A stretch of DNA of 45,797 nucleotides. Origin: Candidatus Mediterraneibacter intestinavium (lineage in GTDB: Bacteria; Bacillota; Clostridia; Lachnospirales; Lachnospiraceae). Numbering within the stretch: the stretch's first letter is position 1; every line of letters begins with the position of its first letter. The translations under genes and the position numbers were made by a program. Shown in pieces: positions 1-45,797 of the stretch. The notes beneath the pieces were generated by a model. That model had not been told where the DNA came from. It did not search any database and was given only the letters and a program-made list of their open reading frames with translations. Where the stretch lies: contig DWXK01000071.1 in the NCBI GenBank assembly GCA_019119205.1, positions 1 to 45,797 on the forward strand, in the 5' to 3' direction.

Positions 1-1
1 A

Positions 2-730
2 CTGATCGAGAGAAATACAACGATTCCGACGAAGAAGAGCCAGATCTTCTCCACAGCAGCAGACAATCAGACAGCTGTAGATATCAACGTTGTACAGGGT
101 GAGAGACAGTTCGCTAAGGACAATAAATCACTCGGACAGTTCAGACTGGATGGGATCCCGCCGGCTCCGCGTGGAGTACCGCAGATCGAGGTTACTTTCG
201 ATATCGATGCAAATGGTATCGTAAACGTATCCGCTAAGGATCTTGGAACAGGTAAAGAGCAGCACATCACGATCACAGCAGGCTCAAATATGTCTGATGC
301 TGATATCGACAAGGCTGTCAAAGAGGCAGCTGAGTTTGAAGCTCAGGACAAGAAGAGAAAAGAAGCGATCGACGCGAGAAACGAAGCTGACGCGATGGTA
401 TTCCAGACAGAGAAAGCCCTCAAAGATGTAGGCGACAAGCTGGATGCAAACGATAAAGCGGCAGTAGAGGCTGATATGCAGGCATTGAAAGACGTTCTTG
501 CAAAATCTACTCCTGAGACAGCAGCAGATGCTGACGTGGCTGAGATCAAAGCTGCGAAAGAAAAACTGATGGAGAGTGCTCAGAAGCTGTTTACAAAGAT
601 GTATGAGCAGGCTGGCGCCGGAGCAGGTGCAGGCGCAGCAGGCGGTCCGAATCCGGGACCGGAAGCAGGTCCGGCACCGGACGGGTTCCAGGGCGATGAT
701 GTTGTAGACGGAGATTATAAAGAAGTCTAA
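2..730 (+). CDS. dnaK: Chaperone DnaK (Hsp70), 3' part
   Basis: Partial gene: the reading frame is open from the window edge, so the ATPase domain lies upstream. About 242 residues are visible. They begin in the substrate-binding beta domain ([53 protein letters not shown]), pass into the helical lid, and end in a Gly/Ala/Pro-rich tail with the acidic finish DGDYKEV. The Hsp70 family uses ATP-driven cycles to bind unfolded cytosolic peptides, working with DnaJ and GrpE. dnaJ follows on the same strand, as in the usual hrcA-grpE-dnaK-dnaJ order; the first two genes would lie outside. A second, shorter Hsp70 is encoded near 17 kb. The identity is certain; only the length is unknown. Confidence 0.97.
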
Positions 731-791
731 ACATAGTCCGGACGAACTGATAAGATAAACTGTTACAGAAGGCAATGTTGCGGATGTTTTT

Positions 792-816
792 CCTGCCGGA
801 GGATTCCTCCGGCAGG
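792..816. repeat. 12-bp inverted repeat after dnaK
   Basis: CCTGCCGGAGGA and TCCTCCGGCAGG are separated by one base, forming a GC-rich hairpin in either transcript. No T-run follows it on the plus strand, so it is probably an RNA-stabilising or processing stem and not a terminator on its own. It lies just before the AT-rich terminator-like stem. Confidence 0.5.
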
Positions 817-830
817 GAGATCCGTGGCTG

Positions 831-877
831 AAAATTCTACGGAACCGCATAAAAGGCGGCTGCGTAGAATTTTTAGG
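831..877 (+). terminator. Probable intrinsic terminator of dnaK
   Basis: An 11-bp stem (AAAATTCTACG at 831-841 pairs with CGTAGAATTTT at 863-873) encloses a 21-base loop with its own CCGC/GCGG pairing, and a short T-run follows. It could reduce read-through from dnaK into dnaJ, which starts 120 bases downstream. The flanking A and T runs mean it may work in both directions. Confidence 0.6.
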
Positions 878-992
878 TTAGCATTCCGTCAGAAAAGCCG
901 GACCTTTTGGGGGCTGGAAAGAGGAAGACTCTTGAAAGTACGGCAGAGGTGTAACATGTTTAGTGAAAACAGAAAGGTAGAGTTGTAGAGTT

Positions 993-2186
993 ATGGCAGA
1001 GTCAAAGAGAGATTATTATGAAGTGCTCGGTGTCAGCAGGAGTGCGACCGACGCGGAGATCAAAAAAGCATACCGTGCCCTTGCCAAGAAATATCATCCG
1101 GATATGAATCCAGGCGATAAAGAGGCGGAAAAGAAATTTAAGGAAGCCTCGGAAGCATATGCCGTATTAAGCGATGCCGACAAACGTCGTCAGTATGATC
1201 AGTTTGGTCATGCCGCATTTGAAGGCGGAGCGGGCGGCGCCGGTGGATTCGGCGGATTTGACTTTAACGGCGCTGATTTCAGCGATATCTTCGGCGACAT
1301 TTTCGGCGATCTGTTTGGAGGCGGAGGAGCACGCCGCGGGCGCAGCAACGGTCCGATGAAAGGGGCAAACATCCGGAAGAGCATCCGCATCACATTTGAG
1401 GAAGCGGTGTTCGGATGCGAGAAAGAGCTGGATCTTATCCTGAAGGATCCCTGCGGATCCTGTCACGGGACCGGGGCGAAAGCAGGGACTTCACCCGAAA
1501 CATGTCCGAAGTGCGGAGGAAAAGGCCAGGTAGTATATACTTCACAGTCCTTCTTCGGCACTGTCCAGAACGTTCAGACCTGTCCAAACTGTAACGGTTC
1601 CGGAAAGATCATAAAAGAGAAATGTCCGGACTGCTCCGGAACAGGATATACCTCCAGCAGGAAGAAGATCAAAGTCACGATACCGGCAGGTATCGACAAC
1701 GGACAGAGTGTCCGCATCCGCGATAAAGGAGAACCGGGAGTGAACGGAGGTCCGAGAGGAGACCTTCTCGTGGAAGTCAATGTATCACATCATCCGATCT
1801 TCCAGAGACAGGATGTCCATATCTTTTCTACGGTGCCGATCTCTTTCGCAGTGGCGGCTCTTGGCGGCGATGTGAGGATCCCGACGGTGGACGGAGACGT
1901 GATCTACACGGTGAAACCGGGGACGAAGACAGATACAAAAGTCCGCCTGAAAGGAAAGGGCGTACCGTCTCTTCGGAATTCCCAGGTGAGAGGAGACCAT
2001 TATGTCACTCTGGTCATCCAGACACCGGAGAGGCTGAGCGCTGAGGCGAAAGAGGCTCTGAGACGGTTTGATGAACTGACGGGGAATACCCTGCATCAGA
2101 ACGATGATGCAGGAAAGGGCGATAAAGGAGAGAAGAAGAAAAAGAAGGGCTTTATGGAGAAGATGAAGGAAGCCTTTGAGGAGTAG
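993..2186 (+). CDS. dnaJ: Co-chaperone DnaJ (Hsp40)
   Basis: A 397-residue type I J-protein, normal length. The N-terminal J domain holds the HPD triad in [11 protein letters not shown] (about residue 30) that stimulates DnaK ATPase. A Gly/Phe-rich segment follows (about 75-115). Then come four zinc-binding repeats: [24 protein letters not shown] and CPDCSGTG (about 150-215). The C-terminal client-binding beta domains follow, with a Lys-rich tail ([18 protein letters not shown]). The ATG lies about 16 bases after a purine-rich AGAAAGG sequence. It sits 262 bases after dnaK, with a terminator-like stem between, so it may be expressed partly apart from dnaK. Nothing essential is missing. Confidence 0.98.
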
Positions 2187-2452
2187 GAACTGGCGGGGGA
2201 CGTCCGCCGGTGGGGGATGTGCTGTATTGTCTGCGGACACGCTTTCGCTCGGAAAACGAGCGCAGCGGACACGTAGGAGCGCAAAGGACGCGCTCCAAGT
2301 GCCGGCGTCGTTTTAACGGTCCTTAGCCAACACAGCGCATCCCCTCCGGCTGGTGCGTCCCTCCGGCAGTTTTGGGTGAAGAGTCCGGGAGGGGCGCGTC
2401 CCGTGGGCGGGACGCTGCTCCCTGGGAGTCGTGAGCAGGAGTGAAAAATTGT
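2187..2452. other. GC-rich structured intergenic stretch after dnaJ
   Basis: No credible gene is seen in this stretch between convergent dnaJ and the CyuA-type gene. It contains several short stems: CGCTCG/CGAGCG (2246-2262) and GGAGCG/CGCTCC (2276-2296). The word GCGGACACG occurs twice (2234-2242 and 2265-2273). The base composition is higher in GC than neighbouring spacers. It could be a degenerate repeat element or a structured 3' UTR; I do not recognise an RNA family. Confidence 0.4.
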
Positions 2453-2478
2453 GGGACAGGCATGCCTGTCCCTGTTTT
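2453..2478. terminator. Bidirectional terminator between dnaJ and cyuA
   Basis: A perfect 20-bp palindrome (GGGACAGGCATGCCTGTCCC, 2453-2472) is followed by TGTTTT on the plus strand. On the minus strand it is followed by ACAATTTTTC. It lies immediately after the stop codon of the minus-strand gene, so it most clearly terminates that transcript and may also stop read-through from dnaJ. Confidence 0.75.
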
Positions 2479-2494
2479 ATGTTGTGAGTGAGGA

Positions 2495-3793
2495 TCAACA
2501 GTCTTCGTTTACCATCAGTTTGATGATCTCTTCATTGGTCTCTCTCATGCCGTCTTTTCCAAGCCGGCCGATCCCGCGGATGGTGGATTCTACGTCTTTC
2601 ATGACGATCCCGTCGCCGCCTTTGAATTCCTGATCGTTTTTGTACATGTTATAACCGAGGATGCCGGCGTCCACGGAGAAGGCGATCTTTGCTGCGCAGG
2701 ATGCTTTTGCCCCGTCGCAGACGATGCCGGAGACGATGGCGAGTGCATTGACCACTGTGTGGATGGCAGCCTGATAATCGCCGCCGCAGAGGTATACGAT
2801 CCCGGCTCCGGCTCCTGCGCCTGCGCTCACGGCGCCGCAGTAGGCGGAGAGGGTGCCGATCCCGGTCTTTTCGTGGATCGCGACCAGATTGGAGAGTACG
2901 AGTGCACGGTAGAGTTCTTCCTTGCTGGAGTTCAGTTCCTTTGCGTATTCGATCAGAGGAACGGAACAGGTGATGCCCTGGTTTCCGCTGCCGGAATTGA
3001 TGATCACGGGAAGTTCGCAGCCGTTCATCCTTGCATCGGATCCGGCAGCGGCTTTTGCTTTCGCCCGGACTGTGATGTCGTTTCCGTAGGAATGGAGGAG
3101 GACGCTCCCGATATTTGCTCCGTAGTCGCCAAGGAGCCCTTCCTCGGCGATGGCGTTGTTATAGCGGATCTGGCGGTCCAGAAGCTTTGAGACGTCAGCA
3201 GTGTCCACTGTATTGGCGAAATCCCAGATGTCTTCCATATTCAGAAGCCCCCGGTCTGCACGGTTTGCCTGTTCTTCTGAGTCGGCTTCCTCCGATCTGA
3301 GTTCTTTTTCAAGAAGGATATTTCCGTTCTTTTCGATCAGCACGATATTCGTGTGGTAGTCGGCGATGCGCACTTTCGCGTAAGAATCCCCTTTATATTC
3401 TGTGACGATGATATCAAATACATGTCCGTAGTCTATGAGTTCGACCTCGATCGGAGCATTTTCAAGGAAAGCTTTGATCTTATCCACCTGATCTTCGGCG
3501 ACCTGGGAGATGACCTCAAGTTCTTTGTCAGGATCTCCCGCGATGATCCCGGCGGCTGCAGCGGCGGGGATGCCTTTGAGATGATTTGTGTTCGGGACGA
3601 TCACGCTTTTCACATTTTTGATGATGCTCCCGCTGACCTGCAGCACGACCCGGTCCGGCACATCGCCCAGCACTTCACGGGCTCTGGCGGCAGCGTATGC
3701 GAGGGCGATGGGCTCGGTACACCCGAAGGCGGGGACCAGTTCTTCCTCGAGGATCTTGATGTAGGTTTTATATCGAATGTCGTCTTTTTTCAT
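2495..3793 (-). CDS. cyuA: L-cysteine desulfidase / serine dehydratase-like protein (CyuA/YhaM family)
   Basis: A 432-residue cytosolic protein of the CyuA (formerly YhaM, UPF0597) family. Characterised members are Fe-S enzymes that break L-cysteine into pyruvate, ammonia and sulfide; the fold is that of Fe-S L-serine dehydratases. Visible family marks are VPAFGCTEPIALAYAAA (Cys25), the Gly/Asn-rich NSGSGNQGI segment, and late cysteines in YCGAVSAGAGAG, YLCGGDY, IVCDGAK and SCAAKIA. These are candidate cluster ligands. It ends at a strong palindromic terminator. It is the last gene of the minus-strand run, 42 bases after the S41-like gene, so it may share its transcript. The choice of substrate (cysteine or serine) is inferred from the family. 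Confidence 0.85.
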   Translation of the reverse strand: MKKDDIRYKTYIKILEEELVPAFGCTEPIALAYAAARAREVLGDVPDRVVLQVSGSIIKNVKSVIVPNTNHLKGIPAAAAAGIIAGDPDKELEVISQVAEDQVDKIKAFLENAPIEVELIDYGHVFDIIVTEYKGDSYAKVRIADYHTNIVLIEKNGNILLEKELRSEEADSEEQANRADRGLLNMEDIWDFANTVDTADVSKLLDRQIRYNNAIAEEGLLGDYGANIGSVLLHSYGNDITVRAKAKAAAGSDARMNGCELPVIINSGSGNQGITCSVPLIEYAKELNSSKEELYRALVLSNLVAIHEKTGIGTLSAYCGAVSAGAGAGAGIVYLCGGDYQAAIHTVVNALAIVSGIVCDGAKASCAAKIAFSVDAGILGYNMYKNDQEFKGGDGIVMKDVESTIRGIGRLGKDGMRETNEEIIKLMVNEDC

Positions 3794-3835
3794 ATGGTTT
3801 GGTTCCTTTATTTTTCTTGTGTATTTTTCTGTGTT

Positions 3836-5611
3836 TTAGAACTTTTTATCCGGAGCGTATATCAGCTCGATCCCTTTTTCCACCAGTTCGTCCCTGCCCT
3901 GGGCAAGGCCTTCCGGTGTGGGAGTACATATGACATCGGGGGTCAGTCCGACGCCCTGGGTGATGTCCCCTGCAGGGGTGTATACACCGATACCGCTGAA
4001 GGTGACAGTGACAAAGCCGGGGAGTTCAAGGGTGGCGATATCTCCGTCTGCCCCGGCAGAACTGCTGCCCACTACGGTCGCGTTGTCTGACTGTCGGAGC
4101 GCCATGACTGTGAATTCGCTCTGGCTTTTGCTGTTCTCATCCATAAGGAGGATGACTTCCCCATTATAATGGGGATATTCTCCTTTGTCCATCCCTGTCA
4201 TTGACATCCATCCTGAGCCGCAGCAATACAGTCCCTCCGGGGAATAGAAATATCCGGGCTGTTCCTGGTCGGGAATAGCCATCCGGGCGAATTCCCTGGG
4301 CTCCGGTATCAGATATTCTCCGAGAAGATAAAGGACCGGGACGGAAGGGTAGCGGCGCATATCGATGATAAGTCCGTCGGTTTGAGAAAAGGTTTCCATC
4401 AGATCATGGAGCTCCTCTTCGTCTTTCAGGGAAGAAGGGTCGATGTAGCCGATCCGGTCATTATAGATCAGTCCGCTTTGGAGTGGATTATCATACCGGA
4501 AGCGTTGTCTGGATGCAGTGACGTGAAGATCGAGCTCTCTGCCGTCACGAAGAACCGTGACAACTGCATTTTCTTCTCTGGTCTGAAGGAATTGAGGCTC
4601 TGCCTGCCCCAGGATCTTTTCCGGCCGGGAGACCGCATAGAAGCTGTAGAGTTCGTCAAGCCGGTCTTCCACGGGGGTTCCGTCGATCTGGAGGAGGATA
4701 TCTCCGGGCATCAGATTTTCCTCGGATACAGCGGTCTGGCGTACCACGACCTGACCGTCCAGATATTTGACACTGCACTGGAGAAAATACTTCCCGTAAA
4801 AGTACCACATCACATGCTGCCGGTCCTTAATAAATATATGCGCGTCTCCGGTCTGGGCGGCGGCGCGGGCGATGGAACGGACATATTCCTCATAGGTATC
4901 AGAGGACAGGACCTCCGGGATCGCGGAAAGGAGCACACTGTCCCAGTCCGTTTTGGTAAGCTGTATATATGGAGAGTAGTATTCGTATGCATTCCAGAAT
5001 CGAAAGAGTGCAAGGAGCTTTACTCCGCTGTCATTGATGTCAAAATCGAAAGTATTTTCATTCTCAAAGCTGACGCGCAGGTCGTATCTCTTGGAAAATG
5101 AGGCGTATGCCTTGTCTCTGTCAGAAATGGAGATTTCGGAGAGTTCAGACAGATATGTAGTGATCTCTTCCCCGAAAAGTCCGGGATCATGGATCCAGGA
5201 TTCGTCCGGCTCTGTGTACATGCTTCCGACCGGATCGCCCGGGCGGAGCAGATCATCCAAAACTGAGGGGCGCTTGGGCTCTTCTTCCACATCATGGAGG
5301 GGATATCCTTCCAGCCAGCCGTACAGGACCTGCTCGGCTTCGGAGGAGGTGTCTGCATTCAGCACTTCGGGCATGATATCGAGCAGTTCCTGATCCCAGT
5401 CAGTCTTTCCGCTCACAATGTCGGGATGACGGTATTTCATATATCCCCATATCTTACACAGCCTGTACAGGGAGTCTGTCTGTGTGTCGGAAGGGGACGT
5501 GATCCTGACGTCAGAATGAAGCGGAACTGCATAGTCCCGGAAGAAAAATGCAGCGCAGACACACAGGACTGCAAGGCCAATGAGTACCAGCGGTAACAGC
5601 TTCTTTTTCAT
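3836..5611 (-). CDS. Membrane-anchored S41-family peptidase with duplicated N-terminal domain
   Basis: 591 residues. The start is basic and followed by one hydrophobic segment (about residues 4-24), so it is either anchored or exported with the bulk outside. Two similar stretches follow: LCKIWGYMKYRHPDIVSGK (about 50) and LFRFWNAYEYYSPYIQLTK (about 200). Each leads into TDWD..L...IPEVL, so this is an internal duplication of the N-terminal S41 helper domain. A PDZ-like region follows (ENLMPGDILLQIDGTPVEDR, about 300). The S41 protease core has SKSQSEFTVMAL (candidate serine nucleophile, about 497) and VVGSSSAGADG. The ATG has AGGAGAG 4 bases upstream. It lies 10 bases after glgX. The substrate is unknown; an envelope protease or peptide-processing role is inferred. 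Confidence 0.8.
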   Translation of the reverse strand: MKKKLLPLVLIGLAVLCVCAAFFFRDYAVPLHSDVRITSPSDTQTDSLYRLCKIWGYMKYRHPDIVSGKTDWDQELLDIMPEVLNADTSSEAEQVLYGWLEGYPLHDVEEEPKRPSVLDDLLRPGDPVGSMYTEPDESWIHDPGLFGEEITTYLSELSEISISDRDKAYASFSKRYDLRVSFENENTFDFDINDSGVKLLALFRFWNAYEYYSPYIQLTKTDWDSVLLSAIPEVLSSDTYEEYVRSIARAAAQTGDAHIFIKDRQHVMWYFYGKYFLQCSVKYLDGQVVVRQTAVSEENLMPGDILLQIDGTPVEDRLDELYSFYAVSRPEKILGQAEPQFLQTREENAVVTVLRDGRELDLHVTASRQRFRYDNPLQSGLIYNDRIGYIDPSSLKDEEELHDLMETFSQTDGLIIDMRRYPSVPVLYLLGEYLIPEPREFARMAIPDQEQPGYFYSPEGLYCCGSGWMSMTGMDKGEYPHYNGEVILLMDENSKSQSEFTVMALRQSDNATVVGSSSAGADGDIATLELPGFVTVTFSGIGVYTPAGDITQGVGLTPDVICTPTPEGLAQGRDELVEKGIELIYAPDKKF

Positions 5612-5621
5612 AACTCTCCTC

Positions 5622-7733
5622 CTATTGTCTGACTCCCACGAATACGATCACAGAGCGTTCGCCCAGCAGCAGGTTTTTCTGCGCTTCCGGCATCTCTGCT
5701 TCGGCAAATGTCTGCTGTTTCGGGTCGCCTGTGTTGACAGCGATCCGCCAGCAGTACCCTTCGGGAAGGTCGGGCAGAGACATCTCCGCTGCATTCCAGT
5801 GGGCGTTGACTGCAACATAGACAAGGTCCTCCAGATTATTTTCTTCATCATATCCTGAGAAGAGGACGCAGGAGACATATGCGTTTTCCGGCGCTTCCGG
5901 TTCCCAGGGAGCGAGACCGTGGATGCTCATGGACGGGAATCCGATATAGCTGGGCTCCAGATCCTTTCGGATGGCAGGGTGCGCCATGCGGAACGCGATC
6001 ATATAGCGGAAGAACTCGAACATATCCTGGTTCTCGTCCAGCAGGCTCCAGTCCAGCCAGGAGATCTCGTTGTCCTGGCAGTACGGATTGTTGTTTCCGA
6101 ACCGGGTATCGCAGAACTCGTCTCCGGATAGGAACATGGGCGTTCCCCGGCTGCACATGAGCACAGCGCAGGCGTTCATCATCATCTTCCTGCGCAGCGC
6201 GAGGATCTCAGGATCGTCGGTATCCCCCTCTACGCCGCAGTTCCAGCTGTTATTGTTGTCAAATCCGTCTGTATTGTCCCAGCCGTTTGCCTCATTGTGC
6301 TTCTGGTTGTAGCTGTACAGGTCGTTCAGTGTGAAGCCGTCGTGGCAGGTCAGGAAGTTGACCGACGCGTTGCCGCCCCGGTAGACCGGGTCATAGAGGT
6401 CCGGAGAGCCGGTCATCCTCTGTGCGGCGATGCCGGACATCCCGGCGTCCCCTTTCAGGAAACAGCGCATATCGTCCCGGTAGCGGCCGTTCCACTCGGC
6501 CCATCTCTTCCAGGACGGGAAGGATCCTACCTGATAGAGACCGCCCGCATCCCATGCTTCCGCGATCAGCTTGACGTTGCCCAGGATGGGGTCGAAGGCA
6601 AGGCTTCGAAGGAGCGGGGGCTGGTTTAAGGGGGTGCCGTTCTCGCTCCGTCCCAGGATGGAGGCAAGGTCGAAACGGAAACCGTCTACCCGGTAGTCCG
6701 TCACCCAGTAGCGCAGACAGTCCAGGATCAGCTCCTGTACGACAGGATGATTGCAGTTCAGCGTGTTCCCGCACCCGCTGAAGTTGTAATACGTTCCGTC
6801 CGGGGTCAGCATATAGTAGATGTTGTTGTCAAAGCCCTTAAAACAGAAAGAAGGACCCATCTCGTTCCCTTCAGCGGTATGGTTGAACACCACATCCAGG
6901 ATGACGTCGATCTCATTGTCGTGTAGGGCTTTGATCAGATGCTTTAATTCCATCCCCTCCCGATTGTACTCCACACCGGAGGCATAGCTTGTGTTTGGCG
7001 CGAAGAAACAGACCGGATTATATCCCCAGTAATCCAGGAGTTCATTTTCGTCGATCATGCGGACGTCTCTCATCTCGTCAAACTCGAAGACCGGCATGAG
7101 CTCCACTGCATTGACTCCCAGCTTTTTGAGATAGGGGATCTTCTCCTCCAGCCCCCGGAACGTGCCCGGACAGGCAACGTTCGAGGTGGGGGATTTGGTG
7201 AACCCGCGGACATGGAGTTCGTAGATGACCAGATCTTCCATGGGAATGGGCTCGCTCCGCTCCAGCCCCCAGTCAAAGTTGTTCTGTACGACCCGGGCGC
7301 GGTAGCTGTGCTGTGTGTTATTCTTGCATCCCCACTGGCTCTGACCGGTGACTGCGCGGGCGTAAGGATCGAGCAGGATCTTTCTCTTGTCGAAGCGGAG
7401 CCCTTTTTTTTCATCATAGGGACCGTCCAGCCGGTAGGCGTACTCGAACTCCTCCACGTCCAGACCGAACACGATCATGGAGTAGACGAAGCCGATCTTA
7501 TAGTTATCCGGAAATTTCAGGGCGGCGAAAGGCTCCTCCGCTTCCCGGTGGAAGAGGAGCAGTTCGCAGGACGTCGCCCCGTGGGACTGGATGGTAAAGT
7601 TCACCCCGCCCGGAATGATGGTGGCTCCGAAGAAACGGAAAAATCCGGGGCGTACCTGGAATCCGGAGATATTATCCAGCGGTTTCAGCTGGCGGCCGGG
7701 AACGAGCACCAGATCAGATGTATGCAGTGACAT
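5622..7733 (-). CDS. glgX: Glycogen debranching enzyme (GlgX/isoamylase type, GH13)
   Basis: 703 residues, normal for GlgX/TreX enzymes, which hydrolyse alpha-1,6 branch links of glycogen in the cytosol. The N-terminal CBM48-like domain includes VNFTIQSHGATSCELLLFH. The GH13 motifs are all present: DVVFNH (about residue 281), GFRFDLAS with the nucleophile Asp (about 351), AEAWDAGG with the acid/base Glu (about 391), and FLTCHDG (about 461). The isoamylase-type stretch LFLSGDEFCDTRFGNNN is also present. Its ATG lies only 6 bases after the response-regulator stop, and its ribosome site lies inside that gene, so the two are translationally linked. No other glycogen genes are in view, which makes its place behind a sensor system unusual. 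Confidence 0.93.
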   Translation of the reverse strand: MSLHTSDLVLVPGRQLKPLDNISGFQVRPGFFRFFGATIIPGGVNFTIQSHGATSCELLLFHREAEEPFAALKFPDNYKIGFVYSMIVFGLDVEEFEYAYRLDGPYDEKKGLRFDKRKILLDPYARAVTGQSQWGCKNNTQHSYRARVVQNNFDWGLERSEPIPMEDLVIYELHVRGFTKSPTSNVACPGTFRGLEEKIPYLKKLGVNAVELMPVFEFDEMRDVRMIDENELLDYWGYNPVCFFAPNTSYASGVEYNREGMELKHLIKALHDNEIDVILDVVFNHTAEGNEMGPSFCFKGFDNNIYYMLTPDGTYYNFSGCGNTLNCNHPVVQELILDCLRYWVTDYRVDGFRFDLASILGRSENGTPLNQPPLLRSLAFDPILGNVKLIAEAWDAGGLYQVGSFPSWKRWAEWNGRYRDDMRCFLKGDAGMSGIAAQRMTGSPDLYDPVYRGGNASVNFLTCHDGFTLNDLYSYNQKHNEANGWDNTDGFDNNNSWNCGVEGDTDDPEILALRRKMMMNACAVLMCSRGTPMFLSGDEFCDTRFGNNNPYCQDNEISWLDWSLLDENQDMFEFFRYMIAFRMAHPAIRKDLEPSYIGFPSMSIHGLAPWEPEAPENAYVSCVLFSGYDEENNLEDLVYVAVNAHWNAAEMSLPDLPEGYCWRIAVNTGDPKQQTFAEAEMPEAQKNLLLGERSVIVFVGVRQ

Positions 7734-7739
7734 AACGGG

Positions 7740-8366
7740 TCATCTCCTTTCAAGATAAAAGACTGCAACCTGGGTACGGTCCCGCAGATCGAGCTTATCA
7801 AGAATCACGCTCAAATAGTTTCTCACAGTCCCCTCGCTTAAATACAGGCGGGCTGCGATCTCTTTATTGCTTAAGCCTTCCGCGATGAGTCGGATCACGT
7901 CCAGCTCGCGTTCGCTGATGCCGTGTGCCGAATAATCATAGGAAGGTTTTTCGCGGTTCATCAGTCCGGGCAGACGGGAGACGATCTCATCCCCGAACAC
8001 CGACTGACCTGAGGCTGCGGCGCGGATCGCGGGAACGAGGTTCTGGTAGTCCTGCTTGAGGAGGTATCCCGCAGCGCCGAGTTTCAGGGCTTTTATGATA
8101 TATTCATCGTCGGAAAATGTAGTGAGGAGCAGGATCCTGGCATCTGGAAATTCTCTCAGCACCGCTTCCGCAGCCTCCAGTCCGTCTGTTTCTGCCATGC
8201 GGATATCCATGAGGAGGACGTCCGGGCGGTGCTGCCGGAAGAGGGGCAGGGCGTCTTTGCCGTCGGAGGCTGTCGCAGCCACTTCGAAGTCCGGCTGTGC
8301 TTCCAGGATCATCTTCAGTGCATTTACGACGAGACAGTCATCATCGATCAGTATCAGTTTCATCAT
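7740..8366 (-). CDS. NarL/LuxR-type response regulator (LnrK-like)
   Basis: 208 residues. The N-terminal receiver has the acidic pocket IDDD (8-10), the phospho-acceptor Asp54 in LLMDIRMAE, a Thr in LLTTFSDDEY, and Lys in YLLKQD. The C-terminal LuxR-type helix-turn-helix is clear: SERELDVIRLIAEGLSNKEIAARLYLSEGTVRNYLS (about 150-187). Two adjacent ATGs (8366 and 8363) follow AGGAGA; the first is used here. It overlaps the end of the histidine kinase gene by 26 bases, which fixes the pairing. The probable target is the divergent ABC exporter operon, as LnrK controls lnrLMN in Bacillus; this is inference from gene order. Confidence 0.93.
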   Translation of the reverse strand: MMKLILIDDDCLVVNALKMILEAQPDFEVAATASDGKDALPLFRQHRPDVLLMDIRMAETDGLEAAEAVLREFPDARILLLTTFSDDEYIIKALKLGAAGYLLKQDYQNLVPAIRAAASGQSVFGDEIVSRLPGLMNREKPSYDYSAHGISERELDVIRLIAEGLSNKEIAARLYLSEGTVRNYLSVILDKLDLRDRTQVAVFYLERR

Positions 8367-9441
8367 CTTGTCTCCTTTTCGGTATGGTGACTAATATCTT
8401 AAATCCGTTTTCTGTGAAAAAATGGATATTTCCGTTCAGTTTTTCCACCCGGTCACGCATGTTGGTAAGCCCCATGCCGCCCTTGCTTTCTCGGATCTGG
8501 GTGCCGTTGTCCTCAACACAGAGCTGATACAGGGCAGGATGCTCCCGGATCGTGAGGGAGACCTTTGTAGCGCTGCTGTGACGCATGATGTTGGAGAGAG
8601 CCTCTTTCACAATACTGATGAAAGCATATTTCACATCCCTGGGGACATAACGCCCCGCATCATATACATAGTCTACCGGACAGAAGGTGAAGCTCTCAGT
8701 CAAAGAGCGTACCGCCTCATCCAGGTTCACTGCTTCGTCCCTCAGGTCATGGACGCTGGCGCGGATGCTGTCCATCGCGGAGTTCAGCGTCGCATCCAGA
8801 GAATCGAGAGTGGGAGCAAGAGAAGCATCCCGGCTGACTGCTTTTGCCGCGCCCACCAGAAGGATGGAGCGGGAGAGCAGATGGCCCACGTTGTCATGGA
8901 TCTCCCTGGCGATCCGGTTCCGCTCCCTCAGCGTCGCCGTGTAGATCTCGTAATCCTGCCTTTCCTGTATGGAACGGTTCTTTTCTGTCAGCAGGAGATC
9001 CCGCTCCGTGCTGTCATCCTGAGTGCGCCGCAGCTGTTCTTCCAGACACTCGCGGGAAGACGTCTCGGAGGAGAGCAGGAAGGCGGTAAGAAAGCCGAAC
9101 AGCTCAAGGCAGAGAAGGAGCGGAGAAAGCGCGTTCCTTCCTGTGCCTGAGGAGATAAAGAATATAAGGATCCCTGCCGCCAGGACAGGATAGAGTTTTC
9201 TTCGGAACAATCCGTATGCCGCAGCCGGAAAAAAGAGAGTGAAATCCGGATCCGGTATCCCTGCGATGAAAAAAAGGATGCAGAACAGTCCAAATCCCCT
9301 GTCATTTTCAAGAAAGCGGTCTGCGCAGCAGATGATCACTGCACAGAGGAATGCCGTTATATATGGAAGGTCCGGCCGGATGAAAAACAGGGAGAACATG
9401 CATAATAGCATGACTGCTGCCGTGTTCAGTGTATTTCTCAT
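8341..9441 (-). CDS. Membrane histidine kinase, NarL-partner type (LnrJ-like)
   Basis: About 366 residues from the ATG at 9441. The N-terminal third consists of about five hydrophobic segments with very short loops, so there is no extracytoplasmic sensor domain. A coiled-coil-like linker follows, then the HisKA_3 dimerisation helix RERNRIAREIHDNVGHLL with phospho-His about 182, and a HATPase_c domain (VKEALSNIMRHS, VEDNGTQI, GGMGLTNMRDRVEKLNG). The strong AGGAGG lies 20 bases before this ATG, but only a few bases before an in-frame CTG at 9456, so the start is uncertain by five residues. Such intramembrane-sensing kinases usually respond to membrane-active drugs through or with a partner ABC transporter. 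Confidence 0.9.
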   Translation of the reverse strand: MRNTLNTAAVMLLCMFSLFFIRPDLPYITAFLCAVIICCADRFLENDRGFGLFCILFFIAGIPDPDFTLFFPAAAYGLFRRKLYPVLAAGILIFFISSGTGRNALSPLLLCLELFGFLTAFLLSSETSSRECLEEQLRRTQDDSTERDLLLTEKNRSIQERQDYEIYTATLRERNRIAREIHDNVGHLLSRSILLVGAAKAVSRDASLAPTLDSLDATLNSAMDSIRASVHDLRDEAVNLDEAVRSLTESFTFCPVDYVYDAGRYVPRDVKYAFISIVKEALSNIMRHSSATKVSLTIREHPALYQLCVEDNGTQIRESKGGMGLTNMRDRVEKLNGNIHFFTENGFKILVTIPKRRQDDETDTDR

Positions 9442-9501
9442 ATCGTGTTCTCTCAGAGAGTCCTCCTCCTGGTATGGTCTTTTGATATATATATATGACT
9501 T

Positions 9502-9529
9502 ATTATAGCCCATAAAGGAGAGAAAGCAA
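9502..9529 (-). promoter_or_regulatory. Promoter of the histidine kinase operon
   Basis: On the minus strand a TTGCTT -35 (9529-9524), 16-base spacer and perfect TATAAT -10 (9507-9502) lie about 60 bases before the kinase start. It would drive the kinase-regulator-glgX-S41-cyuA run. Confidence 0.6.
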
Positions 9530-9546
9530 AGGAAAACAGTGAGGGG

Positions 9547-9582
9547 TGACAATTGTCATATCCCTTTATGACACTGTACACT
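9547..9582 (+). promoter_or_regulatory. Candidate operator and promoter of the ABC exporter operon
   Basis: A perfect 12-bp palindrome TGACAATTGTCA (9547-9558) overlaps a possible TTGTCA -35 (9553-9558). An 18-base spacer leads to TACACT (9577-9582). It lies in the divergent spacer between the two-component and transporter genes, so it is the obvious candidate binding site for the response regulator. Confidence 0.45.
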
Positions 9583-9675
9583 ACAGCGCAGCAGAGAAAA
9601 GAGATATCATGAGAGCATAAAAGAAAAGCAGGGGATGTTCCCGGAGACATTTAACATTTACCAGGAGGGAGAAAG

Positions 9676-10605
9676 ATGATAAAGATAGAGAATCTGGTGA
9701 AACGATATGGTGTTACGGTGGCGCTGGACCACTTTAACCTGGAAGTAAAGGAGGGGGAGATATACGGGCTGCTGGGACCAAACGGCAGCGGAAAGACCAC
9801 GGCCATTAATTGTATGCTGGCACTGCTGAAATTTGATCGGGGCAGTATTAAGGTCATGGGAGAAGAGATGGCGCCGGACAACTATAAGATCAAGAGCCAG
9901 ATCGGCATCGTGATGCAGGATGTGGCAGTGTTTGAGGAACTGAACGTATGGGACAATATAGACTATTTCTGCAGTCTTTATGTGAAGGACAGGAAAAAAA
10001 GAAGAAGGCTGGTGGAGGACGCCATACAGTTCGTCGGGCTGGAGGAGTACCGGAAGGTATATCCGAAGAAACTCTCCGGCGGGCTTCTCCGGAGGCTTAA
10101 CATTGCCTGCGGGATCGCGCACAGGCCGAAGCTGATCATACTGGATGAGCCTACTGTGGCGGTGGATCCTCAGAGCAGAAACAGGATCCTGGAGGGAATC
10201 TGCGAGCTGAACCGGCAGGGGTCCACCATTGTATATACGTCTCATTATATGGAAGAGGTGGAGCAGATCTGCACACGGATCGCCATCATGGACCACGGCA
10301 GGAGCATCGCGGTGGGTGCAAAGGAAGAACTGAAGGGGATGATCAAGACCGGGGAGACCGTGACGATCGAGGCGGTGATCTTAAGCGGGGGAGATCTTGA
10401 GGAACTCAAAAAACTGCCTCATGTGTTCGACATACAGTATGAGGATCAGAAACTGGTGGTGCGGTGTACAAAGGCAAAACATAATCTGATCAATATCCTC
10501 AGGCTCCTTCAGGACCGGGAGATTCCCTTCGGAAGAGTATTTTCCGAGCTGCCTACATTAAACGACGTATTTTTAGAGATCACTGGAAAACAGCTCAGGG
10601 ATTAG
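9676..10605 (+). CDS. ABC exporter ATPase subunit (LnrL-like)
   Basis: 309 residues. The first 220 form a standard ABC ATPase: Walker A GPNGSGKTT (about 33-41), signature LSGGLLRRL (about 133), Walker B LIILDEPTVAVDP (about 153) and switch His in YTSHYMEEVEQIC. The Q-loop is GIVMQD. A C-terminal accessory region of about 80 residues follows (SELPTLNDVFLEITGKQLRD), as in ABC-2 drug exporters. The ATG is well placed after CCAGGAGGGAG. It is the first gene of a three-gene plus-strand operon (12-base gap to the next gene) divergent from the kinase and regulator. By family and arrangement it powers export or removal of a membrane-active compound; the substrate is unknown. Confidence 0.93.
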   Translation: MIKIENLVKRYGVTVALDHFNLEVKEGEIYGLLGPNGSGKTTAINCMLALLKFDRGSIKVMGEEMAPDNYKIKSQIGIVMQDVAVFEELNVWDNIDYFCSLYVKDRKKRRRLVEDAIQFVGLEEYRKVYPKKLSGGLLRRLNIACGIAHRPKLIILDEPTVAVDPQSRNRILEGICELNRQGSTIVYTSHYMEEVEQICTRIAIMDHGRSIAVGAKEELKGMIKTGETVTIEAVILSGGDLEELKKLPHVFDIQYEDQKLVVRCTKAKHNLINILRLLQDREIPFGRVFSELPTLNDVFLEITGKQLRD

Positions 10606-10617
10606 GGAGGGGAAGTT

Positions 10618-11766
10618 ATGCTGGATATGATACGGTACAGTTTTCTTACAAAGATCAAGAAAAGAGATCTGATCTTTTGGCCTCTTATCTTTCCGTTTGT
10701 GCTGGGGACAGTGATGTACTTTTCCATCGGGCAGATGGAAGAAGCGGATTTTGAGACAGTGCGGGCGGCGCTGGTCAGGGAAGCAGAACAGGAAAACAGC
10801 GCTGGGAAGAACAGTGGGGAAGAAATATTTCCATTTTTTCTCGAAAGTCTGGAAGAGGATTCGGATCTGATCCGGACGGAGGAGATGACAGAGGAGGAAG
10901 CGGTAAGGGCGCTTGAGAATGGAGAAATTGACGGGATTTATTATGACGGCGCGGATCCGTCGCTGACTGTGAGCGCCAGCGGATTCCCTCAGAGTATCCT
11001 GCAGATGGTCCTGGAGAGCTATATGGAAGGAAAGGAAACGCTGGAGGATGTGGCTTCTATCCACCCGGAAGGGCTTGAGGCGGCGGCAGGAGCCATGGAA
11101 GATTACGGCAATGTCCTGGAACAGGTCTCCCTGGGCGGAAAGACAACGGACGGAACGGTACAGTTCTTTTATGCTCTGCTGGGGATGGCGTGTCTGTACG
11201 GATGCTTTATCGGATACAGTTCCGCGATGGAGATCCAGGCAAATCTGTCTCCTCTTGCGGCAAGGCGGTGCGCGGGTCCGGTACACCGGCTGAGCCTGGT
11301 GGTGACGGAGATCCTGGTCTCGTTTGGGATCCACTTTGTAAATATGCTGCTCCTGCTGGCGTATATGAAGTTTGTCCTGAAGCTTGAGTTTGCGGGTTCT
11401 TATGTGGAAATGCTCCCGGTGGTGCTCATGGGCAGTATGATCGGAGTCACCATGGGGATGTTCATCACCAGTGTCGGAAAGATGGGCGAAGGCGTGAAAA
11501 TCGGGATCATGGTGGGAGCCTCCATGGCGCTGAGCTTCTGTGCCGGACTGATGAACCCGGATATAAAAAATGCGGTGGATAGAAGTATTCCTCTTCTCAA
11601 CCGCGTCAATCCGGCGGCGCTGATCTCGGACGCGCTGTACTGCCTCAATGTTTATGACGCGCCGGAGCGCTATGCGCAGGATATGATGATCCTGGCGGGT
11701 CTGTGCGTGCTGCTCACCGCAGGGACGTTTCTGATCATAAGGAGGGAACGCTATGTCAGTATTTAA
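10618..11766 (+). CDS. ABC-2 type permease (LnrM-like)
   Basis: 382 residues with the ABC-2 exporter permease layout. One hydrophobic segment lies near the N terminus (FWPLIFPFVLGTVMYF). A largely acidic extracytoplasmic domain of about 150 residues follows (EEAVRALENGEIDGIYYDG). Then come about five membrane segments from residue 180 onward, including FGIHFVNMLLLLAYM and MIGVTMGMFIT. The gene follows the ATPase by 12 bases and has GGGAGGGG before its ATG. Its end overlaps the next permease gene by 14 bases, consistent with coupled translation of a heteromeric transporter. The substrate cannot be read from the sequence. Confidence 0.85.
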   Translation: MLDMIRYSFLTKIKKRDLIFWPLIFPFVLGTVMYFSIGQMEEADFETVRAALVREAEQENSAGKNSGEEIFPFFLESLEEDSDLIRTEEMTEEEAVRALENGEIDGIYYDGADPSLTVSASGFPQSILQMVLESYMEGKETLEDVASIHPEGLEAAAGAMEDYGNVLEQVSLGGKTTDGTVQFFYALLGMACLYGCFIGYSSAMEIQANLSPLAARRCAGPVHRLSLVVTEILVSFGIHFVNMLLLLAYMKFVLKLEFAGSYVEMLPVVLMGSMIGVTMGMFITSVGKMGEGVKIGIMVGASMALSFCAGLMNPDIKNAVDRSIPLLNRVNPAALISDALYCLNVYDAPERYAQDMMILAGLCVLLTAGTFLIIRRERYVSI

Positions 11767-12904
11767 GGTATATATGAAAATCGCGAAAAAGAATATCGGG
11801 ATGATCCTCCTCTATCTGGTGATCTTTTTTGGCGTTACGGTCATGTTCCAGAGATTTGCCGGGGAGGAACCACAGGGGTACACGACAGAAAGTATTCCAG
11901 TAGGGATCGTTGATGAAGACGGAGGGACAGCAGCGGAAAGCCTGATCGATTATATCGGGCTGAGTAACGATGTGGTACTGCTTGAAAATGACACAGAGTC
12001 GCTGCAGGAAGAATTGTTCTACCGGAACGTGGATTATATCGTCCGGATCCCGGAGGGATTTATGGAGAAATGCATCCGGGGGGATGAGAGCCTGAAAGTG
12101 ACTGCCGTGCCGGGCACCTACACGGGACATTACGCGGAACAGCAGATCAGCAATTTTATAAACTTTGCCCGCAGTTATGCCGCTGCCGGGTTTACGGAAG
12201 AAGAGATCGCATCCGTTATGGCAGAGAGAACGCCGGCTGAGGTGAATCTTCTGGATCAGGGCGGAAACGGGGGACAAACGCCTTCCTACGCTTTCTTCTA
12301 CCGTTATCTTCCATATCTGTTTCTAAGCCTGCTCTGCTATGTGATGGGGTATATCCTGATGGGCTTTCGGAGAGGCAGTCTTCCAAGGAGGATGAGAGCC
12401 TCCGCGGTGCCTGCCCGGAGACAGAGCCTGGAAGGGCTTGCGGCGTCAGGGGTGATCGCTCTTGCACTGTGGGGAATCTGCACAGTGGCTTCTCTGACGG
12501 TGTACGGGAGGGGGTTCCTGACCGGCGGAAGGGCAGGATGGTATCTGCTCAATTCCTTTGTCCTGCTGATCGTATCGCTGACGCTGGCGTATCTGGTGGG
12601 AACGCTCGTAAAGACTTCCGACGCCCTGAACGGGAGCGTGAATATTCTTTCTCTCGGGATGTGCTTCCTCTGCGGCGTGTTCGTGGAAATGGACTACTTA
12701 AGCGGCGGTGTGAGAAAGGCGGCGCAGTTCCTGCCGGTGTACTGGTATGAGACAGTGAACGATCTGCTGACACAGAGCACGAAGATCGCAGGGAGCGTGC
12801 GGACGGAAGTGCTGGAGGGGATCGGGATCCAGCTTGTGTTCGCTGCGGCGTTTGTGTGTGTGACGCTTGCGGTGTCGAGGGAGAAAAAACAGAATGCTTA
12901 TTGA
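11753..12904 (+). CDS. ABC-2 type permease (LnrN-like)
   Basis: 383 residues, the same architecture as the preceding permease: an N-terminal membrane segment (IGMILLYLVIFFGVTVMF), an extracytoplasmic domain (about 45-185) and five to six C-terminal membrane segments (YLPYLFLSLLCYVMGYILMGF onward). The start ATG lies inside the end of the upstream gene and follows AAGGAGGG, so translation is coupled. It is the last gene of the exporter operon; its stop codon is embedded in a TTGACT hexamer that may be the -35 of the next gene. The two permeases probably form a heterodimer with the ATPase. Confidence 0.85.
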   Translation: MSVFKVYMKIAKKNIGMILLYLVIFFGVTVMFQRFAGEEPQGYTTESIPVGIVDEDGGTAAESLIDYIGLSNDVVLLENDTESLQEELFYRNVDYIVRIPEGFMEKCIRGDESLKVTAVPGTYTGHYAEQQISNFINFARSYAAAGFTEEEIASVMAERTPAEVNLLDQGGNGGQTPSYAFFYRYLPYLFLSLLCYVMGYILMGFRRGSLPRRMRASAVPARRQSLEGLAASGVIALALWGICTVASLTVYGRGFLTGGRAGWYLLNSFVLLIVSLTLAYLVGTLVKTSDALNGSVNILSLGMCFLCGVFVEMDYLSGGVRKAAQFLPVYWYETVNDLLTQSTKIAGSVRTEVLEGIGIQLVFAAAFVCVTLAVSREKKQNAY

Positions 12905-12930
12905 CTTTTCCCCCTGTTTTACTTTATGCT
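12901..12930 (+). promoter_or_regulatory. Possible promoter of the PurF-like gene
   Basis: TTGACT (12901-12906) and TATGCT (12925-12930) are separated by 18 bases, about 80 bases before the start of the PurF-like gene. The -35 overlaps the stop codon of the permease gene. Moderate match only. Confidence 0.4.
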
Positions 12931-13009
12931 TTATGGGTATTAACGTAATGAAAATATAAAGGACATGAGACTGCTTTACAGCAGAGAAGTATGAAGGAGG
13001 ACATATTTC

Positions 13010-14425
13010 ATGGGTGGATTTTTCGGTGTGGCATCGAAGAAGGATTGTGTACTGGAACTTTTTTACGGAGTTGATTATCACTCCCATCTTGGAACAAGGC
13101 GTGGAGGAATGGCGGTTTACGGTGCGGGCGGGTTCAACCGTGCCATACATAATATTGAGAATTCCCCGTTTCGGACAAAGTTCGAGCGGGATGTTGAGGA
13201 ACTGCAGGGGAATCTTGGGATCGGCTGTATCTCGGACTACGAGCCCCAGCCGCTGCTTCTTCAGTCCCATCTGGGGAGTTTTGCGATCACAACAGTGGGT
13301 AAGATCAATAATCAGGAGCAGATCCTAAAAAAGGCATATCAGGACGGCAGGACTCATTTCCTGGAGATGAGTGGAGGCCAGATCAACGCGACAGAACTGA
13401 TCGGCTCTCTGATCTGCAGAAAAGAGACTATCGCGGAGGGGATACGGTATGTTCAGGAACTGGTGGACGGATCCATGACTGTCCTGATCATGACAAAAGA
13501 AGGAATCTATGCGGCGAGGGATCTCCATGGAAGGACTCCGGTGGTCATAGGAAAGAAGGAGGACGCCTACTGTGTGTCCTTTGAGAATTTTGCCTATCTG
13601 AATCTTGGGTACGAGCATTACAAAGAACTTGGGCCCGGGGAGATCGTCTATATCACGCCGGAGAGCGTGGAGACGCTTGTGGAGCCTCAGTACAGTAAGA
13701 TGAAGATCTGCTCCTTCCTCTGGGTATACTACGGATACCCGACTTCCTCCTATGAAGGGGTGAATGTGGAAGAGATGCGTTACCGCTGCGGAAGTATGCT
13801 GGCAAAGAGAGACGGGGATTCGGTCCATCCGGATATTGTCGCCGGTGTGCCGGATTCCGGACTGGCACATGCCATCGGCTATGCAAATGAGTCCGGGATC
13901 CCCTATGCAAGACCATTTATCAAATACACCCCTACCTGGCCCAGGTCCTTCATGCCGACGAACCAGAGCCAGCGAGACCTGATCGCAAGGATGAAACTGA
14001 TCCCGGTGCAGGCTCTGATCGAGAATAAGAAGCTCCTTCTCATCGACGATTCGATCGTCCGGGGGACGCAGCTTAGGGAGACAACGGAATTTCTCTACCG
14101 GAGCGGGGCAAAGGAAGTCCATGTACGTCCTGCATGCCCGCCTCTGCTGTATGGATGCAAATATCTGAACTTCTCCAGATCGAAGTCGGAGATGGAACTG
14201 ATCACGAGGAGAGTGATCCGGGAGAGAGAAGGAGAAAACTGTTCTGAGGAAGTTCTGGAAGAATATACAAATCCGGATACCTGCCGTTACGCGCAGATGA
14301 TCGAGGAGATCCGGAGACTGCAGAATTTTACGACACTCCGCTACCACAGGCTGGATGACCTTCTTGCGTCCATCGGACTGGAACCCTGCAGAGTATGTAC
14401 CTACTGCTTTGACGGAAAAGAGTAA
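13010..14425 (+). CDS. PurF-like amidophosphoribosyltransferase paralogue lacking the catalytic Cys
   Basis: 471 residues with overall PurF architecture: an N-terminal glutamine amidotransferase (Ntn) domain and a C-terminal phosphoribosyltransferase domain. The PRPP loop is intact (LLLIDDSIVRGTQL, about 341-354). So are cysteines in the positions of the B. subtilis Fe-S ligands (KICSFLW; ACPPLLYGCKY; CRVCTYCF at the C terminus). True PurF begins its mature chain with Cys in a CGVFG motif. Here the start reads MGGFFGVAS, with no Cys, and the usual HNG oxyanion motif reads TVGK. Glutamine hydrolysis is therefore unlikely. The start is secure: AGGAGG lies 10 bases upstream, and no in-frame Cys-containing extension exists. 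It may use free ammonia or have a regulatory role. Confidence 0.8.
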   Translation: MGGFFGVASKKDCVLELFYGVDYHSHLGTRRGGMAVYGAGGFNRAIHNIENSPFRTKFERDVEELQGNLGIGCISDYEPQPLLLQSHLGSFAITTVGKINNQEQILKKAYQDGRTHFLEMSGGQINATELIGSLICRKETIAEGIRYVQELVDGSMTVLIMTKEGIYAARDLHGRTPVVIGKKEDAYCVSFENFAYLNLGYEHYKELGPGEIVYITPESVETLVEPQYSKMKICSFLWVYYGYPTSSYEGVNVEEMRYRCGSMLAKRDGDSVHPDIVAGVPDSGLAHAIGYANESGIPYARPFIKYTPTWPRSFMPTNQSQRDLIARMKLIPVQALIENKKLLLIDDSIVRGTQLRETTEFLYRSGAKEVHVRPACPPLLYGCKYLNFSRSKSEMELITRRVIREREGENCSEEVLEEYTNPDTCRYAQMIEEIRRLQNFTTLRYHRLDDLLASIGLEPCRVCTYCFDGKE

Positions 14426-14450
14426 AAAGCCGCAGAGCATCAATGATATC

Positions 14451-14480
14451 TTGACTGAAACGGTTGAAATACGGTATTAT
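14451..14480 (+). promoter_or_regulatory. Promoter of the XRE-Uma2 gene
   Basis: TTGACT (14451-14456), an 18-base spacer and TATTAT (14475-14480) precede the gene by about 50 bases. The -10 lies in the loop between the two arms of the 17-bp inverted repeat, and the spacer contains the left arm, so repeat binding would block RNA polymerase. Confidence 0.6.
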
Positions 14481-14511
14481 ATATAAAAGTTGCCGTATTT
14501 CAACCGTTTTT
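14458..14511. repeat. 17-bp perfect inverted repeat (operator or terminator)
   Basis: AAACGGTTGAAATACGG (14458-14474) and CCGTATTTCAACCGTTT (14493-14509) are perfect inverted copies around an 18-base AT-rich centre. The right arm runs into a five-T stretch. Two readings are possible: an operator bracketing the -10 box of the XRE-Uma2 gene, or the terminator of the upstream PurF-like gene. The length, perfect match and promoter overlap favour a protein-binding role, but both may hold. Confidence 0.7.
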
Positions 14512-14529
14512 GACGAAGGAGGAACGTAT

Positions 14530-15345
14530 ATGAATCTTTCACAGCTCCGGTATCATAAGCAGGAAAAGGGATATTCCATGGCAAAGCTCTCGGAATTGTC
14601 AGGGGTCCCGCTGGGGACGCTCCAGAAGATATTCAGCGGGGAGACGAAGTCGCCCAGGTCGTCTACCCTCGAAGCGCTGGAAGCAGTGCTTCTCCCAAAG
14701 GAGGAGCGGTATCCGGAAAAAGACGTGGGATTGACGGATGCTGTCAGGGAAGCTGAACCCGTGTATGGATCTGGGAACAGGAAGAAACAGGGGGAATATA
14801 CGCTGGAGGACTACTACGCCCTTCCGGACGAGAGGCGGGTGGAACTGCTCAACGGGGTCATCTATGACATGGCAGCGCCCAGTACGATCCACCAGTTTAT
14901 CATTCCAAAACTGACATTTTCCTTTGAAAACTATATCATGAAGAAAAAAGGAAAGTGCATCGTCTTCCCGTCGCCTGTGGATGTCCAGATCGACTGCGAT
15001 GACCGCACCATGCTCCAGCCCGACGTCCTGATCCTGTGCGACCGGTCCAAGCTGATCCGACGGTGCATCATGGGCGCGCCGGATCTGGTGATCGAGATCG
15101 CCTCGCCGTCTTCACTAAAGATGGACGGGAAGCTGAAGCTGGGGAAATATGCCCAGGCAGGCGTAAGGGAATACTGGATGATCGATCCGGACACGGAGAA
15201 GACTGTGGTATACTGGACGGATGAGACGGAGATCCCTGCCATATACGGACCGGAAGATGAGATCCCGGTGGGCATCTTCCGGGGAGAGCTGAAGATCCCG
15301 ATGAAGGAGATCTTCGGTCAGATCCGGGAACTGGGGATCGGGTGA
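14530..15345 (+). CDS. XRE-type HTH domain fused to a Uma2-family nuclease-like domain
   Basis: 271 residues from the ATG at 14530 (AGGAGG 7 bases upstream; an earlier in-frame TTG at 14464 has no ribosome site). Residues 1-60 form an XRE-like helix-turn-helix (YSMAKLSELSGVPLGTLQKIFSGETKSPR). From about residue 80 there is a Uma2 domain of the PD-(D/E)XK fold: VELLNGVIYDM, LQPDVLIL, LVIEIASPSS and KLGKYAQAGVREYWMIDP. The acidic residues and Lys expected of the nuclease core are all present. Uma2 proteins are often stand-alone; this fusion suggests a sequence-specific DNA-binding nuclease or an autoregulator. The function is not established for the family. Confidence 0.85.
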   Translation: MNLSQLRYHKQEKGYSMAKLSELSGVPLGTLQKIFSGETKSPRSSTLEALEAVLLPKEERYPEKDVGLTDAVREAEPVYGSGNRKKQGEYTLEDYYALPDERRVELLNGVIYDMAAPSTIHQFIIPKLTFSFENYIMKKKGKCIVFPSPVDVQIDCDDRTMLQPDVLILCDRSKLIRRCIMGAPDLVIEIASPSSLKMDGKLKLGKYAQAGVREYWMIDPDTEKTVVYWTDETEIPAIYGPEDEIPVGIFRGELKIPMKEIFGQIRELGIG

Positions 15346-15415
15346 ACCGTCAGAGCAGGAAAAGCGGAAAAAACGGCAGGAAAAAATAACAGGAGAGTGA
15401 CAGAGGGGATAGACA

Positions 15416-16822
15416 ATGGACAGAAGAGTGAAAGAAAAAGATTTGGGGATAGACTGGGGAAGGTTTTACAGGAATGTTATCGCACTTGTGATCCCAATGG
15501 CGCTGCAGAATCTGATCAATGTGGGCGTATCAGCAGCGGATGTGATCATGCTCGGAGGAGTAGGAGAGACGGCTCTTTCCGGAGCTTCTCTGGCGGGACA
15601 GGTTCAGTACATCATGACCTTGTTCCTGTTCGGACTGACATCGGGAGCAACGGTGCTCACTGCGCAATACTGGGGAAAAGGAGACCGGGACTCGATCGAG
15701 AAGATCCTGGGGATGGCAGTAAAAGCGGCAGTTTTTGTAACAGCCCTTTTTACCGTGGCGGCCCTTGCTGTGCCGGAGGTGCTGATGAGTATATTTACCA
15801 GTGACCCGGCAGTGACCGCAGAGGGGATACGATATCTGCGGATCGTGGCGTTCTCATATATGCTGATGGGGATCACTCAGGCATATCTCTATATCATGCG
15901 CAGCGTGGAACGTGTGATCGTGGCTACCGTGGTATATCTGCTCTCGCTCCTGTGTAATATTGTGCTGAACTCCATCTTTATCTTCGGGCTGATGGGCTGC
16001 CCAGCGATGGGAGTCAGAGGAGCTGCTCTGGGAACACTCTGTGCAAGGATCCTGGAGGTTATACTGGTGGCGGGATATGCCCGGCTTTTTAACCGTGATA
16101 TCAAACTTCGTATGAAATATGTGATCCATACTGACCGGATCCTGTTCCGGGATTTTATGAGATATGCTCTTCCGGTGGTGGTCAACGAAGTGATGTGGGG
16201 GCTTGGGACAGCGGCGAACACCGCGATCCTGGGGCATATGGGAAGCCCGGCAGTGGCGGCAAACTCAGTGGCCCAGGTGGCAAGACAGCTTGCCACGGTG
16301 GTGTCTTTCGGACTATCCAGTGCGGCAGCGATCTATCTGGGAAAGACCATTGGGGAGAAGAAGCAGGAGTACGCGAGGGAATATTCAAAACGTTTCATCC
16401 TGCTCAGCATCATAATGGGGGCTCTGGGAGGCGCAGTGATCCTTGCGGTGTCTCCTGTTGCGGCATCAGCACTCTCTTTGTCTGTGACGGCAAAAGAGTA
16501 TCTGAGGTTCATGTTTTTTGTCATGTCATACTTTGTGGTGGGACAGGCATTTAATACAACGATGGTGGTCGGAATCTTCCGGTCAGGAGGAGACACAAGG
16601 TTTGGCCTGATCCTTGATGTGACTACCATGTGGTGCTGTTCTATCCTCCTGGGGTTTATCGCGGCATTTGTATTGAAACTTAGTGTCCCGGCTGTATATG
16701 TGATCCTGATGAGTGATGAGATCATTAAGATCCCGATCACAACATGGCGGTACAGAAAATACAGATGGCTCAGGGATGTGACACGGGATAAAAGCGATGT
16801 TCAAGGGAGGCTGCCGGATTAA
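15416..16822 (+). CDS. MATE-family multidrug/sodium antiporter
   Basis: 468 residues, the usual MATE length, with about twelve hydrophobic segments arranged as two six-helix halves. Family marks include IPMALQNLINVGVSAADVIMLGGVGETALSGASLAGQ near the start and ALPVVVNEVMWGLGTAANTAILGHMG at the start of the second half. MATE proteins export cationic drugs or metabolites in exchange for sodium ions or protons across the cell membrane. The ATG at 15416 follows AGAGGGGAT. It is 70 bases after the XRE-Uma2 gene, with no obvious promoter between, so it may be cotranscribed. The substrate is not predictable. Confidence 0.93.
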   Translation: MDRRVKEKDLGIDWGRFYRNVIALVIPMALQNLINVGVSAADVIMLGGVGETALSGASLAGQVQYIMTLFLFGLTSGATVLTAQYWGKGDRDSIEKILGMAVKAAVFVTALFTVAALAVPEVLMSIFTSDPAVTAEGIRYLRIVAFSYMLMGITQAYLYIMRSVERVIVATVVYLLSLLCNIVLNSIFIFGLMGCPAMGVRGAALGTLCARILEVILVAGYARLFNRDIKLRMKYVIHTDRILFRDFMRYALPVVVNEVMWGLGTAANTAILGHMGSPAVAANSVAQVARQLATVVSFGLSSAAAIYLGKTIGEKKQEYAREYSKRFILLSIIMGALGGAVILAVSPVAASALSLSVTAKEYLRFMFFVMSYFVVGQAFNTTMVVGIFRSGGDTRFGLILDVTTMWCCSILLGFIAAFVLKLSVPAVYVILMSDEIIKIPITTWRYRKYRWLRDVTRDKSDVQGRLPD

Positions 16823-16880
16823 TGCCTGCCCCTGCTTTGTGAAACATTTCTAAACCCTTATAAAAGAAGTATGAACTCTA

Positions 16881-16908
16881 TTGACTCGTGTGTGATATAT
16901 AGTATTAT
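16881..16908 (+). promoter_or_regulatory. Promoter of the second Hsp70 gene
   Basis: TTGACT (16881-16886), a 16-base spacer and TATTAT (16903-16908) lie about 80 bases before the Hsp70 start. No CIRCE-type inverted repeat (TTAGCACTC-N9-GAGTGCTAA) is visible here, so HrcA control is not indicated. Confidence 0.6.
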
Positions 16909-16989
16909 TTTATATTAGGGCTTAAAATCAGGAATGGTGAGAGAATACCTGAATATGATAAGGCAGAAGAGGAAGGAGCAGCGCAGAAC

Positions 16990-18747
16990 ATGGGAAAAGT
17001 AATCGGGATCGACCTCGGGACGACCAACAGTTGTGTATCGGTAGTGGAGAATAATGTCCCTGTCATTATCCCCGGGACATCGGGGAGCATGACCACGCCC
17101 AGTGTAGTGGCGTTTACAAAGAAAGGGGAAAGGCTGGTGGGAGAGAGTGCCCGCAGGCAGGCGGTCACGAACCCGGACCGCACGATCAGCTCCGTGAAGA
17201 GACATATGGGGACGAACTGGAGCGTGAAGATCGACGGGACTGAGTATAAGTCACAGACGATCAGCGCGATGATCCTGAGGCAGCTGAAGAAGGATGCAGA
17301 GGAATTTCTCGGAGAGACAGTGACAGACGCAGTCATCACAGTACCGGCGTACTTTAATGATATCCAAAGACAGGCGACGAAGGACGCGGGCAGGATCGCA
17401 GGACTGAACGTGAAGCGCATCATCAATGAACCCACCAGCGCGGCGCTCTCCTACGGGCTGAACCACGGTGAGGCGCAGAAGGTGATGGTGTACGATCTGG
17501 GAGGAGGAACTTTCGATGTGTCTATCATCGAGATCGGGGACGGCGTGGTGGAAGTCCTGGCGACTGCCGGAGACAATCATCTTGGAGGGGATGATTTTGA
17601 CGAGCGGATCGTGCAGTGGATCGTTCAGAACTTCCGTAATGAATACCATGTTGACCTGAACAAGGATTTCGCGGCCATGCAGCGCGTTCGGGATTCGGCG
17701 GAGAGGACGAAGAAAGAACTGTCCTCATCCGGGACATCGCATATCGTACTTCCCTATCTGACCCAGGTGAAGGGTGAAGCGGTCCATATGGATATGACTC
17801 TTACTAGGGCAAAGTTTGAAGAGCTGATCAGCGATCTGGTCGCAAGGACAGAGGAGCCGGTGAGGAATGCTCTGAACGACGCGAGGATCAACCCGGCGCA
17901 GCTCGGGAGAGTGCTCCTTGTGGGCGGATCGACCAGGATCCCTGCGATCCAGGATAAAGTGCGGCAGATGACTGGAAAGGAACCGTCGAAGAACATCAAT
18001 CCGGATGAATGCGTGGCGAAAGGGGCAGCGATTCTCGGGAGCACCCTTCAGGGGAACGGGCTGGTGGCAGCAGGCACAGGAAAGGATCTGCTCCTGCTGG
18101 ATGTGACCCCGATGAGTCTTTCCATTGAGACGGTAGGCGGCGTGGCGACCCGGCTGGTAGAGAGGAACACCACCCTTCCAACCCGCTATTCCAGGATATT
18201 TTCCACGGCGGCGCCCTATCAGAGGACGGTGGAGATCCATGTCCTTCAGGGGGAGCGCCCTATGGCAAGAGATAACAAGACGATCGGGAAGTTCAAGCTG
18301 AAGGGGATCAAGTCGGCGCCAGCGGGCGTGCCTCAGATCGAAGTCACGTTTGACATTGACGCAAACGGGATCCTCAAAGTGTCTGCGAGGGACCTTGACA
18401 CCGGCAAAGAGCAGTCTATCACGATCACAGCGAACGACAGGATGTCGGAGGAGGAGATCAACCAGGCAATGGCGGATGCGCAGCAGTATGCCGGGCTTGA
18501 CCAGGTCCGCAGGGAGGCAATGGAAGTGCTGAATGATTCCCAGAGCCTTCTGGGAAAAGCGGAGCAGGCGGTAAAAAATGCGGGGAAACAGCTTGATAAA
18601 CCGGTGAAAAAACAGGTGAAGGCAGACATCGGCAGACTCCGAAAGCTCGTGGCAAAGTGCCGGCTGGACAAAGTGACCGAGGCGGAAGTCACAGAGATGC
18701 GTGCGGCGAAGACGCAGCTTGAGAACAGCGCGGCAGGGCTGGTCTAA
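16990..18747 (+). CDS. Second Hsp70 (DnaK paralogue), short lid
   Basis: 585 residues, shorter than ordinary DnaK (about 610-640). The ATPase domain is intact: [14 protein letters not shown] (phosphate 1), [36 protein letters not shown] (phosphate 2) and [11 protein letters not shown] (adenosine). The substrate-binding beta domain is close to that of dnaK at the window start ([25 protein letters not shown]). The chain ends soon after the lid (LENSAAGLV), without the Gly-rich acidic tail of the first DnaK. It stands alone, without grpE or dnaJ. It is likely a specialised or stress-condition Hsp70; partner DnaJ may be shared. Functionality is supported by intact nucleotide motifs. Confidence 0.93.
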
Positions 18748-18874
18748 AAACAGATGAATCTTCCGGCAAAATGTGTTATACTATCAGAGCGGACCGTCCG
18801 GAAAACGACAGGCAGGCTCGCTGCCCGAGCGGACGTGTACGGTGAAAAACATCTAGAGAGAAGGTAAGTATATT

Positions 18875-19735
18875 ATGGCAGAAACACAGAACACCAGCGA
18901 ATGTACAGAAGAATCCTGTGCAGGCTGTGCACATGCGGATTCCTGCAGCAGCAAAAAAACAGATTTCCGTGAGCCGGCAAACAAGTACTCTCAGATCAAG
19001 AGAGTCATCGGCGTTGTCAGCGGAAAAGGAGGAGTGGGTAAATCTCTTGTCACTGCATCCCTTGCGAGGATGATGAAGGAGAAAGGCTATAAAGTCGGTA
19101 TCCTGGACGCGGATATCACAGGTCCGTCCATCCCCAAGATGTACGGGATCCACAATAAGGCGGCAGGTACGGAAGAGGGTATGATCTTCCCGTGTACTGC
19201 AAAGGACGAGACACAGGTAATGTCTGTCAACCTCCTTCTGCCCAATGAGTCAGACCCGGTCATCTGGAGAGGACCGATCATCGCGGGCGTTGTAAAACAG
19301 TTCTGGACAGACGTGATGTGGGGAGACATTGATTATCTGTTTGTGGATATGCCGCCCGGAACAGGAGACGTGCCGCTGACGGTATTCCAGTCGCTTCCGG
19401 TGGACGGTGTTGTCATTGTGACATCTCCGCAGGAACTGGTGCAGATGATCGTGAAGAAAGCCTACAATATGGCACAGGCGATGAACATCCCGGTACTTGG
19501 AGTAGTGGAAAACTACAGCTATGTAAAATGTCCGGACTGCGGGAAAGAGATCAAGATCTTCGGAGAGAGCCACATCGAGGAGACTGCAGCAGAGCTTGGG
19601 ATCCCGGTACTCGGTAAGATGCCGATCGACACGGAACTTGCGAAAGCGGTAGAGGAAGAGCGGTTCTATGAAGTTCAGAACCAGTATCTGGATGAGGATA
19701 AGATCATTCCCTGCTTTGAAAGCACAGGAAAATAA
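18875..19735 (+). CDS. mrp: Mrp/NBP35-type P-loop Fe-S cluster carrier
   Basis: 286 residues. The N terminus carries four cysteines (C10, C15, C18, C24; C-x4-C-x2-C-x5-C), resembling the N-terminal cluster motif of NBP35. The P-loop is the deviant Walker A VSGKGGVGKS (about 50), followed by DADITGPSIP and DMPPGTGD (switch regions). A CxxC in VKCPDCGKEIK (about 215) is the bridging cluster site of the Mrp/ApbC dimer. The family moves 4Fe-4S clusters to apo-proteins in the cytosol, with ATP hydrolysis. It lies between the second Hsp70 and a hydrolase. A TATACT hexamer at 18777-18782 may be part of its promoter. RBS is AGAGAAGG. Confidence 0.93.
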   Translation: MAETQNTSECTEESCAGCAHADSCSSKKTDFREPANKYSQIKRVIGVVSGKGGVGKSLVTASLARMMKEKGYKVGILDADITGPSIPKMYGIHNKAAGTEEGMIFPCTAKDETQVMSVNLLLPNESDPVIWRGPIIAGVVKQFWTDVMWGDIDYLFVDMPPGTGDVPLTVFQSLPVDGVVIVTSPQELVQMIVKKAYNMAQAMNIPVLGVVENYSYVKCPDCGKEIKIFGESHIEETAAELGIPVLGKMPIDTELAKAVEEERFYEVQNQYLDEDKIIPCFESTGK

Positions 19736-19770
19736 AATATGAAAGACCGGCCGGAAAGGTATGAAAGGCA

Positions 19771-19793
19771 CTGGCGGATCCAGGATCCGCCAG
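19771..19793. repeat. 11-bp inverted repeat downstream of mrp
   Basis: CTGGCGGATCC and GGATCCGCCAG are separated by one base. The stem is GC-rich but is not followed by a T-run on either side, so it is a weak terminator at best. It may stabilise the mrp mRNA 3' end or bind a protein. Confidence 0.45.
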
Positions 19794-19841
19794 CCGGGGA
19801 GTGACCTCCATCCATATCGTTCCGGCTGTTTTTGTAATTTC

Positions 19842-19870
19842 TTTACTTTCTGCTGTGCCTGCTGTATGAT
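19842..19870 (+). promoter_or_regulatory. Promoter of the hydrolase-phosphatase pair
   Basis: TTTACT (19842-19847) and TATGAT (19865-19870) are 17 bases apart and lie about 50 bases before the hydrolase start. Confidence 0.5.
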
Positions 19871-19919
19871 AAAAACGAAAGCCGCAGAAAAATACACTTG
19901 GGTGATGGAGGTAGTGTGA

Positions 19920-20918
19920 ATGATAGGACAGCGAGTAGAGATCTGGAAACAGGAAGAATATTCCTATGCGGATGCATATGGTTTTATCCCTATCATGGTG
20001 ACGTATATGCACGAGGATGAGAAGATCCGTCCGGCCATGCTGGTGGTCCCGGGAGGAGCATACCGCTATGCGTCTCCGTCCGAGGGAGATGTGGTGGCGA
20101 GATGGTTCTACAAGGCAGGTTACAATGTGTTTGTACTGGCATATACAGTGAATTATCTGGAGGAACCGCTGGGCAGGCTTCCGCTCAATGATATCTCGAG
20201 AGCGGTGCGCATCATAAGAAAACATGCGCAGGCGTGCAGGGTGGATCCGAATAAAGTGGTCGTGTGCGGGTTCTCAGCGGGAGGACATCTCACAGCGAGT
20301 CTCTGCGTGCATTATAAAGACATCAGGGACTGCCGTCCGGAATACGACGAAGTCTCCAACCGCCCGGATGCAGCGATCCTGGGATATCCTGTGATCACGA
20401 CGAAAGAATATGAACAGAGCGAATCCTTCCGGGCACTCCTTGGGGAAGATCAGCCGGAAGCGGATCTGGAGTATATGTCACTTGAAAAGCATGTTACGGA
20501 GGATACACCTCCCTGCTTTATATGGCAGACCGCTCCTGATGCGACGGTCCCTGTGGAACACAGTTATCTCTTTGCAGAGGCATGCAAAAAGGCGGGGGTG
20601 CAGTATGCCCATCATGTATTCTCAGACGGTGTGCATGGGATGTCCATTGCAAATGAAGACTGGCTGGAGGGGCGGAACCGGGATCCCTATACCCTGGAAC
20701 AGCTGGTGAAACTTGCGGAAGCCATCAAAACGGGAAAGACGAAATACCCTGTCGAAAGAGGCGAAGAGATACTGGAAGAACAGGGGATCACAAAGCCCAG
20801 GACGGAAAAATGGCCCCCGGAGTTAAAAGAACATCTCCGCCGGGTCCTGGATGAAGTCGGCATGTGGCCGGAGATGGCGGCAATATGGCTGGAGCGGATA
20901 CTGGAGGAAGAACGATGA
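19920..20918 (+). CDS. Alpha/beta hydrolase (esterase, BD-FAE/acetyl-xylan esterase-like)
   Basis: 332 residues, no signal peptide, so cytosolic. The alpha/beta-hydrolase core shows the oxyanion-side motif VVPGGAYRYAS, the nucleophile elbow CGFSAGGHLTASL, a candidate acid in APDATVPVEHS, and catalytic His in SDGVHGMSI. The layout matches small-molecule ester hydrolases of the BD-FAE/xylan-esterase group. About 60 extra residues after the catalytic His form a charged helical tail (ELKEHLRRVLDEVGMWPEMAAIWLERILEEER) that is not typical of the core. The ATG follows TGGAGG. Its stop overlaps the start of the phosphatase gene (ATGA), so the two are translated together. The ester substrate is unknown. 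Confidence 0.85.
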   Translation: MIGQRVEIWKQEEYSYADAYGFIPIMVTYMHEDEKIRPAMLVVPGGAYRYASPSEGDVVARWFYKAGYNVFVLAYTVNYLEEPLGRLPLNDISRAVRIIRKHAQACRVDPNKVVVCGFSAGGHLTASLCVHYKDIRDCRPEYDEVSNRPDAAILGYPVITTKEYEQSESFRALLGEDQPEADLEYMSLEKHVTEDTPPCFIWQTAPDATVPVEHSYLFAEACKKAGVQYAHHVFSDGVHGMSIANEDWLEGRNRDPYTLEQLVKLAEAIKTGKTKYPVERGEEILEEQGITKPRTEKWPPELKEHLRRVLDEVGMWPEMAAIWLERILEEER

Positions 20919-21688
20919 GGTTACTGTTTATAAGGCACGGAGATCCGGATTATGCAAATGATACACTGACTGAGAAAGGCTGGAGAGAAGTGGAACTCCT
21001 TGCGGAGAGAGCGGAAAGTCTCGATATGGGAGACTGTTATGTCTCACCTCTGGGGAGGGCGCAGGATACGGCTGCGCCCTCCCTGAAAAGAACGGGGAAG
21101 ACAGCTCAGACAGTCGGATGGCTGGAAGAGTTCCCGGCGAAGATCGATCTGAATAAAGTCCCGGAGCTTGTAAAAGCATATCCCGATACAAAAAAGGAAG
21201 AGGGAAAGTACCGCTCCCGTATCATATGGGATATCGTTCCATCGTACTGGACGGAGCGGAGAGAATATTTTGACAGTGAAAAGTGGCGTATATCAGAGAT
21301 CAGCCGGAATTCGGATGTGGTTGAGACCTATGACAGAGTCACGGGATCCTTTGACGCCCTTCTGGCGGAATACGGTTATGTCAGGGAGGGGGCCCATTAC
21401 AGAGTAGAGCGGGAGAATGAGGGTACCCTCACATTTTTCTGCCATTTTGGAGTGACCTGTGTGCTGCTGTCATATCTCTGGAGTACATCGCCTTTTTTGC
21501 TGTGGCACAGCCTGGCGCTCGCGCCGAGCTCAGTGACGGAAGTTGTCACCGAGGAGAGGGAGAAAGGCATCGCTTATTTTCGAGGACTGAAAGTGGGTGA
21601 TACTTCTCATCTGTACGCAGGAAATGAGCCGGCGTCTTTCGCGGCGAGGTTTGCGGAGACGTATGGGAACATGGAACAGAGACACTGA
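20915..21688 (+). CDS. Histidine phosphatase family protein
   Basis: 257 residues from the ATG at 20915, which overlaps the hydrolase stop by four bases (ATGA); GGAGGAAG precedes it. The phosphatase signature LLFIRHGDPDYANDTLTEKGWREVELLAER (RHG at about 7-9) and a downstream catalytic His in FFCHFGVTCVLL are present, as in the phosphoglycerate-mutase-like superfamily. The middle section (about 80-160) is longer than in simple members and carries SRIIWDIVPSYWTERREYFDSEKW. These enzymes remove phosphate from small metabolites or sugars via a phospho-His. Coupling to an esterase suggests action in the same catabolic or detoxifying step; this is inferred. Confidence 0.85.
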   Translation: MRLLFIRHGDPDYANDTLTEKGWREVELLAERAESLDMGDCYVSPLGRAQDTAAPSLKRTGKTAQTVGWLEEFPAKIDLNKVPELVKAYPDTKKEEGKYRSRIIWDIVPSYWTERREYFDSEKWRISEISRNSDVVETYDRVTGSFDALLAEYGYVREGAHYRVERENEGTLTFFCHFGVTCVLLSYLWSTSPFLLWHSLALAPSSVTEVVTEEREKGIAYFRGLKVGDTSHLYAGNEPASFAARFAETYGNMEQRH

Positions 21689-21738
21689 CATTTGGAGGAG
21701 CGTGTGCATAATATAAAGAAAAAAGGAGCTTTTCTGTT

Positions 21739-22218
21739 ATGGCATACGAGACCTTTGAGAAGATCGAGGGAGTCATCCAGAGCGTGAACAGAGGCGACTC
21801 CTGCTGTTCTATGATGATCTCCCTGATCAGCAATTCCAATATCGTGAACGTGGTCGTATCCGGTGATACGACGATCATTGACAATGTACGGCTGCGCGCA
21901 GGGCTGCGTGTCGCCGTATTTTATGATGCGAATCTTCCCACACCCGCTGTTTATCCGCCGCAGTACCGTGCAGAGATCATCACAACGCTGCGGAGGGGGC
22001 AGCAGGTGATGCTCGCCTACTTTGATGAGAACCTTGTGTCGGTCGACAACAGCCTTCAGCTCAACATCGGTCCCATGACGAATGTGGTGACGATGAACGG
22101 ACAGCCGTACACCTGCACACCGGAGAATTCCGAACTCCTGGTGTATTATACAAATACAACGTTCAGCATTCCCGCGATGACAACTCCACAAAAGATCATC
22201 GTGATGTGTCAGTATTGA
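21739..22218 (+). CDS. Conserved-looking hypothetical protein
   Basis: 159 residues, not recognised as a named family. It has no signal peptide or membrane segment and is rich in beta-favouring residues: GVIQSVNRGDSCCSMMISL, NIVNVVVSGDTTIIDNVRLRAGLRVAVFYD, VYPPQYRAEII. The pattern of short strands around a GxxxxVxYD turn resembles an OB-fold-like barrel, but this is a guess. The ATG has AAAAGGAG 12 bases upstream. It stands alone between the phosphatase (50-base gap) and the Spo0A-type gene. Codon use matches its neighbours, so it is probably a native gene. Confidence 0.7.
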   Translation: MAYETFEKIEGVIQSVNRGDSCCSMMISLISNSNIVNVVVSGDTTIIDNVRLRAGLRVAVFYDANLPTPAVYPPQYRAEIITTLRRGQQVMLAYFDENLVSVDNSLQLNIGPMTNVVTMNGQPYTCTPENSELLVYYTNTTFSIPAMTTPQKIIVMCQY

Positions 22219-22314
22219 ACTCTGCTGCGCAGCATGAACAGTTGTGCCGAAGCACGGAAATCATGACAATACAGCCTGCTAAAAGAAGAAAATGTGAGAT
22301 ATGAAAGCGGAAAA

Positions 22315-22343
22315 CAGATGCTGCACAGGCGGCATCTGCTTTT
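22315..22343 (+). terminator. Weak terminator after the hypothetical gene
   Basis: CAGATGC (22315-22321) pairs with GCATCTG (22332-22338); AAAA precedes and CTTTT follows. The loop is 10 bases. The stem is short, so strength is doubtful. The rest of the 227-base spacer (22219-22445) shows nothing else convincing. Confidence 0.4.
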
Positions 22344-22445
22344 GGCTGAAGCGGTAGAAAATAGTCGAATAAAAATGATTGTTCAGCATATATTTCCAAT
22401 TTACGATATTAAAGGAATGGGTCTTAAGGTTGGGAGGATATTGTC

Positions 22446-22901
22446 ATGAACTACAAAAGAATGATCATCAGTATTCTTGATGCTCTGGGTGCGAGCAAGT
22501 CATATACTGGATATGATTACGTCGTGTACGGGATGCAGTTGATGCTGGAAGACAAGGAATGTGTGACGTGTATCACAAAATCCCTGTATCTCGATATTGC
22601 CAGGCATTACAATACCACCTGGAACTGTGTTGAGAAGAACATCAGGACCGTTGTGAATTCGGTCTGGGATTCCGGCAGCTCTGAGCTGCTGGAGAGGATC
22701 TTCAAAAAGTCGAAAAAAGAGAGGAGACCGACGAATAAAGAGTTCTTCAAATATATGTATGATCATATCACTGAGATGGAGAATCATGTGGAGATTCCCG
22801 GCCTGCAGATCTCGATGATCTGTCCGATCTCAAACAGATACTGCGAATCTCTTTCTGTCTTCTATACGAAGATACTGGAGACTGCCGGTCAGGCTGGATA
22901 G
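22446..22901 (+). CDS. Stand-alone Spo0A C-terminal DNA-binding domain protein
   Basis: 151 residues. The central part matches the Spo0A effector domain: GYDYVVYGMQLMLEDKE, VTCITKSLYLDIARHYNTTWNCVEKNIRTVVNSVWDSGS and a PTNKEFFKYMYDHI helix. Full Spo0A has an N-terminal receiver domain with a phospho-Asp; none is present here, and the ATG with GGGAGG upstream sits right at the start of the effector fold. The last 40 residues (ENHVEIPGLQISMICPISNRYCES) are not part of classic Spo0A. It may bind 0A-box-like sites without phosphorylation control, or compete with Spo0A. Function is inferred from the domain only. Confidence 0.85.
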   Translation: MNYKRMIISILDALGASKSYTGYDYVVYGMQLMLEDKECVTCITKSLYLDIARHYNTTWNCVEKNIRTVVNSVWDSGSSELLERIFKKSKKERRPTNKEFFKYMYDHITEMENHVEIPGLQISMICPISNRYCESLSVFYTKILETAGQAG

Positions 22902-22918
22902 GAATAGATAAGACGGGA

Positions 22919-22942
22919 GGGAGGACTTTACCGGGTCCTCCC
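22919..22942 (+). terminator. Hairpin after the Spo0A-type gene
   Basis: GGGAGGAC (22919-22926) pairs with GTCCTCCC (22935-22942) around an 8-base loop. No T-run follows directly, so it may be a transcript-end stabiliser or a weak terminator. Confidence 0.4.
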
Positions 22943-23031
22943 AATCTGGAAAGGAATGAGGTACCAGCTCGTGTATGCAGCACATACTGCAAAAAAGTAA
23001 GTTTGGTCTTTCTTTTTTAGGAAAAGTCTGA

Positions 23032-23037
23032 TATAAT
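23032..23037 (+). promoter_or_regulatory. -10 box of the tRNA-Ser promoter
   Basis: A perfect TATAAT lies 50 bases before the tRNA. The -35 region at the expected distance is T-rich (TTTCTT) and weak. Confidence 0.5.
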
Positions 23038-23087
23038 ATAAAAGCTGTGGCAATCTGATGATCAGAAGAGCAACAGCGCTATATTCT

Positions 23088-23173
23088 GGAGACGTATCGA
23101 AGTGGTCATAACGGGGCGCACTCGAAATGCGTTTGCCCTCCGGGGCACGAGGGTTCGAATCCCTCCGTCTCCG
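23088..23173 (+). tRNA. tRNA-Ser (anticodon CGA)
   Basis: An 86-base class II tRNA. The acceptor stem GGAGACG pairs with CGTCTCC, with G as discriminator. The anticodon stem GCGCA/TGCGT encloses the loop CTCGAAA, giving anticodon CGA, which reads UCG serine codons. The long variable arm has GCCC-TCCG-GGGC. The T arm is GAGGG-TTCGAAT-CCCTC. The 3' CCA is not encoded. A terminator follows within 20 bases, so it is a single-tRNA transcript. Confidence 0.96.
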
Positions 23174-23188
23174 TTCATATCTGAAGTG

Positions 23189-23222
23189 GGAAACTCTATT
23201 AAACTGGAGTTTCCTTTTTTTT
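23189..23222 (+). terminator. Intrinsic terminator of tRNA-Ser
   Basis: GGAAACTC (23189-23196) pairs with GAGTTTCC (23207-23214), followed directly by a run of eight T. A strong classical terminator. Confidence 0.85.
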
Positions 23223-23362
23223 GTTCGTGAAAAGCTGATGCGCTCTAAACTGCGTTGAGTCACGCTCTATCCCAGTAATCTGATCCTGAATCACTATTTT
23301 ACATATATCTGGCGAACAGCAGGGAGGATTCTGTTTAATATTCACAAAAACAAAAAATCCTG

Positions 23363-23390
23363 TTGCAATCGCCAAAAAGTGTGATAGAAT
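23363..23390 (+). promoter_or_regulatory. Promoter of the RhaD-like gene
   Basis: TTGCAA (23363-23368), a 16-base spacer and TAGAAT (23385-23390). The transcript would start within the tandem GAAAACAACA repeats that follow, about 95 bases before the gene. Confidence 0.6.
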
Positions 23391-23437
23391 GAAAACAACA
23401 GAAAACAACATAAAAGTCTGTTAAAAACCACATAAAG
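23391..23437 (+). repeat. Tandem A-rich repeats, candidate repressor operator
   Basis: GAAAACAACA occurs twice in perfect tandem (23391-23410). Two looser copies follow, AAAACCACAT and AAAGCAACAA. Spacing near a DNA helical turn, and placement directly after the -10 box, fit a sugar-responsive repressor site such as the repeats used by DeoR-type regulators. No such regulator gene is in the window. Confidence 0.45.
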
Positions 23438-23493
23438 CAACAAAAATATTTAAAAATAGTATTGGTATTATTTGGAAAATGGAGGTAATGAAG

Positions 23494-24348
23494 ATGAAGG
23501 TACTGGAATCAAAATTTGTTCAGGATTTTATAAAGATGGCGGACGACGGCTACAAACAGGGCTGGCATGAGAGAAACGGGGGCAATCTTTCCTACAGGCT
23601 GAAGAAGGGGGAGGTTGATGCGATCAGATCCCGTATGTACAGGGATACACCGTGGCAGCCGATCGGCACGGATGTGCCGGGACTTGCAGGTGAGTTCTTC
23701 CTGGTGACAGGAACAGGAAAATATTTCCGGAATATCGCAGTCGATCCGGAGGCCTGCCTTGCCATCATCGAGGTGGATGAGCAGGGAAAGAACTACCGGA
23801 TCCGCTGGGGACTGGTAGAGGGAGGCAGTCCGACCAGTGAACTTCCCACTCACCTGATGAACCATGAAGTGAAGAAAAAACTGACTGAAGGAAAACACCG
23901 TGTGATCTATCATGCACATACGACAAACACGATCGCCCTTACTTTTGTGCTTCCTCTGACTGATGAAGTGTTTACGAGAGAACTGTGGGAGATGGCGACA
24001 GAGTGTCCGGTAGTATTTCCGGAAGGTGTGGGCGTGATCGGCTGGATGGTCCCCGGAGGACGGGAGATCGCTGTGGAGACGAGCAGGCTGATGGAAAAAT
24101 ACAATGCGGTCATTTGGGCGCATCACGGCATGTTCTGCTCAGGGGAAACGTTTGACCTGACATTCGGGCTGATGCATACCATCGAGAAATCCGCGGAGAT
24201 CCTGATCAAAGTCCTGTCGATGGTGCCTCAGAAGAGACAGACGATCGATCCGGATGATTTCAGAAAACTGGAGAAAGGGTTCGGCATCACGCTGCCCGAG
24301 AGGTTCCTGTACGAGAAACAGACTGAGAAGGAAAATACAAAAATCTGA
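23494..24348 (+). CDS. rhaD: Class II aldolase, rhamnulose-1-phosphate aldolase (RhaD)-like
   Basis: 284 residues from the ATG at 23494, chosen because GGAGG lies 8 bases upstream; two earlier in-frame ATGs (23479, 23488) overlap or abut that site. Family marks include GYKQGWHERNGGNLSYRL, FLVTGTGKYFRN, a metal-site Glu/His set in SELPTHLMNHE and VIYHAHTTNTIAL (HxH), and the third His in VIWAHHGMFCSG. RhaD uses zinc to split L-rhamnulose-1-phosphate into dihydroxyacetone phosphate and L-lactaldehyde. No rhamnose kinase, isomerase or transporter is nearby, so it stands alone here. A related ketose-phosphate substrate is possible. Confidence 0.88.
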   Translation: MKVLESKFVQDFIKMADDGYKQGWHERNGGNLSYRLKKGEVDAIRSRMYRDTPWQPIGTDVPGLAGEFFLVTGTGKYFRNIAVDPEACLAIIEVDEQGKNYRIRWGLVEGGSPTSELPTHLMNHEVKKKLTEGKHRVIYHAHTTNTIALTFVLPLTDEVFTRELWEMATECPVVFPEGVGVIGWMVPGGREIAVETSRLMEKYNAVIWAHHGMFCSGETFDLTFGLMHTIEKSAEILIKVLSMVPQKRQTIDPDDFRKLEKGFGITLPERFLYEKQTEKENTKI

Positions 24349-24377
24349 TCATTTGGAAAAAAATACATGTTCTCCTC

Positions 24378-24405
24378 TTGCATTTTCGGGAAAATATATT
24401 ATAAT
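24378..24405 (+). promoter_or_regulatory. Promoter of ldh
   Basis: TTGCAT (24378-24383), a 16-base spacer and perfect TATAAT (24400-24405) lie 115 bases before the ldh start. No Rex-type site (TTGTGA-N-TCACAA) is apparent in the leader. Confidence 0.6.
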
Positions 24406-24519
24406 AAGGCTGTAATAAATCCTAGCAAAATAATAGGAATTATGTGAGGCGATGAAACGACCGCCTGCATCATGAAGTCTGAAGAATAGAAATAAATGCA
24501 GAAAAAGGAGGAAGGACAT

Positions 24520-25461
24520 ATGGTAAATATACAGAAAGCAGCGGTGATCGGATGCGGATTCGTGGGCTCTACGATCGCATATACCCTGATGCAGAAAGGG
24601 ATCTTTTCGGAGATGGTGCTTCTCGATGCAAACCAGGCAAAAGCGGAAGGAGAGGCGATGGATATCAGCCACGGGCTTCCTTTTGCCCATGCGATGGACA
24701 TCTCAGCGGGAACATATGACGATATCGCAGATGCATCGGTGGTGATCATCACTGCGGGAGCAAATCAGAAACCCGGAGAGACGAGGCTGGATCTGGTACA
24801 GAAGAATTCCAGGATCATGCGGTCCATTATCGGTGAGATCAAGCGTGTGAAATGTGAAGGGATCCTGCTGATCGTGTCAAATCCGGTCGATATCCTTACC
24901 CAGGTTGCGCTGGCAGAGTCCGGATTTCCGAAGGAGAGAGTGATCGGATCAGGAACTGTTCTGGATACTGCGAGATTGAAATACCTGATCAGTGAGAAGC
25001 TGAATGTGGACAGCCGCAACGTCCATGCGTTTATCGCAGGAGAGCACGGCGACAGTGAACTGGCAGTCTGGAGCTGCGCCAACATCTACGGGATCGGGAT
25101 CAGAGAGTTCGCCCGGATGAAAGGGTACAGTGATTTTGAAAAAGAGATGGATGAGATATACCATGCTGTGCGTGACAGTGCATATGAGATCATCGAGAGA
25201 AAAACGGCGACCTACTACGGGATTGGAATGGCGGCGGCAAGGATCGCCGAAGCGATCGTGAGGGACAGCCATACGGTAGCGCCGGTATCCGTCTCACTGA
25301 ACGGAGAGTACGGGCTCAACGGTCTCTGCCTGAGCATCCCTTCTATCATAGGAAACAAAGGCGCGGAGCAGATCCTTGAGATAGAACTCAGCGAGGACGA
25401 GATGGAGAAACTAAAGAAATCCGCAGAGGAGCTGAAGAAGGTCCTGGAGCAGATCGATTAG
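24520..25461 (+). CDS. ldh: L-lactate dehydrogenase
   Basis: 313 residues from the ATG at 24520 (AAAGGAGG upstream; the earlier in-frame ATG at 24496 has no ribosome site). The Rossmann start AVIGCGFVGSTIAYTL binds NAD. Substrate and catalytic residues are in the active-site loop GETRLDLVQKN, in VSNPVDILT, and in the His-containing AGEHGDSELAVW. This pattern separates LDH from malate dehydrogenases only partly, since the specificity loop (AGANQKPGETR) is LDH-like. It reduces pyruvate to L-lactate in fermentation. It ends at a strong bidirectional terminator shared with the DtxR-type gene. It stands in its own transcript. Confidence 0.92.
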   Translation: MVNIQKAAVIGCGFVGSTIAYTLMQKGIFSEMVLLDANQAKAEGEAMDISHGLPFAHAMDISAGTYDDIADASVVIITAGANQKPGETRLDLVQKNSRIMRSIIGEIKRVKCEGILLIVSNPVDILTQVALAESGFPKERVIGSGTVLDTARLKYLISEKLNVDSRNVHAFIAGEHGDSELAVWSCANIYGIGIREFARMKGYSDFEKEMDEIYHAVRDSAYEIIERKTATYYGIGMAAARIAEAIVRDSHTVAPVSVSLNGEYGLNGLCLSIPSIIGNKGAEQILEIELSEDEMEKLKKSAEELKKVLEQID

Positions 25462-25464
25462 ATG

Positions 25465-25502
25465 AAAAATGGATGCAGATCAGTTTTCTGCATCCATTTT
25501 TT
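25465..25502. terminator. Bidirectional terminator between ldh and the DtxR-type gene
   Basis: AAAAATGGATGCAG (25465-25478) pairs with CTGCATCCATTTTT (25488-25501), with A and T runs on both sides. The stop codon of the minus-strand regulator gene lies inside it. Confidence 0.9.
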
Positions 25503-25866
25503 CGTGAATATGTTTTTTGATCGCCTCAAAACTCTCTGTGCTGATCACGTGCTCGATACGGCAGGCATCGTCGACAGCGGTCTGGGGATCGACTCCGAGA
25601 CGCTGAAGCCAGGAGGAGAGCAGGGTATGCCGTTCATAGATACGGTCTGCGATCTCCCTTCCGGACTCTGTCAGCGTGATATATCCTTCCGGAGATACGA
25701 CGATATGATGGCTCTCTCTCAGCTTTTTCATCGCTACACTGACGCTTGACTTTTTAAAGTTAAGTTCTGTTGCGATATCTACAGAACGTACTACCGGATG
25801 CGTCTGACTCAGCATGAGGATCGTCTCAAGATAATTTTCAGCAGATTCATTTACATGCATAGGCAT
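25480..25866 (-). CDS. DtxR/MntR-family metal-dependent repressor, short form
   Basis: 128 residues, about the MntR length, without the SH3-like C-terminal domain of DtxR. A winged helix-turn-helix is at the start (VRSVDIATELNFKKSSVSVAMKKLRESHHIVV), then the dimerisation/metal domain (ERHTLLSSWLQRLGVDPQTA, DACRIEHVIS). In the key metal site the pattern is Cys-x-x-Glu-His, as in iron-type DtxR/IdeR; MntR has Glu instead of Cys. The N-terminal ligand position reads Asn (SAENYLE) where DtxR has Met and MntR has Asp. It diverges from feoA, whose promoter holds a palindrome, so control of the iron locus is likely. RBS is GAGGTGAG. Confidence 0.9.
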   Translation of the reverse strand: MPMHVNESAENYLETILMLSQTHPVVRSVDIATELNFKKSSVSVAMKKLRESHHIVVSPEGYITLTESGREIADRIYERHTLLSSWLQRLGVDPQTAVDDACRIEHVISTESFEAIKKHIHEKMDAEN

Positions 25867-25913
25867 AGATTCTCACCTCGATATTATTTATTCCCGCTTT
25901 ATCACTGTCAACA

Positions 25914-25942
25914 AGTATAACATAATCAGAGGCTAACATCAA
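25914..25942 (-). promoter_or_regulatory. Promoter of the DtxR-type gene
   Basis: On the minus strand TTGATG (25942-25937), a 17-base spacer and TATACT (25919-25914) lie about 50 bases before the gene. Confidence 0.5.
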
Positions 25943-25988
25943 ATGATTTCTGTACAGTCAAAAAAAGGAAAAAATCATCAAAAAAGGA

Positions 25989-26019
25989 TTGACAAACGCA
26001 TGGTGTTAGTTTAAACTTA
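25989..26019 (+). promoter_or_regulatory. feo promoter with palindromic operator
   Basis: A perfect TTGACA -35 (25989-25994), a 17-base spacer and TAAACT -10 (26012-26017) are overlapped by TTAGTTTAAACTTA (26006-26019). The core AGTTTAAACT is a perfect 10-bp palindrome. A dyad over the -10 is the expected position for a metal-dependent DtxR-type repressor, and the gene for one lies next door. Confidence 0.7.
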
Positions 26020-26097
26020 CATTCGTTAGATGGCGAGAATATCCAGGGGTGCGAAGGCACATCCCGGATGTCACTTTGATGAGAGGATTGGTTGAAA

Positions 26098-26310
26098 ATG
26101 ACTTTAATGGATGCCAGAGAAGGCGAAGAATATATTGTCAAAGACATTGTGACTGAAGATGAGGAATTAGAAGCGTTCCTGTTTTCACTGGGGTGCTACA
26201 GCGGTGAGCCGATCACCGTGGTTTCCCGTGTAAGGGGAGGCTGTGTGGTCTCCATCAAGGATGGAAGATATAATATCGATACTGATCTAGCGAGAGCTAT
26301 TTCAATATAA
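26098..26310 (+). CDS. feoA: Ferrous iron transport protein FeoA
   Basis: 70 residues from the ATG at 26098; an in-frame TTG at 26092 is better spaced from GAGAGG and would add two residues. The sequence is a typical SH3-like FeoA: MTLMDAREGEEYIVKDI, LFSLGCYSGEPITVVSRVRGGCVVSIKDGRYNIDTDLARAI. FeoA is a small cytosolic partner of FeoB, needed for ferrous iron uptake and thought to act on its G domain. It is the first gene of the metal locus, right after the palindrome-overlapped promoter. A terminator-like stem separates it from feoB. Confidence 0.95.
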   Translation: MTLMDAREGEEYIVKDIVTEDEELEAFLFSLGCYSGEPITVVSRVRGGCVVSIKDGRYNIDTDLARAISI

Positions 26311-26320
26311 TAAAAGACGA

Positions 26321-26352
26321 AAAAAATAGTGACTCAGTCTGCTATTTTTTTT
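26321..26352 (+). terminator. Terminator/attenuator between feoA and feoB
   Basis: AAAAAATAG (26321-26329) pairs with CTATTTTTT (from 26342), with GACTCAGTC pairing inside, and ends in an eight-T run. Because feoB follows 48 bases later with no strong promoter, this probably lowers feoB output relative to feoA or can be regulated. Confidence 0.65.
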
Positions 26353-26361
26353 GCAAAGGAG

Positions 26362-26375
26362 TTAGTTGATGCTAA
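26362..26375 (+). promoter_or_regulatory. Second DtxR-like dyad, before feoB
   Basis: TTAGTTGATGCTAA has perfect TTAG/CTAA arms, similar to the TTAG half of the feoA operator. It sits 25 bases before the feoB start, after the terminator-like stem, and could be a second repressor site. Confidence 0.4.
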
Positions 26376-26400
26376 TTCAAATAAAGGAGGAGATTTTTAA

Positions 26401-28398
26401 ATGAGAATTGCTTTTGCAGGGAATCCGAACAGTGGAAAGACAACCATGTACAATGCGCTCACGGGAAGAAATGAGCGCGTCGGAAACTGGGCCGGTGTCA
26501 CGGTGGAACGAAAGGAGAGCCTTATAAAAAAGGCGTATTACAGCGGGAGTGAGGAACTTGTCGCTGTGGACCTTCCGGGGGCGTATTCCATGTCGCCGTT
26601 TACTTCGGAAGAGAGTATCACCAGCAGTTATGTAAAAAACGAGCATCCGGATGCGATCATCAACATTGTGGATGCGACAAACTTAAGCCGCAGCCTTTTT
26701 TTTACCACACAGCTCCTGGAACTGGGAGTACCGGTAGTGGTAGCTCTGAACAAGAGTGATATCACAGAAAAGAAGCAGACAAAGATCGATGAAAAGCTCT
26801 TGTCTGAGAGACTGGGCTGTCCGGTCGTAAAGACAGTATCCACATCTTCTGGACATGAGGGGCTGAGGGAGGCGGTTGAAGCAGCGGTCTCTTTGAAAGG
26901 AACCGGGCAGAAAGCTCCTTATGTACAGGCTGATATCGACCTGCAGGATAAAAGTGCGGTTGAGGCCGCGGACAGAAAGCGGTTTGAGTTTGTCAATGGT
27001 ATCGTAAAAAAGGTGGAGCAGAGAAAAGTCTTTACAAAAGACAAGAATGCACAGGATAAGATTGACGCTGTCATTACTCATAAGATCGTCGGTATCCCGA
27101 TCTTTGCGGTTGTGATCTTTCTTGTATTCTACATATCCCAGACAACGCTCGGAACCTGGATCGCAGACTGGCTGGTCGGCTGGATCGAGACGTTCCAGGG
27201 CTGGGTCGGCGGCCTGATGGAAAACGCGAATCCGCTGCTGTATGCGCTGCTGGTTGACGGTATCATCGGCGGTGTCGGTGCGGTTGTGGGCTTCCTTCCT
27301 CTTGTCATGGTGATGTATTTCCTTATCGCCCTTCTGGAGGACTGTGGCTATATGGCACGTGCAACGGTGGTACTCGATCCGATCTTTAAGAGAGTTGGAC
27401 TTTCCGGGAAGTCGGTCATTCCGATGGTCATAGGTACAGGATGTGCGATCCCGGGGGTTATGGCTTCCCGTACGATCCGCAATGAAAGGGAACGCAGGAC
27501 GACAGCGATGCTCACGCCGTTTATGCCCTGTGGTGCGAAACTTCCGGTGATCGCTCTGTTTGCGGGGGCATTCTTCGCAAATGCATGGTGGGTATCCGCC
27601 ACTATGTATCTTGTAGGTATCGTGCTTGTCCTTCTTGGCGCACTCCTTGTAAAGAGGATCACAGGCCAGAAATACAGGAAATCTTTCTTTATCATTGAAC
27701 TTCCGGAATATAAGATCCCGAGCCTGAAAAGAGCGTGTGTGTCCATGCTCGAACGTGGGAAGGCGTATATCGTAAAGGCCGGGACGATCATCCTGGTGTG
27801 CAACACGGTCGTACAGATCATGCAGAGCTTCAACTGGCAGTTCCAGGTTGTGGAAGAAGGCGCGGAGGGCACTTCGATCCTGGCGGGCATCGCTCATCCG
27901 TTTGCGATCCTGTTTATCCCGCTCGGATTTGGTGTATGGCAGCTTGCTGCGGCAGCGATCACAGGCTTTATCGCAAAAGAAAATGTGGTGGGTACACTGG
28001 CAGTTGTATATGGCATCACCAATCTGATCGATACAGAAGAACTGGCGCTGGTAGGCAGTGGGAATGAAGTTGCGACTGTTATGGGACTCACAAAAGCGGC
28101 AGCACTTGCATATCTTATGTTTAACCTCTATACACCGCCCTGTTTCGCGGCTCTTGGGGCGATGAACTCTGAGATGAAGAGTGGAAAGTGGCTGTTTGGC
28201 GGAATCTGCCTCCAGCTGGCAACCGGTTATACAGTTGCATTCTTTGTATACCAGATCGGGACTCTGATCACGACAGGATCTCTTGGAACAGCATTTGTCC
28301 CGGGATTGATCGCGGTCGTTGTATTCGCTGCTATCATCATATGGAGGATACGCAAGTCCGATCAGGAGTTTGCGGCAGAATACAGTCTGCATGCATAA
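26401..28398 (+). CDS. feoB: Ferrous iron transporter FeoB
   Basis: 665 residues, normal for Firmicute FeoB. The N-terminal GTP-binding domain has G1 GNPNSGKTT (7-15), a G2-region Thr in WAGVTVE, G3 DLPGAYSM and G4 NKSD (about 117). A helical spacer domain follows to about residue 225. The C-terminal part has about ten membrane segments with the two Gate repeats (VGFLPLVMVMYFLIALLEDCGYMAR; CGAKLPVIALFAGAFF) and IGTGCAIPGVM. It imports ferrous iron across the cell membrane. The start has AAAGGAGGAG. Cysteines in LEDCGYMAR and MPCGAK match metal-path positions in the family. Next genes are tandem Cys-rich/HMA proteins. Confidence 0.97.
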   Translation: MRIAFAGNPNSGKTTMYNALTGRNERVGNWAGVTVERKESLIKKAYYSGSEELVAVDLPGAYSMSPFTSEESITSSYVKNEHPDAIINIVDATNLSRSLFFTTQLLELGVPVVVALNKSDITEKKQTKIDEKLLSERLGCPVVKTVSTSSGHEGLREAVEAAVSLKGTGQKAPYVQADIDLQDKSAVEAADRKRFEFVNGIVKKVEQRKVFTKDKNAQDKIDAVITHKIVGIPIFAVVIFLVFYISQTTLGTWIADWLVGWIETFQGWVGGLMENANPLLYALLVDGIIGGVGAVVGFLPLVMVMYFLIALLEDCGYMARATVVLDPIFKRVGLSGKSVIPMVIGTGCAIPGVMASRTIRNERERRTTAMLTPFMPCGAKLPVIALFAGAFFANAWWVSATMYLVGIVLVLLGALLVKRITGQKYRKSFFIIELPEYKIPSLKRACVSMLERGKAYIVKAGTIILVCNTVVQIMQSFNWQFQVVEEGAEGTSILAGIAHPFAILFIPLGFGVWQLAAAAITGFIAKENVVGTLAVVYGITNLIDTEELALVGSGNEVATVMGLTKAAALAYLMFNLYTPPCFAALGAMNSEMKSGKWLFGGICLQLATGYTVAFFVYQIGTLITTGSLGTAFVPGLIAVVVFAAIIIWRIRKSDQEFAAEYSLHA

Positions 28399-28419
28399 TC
28401 AATAAAGAGAATGATCAGC

Positions 28420-28448
28420 GGTGGACAAAGGGAAATACTTTGTCCACC
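28420..28448 (+). other. Intercistronic hairpin after feoB
   Basis: GGTGGACAAAG (28420-28430) pairs perfectly with CTTTGTCCACC (28438-28448) around a 7-base loop. No T-run follows, so it looks like a stabiliser or processing site separating feoB from the downstream genes in one transcript. Confidence 0.5.
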
Positions 28449-28480
28449 ACTTGGCGTTAGATAAGAAAGGATGAGTTTTC

Positions 28481-28855
28481 ATGGCAAATGTGATCTCAGT
28501 CATTATTCTCGCAGTTTTAATAGGCGGAGCAGCCGCATATATCGTGAGATCAAAAAGAAACGGTGTGAAGTGCATCGGCTGTCCGGCGGGAGGAAACTGT
28601 CCCGGCGCGGGAAAAGTGCCGAAGAAGAAACTGGATGGCCCGGTCATAGGGAAAAAAACGATGGAGATCTCGGGGATGAACTGCGCGCACTGCGCAGAGG
28701 ATGTAACACAGGCGCTCAATGGGATCGATGGCATCAGGGCTGAGGTCAGCCTTTCGAAGGGAAGGGCCAAGATCGCATATGACAGGGAAGTTGGGGATGA
28801 CATCCTGAGAAACGCAGTGGAAAAACGGGGATATGAGGTGACCGGCATATCCTGA
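28481..28855 (+). CDS. FeoB-associated Cys-rich membrane protein fused to an HMA domain
   Basis: 124 residues. One N-terminal membrane segment (about 3-22) is followed by the Cys motif KCIGCPAGGNC (C31, C34, C40), the mark of FeoB-associated Cys-rich membrane proteins. After a basic linker (KKKLDGPVIGK) comes a heavy-metal-associated domain with GMNCAHC (C68, C71) and the usual beta-alpha-beta-beta-alpha-beta length. Known FeoB-associated proteins generally consist of the first part only, about 50-70 residues, so the fusion is notable. It could receive iron (or copper) at the membrane and hand it on. The next gene is a diverged copy. It lies 82 bases after feoB. Confidence 0.88.
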   Translation: MANVISVIILAVLIGGAAAYIVRSKRNGVKCIGCPAGGNCPGAGKVPKKKLDGPVIGKKTMEISGMNCAHCAEDVTQALNGIDGIRAEVSLSKGRAKIAYDREVGDDILRNAVEKRGYEVTGIS

Positions 28856-28887
28856 GCATGATTCAATAAAATGAAAGAAGGATCGTT

Positions 28888-29262
28888 ATGGTTAATGTGA
28901 TCATCATATTAATTCTTGTCGTGGTGCTTATCTTTGCAGTAAAAAGTTCGATCAAACACTTTAAAGGCGAAGGAGGATGCTGCGGAGGCGGCTCGGGAAC
29001 TGTCAAGACAAAAAAGCCAAAGAAAAAGAAGCTGGATGGTCCCGTGGTGGGGAAGCGGATCATAGAGATATCCGGAATGCACTGTCAGAACTGTGTCAAC
29101 AGTGTGACGAGAGCCCTGAACGGGATTGACGGCGTTTCCGCAAAAGTAAGCCTGCATGGGAACAGGGCAGAAGTGTCGCTGGACCGTATGGTTGATGAAA
29201 ATGAACTGAAGCGGGCGGTGGAGGAAGCCGGGTTCCGGGTCACAGACATAAAAGCCGGATAA
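28888..29262 (+). CDS. Membrane-anchored HMA protein, tandem paralogue
   Basis: 124 residues, the same length and layout as the preceding protein: an N-terminal membrane segment (about 2-18), a Cys pair in a Gly-rich stretch (GGCCGGGSG, C31-C32), the shared linker KKKLDGPVVGK and an HMA domain with GMHCQNC (C66, C69). The Cys-rich part has changed from C-x2-C-x5-C to CC, which may alter its metal or make it an electron-transfer site. The two genes clearly arose by duplication. It lies 32 bases after its partner and 19 bases before the Fur-type gene, so cotranscription is likely. Metal and partner are unknown. Confidence 0.85.
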   Translation: MVNVIIILILVVVLIFAVKSSIKHFKGEGGCCGGGSGTVKTKKPKKKKLDGPVVGKRIIEISGMHCQNCVNSVTRALNGIDGVSAKVSLHGNRAEVSLDRMVDENELKRAVEEAGFRVTDIKAG

Positions 29263-29281
29263 ACAGTGACAGGAGGCTGGC

Positions 29282-29686
29282 ATGAGTAAGAAAGAACACA
29301 TCATTGAAAAATTGAAAGAAAATGGATGCCGTATCACAAAGCAGAGGCTTATGCTGATAGATATCATCCTCGAAAATGACTGCTCAAGCTGCAAAGAGAT
29401 CTTTTATAAAGCTGCAAAATGCGACGAGAAGATAGGTGTGGCTACAGTATACCGCATGATCAATGCTCTGGAAGAGATCGGGGCGATCAGCCGGAAGAAC
29501 ATGTATAAGGTTGAGTGCTCTGAGGACTGTGAGACGGAAAACGGATGCCTGATCGTCCTGGATGATGATACGACATATCACCTGTCTCCGGGAAACTGGA
29601 ATATGGTGATACAGGAAGGTCTGAAAAAGTGCGGTTATCTGAAAGGTCGGAAGGTCACGAAAATAGACGTTTTATCAAAGGAGTGA
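29282..29686 (+). CDS. Fur-family regulator without the usual metal-binding histidines
   Basis: 134 residues. The N-terminal Fur winged helix is clear (ENGCRITKQRLMLIDIIL, IGVATVYRMINALEEIGAI). The second half is not normal: the HHDHLxC metal motif and the two CxxC zinc pairs of Fur/PerR/Zur are absent, and only two His exist in the whole protein (H6, H100). Instead there is a Cys cluster, VECSEDCETENGC (C79, C83, C89), and more cysteines at 16, 34, 37 and 47. It may sense a thiol-bound metal, an Fe-S cluster or redox state. The position inside the feo/P1B operon suggests local control. RBS is CAGGAGG. Confidence 0.85.
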   Translation: MSKKEHIIEKLKENGCRITKQRLMLIDIILENDCSSCKEIFYKAAKCDEKIGVATVYRMINALEEIGAISRKNMYKVECSEDCETENGCLIVLDDDTTYHLSPGNWNMVIQEGLKKCGYLKGRKVTKIDVLSKE

Positions 29687-29692
29687 TAGGGG

Positions 29693-29773
29693 ATGAAACA
29701 GCACAGATTCTGGGCATGGGCTGCGGTCTTTTGCTTTGTGATGGTATTTTATACGGGCTACAAACACAAATAG
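29693..29773 (+). CDS. 26-residue single-span membrane microprotein
   Basis: A short gene starting ATG at 29693 and ending TAG at 29773. It encodes a Lys/His/Arg start (MKQHR), one membrane span (about residues 6-22, with WAWAAVFCFVMVFY) and a basic end (GYKHK). It begins 7 bases after the Fur-type stop, with AAGGAG nearby, and ends 14 bases before the DUF6110 gene, so it is tightly packed in the operon. Small basic-flanked spans of this kind often bind and tune larger membrane proteins; here FeoB or the P1B ATPase would be candidates. The role is inferred. Confidence 0.6.
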   Translation: MKQHRFWAWAAVFCFVMVFYTGYKHK

Positions 29774-29786
29774 GAGGTAGATTAAG

Positions 29787-30095
29787 ATGATGGACATTTT
29801 TAAATTAAAGAATCTGGGGATTTTTGCCGGAGGCGTTCTGTTCGGGACAGCAGGGATCAAGATCCTTTCCAGCCGGGATGCAAAGAAGGTATATACAAAC
29901 TGTACAGCGGCTGCTTTAAGGGCGAAAGAGTGCGTTATGAAGACAGCTGTGACGATCCAGGAAAACGCAGAGGATATCTATGCGGAGGCACAGCAGATCA
30001 ACGAAGAGAGAGCTGCCCAGGAAGCTGCGAATGTGGAGGAAGACGTGGAAGAGAATGCCGGTGCGAAAGACTTCGACGAAGTAGAAAAAGAATAG
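29787..30095 (+). CDS. DUF6110-type membrane-associated protein
   Basis: 102 residues. A Gly-rich hydrophobic N-terminal segment (NLGIFAGGVLFGTAGIKIL, about 9-27) is followed by a long charged amphipathic helix (SSRDAKKVYTNCTAAALRAKECVMKTAVTIQENAEDIYAEAQQINEER) and an acidic tail. This matches what I know as DUF6110, which is regularly found beside heavy-metal P-type ATPases in Firmicutes. Two cysteines (C39, C49) are on the helix. AGGAGG lies 9 bases before the ATG. It ends 6 bases before the ATPase start, so the two are probably translated together. The function is unknown; a subunit or chaperone of the ATPase is likely. Confidence 0.8.
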   Translation: MMDIFKLKNLGIFAGGVLFGTAGIKILSSRDAKKVYTNCTAAALRAKECVMKTAVTIQENAEDIYAEAQQINEERAAQEAANVEEDVEENAGAKDFDEVEKE

Positions 30096-30101
30096 CGGGC
30101 T

Positions 30102-32192
30102 ATGAAATTTATCATAAAGCATGAGTTAAAACGCCGTCTCCGTATCCATGTCGTCCAGGGAAGGATGACCTATGCGGAGGCGGATACTCTTTCCTGGTTT
30201 CTTGAGAAGCAGGAAAATATAACTGACGTCAAAGTATACGAGCGCACCGCAGACGTCGTTATCTGCTATACGGGAGAACGGGAAGAACTGATCATGATGC
30301 TGAGGCGGTTCCGCTACAGTGACGTAGAAGTCCCGGAAAATGTCTCGGCCAGTTCCGGGCGCAGGCTGAACGCGGAATATAAAGAAAGGCTGATCACAAG
30401 GACAGTGCTCCATTATGGGAGCAGACTGTTCCTTCCTTACCCTGTCAGAGCAGTGTATACAGTGCTGAGATCGGTGAAATATATCTGGGATGGGTTCCAA
30501 TGCCTGAGACAGGGGAAGATCGAGGTCCCCGTATTGGACGCAACTGCGATCGGTGTATCTGTCCTGAGAGGAGACATCAACACAGCGGGATCAGTCATGT
30601 TCCTTCTGGGAGTGGGTGAGATCCTGGAAGAGTGGACCCATAAGAAATCAGTGGGTGATCTGGCACGGAGCATGTCCCTGAACATTAAAAAAGTCTGGCT
30701 TGAGAGAGGGGAACAGGAAATCCTTGTGAAAGCCTCAGAAGTCCGCCCGGGAGACACGGTAGTGGTCCATATGGGAAACGTGATCCCTTTCGACGGAGAA
30801 GTGTCCGGAGGAGAAGGAATGGTCAACCAGGCGTCCCTGACAGGAGAGTCCATGCCGGTGCGGCGGACGGCCGGACAGTCAGTGTACGCAGGGACAGTGG
30901 TGGAAGAAGGAGAACTGAAGATCCTTGTAAGGGCAGTATCCGGTTCTACCAGATTTGAAAAGATCGTTACCATGATCGAGGATTCTGAAAAGTTGAAATC
31001 ATCTCTTGAGAGCAAAGCAGAGCATCTTGCTGACAGACTGGTGCCGTATACCCTTTTGGGGACAGGTATTGTGTGGCTGCTGACGCGAAATGTGACGAAG
31101 GCTCTGGCTGTGCTGATGGTGGATTTTTCATGTGCATTAAAACTCGCCATGCCGATCTCCGTCCTGTCTGCGATCCGGGAAGCCGGACAGAGAAATATCA
31201 CGGTGAAAGGCGGGAAGTTTCTGGAGGCGGTCGCCGAAGCTGACACGATCGTGTTTGATAAGACCGGGACGCTCACAAAGGCAAAGCCGACAGTGAAAGA
31301 AGTTGTAGTGTTTGCTGACTATCCGGAACAGGAATGCCTTCGGATCGCCGCCTGCCTGGAGGAGCATTTCCCGCATTCTATGGCAAAAGCTGTGGTGGAT
31401 GCGGCAAAGAAGAGGAAACTGTATCATGAAGAGATGCATTCCAAGGTAGAGTATGTGGTAGCGCATGGGATCTCCTCATACATTGAGGACAGAAAAGTCG
31501 TGATCGGGAGCAGTCATTTCGTTTTCGAGGACGAGAGGTGCTCGATCCGTCCGGAATATCAGGAGAAGTTTGACCATCTGCCGACGGAATATTCTCATCT
31601 GTATCTTGCGATAGAACAGGAACTGACAGCGGTGATCTGCATAGAGGATCCGTTGAGAGAAGAGGCAGGTACTATGGTGGAGGAACTGCGCAGAGAAGGT
31701 CTGGGGAAGATCGTTATGATGACAGGCGACAGTGTGAGGACTGCCGCGTCGATCGCCCGGAGAGTCGGTGTTGATGAATATTATGCGGAAGTACTGCCGG
31801 AGGACAAGGCAGGATACATTGAGAGGGAAAAAGCGGCAGGAAGAAAGGTCATCATGATAGGAGACGGTATCAACGATTCGCCGGCGCTCTCGGCTGCGGA
31901 TGCCGGGATCGCCATCAGTGACGGGGCAGAGATAGCAAGAGAGATCGCAGATATCACCATCGCAGCAGATGACCTGCGAGAGATCGTCACACTGAAGCGG
32001 CTCGCGGATGGAATGATGAAGCGGATCCAACGAAATTACCGGGGAATCGTGGGGATCAATTCTGTCCTGATCCTTCTGGGTGTGACAGGGGTGATCCAGC
32101 CTGCGACATCGGCTCTTCTACACAATACCTCTACCCTTATGATCAGTTTGAGGAGTATGGGAGAGATTCTTCCCGAGGAAGAAACACCTTGA
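30102..32192 (+). CDS. P1B-type metal-transporting ATPase with SCA membrane motif
   Basis: 696 residues. The N-terminal 75 form an HMA-like fold without CxxC (KRRLRIHVVQGRMTYAEAD). P-type motifs are present: TGES (about 247), phosphorylation site DKTGT (about 385), and MIGDGINDSPAL (about 586). The membrane metal site, normally CPC, reads DFSCALKLAMP (about 342), which fits the rare SCA class (called P1B-6 in the published subdivision, as I recall). The HP motif reads EHFPHSMA. SCA pumps are poorly characterised; the company of feoAB suggests ferrous iron export. Linked to DUF6110 by a 6-base gap. The last gene of the metal locus, or next to last. Confidence 0.93.
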   Translation: MKFIIKHELKRRLRIHVVQGRMTYAEADTLSWFLEKQENITDVKVYERTADVVICYTGEREELIMMLRRFRYSDVEVPENVSASSGRRLNAEYKERLITRTVLHYGSRLFLPYPVRAVYTVLRSVKYIWDGFQCLRQGKIEVPVLDATAIGVSVLRGDINTAGSVMFLLGVGEILEEWTHKKSVGDLARSMSLNIKKVWLERGEQEILVKASEVRPGDTVVVHMGNVIPFDGEVSGGEGMVNQASLTGESMPVRRTAGQSVYAGTVVEEGELKILVRAVSGSTRFEKIVTMIEDSEKLKSSLESKAEHLADRLVPYTLLGTGIVWLLTRNVTKALAVLMVDFSCALKLAMPISVLSAIREAGQRNITVKGGKFLEAVAEADTIVFDKTGTLTKAKPTVKEVVVFADYPEQECLRIAACLEEHFPHSMAKAVVDAAKKRKLYHEEMHSKVEYVVAHGISSYIEDRKVVIGSSHFVFEDERCSIRPEYQEKFDHLPTEYSHLYLAIEQELTAVICIEDPLREEAGTMVEELRREGLGKIVMMTGDSVRTAASIARRVGVDEYYAEVLPEDKAGYIEREKAAGRKVIMIGDGINDSPALSAADAGIAISDGAEIAREIADITIAADDLREIVTLKRLADGMMKRIQRNYRGIVGINSVLILLGVTGVIQPATSALLHNTSTLMISLRSMGEILPEEETP

Positions 32193-32217
32193 AAAACAGG
32201 GATATATTTGCTATTGT
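32189..32217 (+). promoter_or_regulatory. Possible promoter of the small 74-residue gene
   Basis: TTGAAA (32189-32194, overlapping the ATPase stop), a 17-base spacer and TATTGT (32212-32217). It suggests that the next gene can be transcribed apart from the metal operon. Confidence 0.45.
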
Positions 32218-32240
32218 ATCTTTGAGGAAGGTGATGCAGT

Positions 32241-32465
32241 ATGCCATATATTCGGGGAGACTCCTGTTACATTCTGGATGAAGATAATAAGATCATCATG
32301 GCAAAAGTCGTGGGACGGAAAGGCTCAGGGTATCTTCTGGAGCGTGTCGGAATATGTGGGACACTTTTCAGAAGCGAGAAGGAGATGTTCCGAAGCGAAG
32401 ATGAGGCGGAGAGGAATAAAAAGCCGCTCCCGCCGAAGATCAAGGTCCAGCTGTCGGATTATTGA
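32241..32465 (+). CDS. Small hypothetical protein
   Basis: 74 residues; no family recognised. It has no membrane segment. The N-terminal half looks like a small beta domain (RGDSCYILDEDNKIIMAKVVGRKGSGYLLERVG), the rest is charged and ends in KIKVQLSDY. AGGAAGG precedes the ATG by about 8 bases. It follows the ATPase by 48 bases and could be read from the metal operon or from its own promoter. A terminator-like stem follows. The short CGT-like motif (ICGTLF) is the only Cys region besides C9. Coding is supported by the ribosome site and spacing. Confidence 0.65.
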   Translation: MPYIRGDSCYILDEDNKIIMAKVVGRKGSGYLLERVGICGTLFRSEKEMFRSEDEAERNKKPLPPKIKVQLSDY

Positions 32466-32494
32466 TGGATGACTAAGAACAGAAAACATGAAGA

Positions 32495-32530
32495 AGGCTG
32501 TATCGGTTTGATATCGGTACAGCCTCTTTT
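32495..32530 (+). terminator. Terminator after the small hypothetical gene
   Basis: AGGCTGTA (32495-32502) pairs with TACAGCCT (32518-32525), followed by CTTTT. Inner bases can pair as well (TCGG region). The remainder of the spacer up to 32715 shows no gene. Confidence 0.6.
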
Positions 32531-32715
32531 ACTGCGCTGATATGCGGATCTGCTGACGTATCAGGGCATTTTATTGAGCTGACAGATGCTCCTGGTGATC
32601 ATCGCTAGGAGCGAAACAGTTCAAAAATTCCTGTTTTACAGATCTTGTGCAGGAATGATCCACACCATTGGAGATGCTCAGATCCCCGTGGACAACGCTC
32701 CGGCTGAAAACGGTT

Positions 32716-33186
32716 TTACAGGATCACTTCCATGCCGACTTTCTGCGGCTTGAGCCCTCTCGCCTGATAGAATCTCATAGCGCTCTCGTTGCAGCTCCAA
32801 ACATTGAGTGTGACGTTGTAACAGCCCTGTTCCCGGGCAAAGTCGAGGACAGCATCATAGATGGCAGTGCCGATATGGGCCCCGCGCAACGATTCGTCCA
32901 CACAGAGATCATCGATATACAGAGTCTTGATGTCGGTCAGGATGTTATCGTTTAAATGCTGCTGAAAAATGCAGAACGCGTATCCCAGGAGACGGTCATC
33001 CTCATCCACTGCAGCAAAGATAGGGCGCTTTTTGTCTTTCAGGATCTCTTTTAACTGTTCATCCGTATATTTCCTCTGTCCGTATTTGAACAGATCGGGA
33101 CGTCCCTTGTGATGGACCATCGCCACTTGGGAGAGCAGCTCGTGGATCCGTTCGATATCTCTTTCTGATGCCATGCGTACTTTCAT
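32716..33186 (-). CDS. GNAT-family N-acetyltransferase
   Basis: 156 residues. A full GNAT fold is visible: MKVRMASERDIERIHELL (beta1-alpha1), IFAAVDEDDRLLGYAFCIFQ (beta2-3), IKTLYIDDLCVDESLRGAHIGTAIYDAVLDFA with the acetyl-CoA loop RGAHIG (about 110), and NVTLNVWSCNESAMRFYQARGLKP (beta5-alpha4). These enzymes move an acetyl group from acetyl-CoA to an amine in the cytosol. The acceptor is unknown. The start has AAAGGAGA 8 bases upstream. It is transcribed away from dapB and toward the small hypothetical gene, as a single-gene unit. Confidence 0.92.
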   Translation of the reverse strand: MKVRMASERDIERIHELLSQVAMVHHKGRPDLFKYGQRKYTDEQLKEILKDKKRPIFAAVDEDDRLLGYAFCIFQQHLNDNILTDIKTLYIDDLCVDESLRGAHIGTAIYDAVLDFAREQGCYNVTLNVWSCNESAMRFYQARGLKPQKVGMEVIL

Positions 33187-33300
33187 TTGTCAGGTCTCCT
33201 TTTTTTAGTGTTTAGGTGTTCAGGTGCACACTTTTTTGAAATAACTTATCTTATAAATCTTATCACACCGCCGGCATACAAGTAAAGATATGCATAAACG

Positions 33301-33329
33301 TTGAGATTCACTCTCAAATGTGATATTCT
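33301..33329 (+). promoter_or_regulatory. Promoter of dapB
   Basis: TTGAGA (33301-33306), a 17-base spacer and TATTCT (33324-33329), 47 bases before dapB. No lysine riboswitch-like leader fits in this short distance. Confidence 0.55.
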
Positions 33330-33376
33330 TTTTATATTGGCTAACTTAATTTACGATCAGGCAGGAGGAGAGGAAA

Positions 33377-34135
33377 ATGACAAAAATATTATTACACGGA
33401 TGCAACGGCAGGATGGGAAGGATGATCACGGAGCTTGTTAGAAATGATGCTGACGCAGAGATCGTGGCAGGTGTGGATTCCTATACAGGTGTCGCAAACG
33501 ACTATCCGGTCTATGATTCCATTGAGAAATGTGATCTGGATGCAGATGTGGTGATCGATTTCTCCAACGCAGGAGCGGTGGATGCGCTGCTGGATCACTG
33601 CGTGGAGAAGAAGGTGCCGGTGGTGCTCTGCACAACAGGGCTTTCTGAGGCACAGCTTGCAAAGGTGCAGGAGGCTTCCGGAAAAACAGCGATACTAAAA
33701 TCGGCAAATATGTCCATGGGGATCAATCTGCTTTTGAAGCTTCTGAAGGACGCGGCGAAGGTGCTTGGAAACGCGGGCTATGATATCGAGCTTGTGGAAC
33801 GCCATCACAATCAGAAGCTGGATGCACCCAGCGGAACAGCCCTTGCCCTTGCGGATTCTGTCAATGAGGCTCTGAACGGAGAGTATCATTATGTGTATGA
33901 CAGAAGCCAGGTAAGACAGAAGAGAGACGAAAAAGAGATCGGTATCTCTGCAGTGCGGGGCGGCACGATCGTGGGAGAACATGAGGTGATCTTTGCAGGA
34001 ACAGACGAGGTGATCGAGTTCAAGCACAGCGCTTACTCAAGGAATGTGTTTGCAAAAGGCGCGGTTGAAGCAGCAAAATTCCTGGCAGGAAAAGAGCCCG
34101 GGATGTATGATATGAGTGATGTGATACAGTTCTGA
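33377..34135 (+). CDS. dapB: 4-hydroxy-tetrahydrodipicolinate reductase
   Basis: 252 residues, normal length. The NAD(P)-binding start is ILLHGCNGRMGRMI (8-15), followed by VVIDFSNAGAV and the CTTGLS turn. The substrate/catalytic signature is ELVERHHNQKLDAPSGTALALAD (His-His and Lys, about 140-155). DapB reduces 4-hydroxy-tetrahydrodipicolinate in the diaminopimelate/lysine route, needed for peptidoglycan and lysine. AGGAGAGG precedes the ATG. It is not next to dapA here and has its own promoter. fbp follows after 90 bases with a hairpin (CCGGTCC/GGACCGG, about 34140-34172) in the spacer. Confidence 0.97.
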   Translation: MTKILLHGCNGRMGRMITELVRNDADAEIVAGVDSYTGVANDYPVYDSIEKCDLDADVVIDFSNAGAVDALLDHCVEKKVPVVLCTTGLSEAQLAKVQEASGKTAILKSANMSMGINLLLKLLKDAAKVLGNAGYDIELVERHHNQKLDAPSGTALALADSVNEALNGEYHYVYDRSQVRQKRDEKEIGISAVRGGTIVGEHEVIFAGTDEVIEFKHSAYSRNVFAKGAVEAAKFLAGKEPGMYDMSDVIQF

Positions 34136-34225
34136 TCCCGGTCCGGGCACTGCCAAAAGCCGGAGGACCGGAACGATGCTGTGCCGGACAGGAGGAACTG
34201 CGCAGGCAGTAGGGAGGAAAATTGA

Positions 34226-36178
34226 ATGAAAGATCTGGAAACCAGATATCTGGAGCGTTTGTCCGATCTGTATCCGACGATCGCGGCGGCGTCAACGGAG
34301 ATCATCAATCTGCAGGCGATCCTGAACCTTCCGAAGGGAACGGAGCATTTCCTTACGGATGTGCATGGGGAATATGAGGCTTTTTCCCATGTGCTCAAAA
34401 ACGGATCGGGATCTGTAAAGCGTAAGATCGAGGAGGTCTTCGGAAATACGCTGAGCGCAAAAGACAAGAAGTCCCTGGCGACGCTGATCTATTACCCAAA
34501 GGAGAAGATGAACATCGTCAGAAAGACGGAGACGAACATGGACGACTGGTACAGGGTCAACCTGTACCGGCTGATCCAGGTGAGCAAGCATGTGGCGAGC
34601 AAGTATACCCGCTCAAAAGTGAGAAAGGCGCTTCCCAAAGATTTTGCCTATGTGATCGAAGAACTGATCACAGAGAAAGCAGACCTGAATGACAAAGAGT
34701 CTTACTATAATGAGATCATCTCGACGATCATCAGGATCAAACGGGCGGAAGAGTTTATCAAGGCAATCTCCGAGCTGATCCAGAGGCTCGTGGTGGACCA
34801 TCTCCATATCGTGGGAGACATTTTCGACAGAGGACCGGGTCCCCATATCATCATGGACAAACTGATGGCGTACCATTCTCTGGATATCCAGTGGGGAAAC
34901 CATGATGTGCTGTGGATGGGAGCTGCGGCAGGACAGAGGGGATGTATCGCGAATGTGATCCGGATCTGCGCGCGCTATGGGAATCTTGACATCCTTGAGG
35001 ACGGATACGGGATCAACCTGCTCCCCCTTGCGACATTTGCGCTCAAGGTATATGAACATGACCCGTGCACCTGTTTTAAACTGAAGGCTCCGGATAAAGC
35101 GGACCCGGAAGAAACAGAGATGAACCTCCGCATCCACAAGGCGATCTCTGTGATCCAGTTCAAGGTGGAAGGTCAGATCATACTAAGACAGAAGAGTTTT
35201 AATATGGAAGACCGGGCGCTTCTCCACAGGATCGATTATGAGAAAGGGACGATTCTGCTGGAGGGGAAAGAGTATAAGCTGAAAGATACCAGTTTCCCAA
35301 CCATTGATCCGGCAGAACCTTATGCCCTCAGCGCAGAGGAGGAGGAGATCATGGAACGGCTGGAACGTGCATTCCTGGGATGCGAGAAGCTTCAGCAGCA
35401 TATGCGTTTCCTCCTGGCAAAAGGAGGGCTGTACAAAGTCTTCAACGATAATCTGCTCTACCACGGGTGCGTTCCACTTGATGAGAAGGGGAAACTCAAA
35501 GAAGTCTCTGTCTTCGGGAAAAAATACAAAGGGAAGGAACTGTATGATGTCCTCGACAGCTATGTGAGAAAAGGGTTCTTTGCCCTGGACGAAAAAGAAC
35601 GCCAGGACGGGAAAGATATCATGTGGTACATATGGCTCCATCCGGATTCACCGCTGTTTGGAAAGAATAAGATGGCGACATTCGAGAGATATTTCATTGC
35701 AGAGAAAGAGACCCACGGAGAGAAGAAAAATTCATATTACGCATTTCTGGAAAATGAAGAAGTGGTGGACCGGATCCTTGTGGAGTTCGGACTCGATCCG
35801 AAGATATCGCACATTGTAAACGGGCATGTCCCGGTGAAAAGGAAAGACGGGGAAAGCCCGGTCAAGTGCAATGGAAAGGTGTTGGTCATCGACGGAGGAT
35901 TTTCCAGGGCATATCAGAAAGAGACAGGGATCGCAGGCTATACGCTGATCTACAATTCCTATGGTCTCAGGCTGGTGGCGCATGAACCATTCGAATCAAC
36001 GGAGGCGGCGATCGCCAGCGAAAAGGATATCCATTCGGAGACCATGGTGGTGAGCAGGATGATGGACCGTGCTCTTGTGGGCGATACGGACATCGGACGA
36101 GATCTGAAGGAACAGGTGAAGGATCTGGAGACACTCCTTGCCGCGTACAGAAGCGGAGAGATCACTGAAAAACTATAA
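34226..36178 (+). CDS. fbp: Fructose-1,6-bisphosphatase, class III
   Basis: 650 residues, the class III (Firmicute) type, unrelated to class I enzymes. The metallophosphatase motifs are [15 protein letters not shown] (about 197), [11 protein letters not shown] (about 224), [17 protein letters not shown] and [15 protein letters not shown]. It begins [26 protein letters not shown]. It removes the 1-phosphate from fructose-1,6-bisphosphate in gluconeogenesis; family members depend on manganese. GGGAGGAAAATTGA precedes the ATG. Only 6 bases separate it from the sigma-factor gene, so the two are one operon, an odd pairing of central carbon flux with a sigma factor. Confidence 0.96.
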
Positions 36179-36184
36179 GGCAGG

Positions 36185-37033
36185 ATGGTTGAGACAATGG
36201 AAAATGAACTGAACATACAGGATGGGATGCTGACAGAGCCGCTGAAGATCTATCTGAACGAGATCGGACAGATCCCGCTTTTGAGTGAGGAAGAAGAACG
36301 GGAACTGGGGCGCAGGAGTTCGGAAGGAGACGGGGCTGCAAGGAAAAGACTGGAGGAGGCGAACCTGCGTCTGGTCGTCTCTCTGGCGAAACATTATACC
36401 GGACGGGGCGTACAGCTCATGGATCTGATCCAGGAAGGAAATATGGGGCTGATGCGCGCAGCGGAAAAATATGACTACACGATGGAAAACCGGTTTTCCA
36501 CCTATGCATCCTGGTGGATCAAGGAAGCGATGCAGCGGGCGATAGACCAGCAGTCCCGGGAGATCCGTGTTCCCGTGCACGTTGCAGAAAACATGAAGAA
36601 GGTGCAGAAGGTCTCAAAAGAACTTCTGCAGGAACTTGGGAGAGAGCCGCTGCCCAAAGAGATCGCAGCGAAGATCCCGGGAAAGACAGAGGATGACATC
36701 AAAAATATCCTGTCCTATCTTCAAAGTCCGGTCTCTTTGGAGACGCCTGTGGGAGAGGAAGGTGAAAACAGCCTTGGGGATATGGTGGAAGACCGGACCG
36801 AGGCAACACCCGAGGAGGCGATGAACACACTCGTGCAAAAAGAGGAGGTCAGTGAACTCCTGGAGTCTCTGAGTGACAGGGAACGGCAGGTCATTAAACT
36901 GCGGTACGGACTGGAGGATGGCAAGACTCATACACTGGAAGAAATTGGAAGCATACTCAGTGTGACACGGGAGCGTGTACGGCAGATCGAGGCGAGGGCG
37001 ATGGAAAAGCTCCGTGAAAATGCAAAAAAATAA
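36185..37033 (+). CDS. RpoD-like (group 2) RNA polymerase sigma factor
   Basis: 282 residues, shorter than housekeeping SigA (about 370) and lacking region 1.1. Region 1.2 is near the start (LTEPLKIYLNEIGQIPLLS). Region 2 has LRLVVSLAKHYTGRGVQLMDLIQEGNMGLMRA and the -10 recognising helix RFSTYASWWIKEAMQRAI. Region 3 has REIRVPVHVAENM. Region 4 has LSDRERQVIKLRYGL and the -35 helix TLEEIGSILSVTRERVRQIE. Both recognition helices are very close to SigA, so it probably reads similar promoters as an alternative primary-type factor. It is cotranscribed with fbp (6-base gap). An ATG 12 bases further in is an alternative start. Confidence 0.92.
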   Translation: MVETMENELNIQDGMLTEPLKIYLNEIGQIPLLSEEEERELGRRSSEGDGAARKRLEEANLRLVVSLAKHYTGRGVQLMDLIQEGNMGLMRAAEKYDYTMENRFSTYASWWIKEAMQRAIDQQSREIRVPVHVAENMKKVQKVSKELLQELGREPLPKEIAAKIPGKTEDDIKNILSYLQSPVSLETPVGEEGENSLGDMVEDRTEATPEEAMNTLVQKEEVSELLESLSDRERQVIKLRYGLEDGKTHTLEEIGSILSVTRERVRQIEARAMEKLRENAKK

Positions 37034-37111
37034 GTTGACCCTGCATAAATATTGCTGGAAATGCAGATAGTAGTGTTACAACAATATTTGTGGAAAGGGA
37101 GATACTTTATT

Positions 37112-37471
37112 ATGAAAACAATGAAAAGAATACTGCTGCTTATGACCTGTACATTTGTCCTTCTCGGAACGGCGGCGTGCAGCAGCCGGGATAATGCTGA
37201 CAACGGCGCAGATCAGTCTACAGATAACGGGAATGATCAGAACAACACAGATGATGCGAATGGTACAGATAATGTGAATGGCACAGACAATGCGAATGAC
37301 AGCAATGTCAATGGCGCAACAGACGGAGACGGGATCATCGACAATGCCGTGGACGATGTCACAGACGGAGTGGACCATGTGACGGATGACGTCACGGACG
37401 GAGTGGACAGGATGACAGATGACCTGACAGACAATAACGGTGCACAGGAAGATATGCAGAATAACCGGTAA
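37112..37471 (+). CDS. Asp/Asn-rich low-complexity lipoprotein
   Basis: 119 residues from the ATG at 37112 (GGGAGA upstream; another ATG at 37121). The N terminus is a lipoprotein signal: MKTMKRILLLMTCTFVLLGTAAC with lipid Cys at about residue 23. The rest is highly acidic and repetitive: many NGTDN-like units, then VTDGVDHVTDDVTDGVDRMTDDLTD, a heptad-like repeat with regular hydrophobic positions that could form a helix. No catalytic domain is visible. It would be tethered outside the membrane; calcium or cation binding and a spacer role are possible but unproved. It stands 78 bases after the sigma gene. Confidence 0.75.
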   Translation: MKTMKRILLLMTCTFVLLGTAACSSRDNADNGADQSTDNGNDQNNTDDANGTDNVNGTDNANDSNVNGATDGDGIIDNAVDDVTDGVDHVTDDVTDGVDRMTDDLTDNNGAQEDMQNNR

Positions 37472-37490
37472 GAAATGAACGCAGAGGGAT

Positions 37491-37565
37491 CAGACCCGAT
37501 GTAAAAGGAGGCAGACCATCTGAAAAAGGGACAGCTTCTTTGCATCCGGGTCTGTCACTTTTGTG
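37491..37565 (+). terminator. Terminator after the lipoprotein gene
   Basis: CAGACCCGATG (37491-37501) pairs with CATCCGGGTCTG (37543-37554, one bulged C), followed by TCACTTTTG. The long loop contains a ribosome-like AAAAGGAGG, so part of it may do something else as well. Confidence 0.45.
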
Positions 37566-37584
37566 GGGGAAAGGGAGGAGACAG

Positions 37585-38352
37585 ATGAGGTTCAGACCAT
37601 GTATCGATATACATAATGGGAAAGTAAAACAGATCGTAGGCGGAAGCCTGCGGGATGAAGGAAACCGGGCAAAGGATAATTTCGAGTCTGAGCTGGGGGC
37701 GGAATTTTATGCGCGGCTATACAAAAGGGACGGACTGAAGGGCGGGCACATCATACTTCTTAACCCGCCCGGATCAGAGTATTATAAAGCGACGAAACAG
37801 CAGGCGATGGCTGCCCTTAAGGAATACCCCGGTGGGATGCAGATCGGCGGGGGCATCAGTGCCGAAAATGCGCAGGAGTATTTACAGGCAGGTGCGAGCC
37901 ACGTGATCGTTACGTCTTATGTGTTCAGGGACGGTACATTCCGCCGGGAGAACCTGGAAAAGCTGGTGAGAGCGGCGGGGAAAGAACACGTAGTGCTGGA
38001 TCTGAGCTGCCGGAAAAAAGAGAGCGGCTATTACATCGTGACAGACCGGTGGCAGAAGTTTACAGATGTGAGATTGACTCCGGAAGTTCTGGATGAACTT
38101 GCACGATCCTGCGATGAGTTTCTGATCCATGGAGTGGATGTGGAAGGAAAGTCTTCGGGCATGGAGACGGAACTGGTCCGTATGCTTGCGGGCTGGGACG
38201 GTATCCCTGTTACATATGCCGGAGGGATCGGTTCTCTCGAGGATCTGGAACAGTTCCGGGAAGTGAGCGGGGGAAAACTTGATTTTACGATAGGGAGCGC
38301 CCTGGATCTGTTCGGGGGGAGTGTGCCCTACGAAGTGGTGGCACAGATGTGA
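37585..38352 (+). CDS. hisA: Phosphoribosyl-AICAR isomerase, eukaryotic-type HisA
   Basis: 255 residues from the ATG at 37585 (AGGGAGGAG upstream). It matches the eukaryotic HIS6-like subgroup of HisA and not the common bacterial one: MRFRPCIDIHNGKVKQIVGGSL, GGHIILLNPPGSEYYKATKQQAMAALKEYPGG, MQIGGGISAENAQEYLQAGASHVIVTSYVF, and FLIHGVDVEGKSSGMETELV. Catalytic Asp8 (CIDIH) and the second Asp (HGVDVEG) are present on the beta/alpha barrel. It isomerises ProFAR to PRFAR in histidine biosynthesis. No other his gene is near, which is usual for this version in Lachnospiraceae as far as I know. A mobile-looking element begins right after its stop. Confidence 0.9.
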   Translation: MRFRPCIDIHNGKVKQIVGGSLRDEGNRAKDNFESELGAEFYARLYKRDGLKGGHIILLNPPGSEYYKATKQQAMAALKEYPGGMQIGGGISAENAQEYLQAGASHVIVTSYVFRDGTFRRENLEKLVRAAGKEHVVLDLSCRKKESGYYIVTDRWQKFTDVRLTPEVLDELARSCDEFLIHGVDVEGKSSGMETELVRMLAGWDGIPVTYAGGIGSLEDLEQFREVSGGKLDFTIGSALDLFGGSVPYEVVAQM

Positions 38353-38606
38353 GGGCAGGATGATCCTTATGCCGGCATCGCCGCGGTTTCTGCCGTGCCA
38401 GCCCGAAACTGCTGGCGCAGCTCCGGGCTGAGGGCATTCGCCCTATAGCCATCCACAGAAAGTTTTACAGCAGTTCAGCCGCGCCATTCGCAAAGCCGCA
38501 CTGACGTGCTTTCAGCGGCTATGCCGCTCCTTTGCTCATATACGGGCACTCTGTTCATAAGGCAAGGAACAGGATGATCCTTATGCCAGCATAAATCATC
38601 CTGCCC
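38353..38606. mobile_element. MITE-like element with terminal inverted repeats
   Basis: The stretch begins GGGCAGGATGAT (38353-38364), directly after the hisA stop, and ends with its perfect inverse ATCATCCTGCCC (38595-38606). Including imperfect extensions (CCTTATGCCGGCAT against ATGCCAGCATAA) the ends match over about 24-26 bases. A direct copy of the left end (22 bases, one mismatch, at 38571-38592) lies inside the right end. The interior is GC-rich, with no ORF and several stems (GCCCG/CGGGC, AGGGC/GCCCT). No transposase and no clear target duplication are visible, so a non-autonomous element or a structured RNA are both possible. Confidence 0.5.
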
Positions 38607-38616
38607 TTGCCTTATG
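38556..38616 (+). other. Long imperfect hairpin before secA
   Basis: CATAAGGCAAGG (38556-38567) pairs with CCTTGCCTTATG (38605-38616). AGGATGAT (38571-38578) pairs with ATCATCCT (38595-38602), and TTATG/CATAA closes the top around a CCAG loop. Around 25 bp in all. No T-run follows. The flanks CAGTTCAGCC (38471-38480) and GGCTGAACTG (38616-38625) are also inverse copies. From 38626 to 38754 there is only the secA promoter and leader. Confidence 0.5.
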
Positions 38617-38658
38617 GCTGAACTGTTAGGGGAGAATTGTTAACATAATATGAAGTTA

Positions 38659-38687
38659 TTGAATTAGGGGGAAGTTAGTGCTAGAAT
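38659..38687 (+). promoter_or_regulatory. Promoter of secA
   Basis: TTGAAT (38659-38664), a 17-base spacer and TAGAAT (38682-38687), giving a leader of about 60 bases before the secA start. Confidence 0.65.
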
Positions 38688-38754
38688 GTAGAACAGAGTG
38701 GTGTCGTCTATCGCTTCGGCACTAAATATAGATTTAAGGAGTTAATTACGGGAT

Positions 38755-41334
38755 ATGGGATTTATAGAAAAGATCTTTGGAACCCACAGCGAAAACGAAC
38801 TGAAACGGATCTACCCGATCGTTGACAGGATCGATTCGCTGGAACCGGAGATGCAGGCGCTGTCGGATGAGGAACTGCGCGGGAAGACGAGAGAATTCAA
38901 AGAGCGTCTGAAAGAGGGCGAGACTCTGGATGATATCCTCCCTGAAGCATTCGCCGTGGTCCGCGAGGGCGCTTCAAGAGCTCTGGGAATGCGGCACTAC
39001 AGAGTGCAGCTGATCGGTGGTATCATCCTGCACCAGGGGCGTATCGCCGAGATGAAGACCGGTGAAGGAAAGACCCTGGTGTCAACACTTCCGGCATATC
39101 TGAACGCTCTGGAAGGCAAGGGCGTGCACATCGTCACAGTCAACGACTATCTGGCAAAGCGTGACGCCGAGTGGATGGGAAAGGTACATGAGTTTCTGGG
39201 ACTGACTGTCGGCGTCGTACTCAACAGTATGAACAATGAAGAGCGCCGCGCCGCATACAACTGTGATATCACATATGTCACCAACAATGAACTCGGATTT
39301 GATTATCTGAGAGACAATATGGTGATCTATAAAGAGCAGCTCGTACAGAGAGGGCTGCACTTCGCGATCATCGATGAGGTAGACTCTGTTCTGATCGACG
39401 AAGCAAGGACTCCTCTTATCATTTCCGGACAGAGCGGGAAGTCCACCAAGCTGTATGAGGCGTGCGATATCCTTGCACGGCAGCTGGAGAGAGGCGAGGC
39501 GAGCGGAGAGTTTTCCAAGATGAACGCCATCATGGGCGAGGACATCGAGGAGACGGGAGACTTTATCGTCAACGAAAAGGAGAAGACAGTCAACCTGACT
39601 GAGGACGGCGTAAAGAAAGTGGAGAAATTCTTCCACATCGAAAACCTTGCCGATCCGGAAAATCTGGAGATCCAGCACAACATCATCCTTGCCCTCCGGG
39701 CGCACAACCTGATGTTCCGTGATCAGGATTATGTGGTGAATTCCGAGGGAGAGGTCATGATCGTGGATGAGTTCACCGGGCGTATCATGCCGGGCCGCCG
39801 TTACTCTGACGGGCTCCATCAGGCAATCGAGGCGAAGGAGCATGTGAAGGTAAAACGGGAGAGCAAGACTCTTGCCACCATCACATTCCAGAACCTGTTC
39901 AATAAATTTGACAAGAAGAGCGGTATGACCGGTACGGCACTCACAGAGGAGAAGGAGTTCCGTGACATCTATGGAATGGACGTTGTGGAGATCCCGACCA
40001 ATGTGCCGGTACAGCGTGTCGACCTGGATGATGCCGTTTATAAAACAAAGAAGGAGAAATATCATGCTGTGGTCGAAGCGGTAAAGGAAGCCCATGCGAC
40101 AGGACAGCCGGTCCTTGTCGGTACGATCACGATCGAGGTATCCGAGCTGCTGAGCAAGATGCTCAAAAAAGAGGGGATCCAGCACAACGTGCTGAATGCA
40201 AAGTACCATGAGCTTGAGGCTGAGATCGTTGCGGACGCCGGCGTACACGGAGCAGTGACCATCGCGACGAATATGGCCGGACGTGGTACTGATATCAAGC
40301 TGGATGAGGATGCCCGCAAAGCCGGAGGTCTGAAGATCATCGGTACGGAACGCCACGAGTCCAGGCGTATCGACAATCAGCTCCGCGGACGTTCCGGACG
40401 TCAGGGAGACCCGGGTGAATCCCGCTTCTACATTTCGCTGGAAGACGACCTGATGCGTCTGTTCGGTTCAGAGAAGCTGATGAATGTGTTCAATACTCTG
40501 GGCGTGGAAGACGGAGAACAGATCGAGCACAAGATGCTTTCCAGTGCCATCGAGAAGGCGCAGAAAAAGATAGAGAACAACAACTTCGGTATCCGTAAAA
40601 ACCTGCTGGAGTATGACCAGGTCATGAACGAGCAGAGAGAGATCATCTACGGCGAGCGCCGCCGGGTACTTGACGGCGAGAGCATGAGAGATACGATCTA
40701 CAGTATGATCACGGAGTATGTGGAGAACGTTACAGACCGTTTTGCCGCTCCGGATGCCGAGTCGGATGAGTGGGACCTGAAGGGGCTTGACGTGAACCTC
40801 CACAATGTGATCCCGCAGCTTGAACTTCCGGCAGCAGAAGAGTGCCAGGATATGCGCCAGAAAGAACTCAAGCACCTGTTAAAAGAGCGTGCTGTGAAGG
40901 CTTATGAGGCGAAAGAGGCAGAGTTCCCGGAGGCAGAACAGCTCAGGGAAGTTGAGCGTGTCGTCCTTCTGAAGGTCATTGACGCAAGATGGATGGACCA
41001 TATCGATGACATGGACCAGCTCCGCCAGGGAATCGGGCTCCAGGCTTACGGCCAGAGAGATCCGCTGGTAGAGTATAAGATGATGGGATATGATATGTTC
41101 GGAGAGATGACGAACATGATCGCAGAGAGCACGCTGCGCACCCTGTTCCGCATCCGTGTGGAGCAGAAGGTCGAGCGTGAGGAAGTCGCGAAGGTGACGG
41201 GTACAAACAAGGATGAAAGCGCGGTGCGCGCGCCGAAGAAACGGGAAGCGAAGAAGATCTACCCGAACGATCCGTGCCCCTGCGGAAGCGGCAAGAAATA
41301 CAAACAGTGCTGCGGCAGGAAACAGACTGCGTAA
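38755..41334 (+). CDS. secA: Preprotein translocase ATPase SecA
   Basis: 859 residues, normal for SecA. NBD1 has Walker [10 protein letters not shown] (about 102) and the DEAD-like [21 protein letters not shown]. The preprotein cross-linking region, NBD2 ([22 protein letters not shown]), the helical scaffold and the wing follow. The C terminus carries the zinc-binding SEC-C motif [17 protein letters not shown] (about 838-854). SecA drives protein export through SecYEG with ATP. It is preceded by its own promoter and by the MITE-like element. prfB follows after 115 bases, an arrangement common in Firmicutes. The ATG follows a TAAGGAGTT ribosome site. Confidence 0.98.
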
Positions 41335-41449
41335 GCGGGCAGCATCCGGGCGCGGACTGCAACGGTCAAGTCTGTGCCTGCAATTTAAAAGGCAAAGCGA
41401 AGATTCGCTTTACTGAAAATATATTTAAAATATGAAAGAGGTGATCAAG

Positions 41450-42572
41450 GTGGTTTTAATAGATGAATTAAAGTCCAGACTGGGCGCATATGAAGAACCG
41501 CTGAAAGATTTGAGGGATTCACTTTGACCTGGCTTCAAAGAAGTTAAGGATCGAAGAATTACAGAAAAGGATTGAAGAACCGGGGTTCTGGGATAACCCG
41601 GAAGCCTCCCAGCAGGTGATGAAGGAACTGAAAGGCCTTCAGGATTCTGTGGAACAGATCGAGAAACTGTATTCAGACTACGAGGATATGTCCCTGCTCA
41701 TCGAGATGAGTGAGGAGGACGCCGACGAGGATACAGTAGCCGGCATTGCAGAGGAACTGGAGCAGTTCGAGGCGAGTTTCGAGGAACTGCGCATCGGGAC
41801 GCTGCTGACCGGTCCATATGACAGGGATAACGCCATTGTCACGCTCCATGCCGGGGCGGGCGGGACAGAGTCCTGCGACTGGACAAATATGCTGTACCGA
41901 ATGTATACACGGTGGGCGGAGAAGAAAAATTACGGTGTGGAAGTGCTGGATTATCTGGAAGGCGACGTGGCAGGCATCAAGGGTGTGACATTCCAGGTGA
42001 ACGGGGAGAATGCCTACGGGTATCTCCGCTCCGAACAGGGGGTGCACCGGCTTGTCAGGATCTCACCGTTCAATTCCGCGGGAAAGAGGCAGACGTCTTT
42101 TGCCTCCTGTGATGTGATGCCGGATATCGAGGAAGATATCGACATCGAGATCAATGACGATGACCTGAAGATCGATACGTACCGTTCCAGCGGCGCCGGC
42201 GGACAGCATATCAACAAGACATCCTCCGCGGTCAGGATCACGCATCTGCCGACAGGGATCGTGGTACAGTGCCAGAATGAGCGTTCACAGCATATGAACA
42301 AGGACAAGGCGATGCAGATGCTCAAGTCCAAGCTGTATATGATGAAACAGCAGGAACAGGCAGAAAAGATGTCTGATATCAGGGGTGAAGTGAAGGATAT
42401 CAATTTCGGCAACCAGATACGGTCTTATGTCATGCAGCCTTACACCATGGTGAAGGACCACAGGACAAATGCGGAGATCAGCAATGTGGGCAGTGTCATG
42501 GACGGGAACATCGATCCGTTTATCAATGCCTATCTGAGCATGACCGCAGAAGCACAGAAAGGGAGGAAGTAA
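41450..42572 (+). CDS. prfB: Peptide chain release factor 2 (programmed +1 frameshift)
   Basis: 373 residues when read as 41450-41524 joined to 41526-42572. The first 25 codons, from the GTG at 41450 (AGAGGTGA upstream; an in-frame ATG at 41432 lacks a ribosome site), run to CTT-TGA. Skipping one T continues as DLASKKLRIEELQKR. This is the classic self-regulating frameshift of bacterial prfB. The protein then shows the RF2 stop-reading tripeptide SPF (LVRISPFNSAGKRQTSF) and the GGQ peptidyl-hydrolysis motif SSGAGGQHINKTSSAVR. RF2 ends translation at UGA and UAA. Its stop overlaps the hom start (TAATG). Not a pseudogene. Confidence 0.97.
41512..41528 (+). promoter_or_regulatory. prfB recoding site
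   Basis: GAGGGA (41512-41517), a Shine-Dalgarno-like hexamer, lies 4 bases before the slippery CTT (41522-41524) and the in-frame TGA-C (41525-41528). The ribosome slips from CTT to TTT when RF2 is scarce. The spacer is a base or so longer than the 3 bases of the E. coli site. Confidence 0.9.
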
Positions 42573-43789
42573 TGGTAAATATAGCAGTGATGGGATACGG
42601 CACGGTAGGATCAGGAGTGGTGGAAGTCCTGGAGCGGAACAAAAAGATCATCACCCAGCGTGCCGCAGATGAGATCAATGTGAAATATGTGCTGGATCTG
42701 AGGGATTTCCCGGGAGATCCGGTACAGGAAAAGATCGTCCATGATTTTGAGACGATCATAAATGACCCGGATATCCGGATCGTGGTGGAAGTGATGGGCG
42801 GGATCGAGCCTGCGTATACTTATGTGAAACGCTGCCTGGAAGCGGGGAAGAGCGTGGCGACTTCCAACAAAGCCCTTGTCGCAAAACACGGTGCGGAACT
42901 GCTCTCTATCGCGCGTGAGAGGGAGATCAACTTCCTCTTTGAGGCGAGCGTGGGCGGCGGTATCCCGATCATCCGCGCGCTCAACTCCTGCATGACGGCA
43001 GATGAGATCGAGGAGATCACAGGGATACTGAACGGAACGACCAACTATGTGATGACGAAGATGTTCTATGAGGGTGCCGACTATGCGGAGGTACTCAAAG
43101 AGGCGCAGGAGAAAGGGTATGCGGAGCGCAATCCGGAAGCGGATGTGGAAGGATATGATTCCTGCCGTAAGATCGCTATCCTGTCCTCGCTCATCTCAGG
43201 ACAGCAGGTGGATTTCGAGGACATCCATACGGAAGGGATCACAAAGATCACAAAGGAAGACATGATGTATGCAAAAGAGATGGGGATGACGATCAAACTT
43301 CTGGCTTCCAGCAAGCGCCATGACGACCATCTCCATGCGATCGTTGCTCCTTTCCTGCTTGGAAAGGAACATCCGCTGTACAATGTAGACGATGTATTTA
43401 ACGCTGTCTTTGTAAGAGGAAACATGCTGGGCGATGCCATGTTCTATGGCAGCGGAGCGGGAAAACTTCCGACAGCGAGCGCAGTGGTCGCGGACGTGGT
43501 GGATGAGGCAAAGCACCTCCACAGGAATATCATGACCATGTGGAAGAGCGAAAAGCTTGAGCTTGAGCCGATCGAAGACACATCCAGACGCTTCTTTATC
43601 CGGATCAGCGGAAACGTGGAAGAGAGAAGAGCAGAAACAGAAAAATGCTTCGGTCCGGGGAAAGCGGTCTGTGTGGACGGACTTGACGGTGAGTTCGGTT
43701 ACCTGACAGAGTCCATGACAGAGGGAGAGTACCTGAAGAAGGCTGAGGAGTTCGGCGGTGTCATCAGCATGATACGCGCAGAAGATTGA
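42572..43789 (+). CDS. hom: Homoserine dehydrogenase
   Basis: 405 residues. The NAD(P) fold begins IAVMGYGTVGSGVVEVLERN. The catalytic domain has ATSNKALVAKHG, FEASVGGGIPIIRAL, ITGILNGTTNYVMTKM, the signature EAQEKGYAERNPEADVEGYDSCRKIAILS and PFLL-region residues. A C-terminal ACT-type domain (RRFFIRISGNVEERRAETEKCF to the end) would allow threonine feedback. It turns aspartate semialdehyde into homoserine for threonine and methionine. Its ATG overlaps the prfB stop by one base. The next gene, ApgM-like, may supply the following kinase step. Confidence 0.97.
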   Translation: MVNIAVMGYGTVGSGVVEVLERNKKIITQRAADEINVKYVLDLRDFPGDPVQEKIVHDFETIINDPDIRIVVEVMGGIEPAYTYVKRCLEAGKSVATSNKALVAKHGAELLSIAREREINFLFEASVGGGIPIIRALNSCMTADEIEEITGILNGTTNYVMTKMFYEGADYAEVLKEAQEKGYAERNPEADVEGYDSCRKIAILSSLISGQQVDFEDIHTEGITKITKEDMMYAKEMGMTIKLLASSKRHDDHLHAIVAPFLLGKEHPLYNVDDVFNAVFVRGNMLGDAMFYGSGAGKLPTASAVVADVVDEAKHLHRNIMTMWKSEKLELEPIEDTSRRFFIRISGNVEERRAETEKCFGPGKAVCVDGLDGEFGYLTESMTEGEYLKKAEEFGGVISMIRAED

Positions 43790-43801
43790 GATAGCAGGTG
43801 A

Positions 43802-43827
43802 CAGTCCAGCCAGTCATGGCTGGACTG
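43802..43827 (+). other. Hairpin between hom and apgM
   Basis: CAGTCCAGCC (43802-43811) pairs perfectly with GGCTGGACTG (43818-43827) around a 6-base loop. No T-run follows, so transcription probably continues into the next gene; it may set mRNA stability. Confidence 0.5.
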
Positions 43828-43850
43828 CTGCAGTTTGAAAGGCAGGAAAG

Positions 43851-45065
43851 ATGAAATATATTGTTGTTTTGTGTGACGGTATGGCGGATGAACCGCTGGA
43901 GGAACTGGGAGGAAGGACCCCGCTGGAAGCGGCTCGTACGGTGAATATGGACAGTCTTGCCAAGGTTTCCGAGATCGGTATGGTACGGACTGTGCCGGAA
44001 GGCATGGCTCCGGGAAGCGATACAGCGAACCTTTCCGTGATCGGTTATGATCCGAAGGAGTATTACACAGGAAGGTCTCCACTGGAAGCGCTGAGCATCG
44101 GTGCGGATATGGCTCTGGATGATGTATCTTTCCGGTGTAACCTTGTCACCCTTTCCGAGGAGGAAGAGAGGTACGAAGACCGGCATATACTGGACCACAG
44201 TTCCGGCGAGATCAGCACGGAGGAAGCGGCAGAACTTCTGTCAGCGCTGAGTGAGGGGGTGAAACGGGAAGGATATACGTTCTATGTGGGCACCAGCTAC
44301 CGTCATCTCCTGATCCAGAAGAATGGGAAAGTGACTGAACTGACGGCGCCTCATGATATCCTGACGAAGCGGATCGGAGAGTATCTGCCGGAAGATGGAG
44401 TGCTCCGGGAAATGATGGTGAAGAGCTATGATATCCTGAAGGACCATCCGGTGAACAAAAGGCGCAGGACAGAAGGGAAGAACCCCGCCAACTCGGCATG
44501 GTTCTGGGGTGCGGGCACCCGCCCGGCTCTGAGATCTTTCGAGGAAAAGAACGGAGTGAAAGGGGCTATGATCTCTGCTGTTGATCTTCTGAAAGGGATC
44601 GCAGTGGGAGCCGGAATGGATAACATCGTCGTGGAAGGCGCCAACGGCGGACTGGATACAAACTATGCAGGCAAGGCGCAGGCAGCTGTGAAGGCGCTCA
44701 CAGAGGACGGATATGACTTTGTATACGTACATATTGAGGCGCCGGATGAGATGGGGCATCAGGGAAGCTTTCAGGATAAGATCACAGCGATCGAGCGGAT
44801 CGATGAACAGATCATCGGACCGGTGAGAACGGCACTTGAGGACGCCGGAACAGATTTCAGGATGCTTATCCTGCCGGATCATCCAACACCGGTCCGGGTG
44901 CGGACTCATACTTCCGACCCGATCCCGTATCTTCTTTACGACAGTACGGAGTATATCGCCGGAATGGATACATACAGTGAGAAAACAGGGAAACAGACAG
45001 GCGTCTTTGTGGAGAAAGGATACCGGCTGATGGACCATCTCCTGGAAAAGGATACAGAACAGTAA
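43851..45065 (+). CDS. apgM: ApgM-type phosphoglycerate mutase-like protein / proposed homoserine kinase
   Basis: 404 residues of the alkaline-phosphatase superfamily, close to archaeal-type cofactor-independent phosphoglycerate mutase. Metal and catalytic residues are in place: VVLCDGMADEP (Asp9), the nucleophile Ser in GSDTANLSVIGYD (about 62), VHIEAPDEMGHQGSFQDK (Asp and His) and LPDHPTPVRVRTHTSDP. A close relative family (the TIGRFAM 'proposed homoserine kinase') was suggested to replace ThrB because its genes cluster with hom. Here it directly follows hom by 61 bases, which supports that reading. Sequence alone does not separate the two activities. A strong terminator follows. Confidence 0.88.
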   Translation: MKYIVVLCDGMADEPLEELGGRTPLEAARTVNMDSLAKVSEIGMVRTVPEGMAPGSDTANLSVIGYDPKEYYTGRSPLEALSIGADMALDDVSFRCNLVTLSEEEERYEDRHILDHSSGEISTEEAAELLSALSEGVKREGYTFYVGTSYRHLLIQKNGKVTELTAPHDILTKRIGEYLPEDGVLREMMVKSYDILKDHPVNKRRRTEGKNPANSAWFWGAGTRPALRSFEEKNGVKGAMISAVDLLKGIAVGAGMDNIVVEGANGGLDTNYAGKAQAAVKALTEDGYDFVYVHIEAPDEMGHQGSFQDKITAIERIDEQIIGPVRTALEDAGTDFRMLILPDHPTPVRVRTHTSDPIPYLLYDSTEYIAGMDTYSEKTGKQTGVFVEKGYRLMDHLLEKDTEQ

Positions 45066-45075
45066 AGAGAATAGC

Positions 45076-45117
45076 AAAGGGGACGGGTCCATATAAGAAA
45101 GGACCTGTCCCCTTTTT
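45076..45117. terminator. Bidirectional terminator between apgM and the XRE gene
   Basis: AAAGGGGACGGGTCC (45076-45090) pairs with GGACCTGTCCCCTTT (45101-45115) with one G-T wobble. A T-run follows on each strand. It serves apgM on plus and the convergent XRE regulator on minus. Confidence 0.9.
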
Positions 45118-45131
45118 AAAACGTTGATCGG

Positions 45132-45524
45132 TCATTCGTCCGGAAGGTTGAGCACCTTGCGGGCGAGCCGTCTGTCATCAGAAGAGGCGCTGCGGTAATA
45201 TCGCAGCAGAAGAAGTTCTTCATCCGTAAGGTATATCGTATCTCCGCTTTTGATCACAAGCCCCGGAGTATAGGGAACCCTGTCTTCCCGGGATACAGCC
45301 GTATTTGACATACGGGTAAAAGGACGTGCGATCAGGTCTTCCAGGCTGATCCCGTAGATATCAGTCAGACGGAGCAGCGTCTCGATATCGGGAATGCGCT
45401 TCCCGGTCTCATAATTGGAGTATGCCTGTCGGGAGATGTTCAGCTTTTTACTGAGCTGGAGCTGTGTGTAGTTGTGTTCGTCTCTGAGACGGCGCAGATT
45501 GTCCACCAGTTGCACATTCGCCAC
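45132..45524 (-). CDS. XRE-family transcriptional regulator
   Basis: 130 residues from a GTG start at 45524 (GGAGG 7 bases upstream). An XRE helix-turn-helix fills the first half (LVDNLRRLRDEHNYTQLQLSKKLNISRQAYSNYETGKRIPDIETLLRLTDIYGISLEDLIA). A C-terminal part of about 60 residues (SGDTIYLTDEELLLLRYYRSASSDDRRLARKVLNL) resembles the short helical tails of SinR/Xre-like chromosomal regulators, which help dimerise. No partner toxin is next to it: the neighbours are apgM and a CYTH-domain gene. The target is unknown. Confidence 0.9.
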   Translation of the reverse strand: MANVQLVDNLRRLRDEHNYTQLQLSKKLNISRQAYSNYETGKRIPDIETLLRLTDIYGISLEDLIARPFTRMSNTAVSREDRVPYTPGLVIKSGDTIYLTDEELLLLRYYRSASSDDRRLARKVLNLPDE

Positions 45525-45570
45525 AGGAATACCTCCGTTTACAAGAAAAATCGGTGAGTTGATCTGTCAT

Positions 45571-45576
45571 ATTATA
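45571..45576 (-). promoter_or_regulatory. -10 box of the XRE gene
   Basis: A perfect TATAAT on the minus strand, 47 bases before the GTG start. No good -35 at the expected distance. The spacer 45525-45677 also has GCAACA-GAA-TGTTGC (45634-45648) with TTTT on the minus side, a weak terminator candidate for the CYTH gene. Confidence 0.45.
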
Positions 45577-45677
45577 TCAATTTTTCCTGTGCTGATAGGA
45601 AATATGCAACAAAGTGAAATATATGGATGAAAAGCAACAGAATGTTGCCAAAGCACGGGAAGCCCGAACCGGCATAG

Positions 45678-45797
45678 TCACAGCAGGCTCAGAGTGCTGT
45701 TGTGATATGCCGTGGAAAAAGTGACATCCTCCCCCAGCCACTGCGGCGGCTGATAAGCGCGTGCAGACTCTTCATCCGGGAATTCGATCTCCGCCAG
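45678..45797 (-). CDS. CYTH-domain protein, C-terminal part
   Basis: Partial gene running off the right edge; 39 residues and the stop (TGA at 45680-45678) are visible. The visible protein reads LAEIEFPDEESARAYQPP, then QWLGEDVTFSTAYHNSTL. This is the typical end of a CYTH domain: a beta strand with alternating Glu, then PPxWxGEDVT and the YHNSxL close. CYTH proteins are inorganic triphosphatases or adenylate-cyclase-like enzymes acting on triphosphates with metal. The start and catalytic N-terminal EXEXK motif are outside. It is on the same strand as the XRE gene, 153 bases upstream of it. Confidence 0.8.
   Translation of the reverse strand: MAEIEFPDEESARAYQPPQWLGEDVTFSTAYHNSTLSLL

Follow-up and report, generated by a model that had tools for sequence, protein, structure and literature searches.

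A candidate ferrous-iron import and storage locus in Candidatus Mediterraneibacter intestinavium joining feoAB to a ferrosome-like DUF6110/ATPase pair

Do genes for ferrous-iron uptake and genes for a metal-pumping ATPase that stand in a row on one strand belong to one system, and where would the metal go? The question is raised by a locus in the window analysed here, the 45,797-nucleotide contig DWXK01000071.1 of Candidatus Mediterraneibacter intestinavium. A first-pass annotation had listed feoA, feoB, two HMA proteins, a regulator of atypical Fur fold, a microprotein, a DUF6110 protein and a P1B ATPase beside a divergent DtxR-type repressor, and had read them as one operon with a probable exporter, a system that it could not name. 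Profile matches and coordinates agree on this gene set, which lies on the + strand apart from the DtxR/MntR-type gene. We consider it reasonably probable that the locus is a ferrous-iron import and storage operon. The content and order of the genes, their co-occurrence, the operator statistics and the lack of a Fur-type box in the window are observed; we infer that the metal is iron, that it is stored rather than expelled, that the genes share a transcript, in which direction they are regulated and that the HMA proteins hand metal on.

Gene content and the Feo half

The features of the locus are as follows.
25480-25866, - strand: divergent DtxR/MntR-type two-domain repressor, 128 aa (PF02742 57 bits, PF01325 46 bits)
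25965-25981, no strand: Fur-like operator 5' of feoA, possibly a decayed copy (6.1 bits)
25989-26017, + strand: feoA promoter-like TTGACA-17-TAAACT, found by reading the sequence; kept in L009, L013 and L014
26005-26020, no strand: palindrome GTTAGTTTAAACTTAC across the -10 box, resembling an operator and probably of DtxR type; L009, L013 and L014 share the exact sequence of the window
26098-26310, + strand: feoA, 70 aa (PF04023 49.6 bits; the scan began at TTG 26092)
26362-26375, no strand: second operator-like palindrome, TTAGTTGATGCTAA, in the feoA/feoB gap; TTAG...CTAA kept in L009, L013 and L014
26401-28398, + strand: feoB, 665 aa (TIGR00437 471.6 bits, over the cut-off)
28420-28448, + strand: stem GGTGGACAAAG/CTTTGTCCACC in the feoB/HMA1 gap, with no T-run after it; mostly kept in L009, L013 and L014
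28481-28855, + strand: HMA1, FeoB-associated-type TM and Cys-rich segment fused to an HMA domain (PF12669 24.6 bits, below the cut-off of 27; PF00403 over the cut-off)
28888-29262, + strand: HMA2, TM, CCGGG and HMA (CxxC) protein (PF00403 over the cut-off; N-terminal PF12669 22.2 bits, below the cut-off of 27)
29282-29686, + strand: Fur-like regulator, FurL (PF01475 on residues 13-75; Foldseek matches of the model)
29693-29773, + strand: membrane microprotein, 26 aa (PF19727 E 5e-5, 23.5 bits, below the cut-off of 27)
29787-30095, + strand: DUF6110 protein, FezA/PacL-like, 102 aa (PF19605 135.7 bits)
30102-32192, + strand: P1B6-type ATPase, FezB-like, 696 aa (TIGR01525 500 bits, cut-off 346; SCA and HN motifs)
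32241-32465, + strand: last ORF, 74 aa (no Pfam match; NCBIfam match at noise level)

The span of the first-pass annotation begins at 25989, the first base of the TTGACA hexamer, with TAAACT 17 bp on. From the coordinates, the gaps are 90 bp (feoA-feoB), 82 (feoB-HMA1), 32 (HMA1-HMA2), 19 (HMA2-Fur-like), 6 (Fur-like-microprotein), 13 (microprotein-DUF6110), 6 (DUF6110-ATPase) and 48 (ATPase-last ORF). The stem at 28420-28448 was rejected as a terminator for want of a T-run. Nothing ties the last ORF to the system, because it occurs in 4/80 loci (L009, L010, L013, L014) and its profile matches are absent or at noise level.

The profile matches of feoA and feoB provide FeoA together with the FeoB GTPase-permease, the pair that marks a Feo system. 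In Firmicutes Feo loci with a FeoB-associated Cys-rich protein (PF12669), feoA-feoB is likewise followed by a small TM and Cys-rich protein, whereas the version in the window bears an extra HMA domain and is followed by a second TM-HMA protein. Short FeoB-associated-type proteins occupy the slot of HMA1 3' of feoB in L040 (24.2 bits to PF12669), L072 and L078. With its Cys-rich segment KCIGCPAGGNC, HMA1 resembles a Cys-rich protein of the FeoB-associated kind to which an HMA domain has been added, a new observation. In 20/112 places a gene of the HMA2 type lies between 1.5 kb before and 3.5 kb after DUF6110; 12 of these places are without FeoB within 10 kb.

The DUF6110/ATPase pair and the microprotein

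The unnamed half can be given a likely identity: it is largely the already known pair of DUF6110 and a P1B6 ATPase, judging by its motifs, and it best resembles a ferrosome (fez) module. The ATPase carries DFSCALKLAMP and, near the C-terminus, LLHNT; its heavy-metal P-type core and the HN pair, placed in TM6 from the motif and not by prediction, assign it to P1B6. Among 103 ATPases of at least 640 aa, SCA is present in 97 and CCA in 4, and all 103 have HN in the last 70 residues. Sequence searches of the PDB returned copper ATPases as the best matches of the ATPase and one weak match (E 0.04) for DUF6110. FezB is reported to belong to the P1B6 class. By ATPase class, the pair most resembles FezA/FezB of ferrosomes, vesicles that store iron and are under Fur repression; equating DUF6110 itself with FezA is a lead. 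HN near the C-terminus is the P1B6 mark as named in PMC9374683, which gives DUF6110 and P1B6 ATPases with this motif as typical partners. In Clostridioides difficile, ferrosomes need FezA and FezB, both Fur-repressed (PMC12574912). The fezAB genes are CD630_05910-05920 (PMC11651100); both genes, the former labelled 'ATPase', are raised when iron is scarce and when fur is mutated, and a Fur box is marked at CD630_05920 (PMC6311696).

Like the fez clusters of C. difficile (fezXAB), D. magneticus and R. palustris, the locus combines a P1B6-type ATPase with a small membrane partner; a Fur-type box lies upstream in C. difficile and in many relatives of the window. Unlike in those clusters, the set in the window stands behind feoAB, with two HMA proteins, the Fur-like gene and a microprotein corresponding to half of DUF6219; no FezC/DUF4405 was recognised among the genes of the locus.

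This microprotein, present in 48/80 loci, matches only positions 1-25 of DUF6219 (PF19727), a two-TM family of about 69 aa, and stays below its curated cut-off. Its His4 and His25 are invariant. Mean pS was 0.83 and mean pN 0.17. By these values it is a new 26-aa predicted membrane microprotein under purifying selection, resembling half of the Pfam family. A literature search for DUF6219 found no match.

To see how far the grouping extends, we drew on one genome from each of 250 Lachnospiraceae genera; DUF6110 is present in 114 of them. In 110 of the 112 DUF6110 neighbourhoods the ATPase adjoins, and the two misses lie 152-166 bp from a contig end. FeoB was found within 10 kb in 32/112 and not found within that distance in 80/112, with 33 of the 112 having a flank shorter than 9 kb on a side. 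About 2% would be expected, an estimate based on two FeoB genes in the 2.6-Mb genome of the window, which more copies would raise. The feoB gene was upstream of DUF6110 in 23 cases, downstream in 7 and on the other strand in 3 (L107 counted twice). FeoB, the Fur-like gene and the microprotein coincide in 6/112, one of them with an HMA protein: at one genome per genus, HMA2 completes the set in 0/112 and an HMA1-type gene in 1/112 (L147). Within the genus, DUF6110 follows the Fur-like gene within 1.5 kb in 22 of the 30 returned loci, the window counted; the microprotein is present in 20 of the 22, and in 11 it is accompanied by both HMA genes. The fuller gene set is a genus-level arrangement.

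The Fur-like protein, its palindrome and the junction

The regulator does have an atypical Fur fold, as the first-pass annotation held. All 15 Foldseek matches of the predicted model at E <= 0.001 were Fur, Mur or PerR; whole-model TM-scores were 0.37-0.44 with rmsd above 11, which means that only part of the chain carries the fit. The best match was a manganese uptake regulator, although Fur and PerR score alike. PF01475 stops at residue 75, and the full dimerisation domain and His/Cys metal sites of a canonical Fur were not recognised. In an alignment of 23 proteins C37 is invariant, C16 and C34 are nearly so, and the C-terminal domain is reduced; the CxxC pairs of the canonical C-terminal half are not seen at what we take to be the positions of the metal ligands. 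In the genus-level set, 11/37 Fur-like genes encode 77-106 aa, little beyond the DNA-binding domain. The protein thus shares with the Fur/PerR/Mur family the winged helix, the Foldseek matches and a 7-1-7 palindromic box, but its cysteines sit in the DNA-binding domain and the canonical C-terminal ligands are missing.

The box, TTGATAAA-N-TTTATCAA, lies 5' of the Fez-like unit in 34/37 loci with a Fur-like gene near, 14/31 with one elsewhere in the genome and 1/44 without one, and is probably the operator of the Fur-like regulator, a new prediction. At 14 bits or more it occurs in 46/112 Fez-like upstreams against 10/1198 control upstreams, which are those of mechanical ORFs of at least 200 aa and not of curated genes. 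AT-rich controls gave 7/420, and 20 dinucleotide shuffles gave a mean of 0.65 and at most 3 of 112. On held-out halves the association with the Fur-like gene was 33/37 against 14/75; tree-independent pairs were few and agreed in direction (median p 0.125 and 0.0625). By genome, 67 had both the Fur-like gene and DUF6110, 47 DUF6110 only, 33 the Fur-like gene only and 103 neither (Fisher p 4e-8).

Before feoA, the Fur-like operator is found at two or fewer mismatches in 10/28 genes against 13/1198 controls; the predicted operator is enriched 5' of both feoA and the DUF6110 unit. The copy 5' of feoA scores 16.3 bits in L009, 9.6 in L013 and 3.7 in L014, beside the 6.1 of the possibly decayed one in the window. 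GTTAGTTTAAACTAAC at three or fewer mismatches precedes feoA in 18/28 genes against 26/1198 control upstreams. The DtxR-type protein was also considered as regulator of the Fez-like unit and set aside, as it showed no association with the palindromic box (Fisher p 0.81).

At the Fez-like unit of the window itself the Fur-type box, present in most relatives with a Fur-like gene near, is missing (best 6.9 bits). A separate promoter before the microprotein is frequent in relatives; in the window, known from a single draft assembly, only 6 bp remain there, and a reading of the two halves as a single operon is therefore possible. An apparent fructose-PTS operon splits the Fur-like gene from the ATPase in L009, L010 and L014, and ABC-transporter-like genes split the halves in L086, L100, L137, L145 and L184 (labels by eye in both cases). 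In L013, which is M. glycyrrhizinilyticus, the Fur-like/ATPase interval holds a terminator-like stem, the palindrome and promoter-like sequence. A simple scan found terminators 3' of the Fur-like gene in 8/30 genus loci; terminators are therefore not general there. The first-pass annotation had named beforehand, as counting against its single operon, neighbourhoods that come apart between the Fur-like gene and the ATPase, and with this break in L009, L010, L013 and L014, close relatives of the window, one operon does not hold as a general system. The grouping is nevertheless more than chance, because the core and its partners recur in other genomes: the FeoB count, the co-occurrence by genome and the operator statistics all bear out that import genes, HMA proteins, regulator and DUF6110/P1B pair keep company.

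On the best FeoB tree, which was built from pieces of unequal length and has two very long branches at the root, the fused state needs at least 5 changes. Repeated fusion of both halves is suggested only, because well-supported branches force no more than 1 change and the number is similar, 5.6, when the labels are shuffled.

Proposed function and alternatives

In the reading we favour, FeoA/FeoB would bring Fe2+ into the cell, and the microprotein, DUF6110 (FezA-like) and P1B6 ATPase (FezB-like) would form a membrane module pumping it from the cytosol, with ferrosome-type vesicles as the likeliest destination. A possible role for HMA1 and HMA2 is that of membrane-tethered CxxC carriers passing metal near FeoB or the ATPase. 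Many relatives would make two apparent transcripts: feo would be controlled through a DtxR-type operator, and the Fez-like unit would have its own promoter under the palindrome, bound by the Fur-like protein, which, to judge from Fur of C. difficile, may be a repressor. The window lacks the Fez-like promoter and operator, and its genes for import and storage would therefore be read together from the feoA promoter.

The module might instead serve efflux: DUF6110, like PacL1 with CtpC, would gather the ATPase into membrane platforms that rid the cell of excess metal, so that import is paired with a safety valve. PacL-type partners of related ATPases work in metal efflux (PMC9374683), and DUF6110 is related to DUF1490/PacL (PMC9374683, PMC13043812); in mycobacterial PacL/CtpC platforms, too, a small TM partner adjoins an HN-motif P1B ATPase, and a bridging protein in L125 lies nearer DUF1490 (23.1 bits) than DUF6110 (17.8), both under cut-off. 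The ATPase in the window differs in having SCA where CtpC has CPC, and PMC9374683 gives DUF6110 no predicted metal-binding motif. Against efflux, an exporter would usually be induced by an excess of its metal, whereas the C. difficile genes are induced by lack of iron and raised in a fur mutant. We regard efflux as rather unlikely, and pumping into a storage vesicle as at least as likely as the 'probable exporter' first proposed.

A module for Mn2+, or for Mn2+ and Fe2+, seems to us improbable. In its favour, the DtxR-type gene is nearest MntR models (best NCBIfam scores 80.3 bits where the cut-off is 153 and 74.3 where it is 138) and the clade that holds some Firmicutes FeoB includes the P. 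gingivalis Mn2+ transporter (PMC8749426); the top Foldseek match of FurL points the same way. Against this, Fur-type boxes and the Fez precedent favour iron. Mn is also not known as a typical metal of HMA CxxC proteins. We give just as little weight to mere juxtaposition, in which two unrelated operons are now neighbours and read-through in the window has no function: the inserted PTS-like and ABC-transporter-like genes and the rarity of the combined set agree with it, but feoB recurs nearby in varied order and strand, the Fur-like operator also precedes feoA, and the Fur-like gene and DUF6110 co-occur across genomes.

If the import and storage reading is true, a ferrosome-type iron store would be present in nearly half of the sampled genera (114/250) of a dominant gut family, and the locus, which supplies a directly testable regulator, operator and microprotein, would be an example of how genes for import and for storage can be brought under a single promoter. 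In full-text literature the sole match for ferrosome with Lachnospiraceae concerns, by its title, diet and C. difficile. It is possible, and put forward tentatively, that the following hold jointly: ferrosome-type modules of Clostridia have in the microprotein a small subunit that has gone unrecognised, from a wider DUF6219 family also found in ferritin and peroxide-defence loci; the module has a dedicated regulator in the Fur-like protein, which senses via C16, C34 and C37 of its DNA-binding domain and binds its own palindrome; and ferrosome iron storage is common in gut Lachnospiraceae. The genome of the window also contains a ferritin-domain match in a 216-aa frame (29.9 bits, over the cut-off), so another iron store is possible.

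Composition of the locus and co-occurrence of its parts

Domain scans and a reading of the sequence bore out the gene list of the first-pass annotation, with feoA, feoB, two HMA genes (HMA1 and HMA2), a Fur-like gene (FurL), a microprotein gene, a DUF6110 gene and a P1B ATPase gene separated by intergenic gaps of 6 to 90 bp. The last three genes are called the Fez-like unit here, after the Fez proteins of ferrosomes.

29787-30095, + strand, DUF6110 protein (135.7 bits)

The nearest named DUF6110 loci were mostly from Mediterraneibacter. Among the 80 loci nearest the window (of 321 found, the best 80; the flanks of many end at contig ends), the ATPase was found in 80/80, a Fur-like gene in 38, FeoB in 20 and the last ORF of the locus in 4; the microprotein preceded DUF6110 by no more than 400 bp in 48 and, in addition, followed the ATPase in L041. 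DUF6110 occurred in 114 of 250 Lachnospiraceae genomes (one per genus), giving, without the window's own locus and two weak cases (G203, G411), a genus-level set of 112 places in 111 genomes; at 79 of these the flanks were 9 kb or longer on either side. In this set, a microprotein lay within 600 bp at 33 places, a Fur-like gene within 10 kb at 37, an HMA2-type gene close to DUF6110 at 20 (12 of these without FeoB), HMA1 or a shorter form of it at 6 and DtxR at 21. FeoB, the Fur-like gene and the microprotein came together at six places, one (L147) with an HMA1-type protein. The ATPase stood next to DUF6110 at 110/112 places (both misses lying 152-166 bp from a contig end) and FeoB within 10 kb at 32/112, and FeoB, Fur-like gene, microprotein and HMA2 came together at 0/112. 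At one genome per genus, the full set is not supported as a general operon.

Within the genus, the Fur-like gene was present in 49 of 58 genomes. Among 30 loci obtained, the window's being one, DUF6110 followed it within 1.5 kb in 22; all 22 had at least one HMA gene, 20 had the microprotein and 11 had the microprotein and both HMA genes. DUF6110 was not within 1.5 kb in the remaining eight, one of which (L236) ends at a contig end. In the wider class, DUF6110 was found in 12 of 196 genomes, the window's own included, and the ATPase in seven of eight loci, none being seen in L093; outside the family, the microprotein adjoined DUF6110 in L092 and L093.

The window's own assembly (2.6 Mb, 104 contigs, 81.6% complete; the window is contig 62) also holds a second, longer FeoB (711-aa frame, G000:C4:48449-48910, - strand). 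Its sole ferritin-family match (G000:C46:2890-3042, 216-aa frame, 29.9 bits) has a Fur-family gene (C46:1763-2074) not 1 kb away.

A Fur-type box and the fused junction

An unsupervised palindrome search of the 300 bp upstream of the Fez-like unit found a box, TTGATAAA-N-TTTATCAA. It scored 14 bits or more in 46 of 112 loci, compared with 10 of 1198 control upstreams on those contigs; the controls were taken from mechanical ORFs of at least 200 aa and have a lower AT content (0.562 vs 0.614). AT-rich controls reached this score in 7 of 420 cases, and when the 112 upstreams were shuffled 20 times by dinucleotides, a mean of 0.65 and at most 3 did so. Most boxes of at least 12 bits (38/49) start 77-115 bp upstream of the first gene. 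Such boxes were present in 34/37 loci with a Fur-like gene within 10 kb, in 14/31 with one elsewhere in the genome and in 1/44 where the genome search found none; with halves held out in turn for testing, the box was recovered in 33/37 loci near a Fur-like gene vs 14/75 others. Independent pairs on the ATPase tree (105 rows) are consistent with this association but underpowered, with about 4.9 agreeing vs about 0.4 opposed of 9 for a nearby Fur-like gene (median p 0.125) and 4.8 vs 0.1 of 12 for one at any place in the genome (median p 0.0625).

The box resembles the C. difficile Fur consensus, TGATAATVAWHWTCA (PMC6311696), whose AAT is AAA in the box. With at most two mismatches it also occurs upstream of feoA (10/28 vs 13/1198 controls), where an additional palindrome like GTTAGTTTAAACTAAC was found at up to three mismatches in 18/28 vs 26/1198. 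The window carries one such palindrome and a related one.

26005-26020, palindrome like GTTAGTTTAAACTAAC, covering the -10 box
26362-26375, related TTAG-CTAA palindrome

In M. glycyrrhizinilyticus (L013), the junction of Fur-like gene and microprotein is 189 bp long and holds a stem that looks like a terminator, followed by the box (15.3 bits) and a promoter-like sequence. In three close relatives this junction is interrupted by inserted or retained PTS-like genes (kinase, fructose-type PTS and DeoR-type regulator, labelled by eye), after which come a box of 15.3-18.4 bits and, in L014, a promoter-like TTGACT-18-TATGAT. A break between the Fur-like gene and the ATPase in relatives was one of the refuting conditions named in the first-pass annotation.

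L009:4861-8689, PTS-like genes
L010:3328-7114, PTS-like genes
L014:4798-8633, PTS-like genes

In the window, 6 bp of this junction are left, and its locus has no box (best score 6.9 bits); the next smallest gaps were 53 and 61 bp in the two family-level sets and 32 and 50 bp in the genus set (L261, L262). Genus loci with gaps of 133-219 bp had the box in 15/15 cases and those with gaps below 100 bp, window included, in 0/6; for L247, whose gap is 1021 bp, scoring covered the first 400 bp. The window locus is read as a fused state, and the tree points, without strong support, to more than one such fusion. In L100, L137 and L145, from other genera, two large membrane proteins resembling an ABC-exporter pair by eye lie at the same junction.

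Likeness to ferrosomes and proposed function

FezB is a P1B6 ATPase. The window ATPase has an SCA motif plus HN close to its C-terminus; PMC9374683 names HN as the mark of P1B6 ATPases and reports DUF6110 as a usual partner of such pumps. Of 81 first-set ATPases, the window's among them, 78 carried SCA and the other three had no match, and among the 103 of at least 640 aa in the genus-level set, 97 had SCA, 4 CCA and 2 neither, with HN inside the last 70 residues in all 103. Ferrosomes require the membrane protein FezA and the transporter FezB, both Fur-repressed (PMC12574912), and fezAB corresponds to CD630_05910-05920 (PMC11651100). In Table 1 of PMC6311696, CD630_05910 ('ATPase') and 05920 ('hypothetical') rise in low iron (RNA log2 2.41 and 2.04) as well as on mutation of fur (2.80 and 1.93), and a Fur box is marked at CD630_05920. 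The second half of the locus may be likened to Fez in the class of its ATPase, in the small membrane protein that partners it and in regulation.

FeoB would import metal, which the DUF6110/P1B6 module is then predicted to sequester; a hand-off by the HMA proteins is a putative step. Storage after FeoB import, with metal and compartment putative, is our best reading and a fairly probable one. The first-pass annotation had favored a probable exporter; efflux through the same module is rated less likely than storage.

A DUF6110-like protein at L125:1638-1955, slightly better matched to DUF1490 (PacL) than to DUF6110, adjoins the microprotein and a P1B-like ATPase and may connect these families.

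Fur-like, HMA and microprotein families

FurL has a Fur winged helix in which C37 is invariant and C16 and C34 nearly so, and a small C-terminal domain (23-row alignment) without the usual CxxC pairs of canonical metal ligands. Its model (mean pLDDT 80, pTM 0.50; below 50 at residues 73-85) retrieved Mur, Fur and PerR structures with Foldseek, including Fur on a feoAB1 operator, at TM about 0.4. We would guess that FurL senses through its cysteines. Eleven of the 37 Fur-like proteins in the genus-level set have 77-106 aa, and several Fur-like matches elsewhere continue past stop codons; the missing C-terminal part may therefore reflect decay or natural shortening. Fur-like genes of about 88-98 aa in L012, L015, L016, L018, L040 and L066 end after the DNA-binding domain.

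The start of HMA1 resembles the FeoB-associated Cys-rich protein, and short proteins of that type occupy its position after feoB in L040, L072 and L078; HMA1 therefore looks like a FeoB-associated protein with an HMA domain added. The HMA2 model matched 84/250 genomes (E <= 1e-20), a count that takes in HMA1 of the window as well as some HMA domains that belong to large proteins. Between feoB and HMA1, the window has a conserved stem without a T-run (28420-28448) that may act in the processing or stability of the mRNA.

The microprotein, MKQHRFWAWAAVFCFVMVFYTGYKHK, has M1, H4, W7, C14, T21, G22 and H25 invariant (27-row alignment). Mean pS was 0.83 and pN 0.17 (1176 pairs, 49 genes), which makes a genuine gene very probable. 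By genome, the microprotein (E < 1e-9) and DUF6110 occurred together in 42, on different contigs in some, with the microprotein only in 2, DUF6110 only in 72 and neither in 134. The microprotein matches the first half of DUF6219 at E 5e-5, under the cut-off, and a literature search for DUF6219 gave no match. Its weaker matches include a 69-aa, two-TM tandem form that is DUF6219 proper (146 bits in L128).

L128:5619-5828, - strand, tandem DUF6219 protein, 69 aa
L130:6099-6308, tandem DUF6219 protein, 69 aa
L132:5909-6118, tandem DUF6219 protein, 69 aa

All three adjoin a peroxiredoxin and a YaaA-like gene, and those in L128 and L132 a PerR-type gene too (peroxiredoxin and PerR-type gene of L132 scanned, the others labelled by eye). 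In L120 (about 2235-3018, - strand), a single microprotein copy adjoins a ferritin gene.
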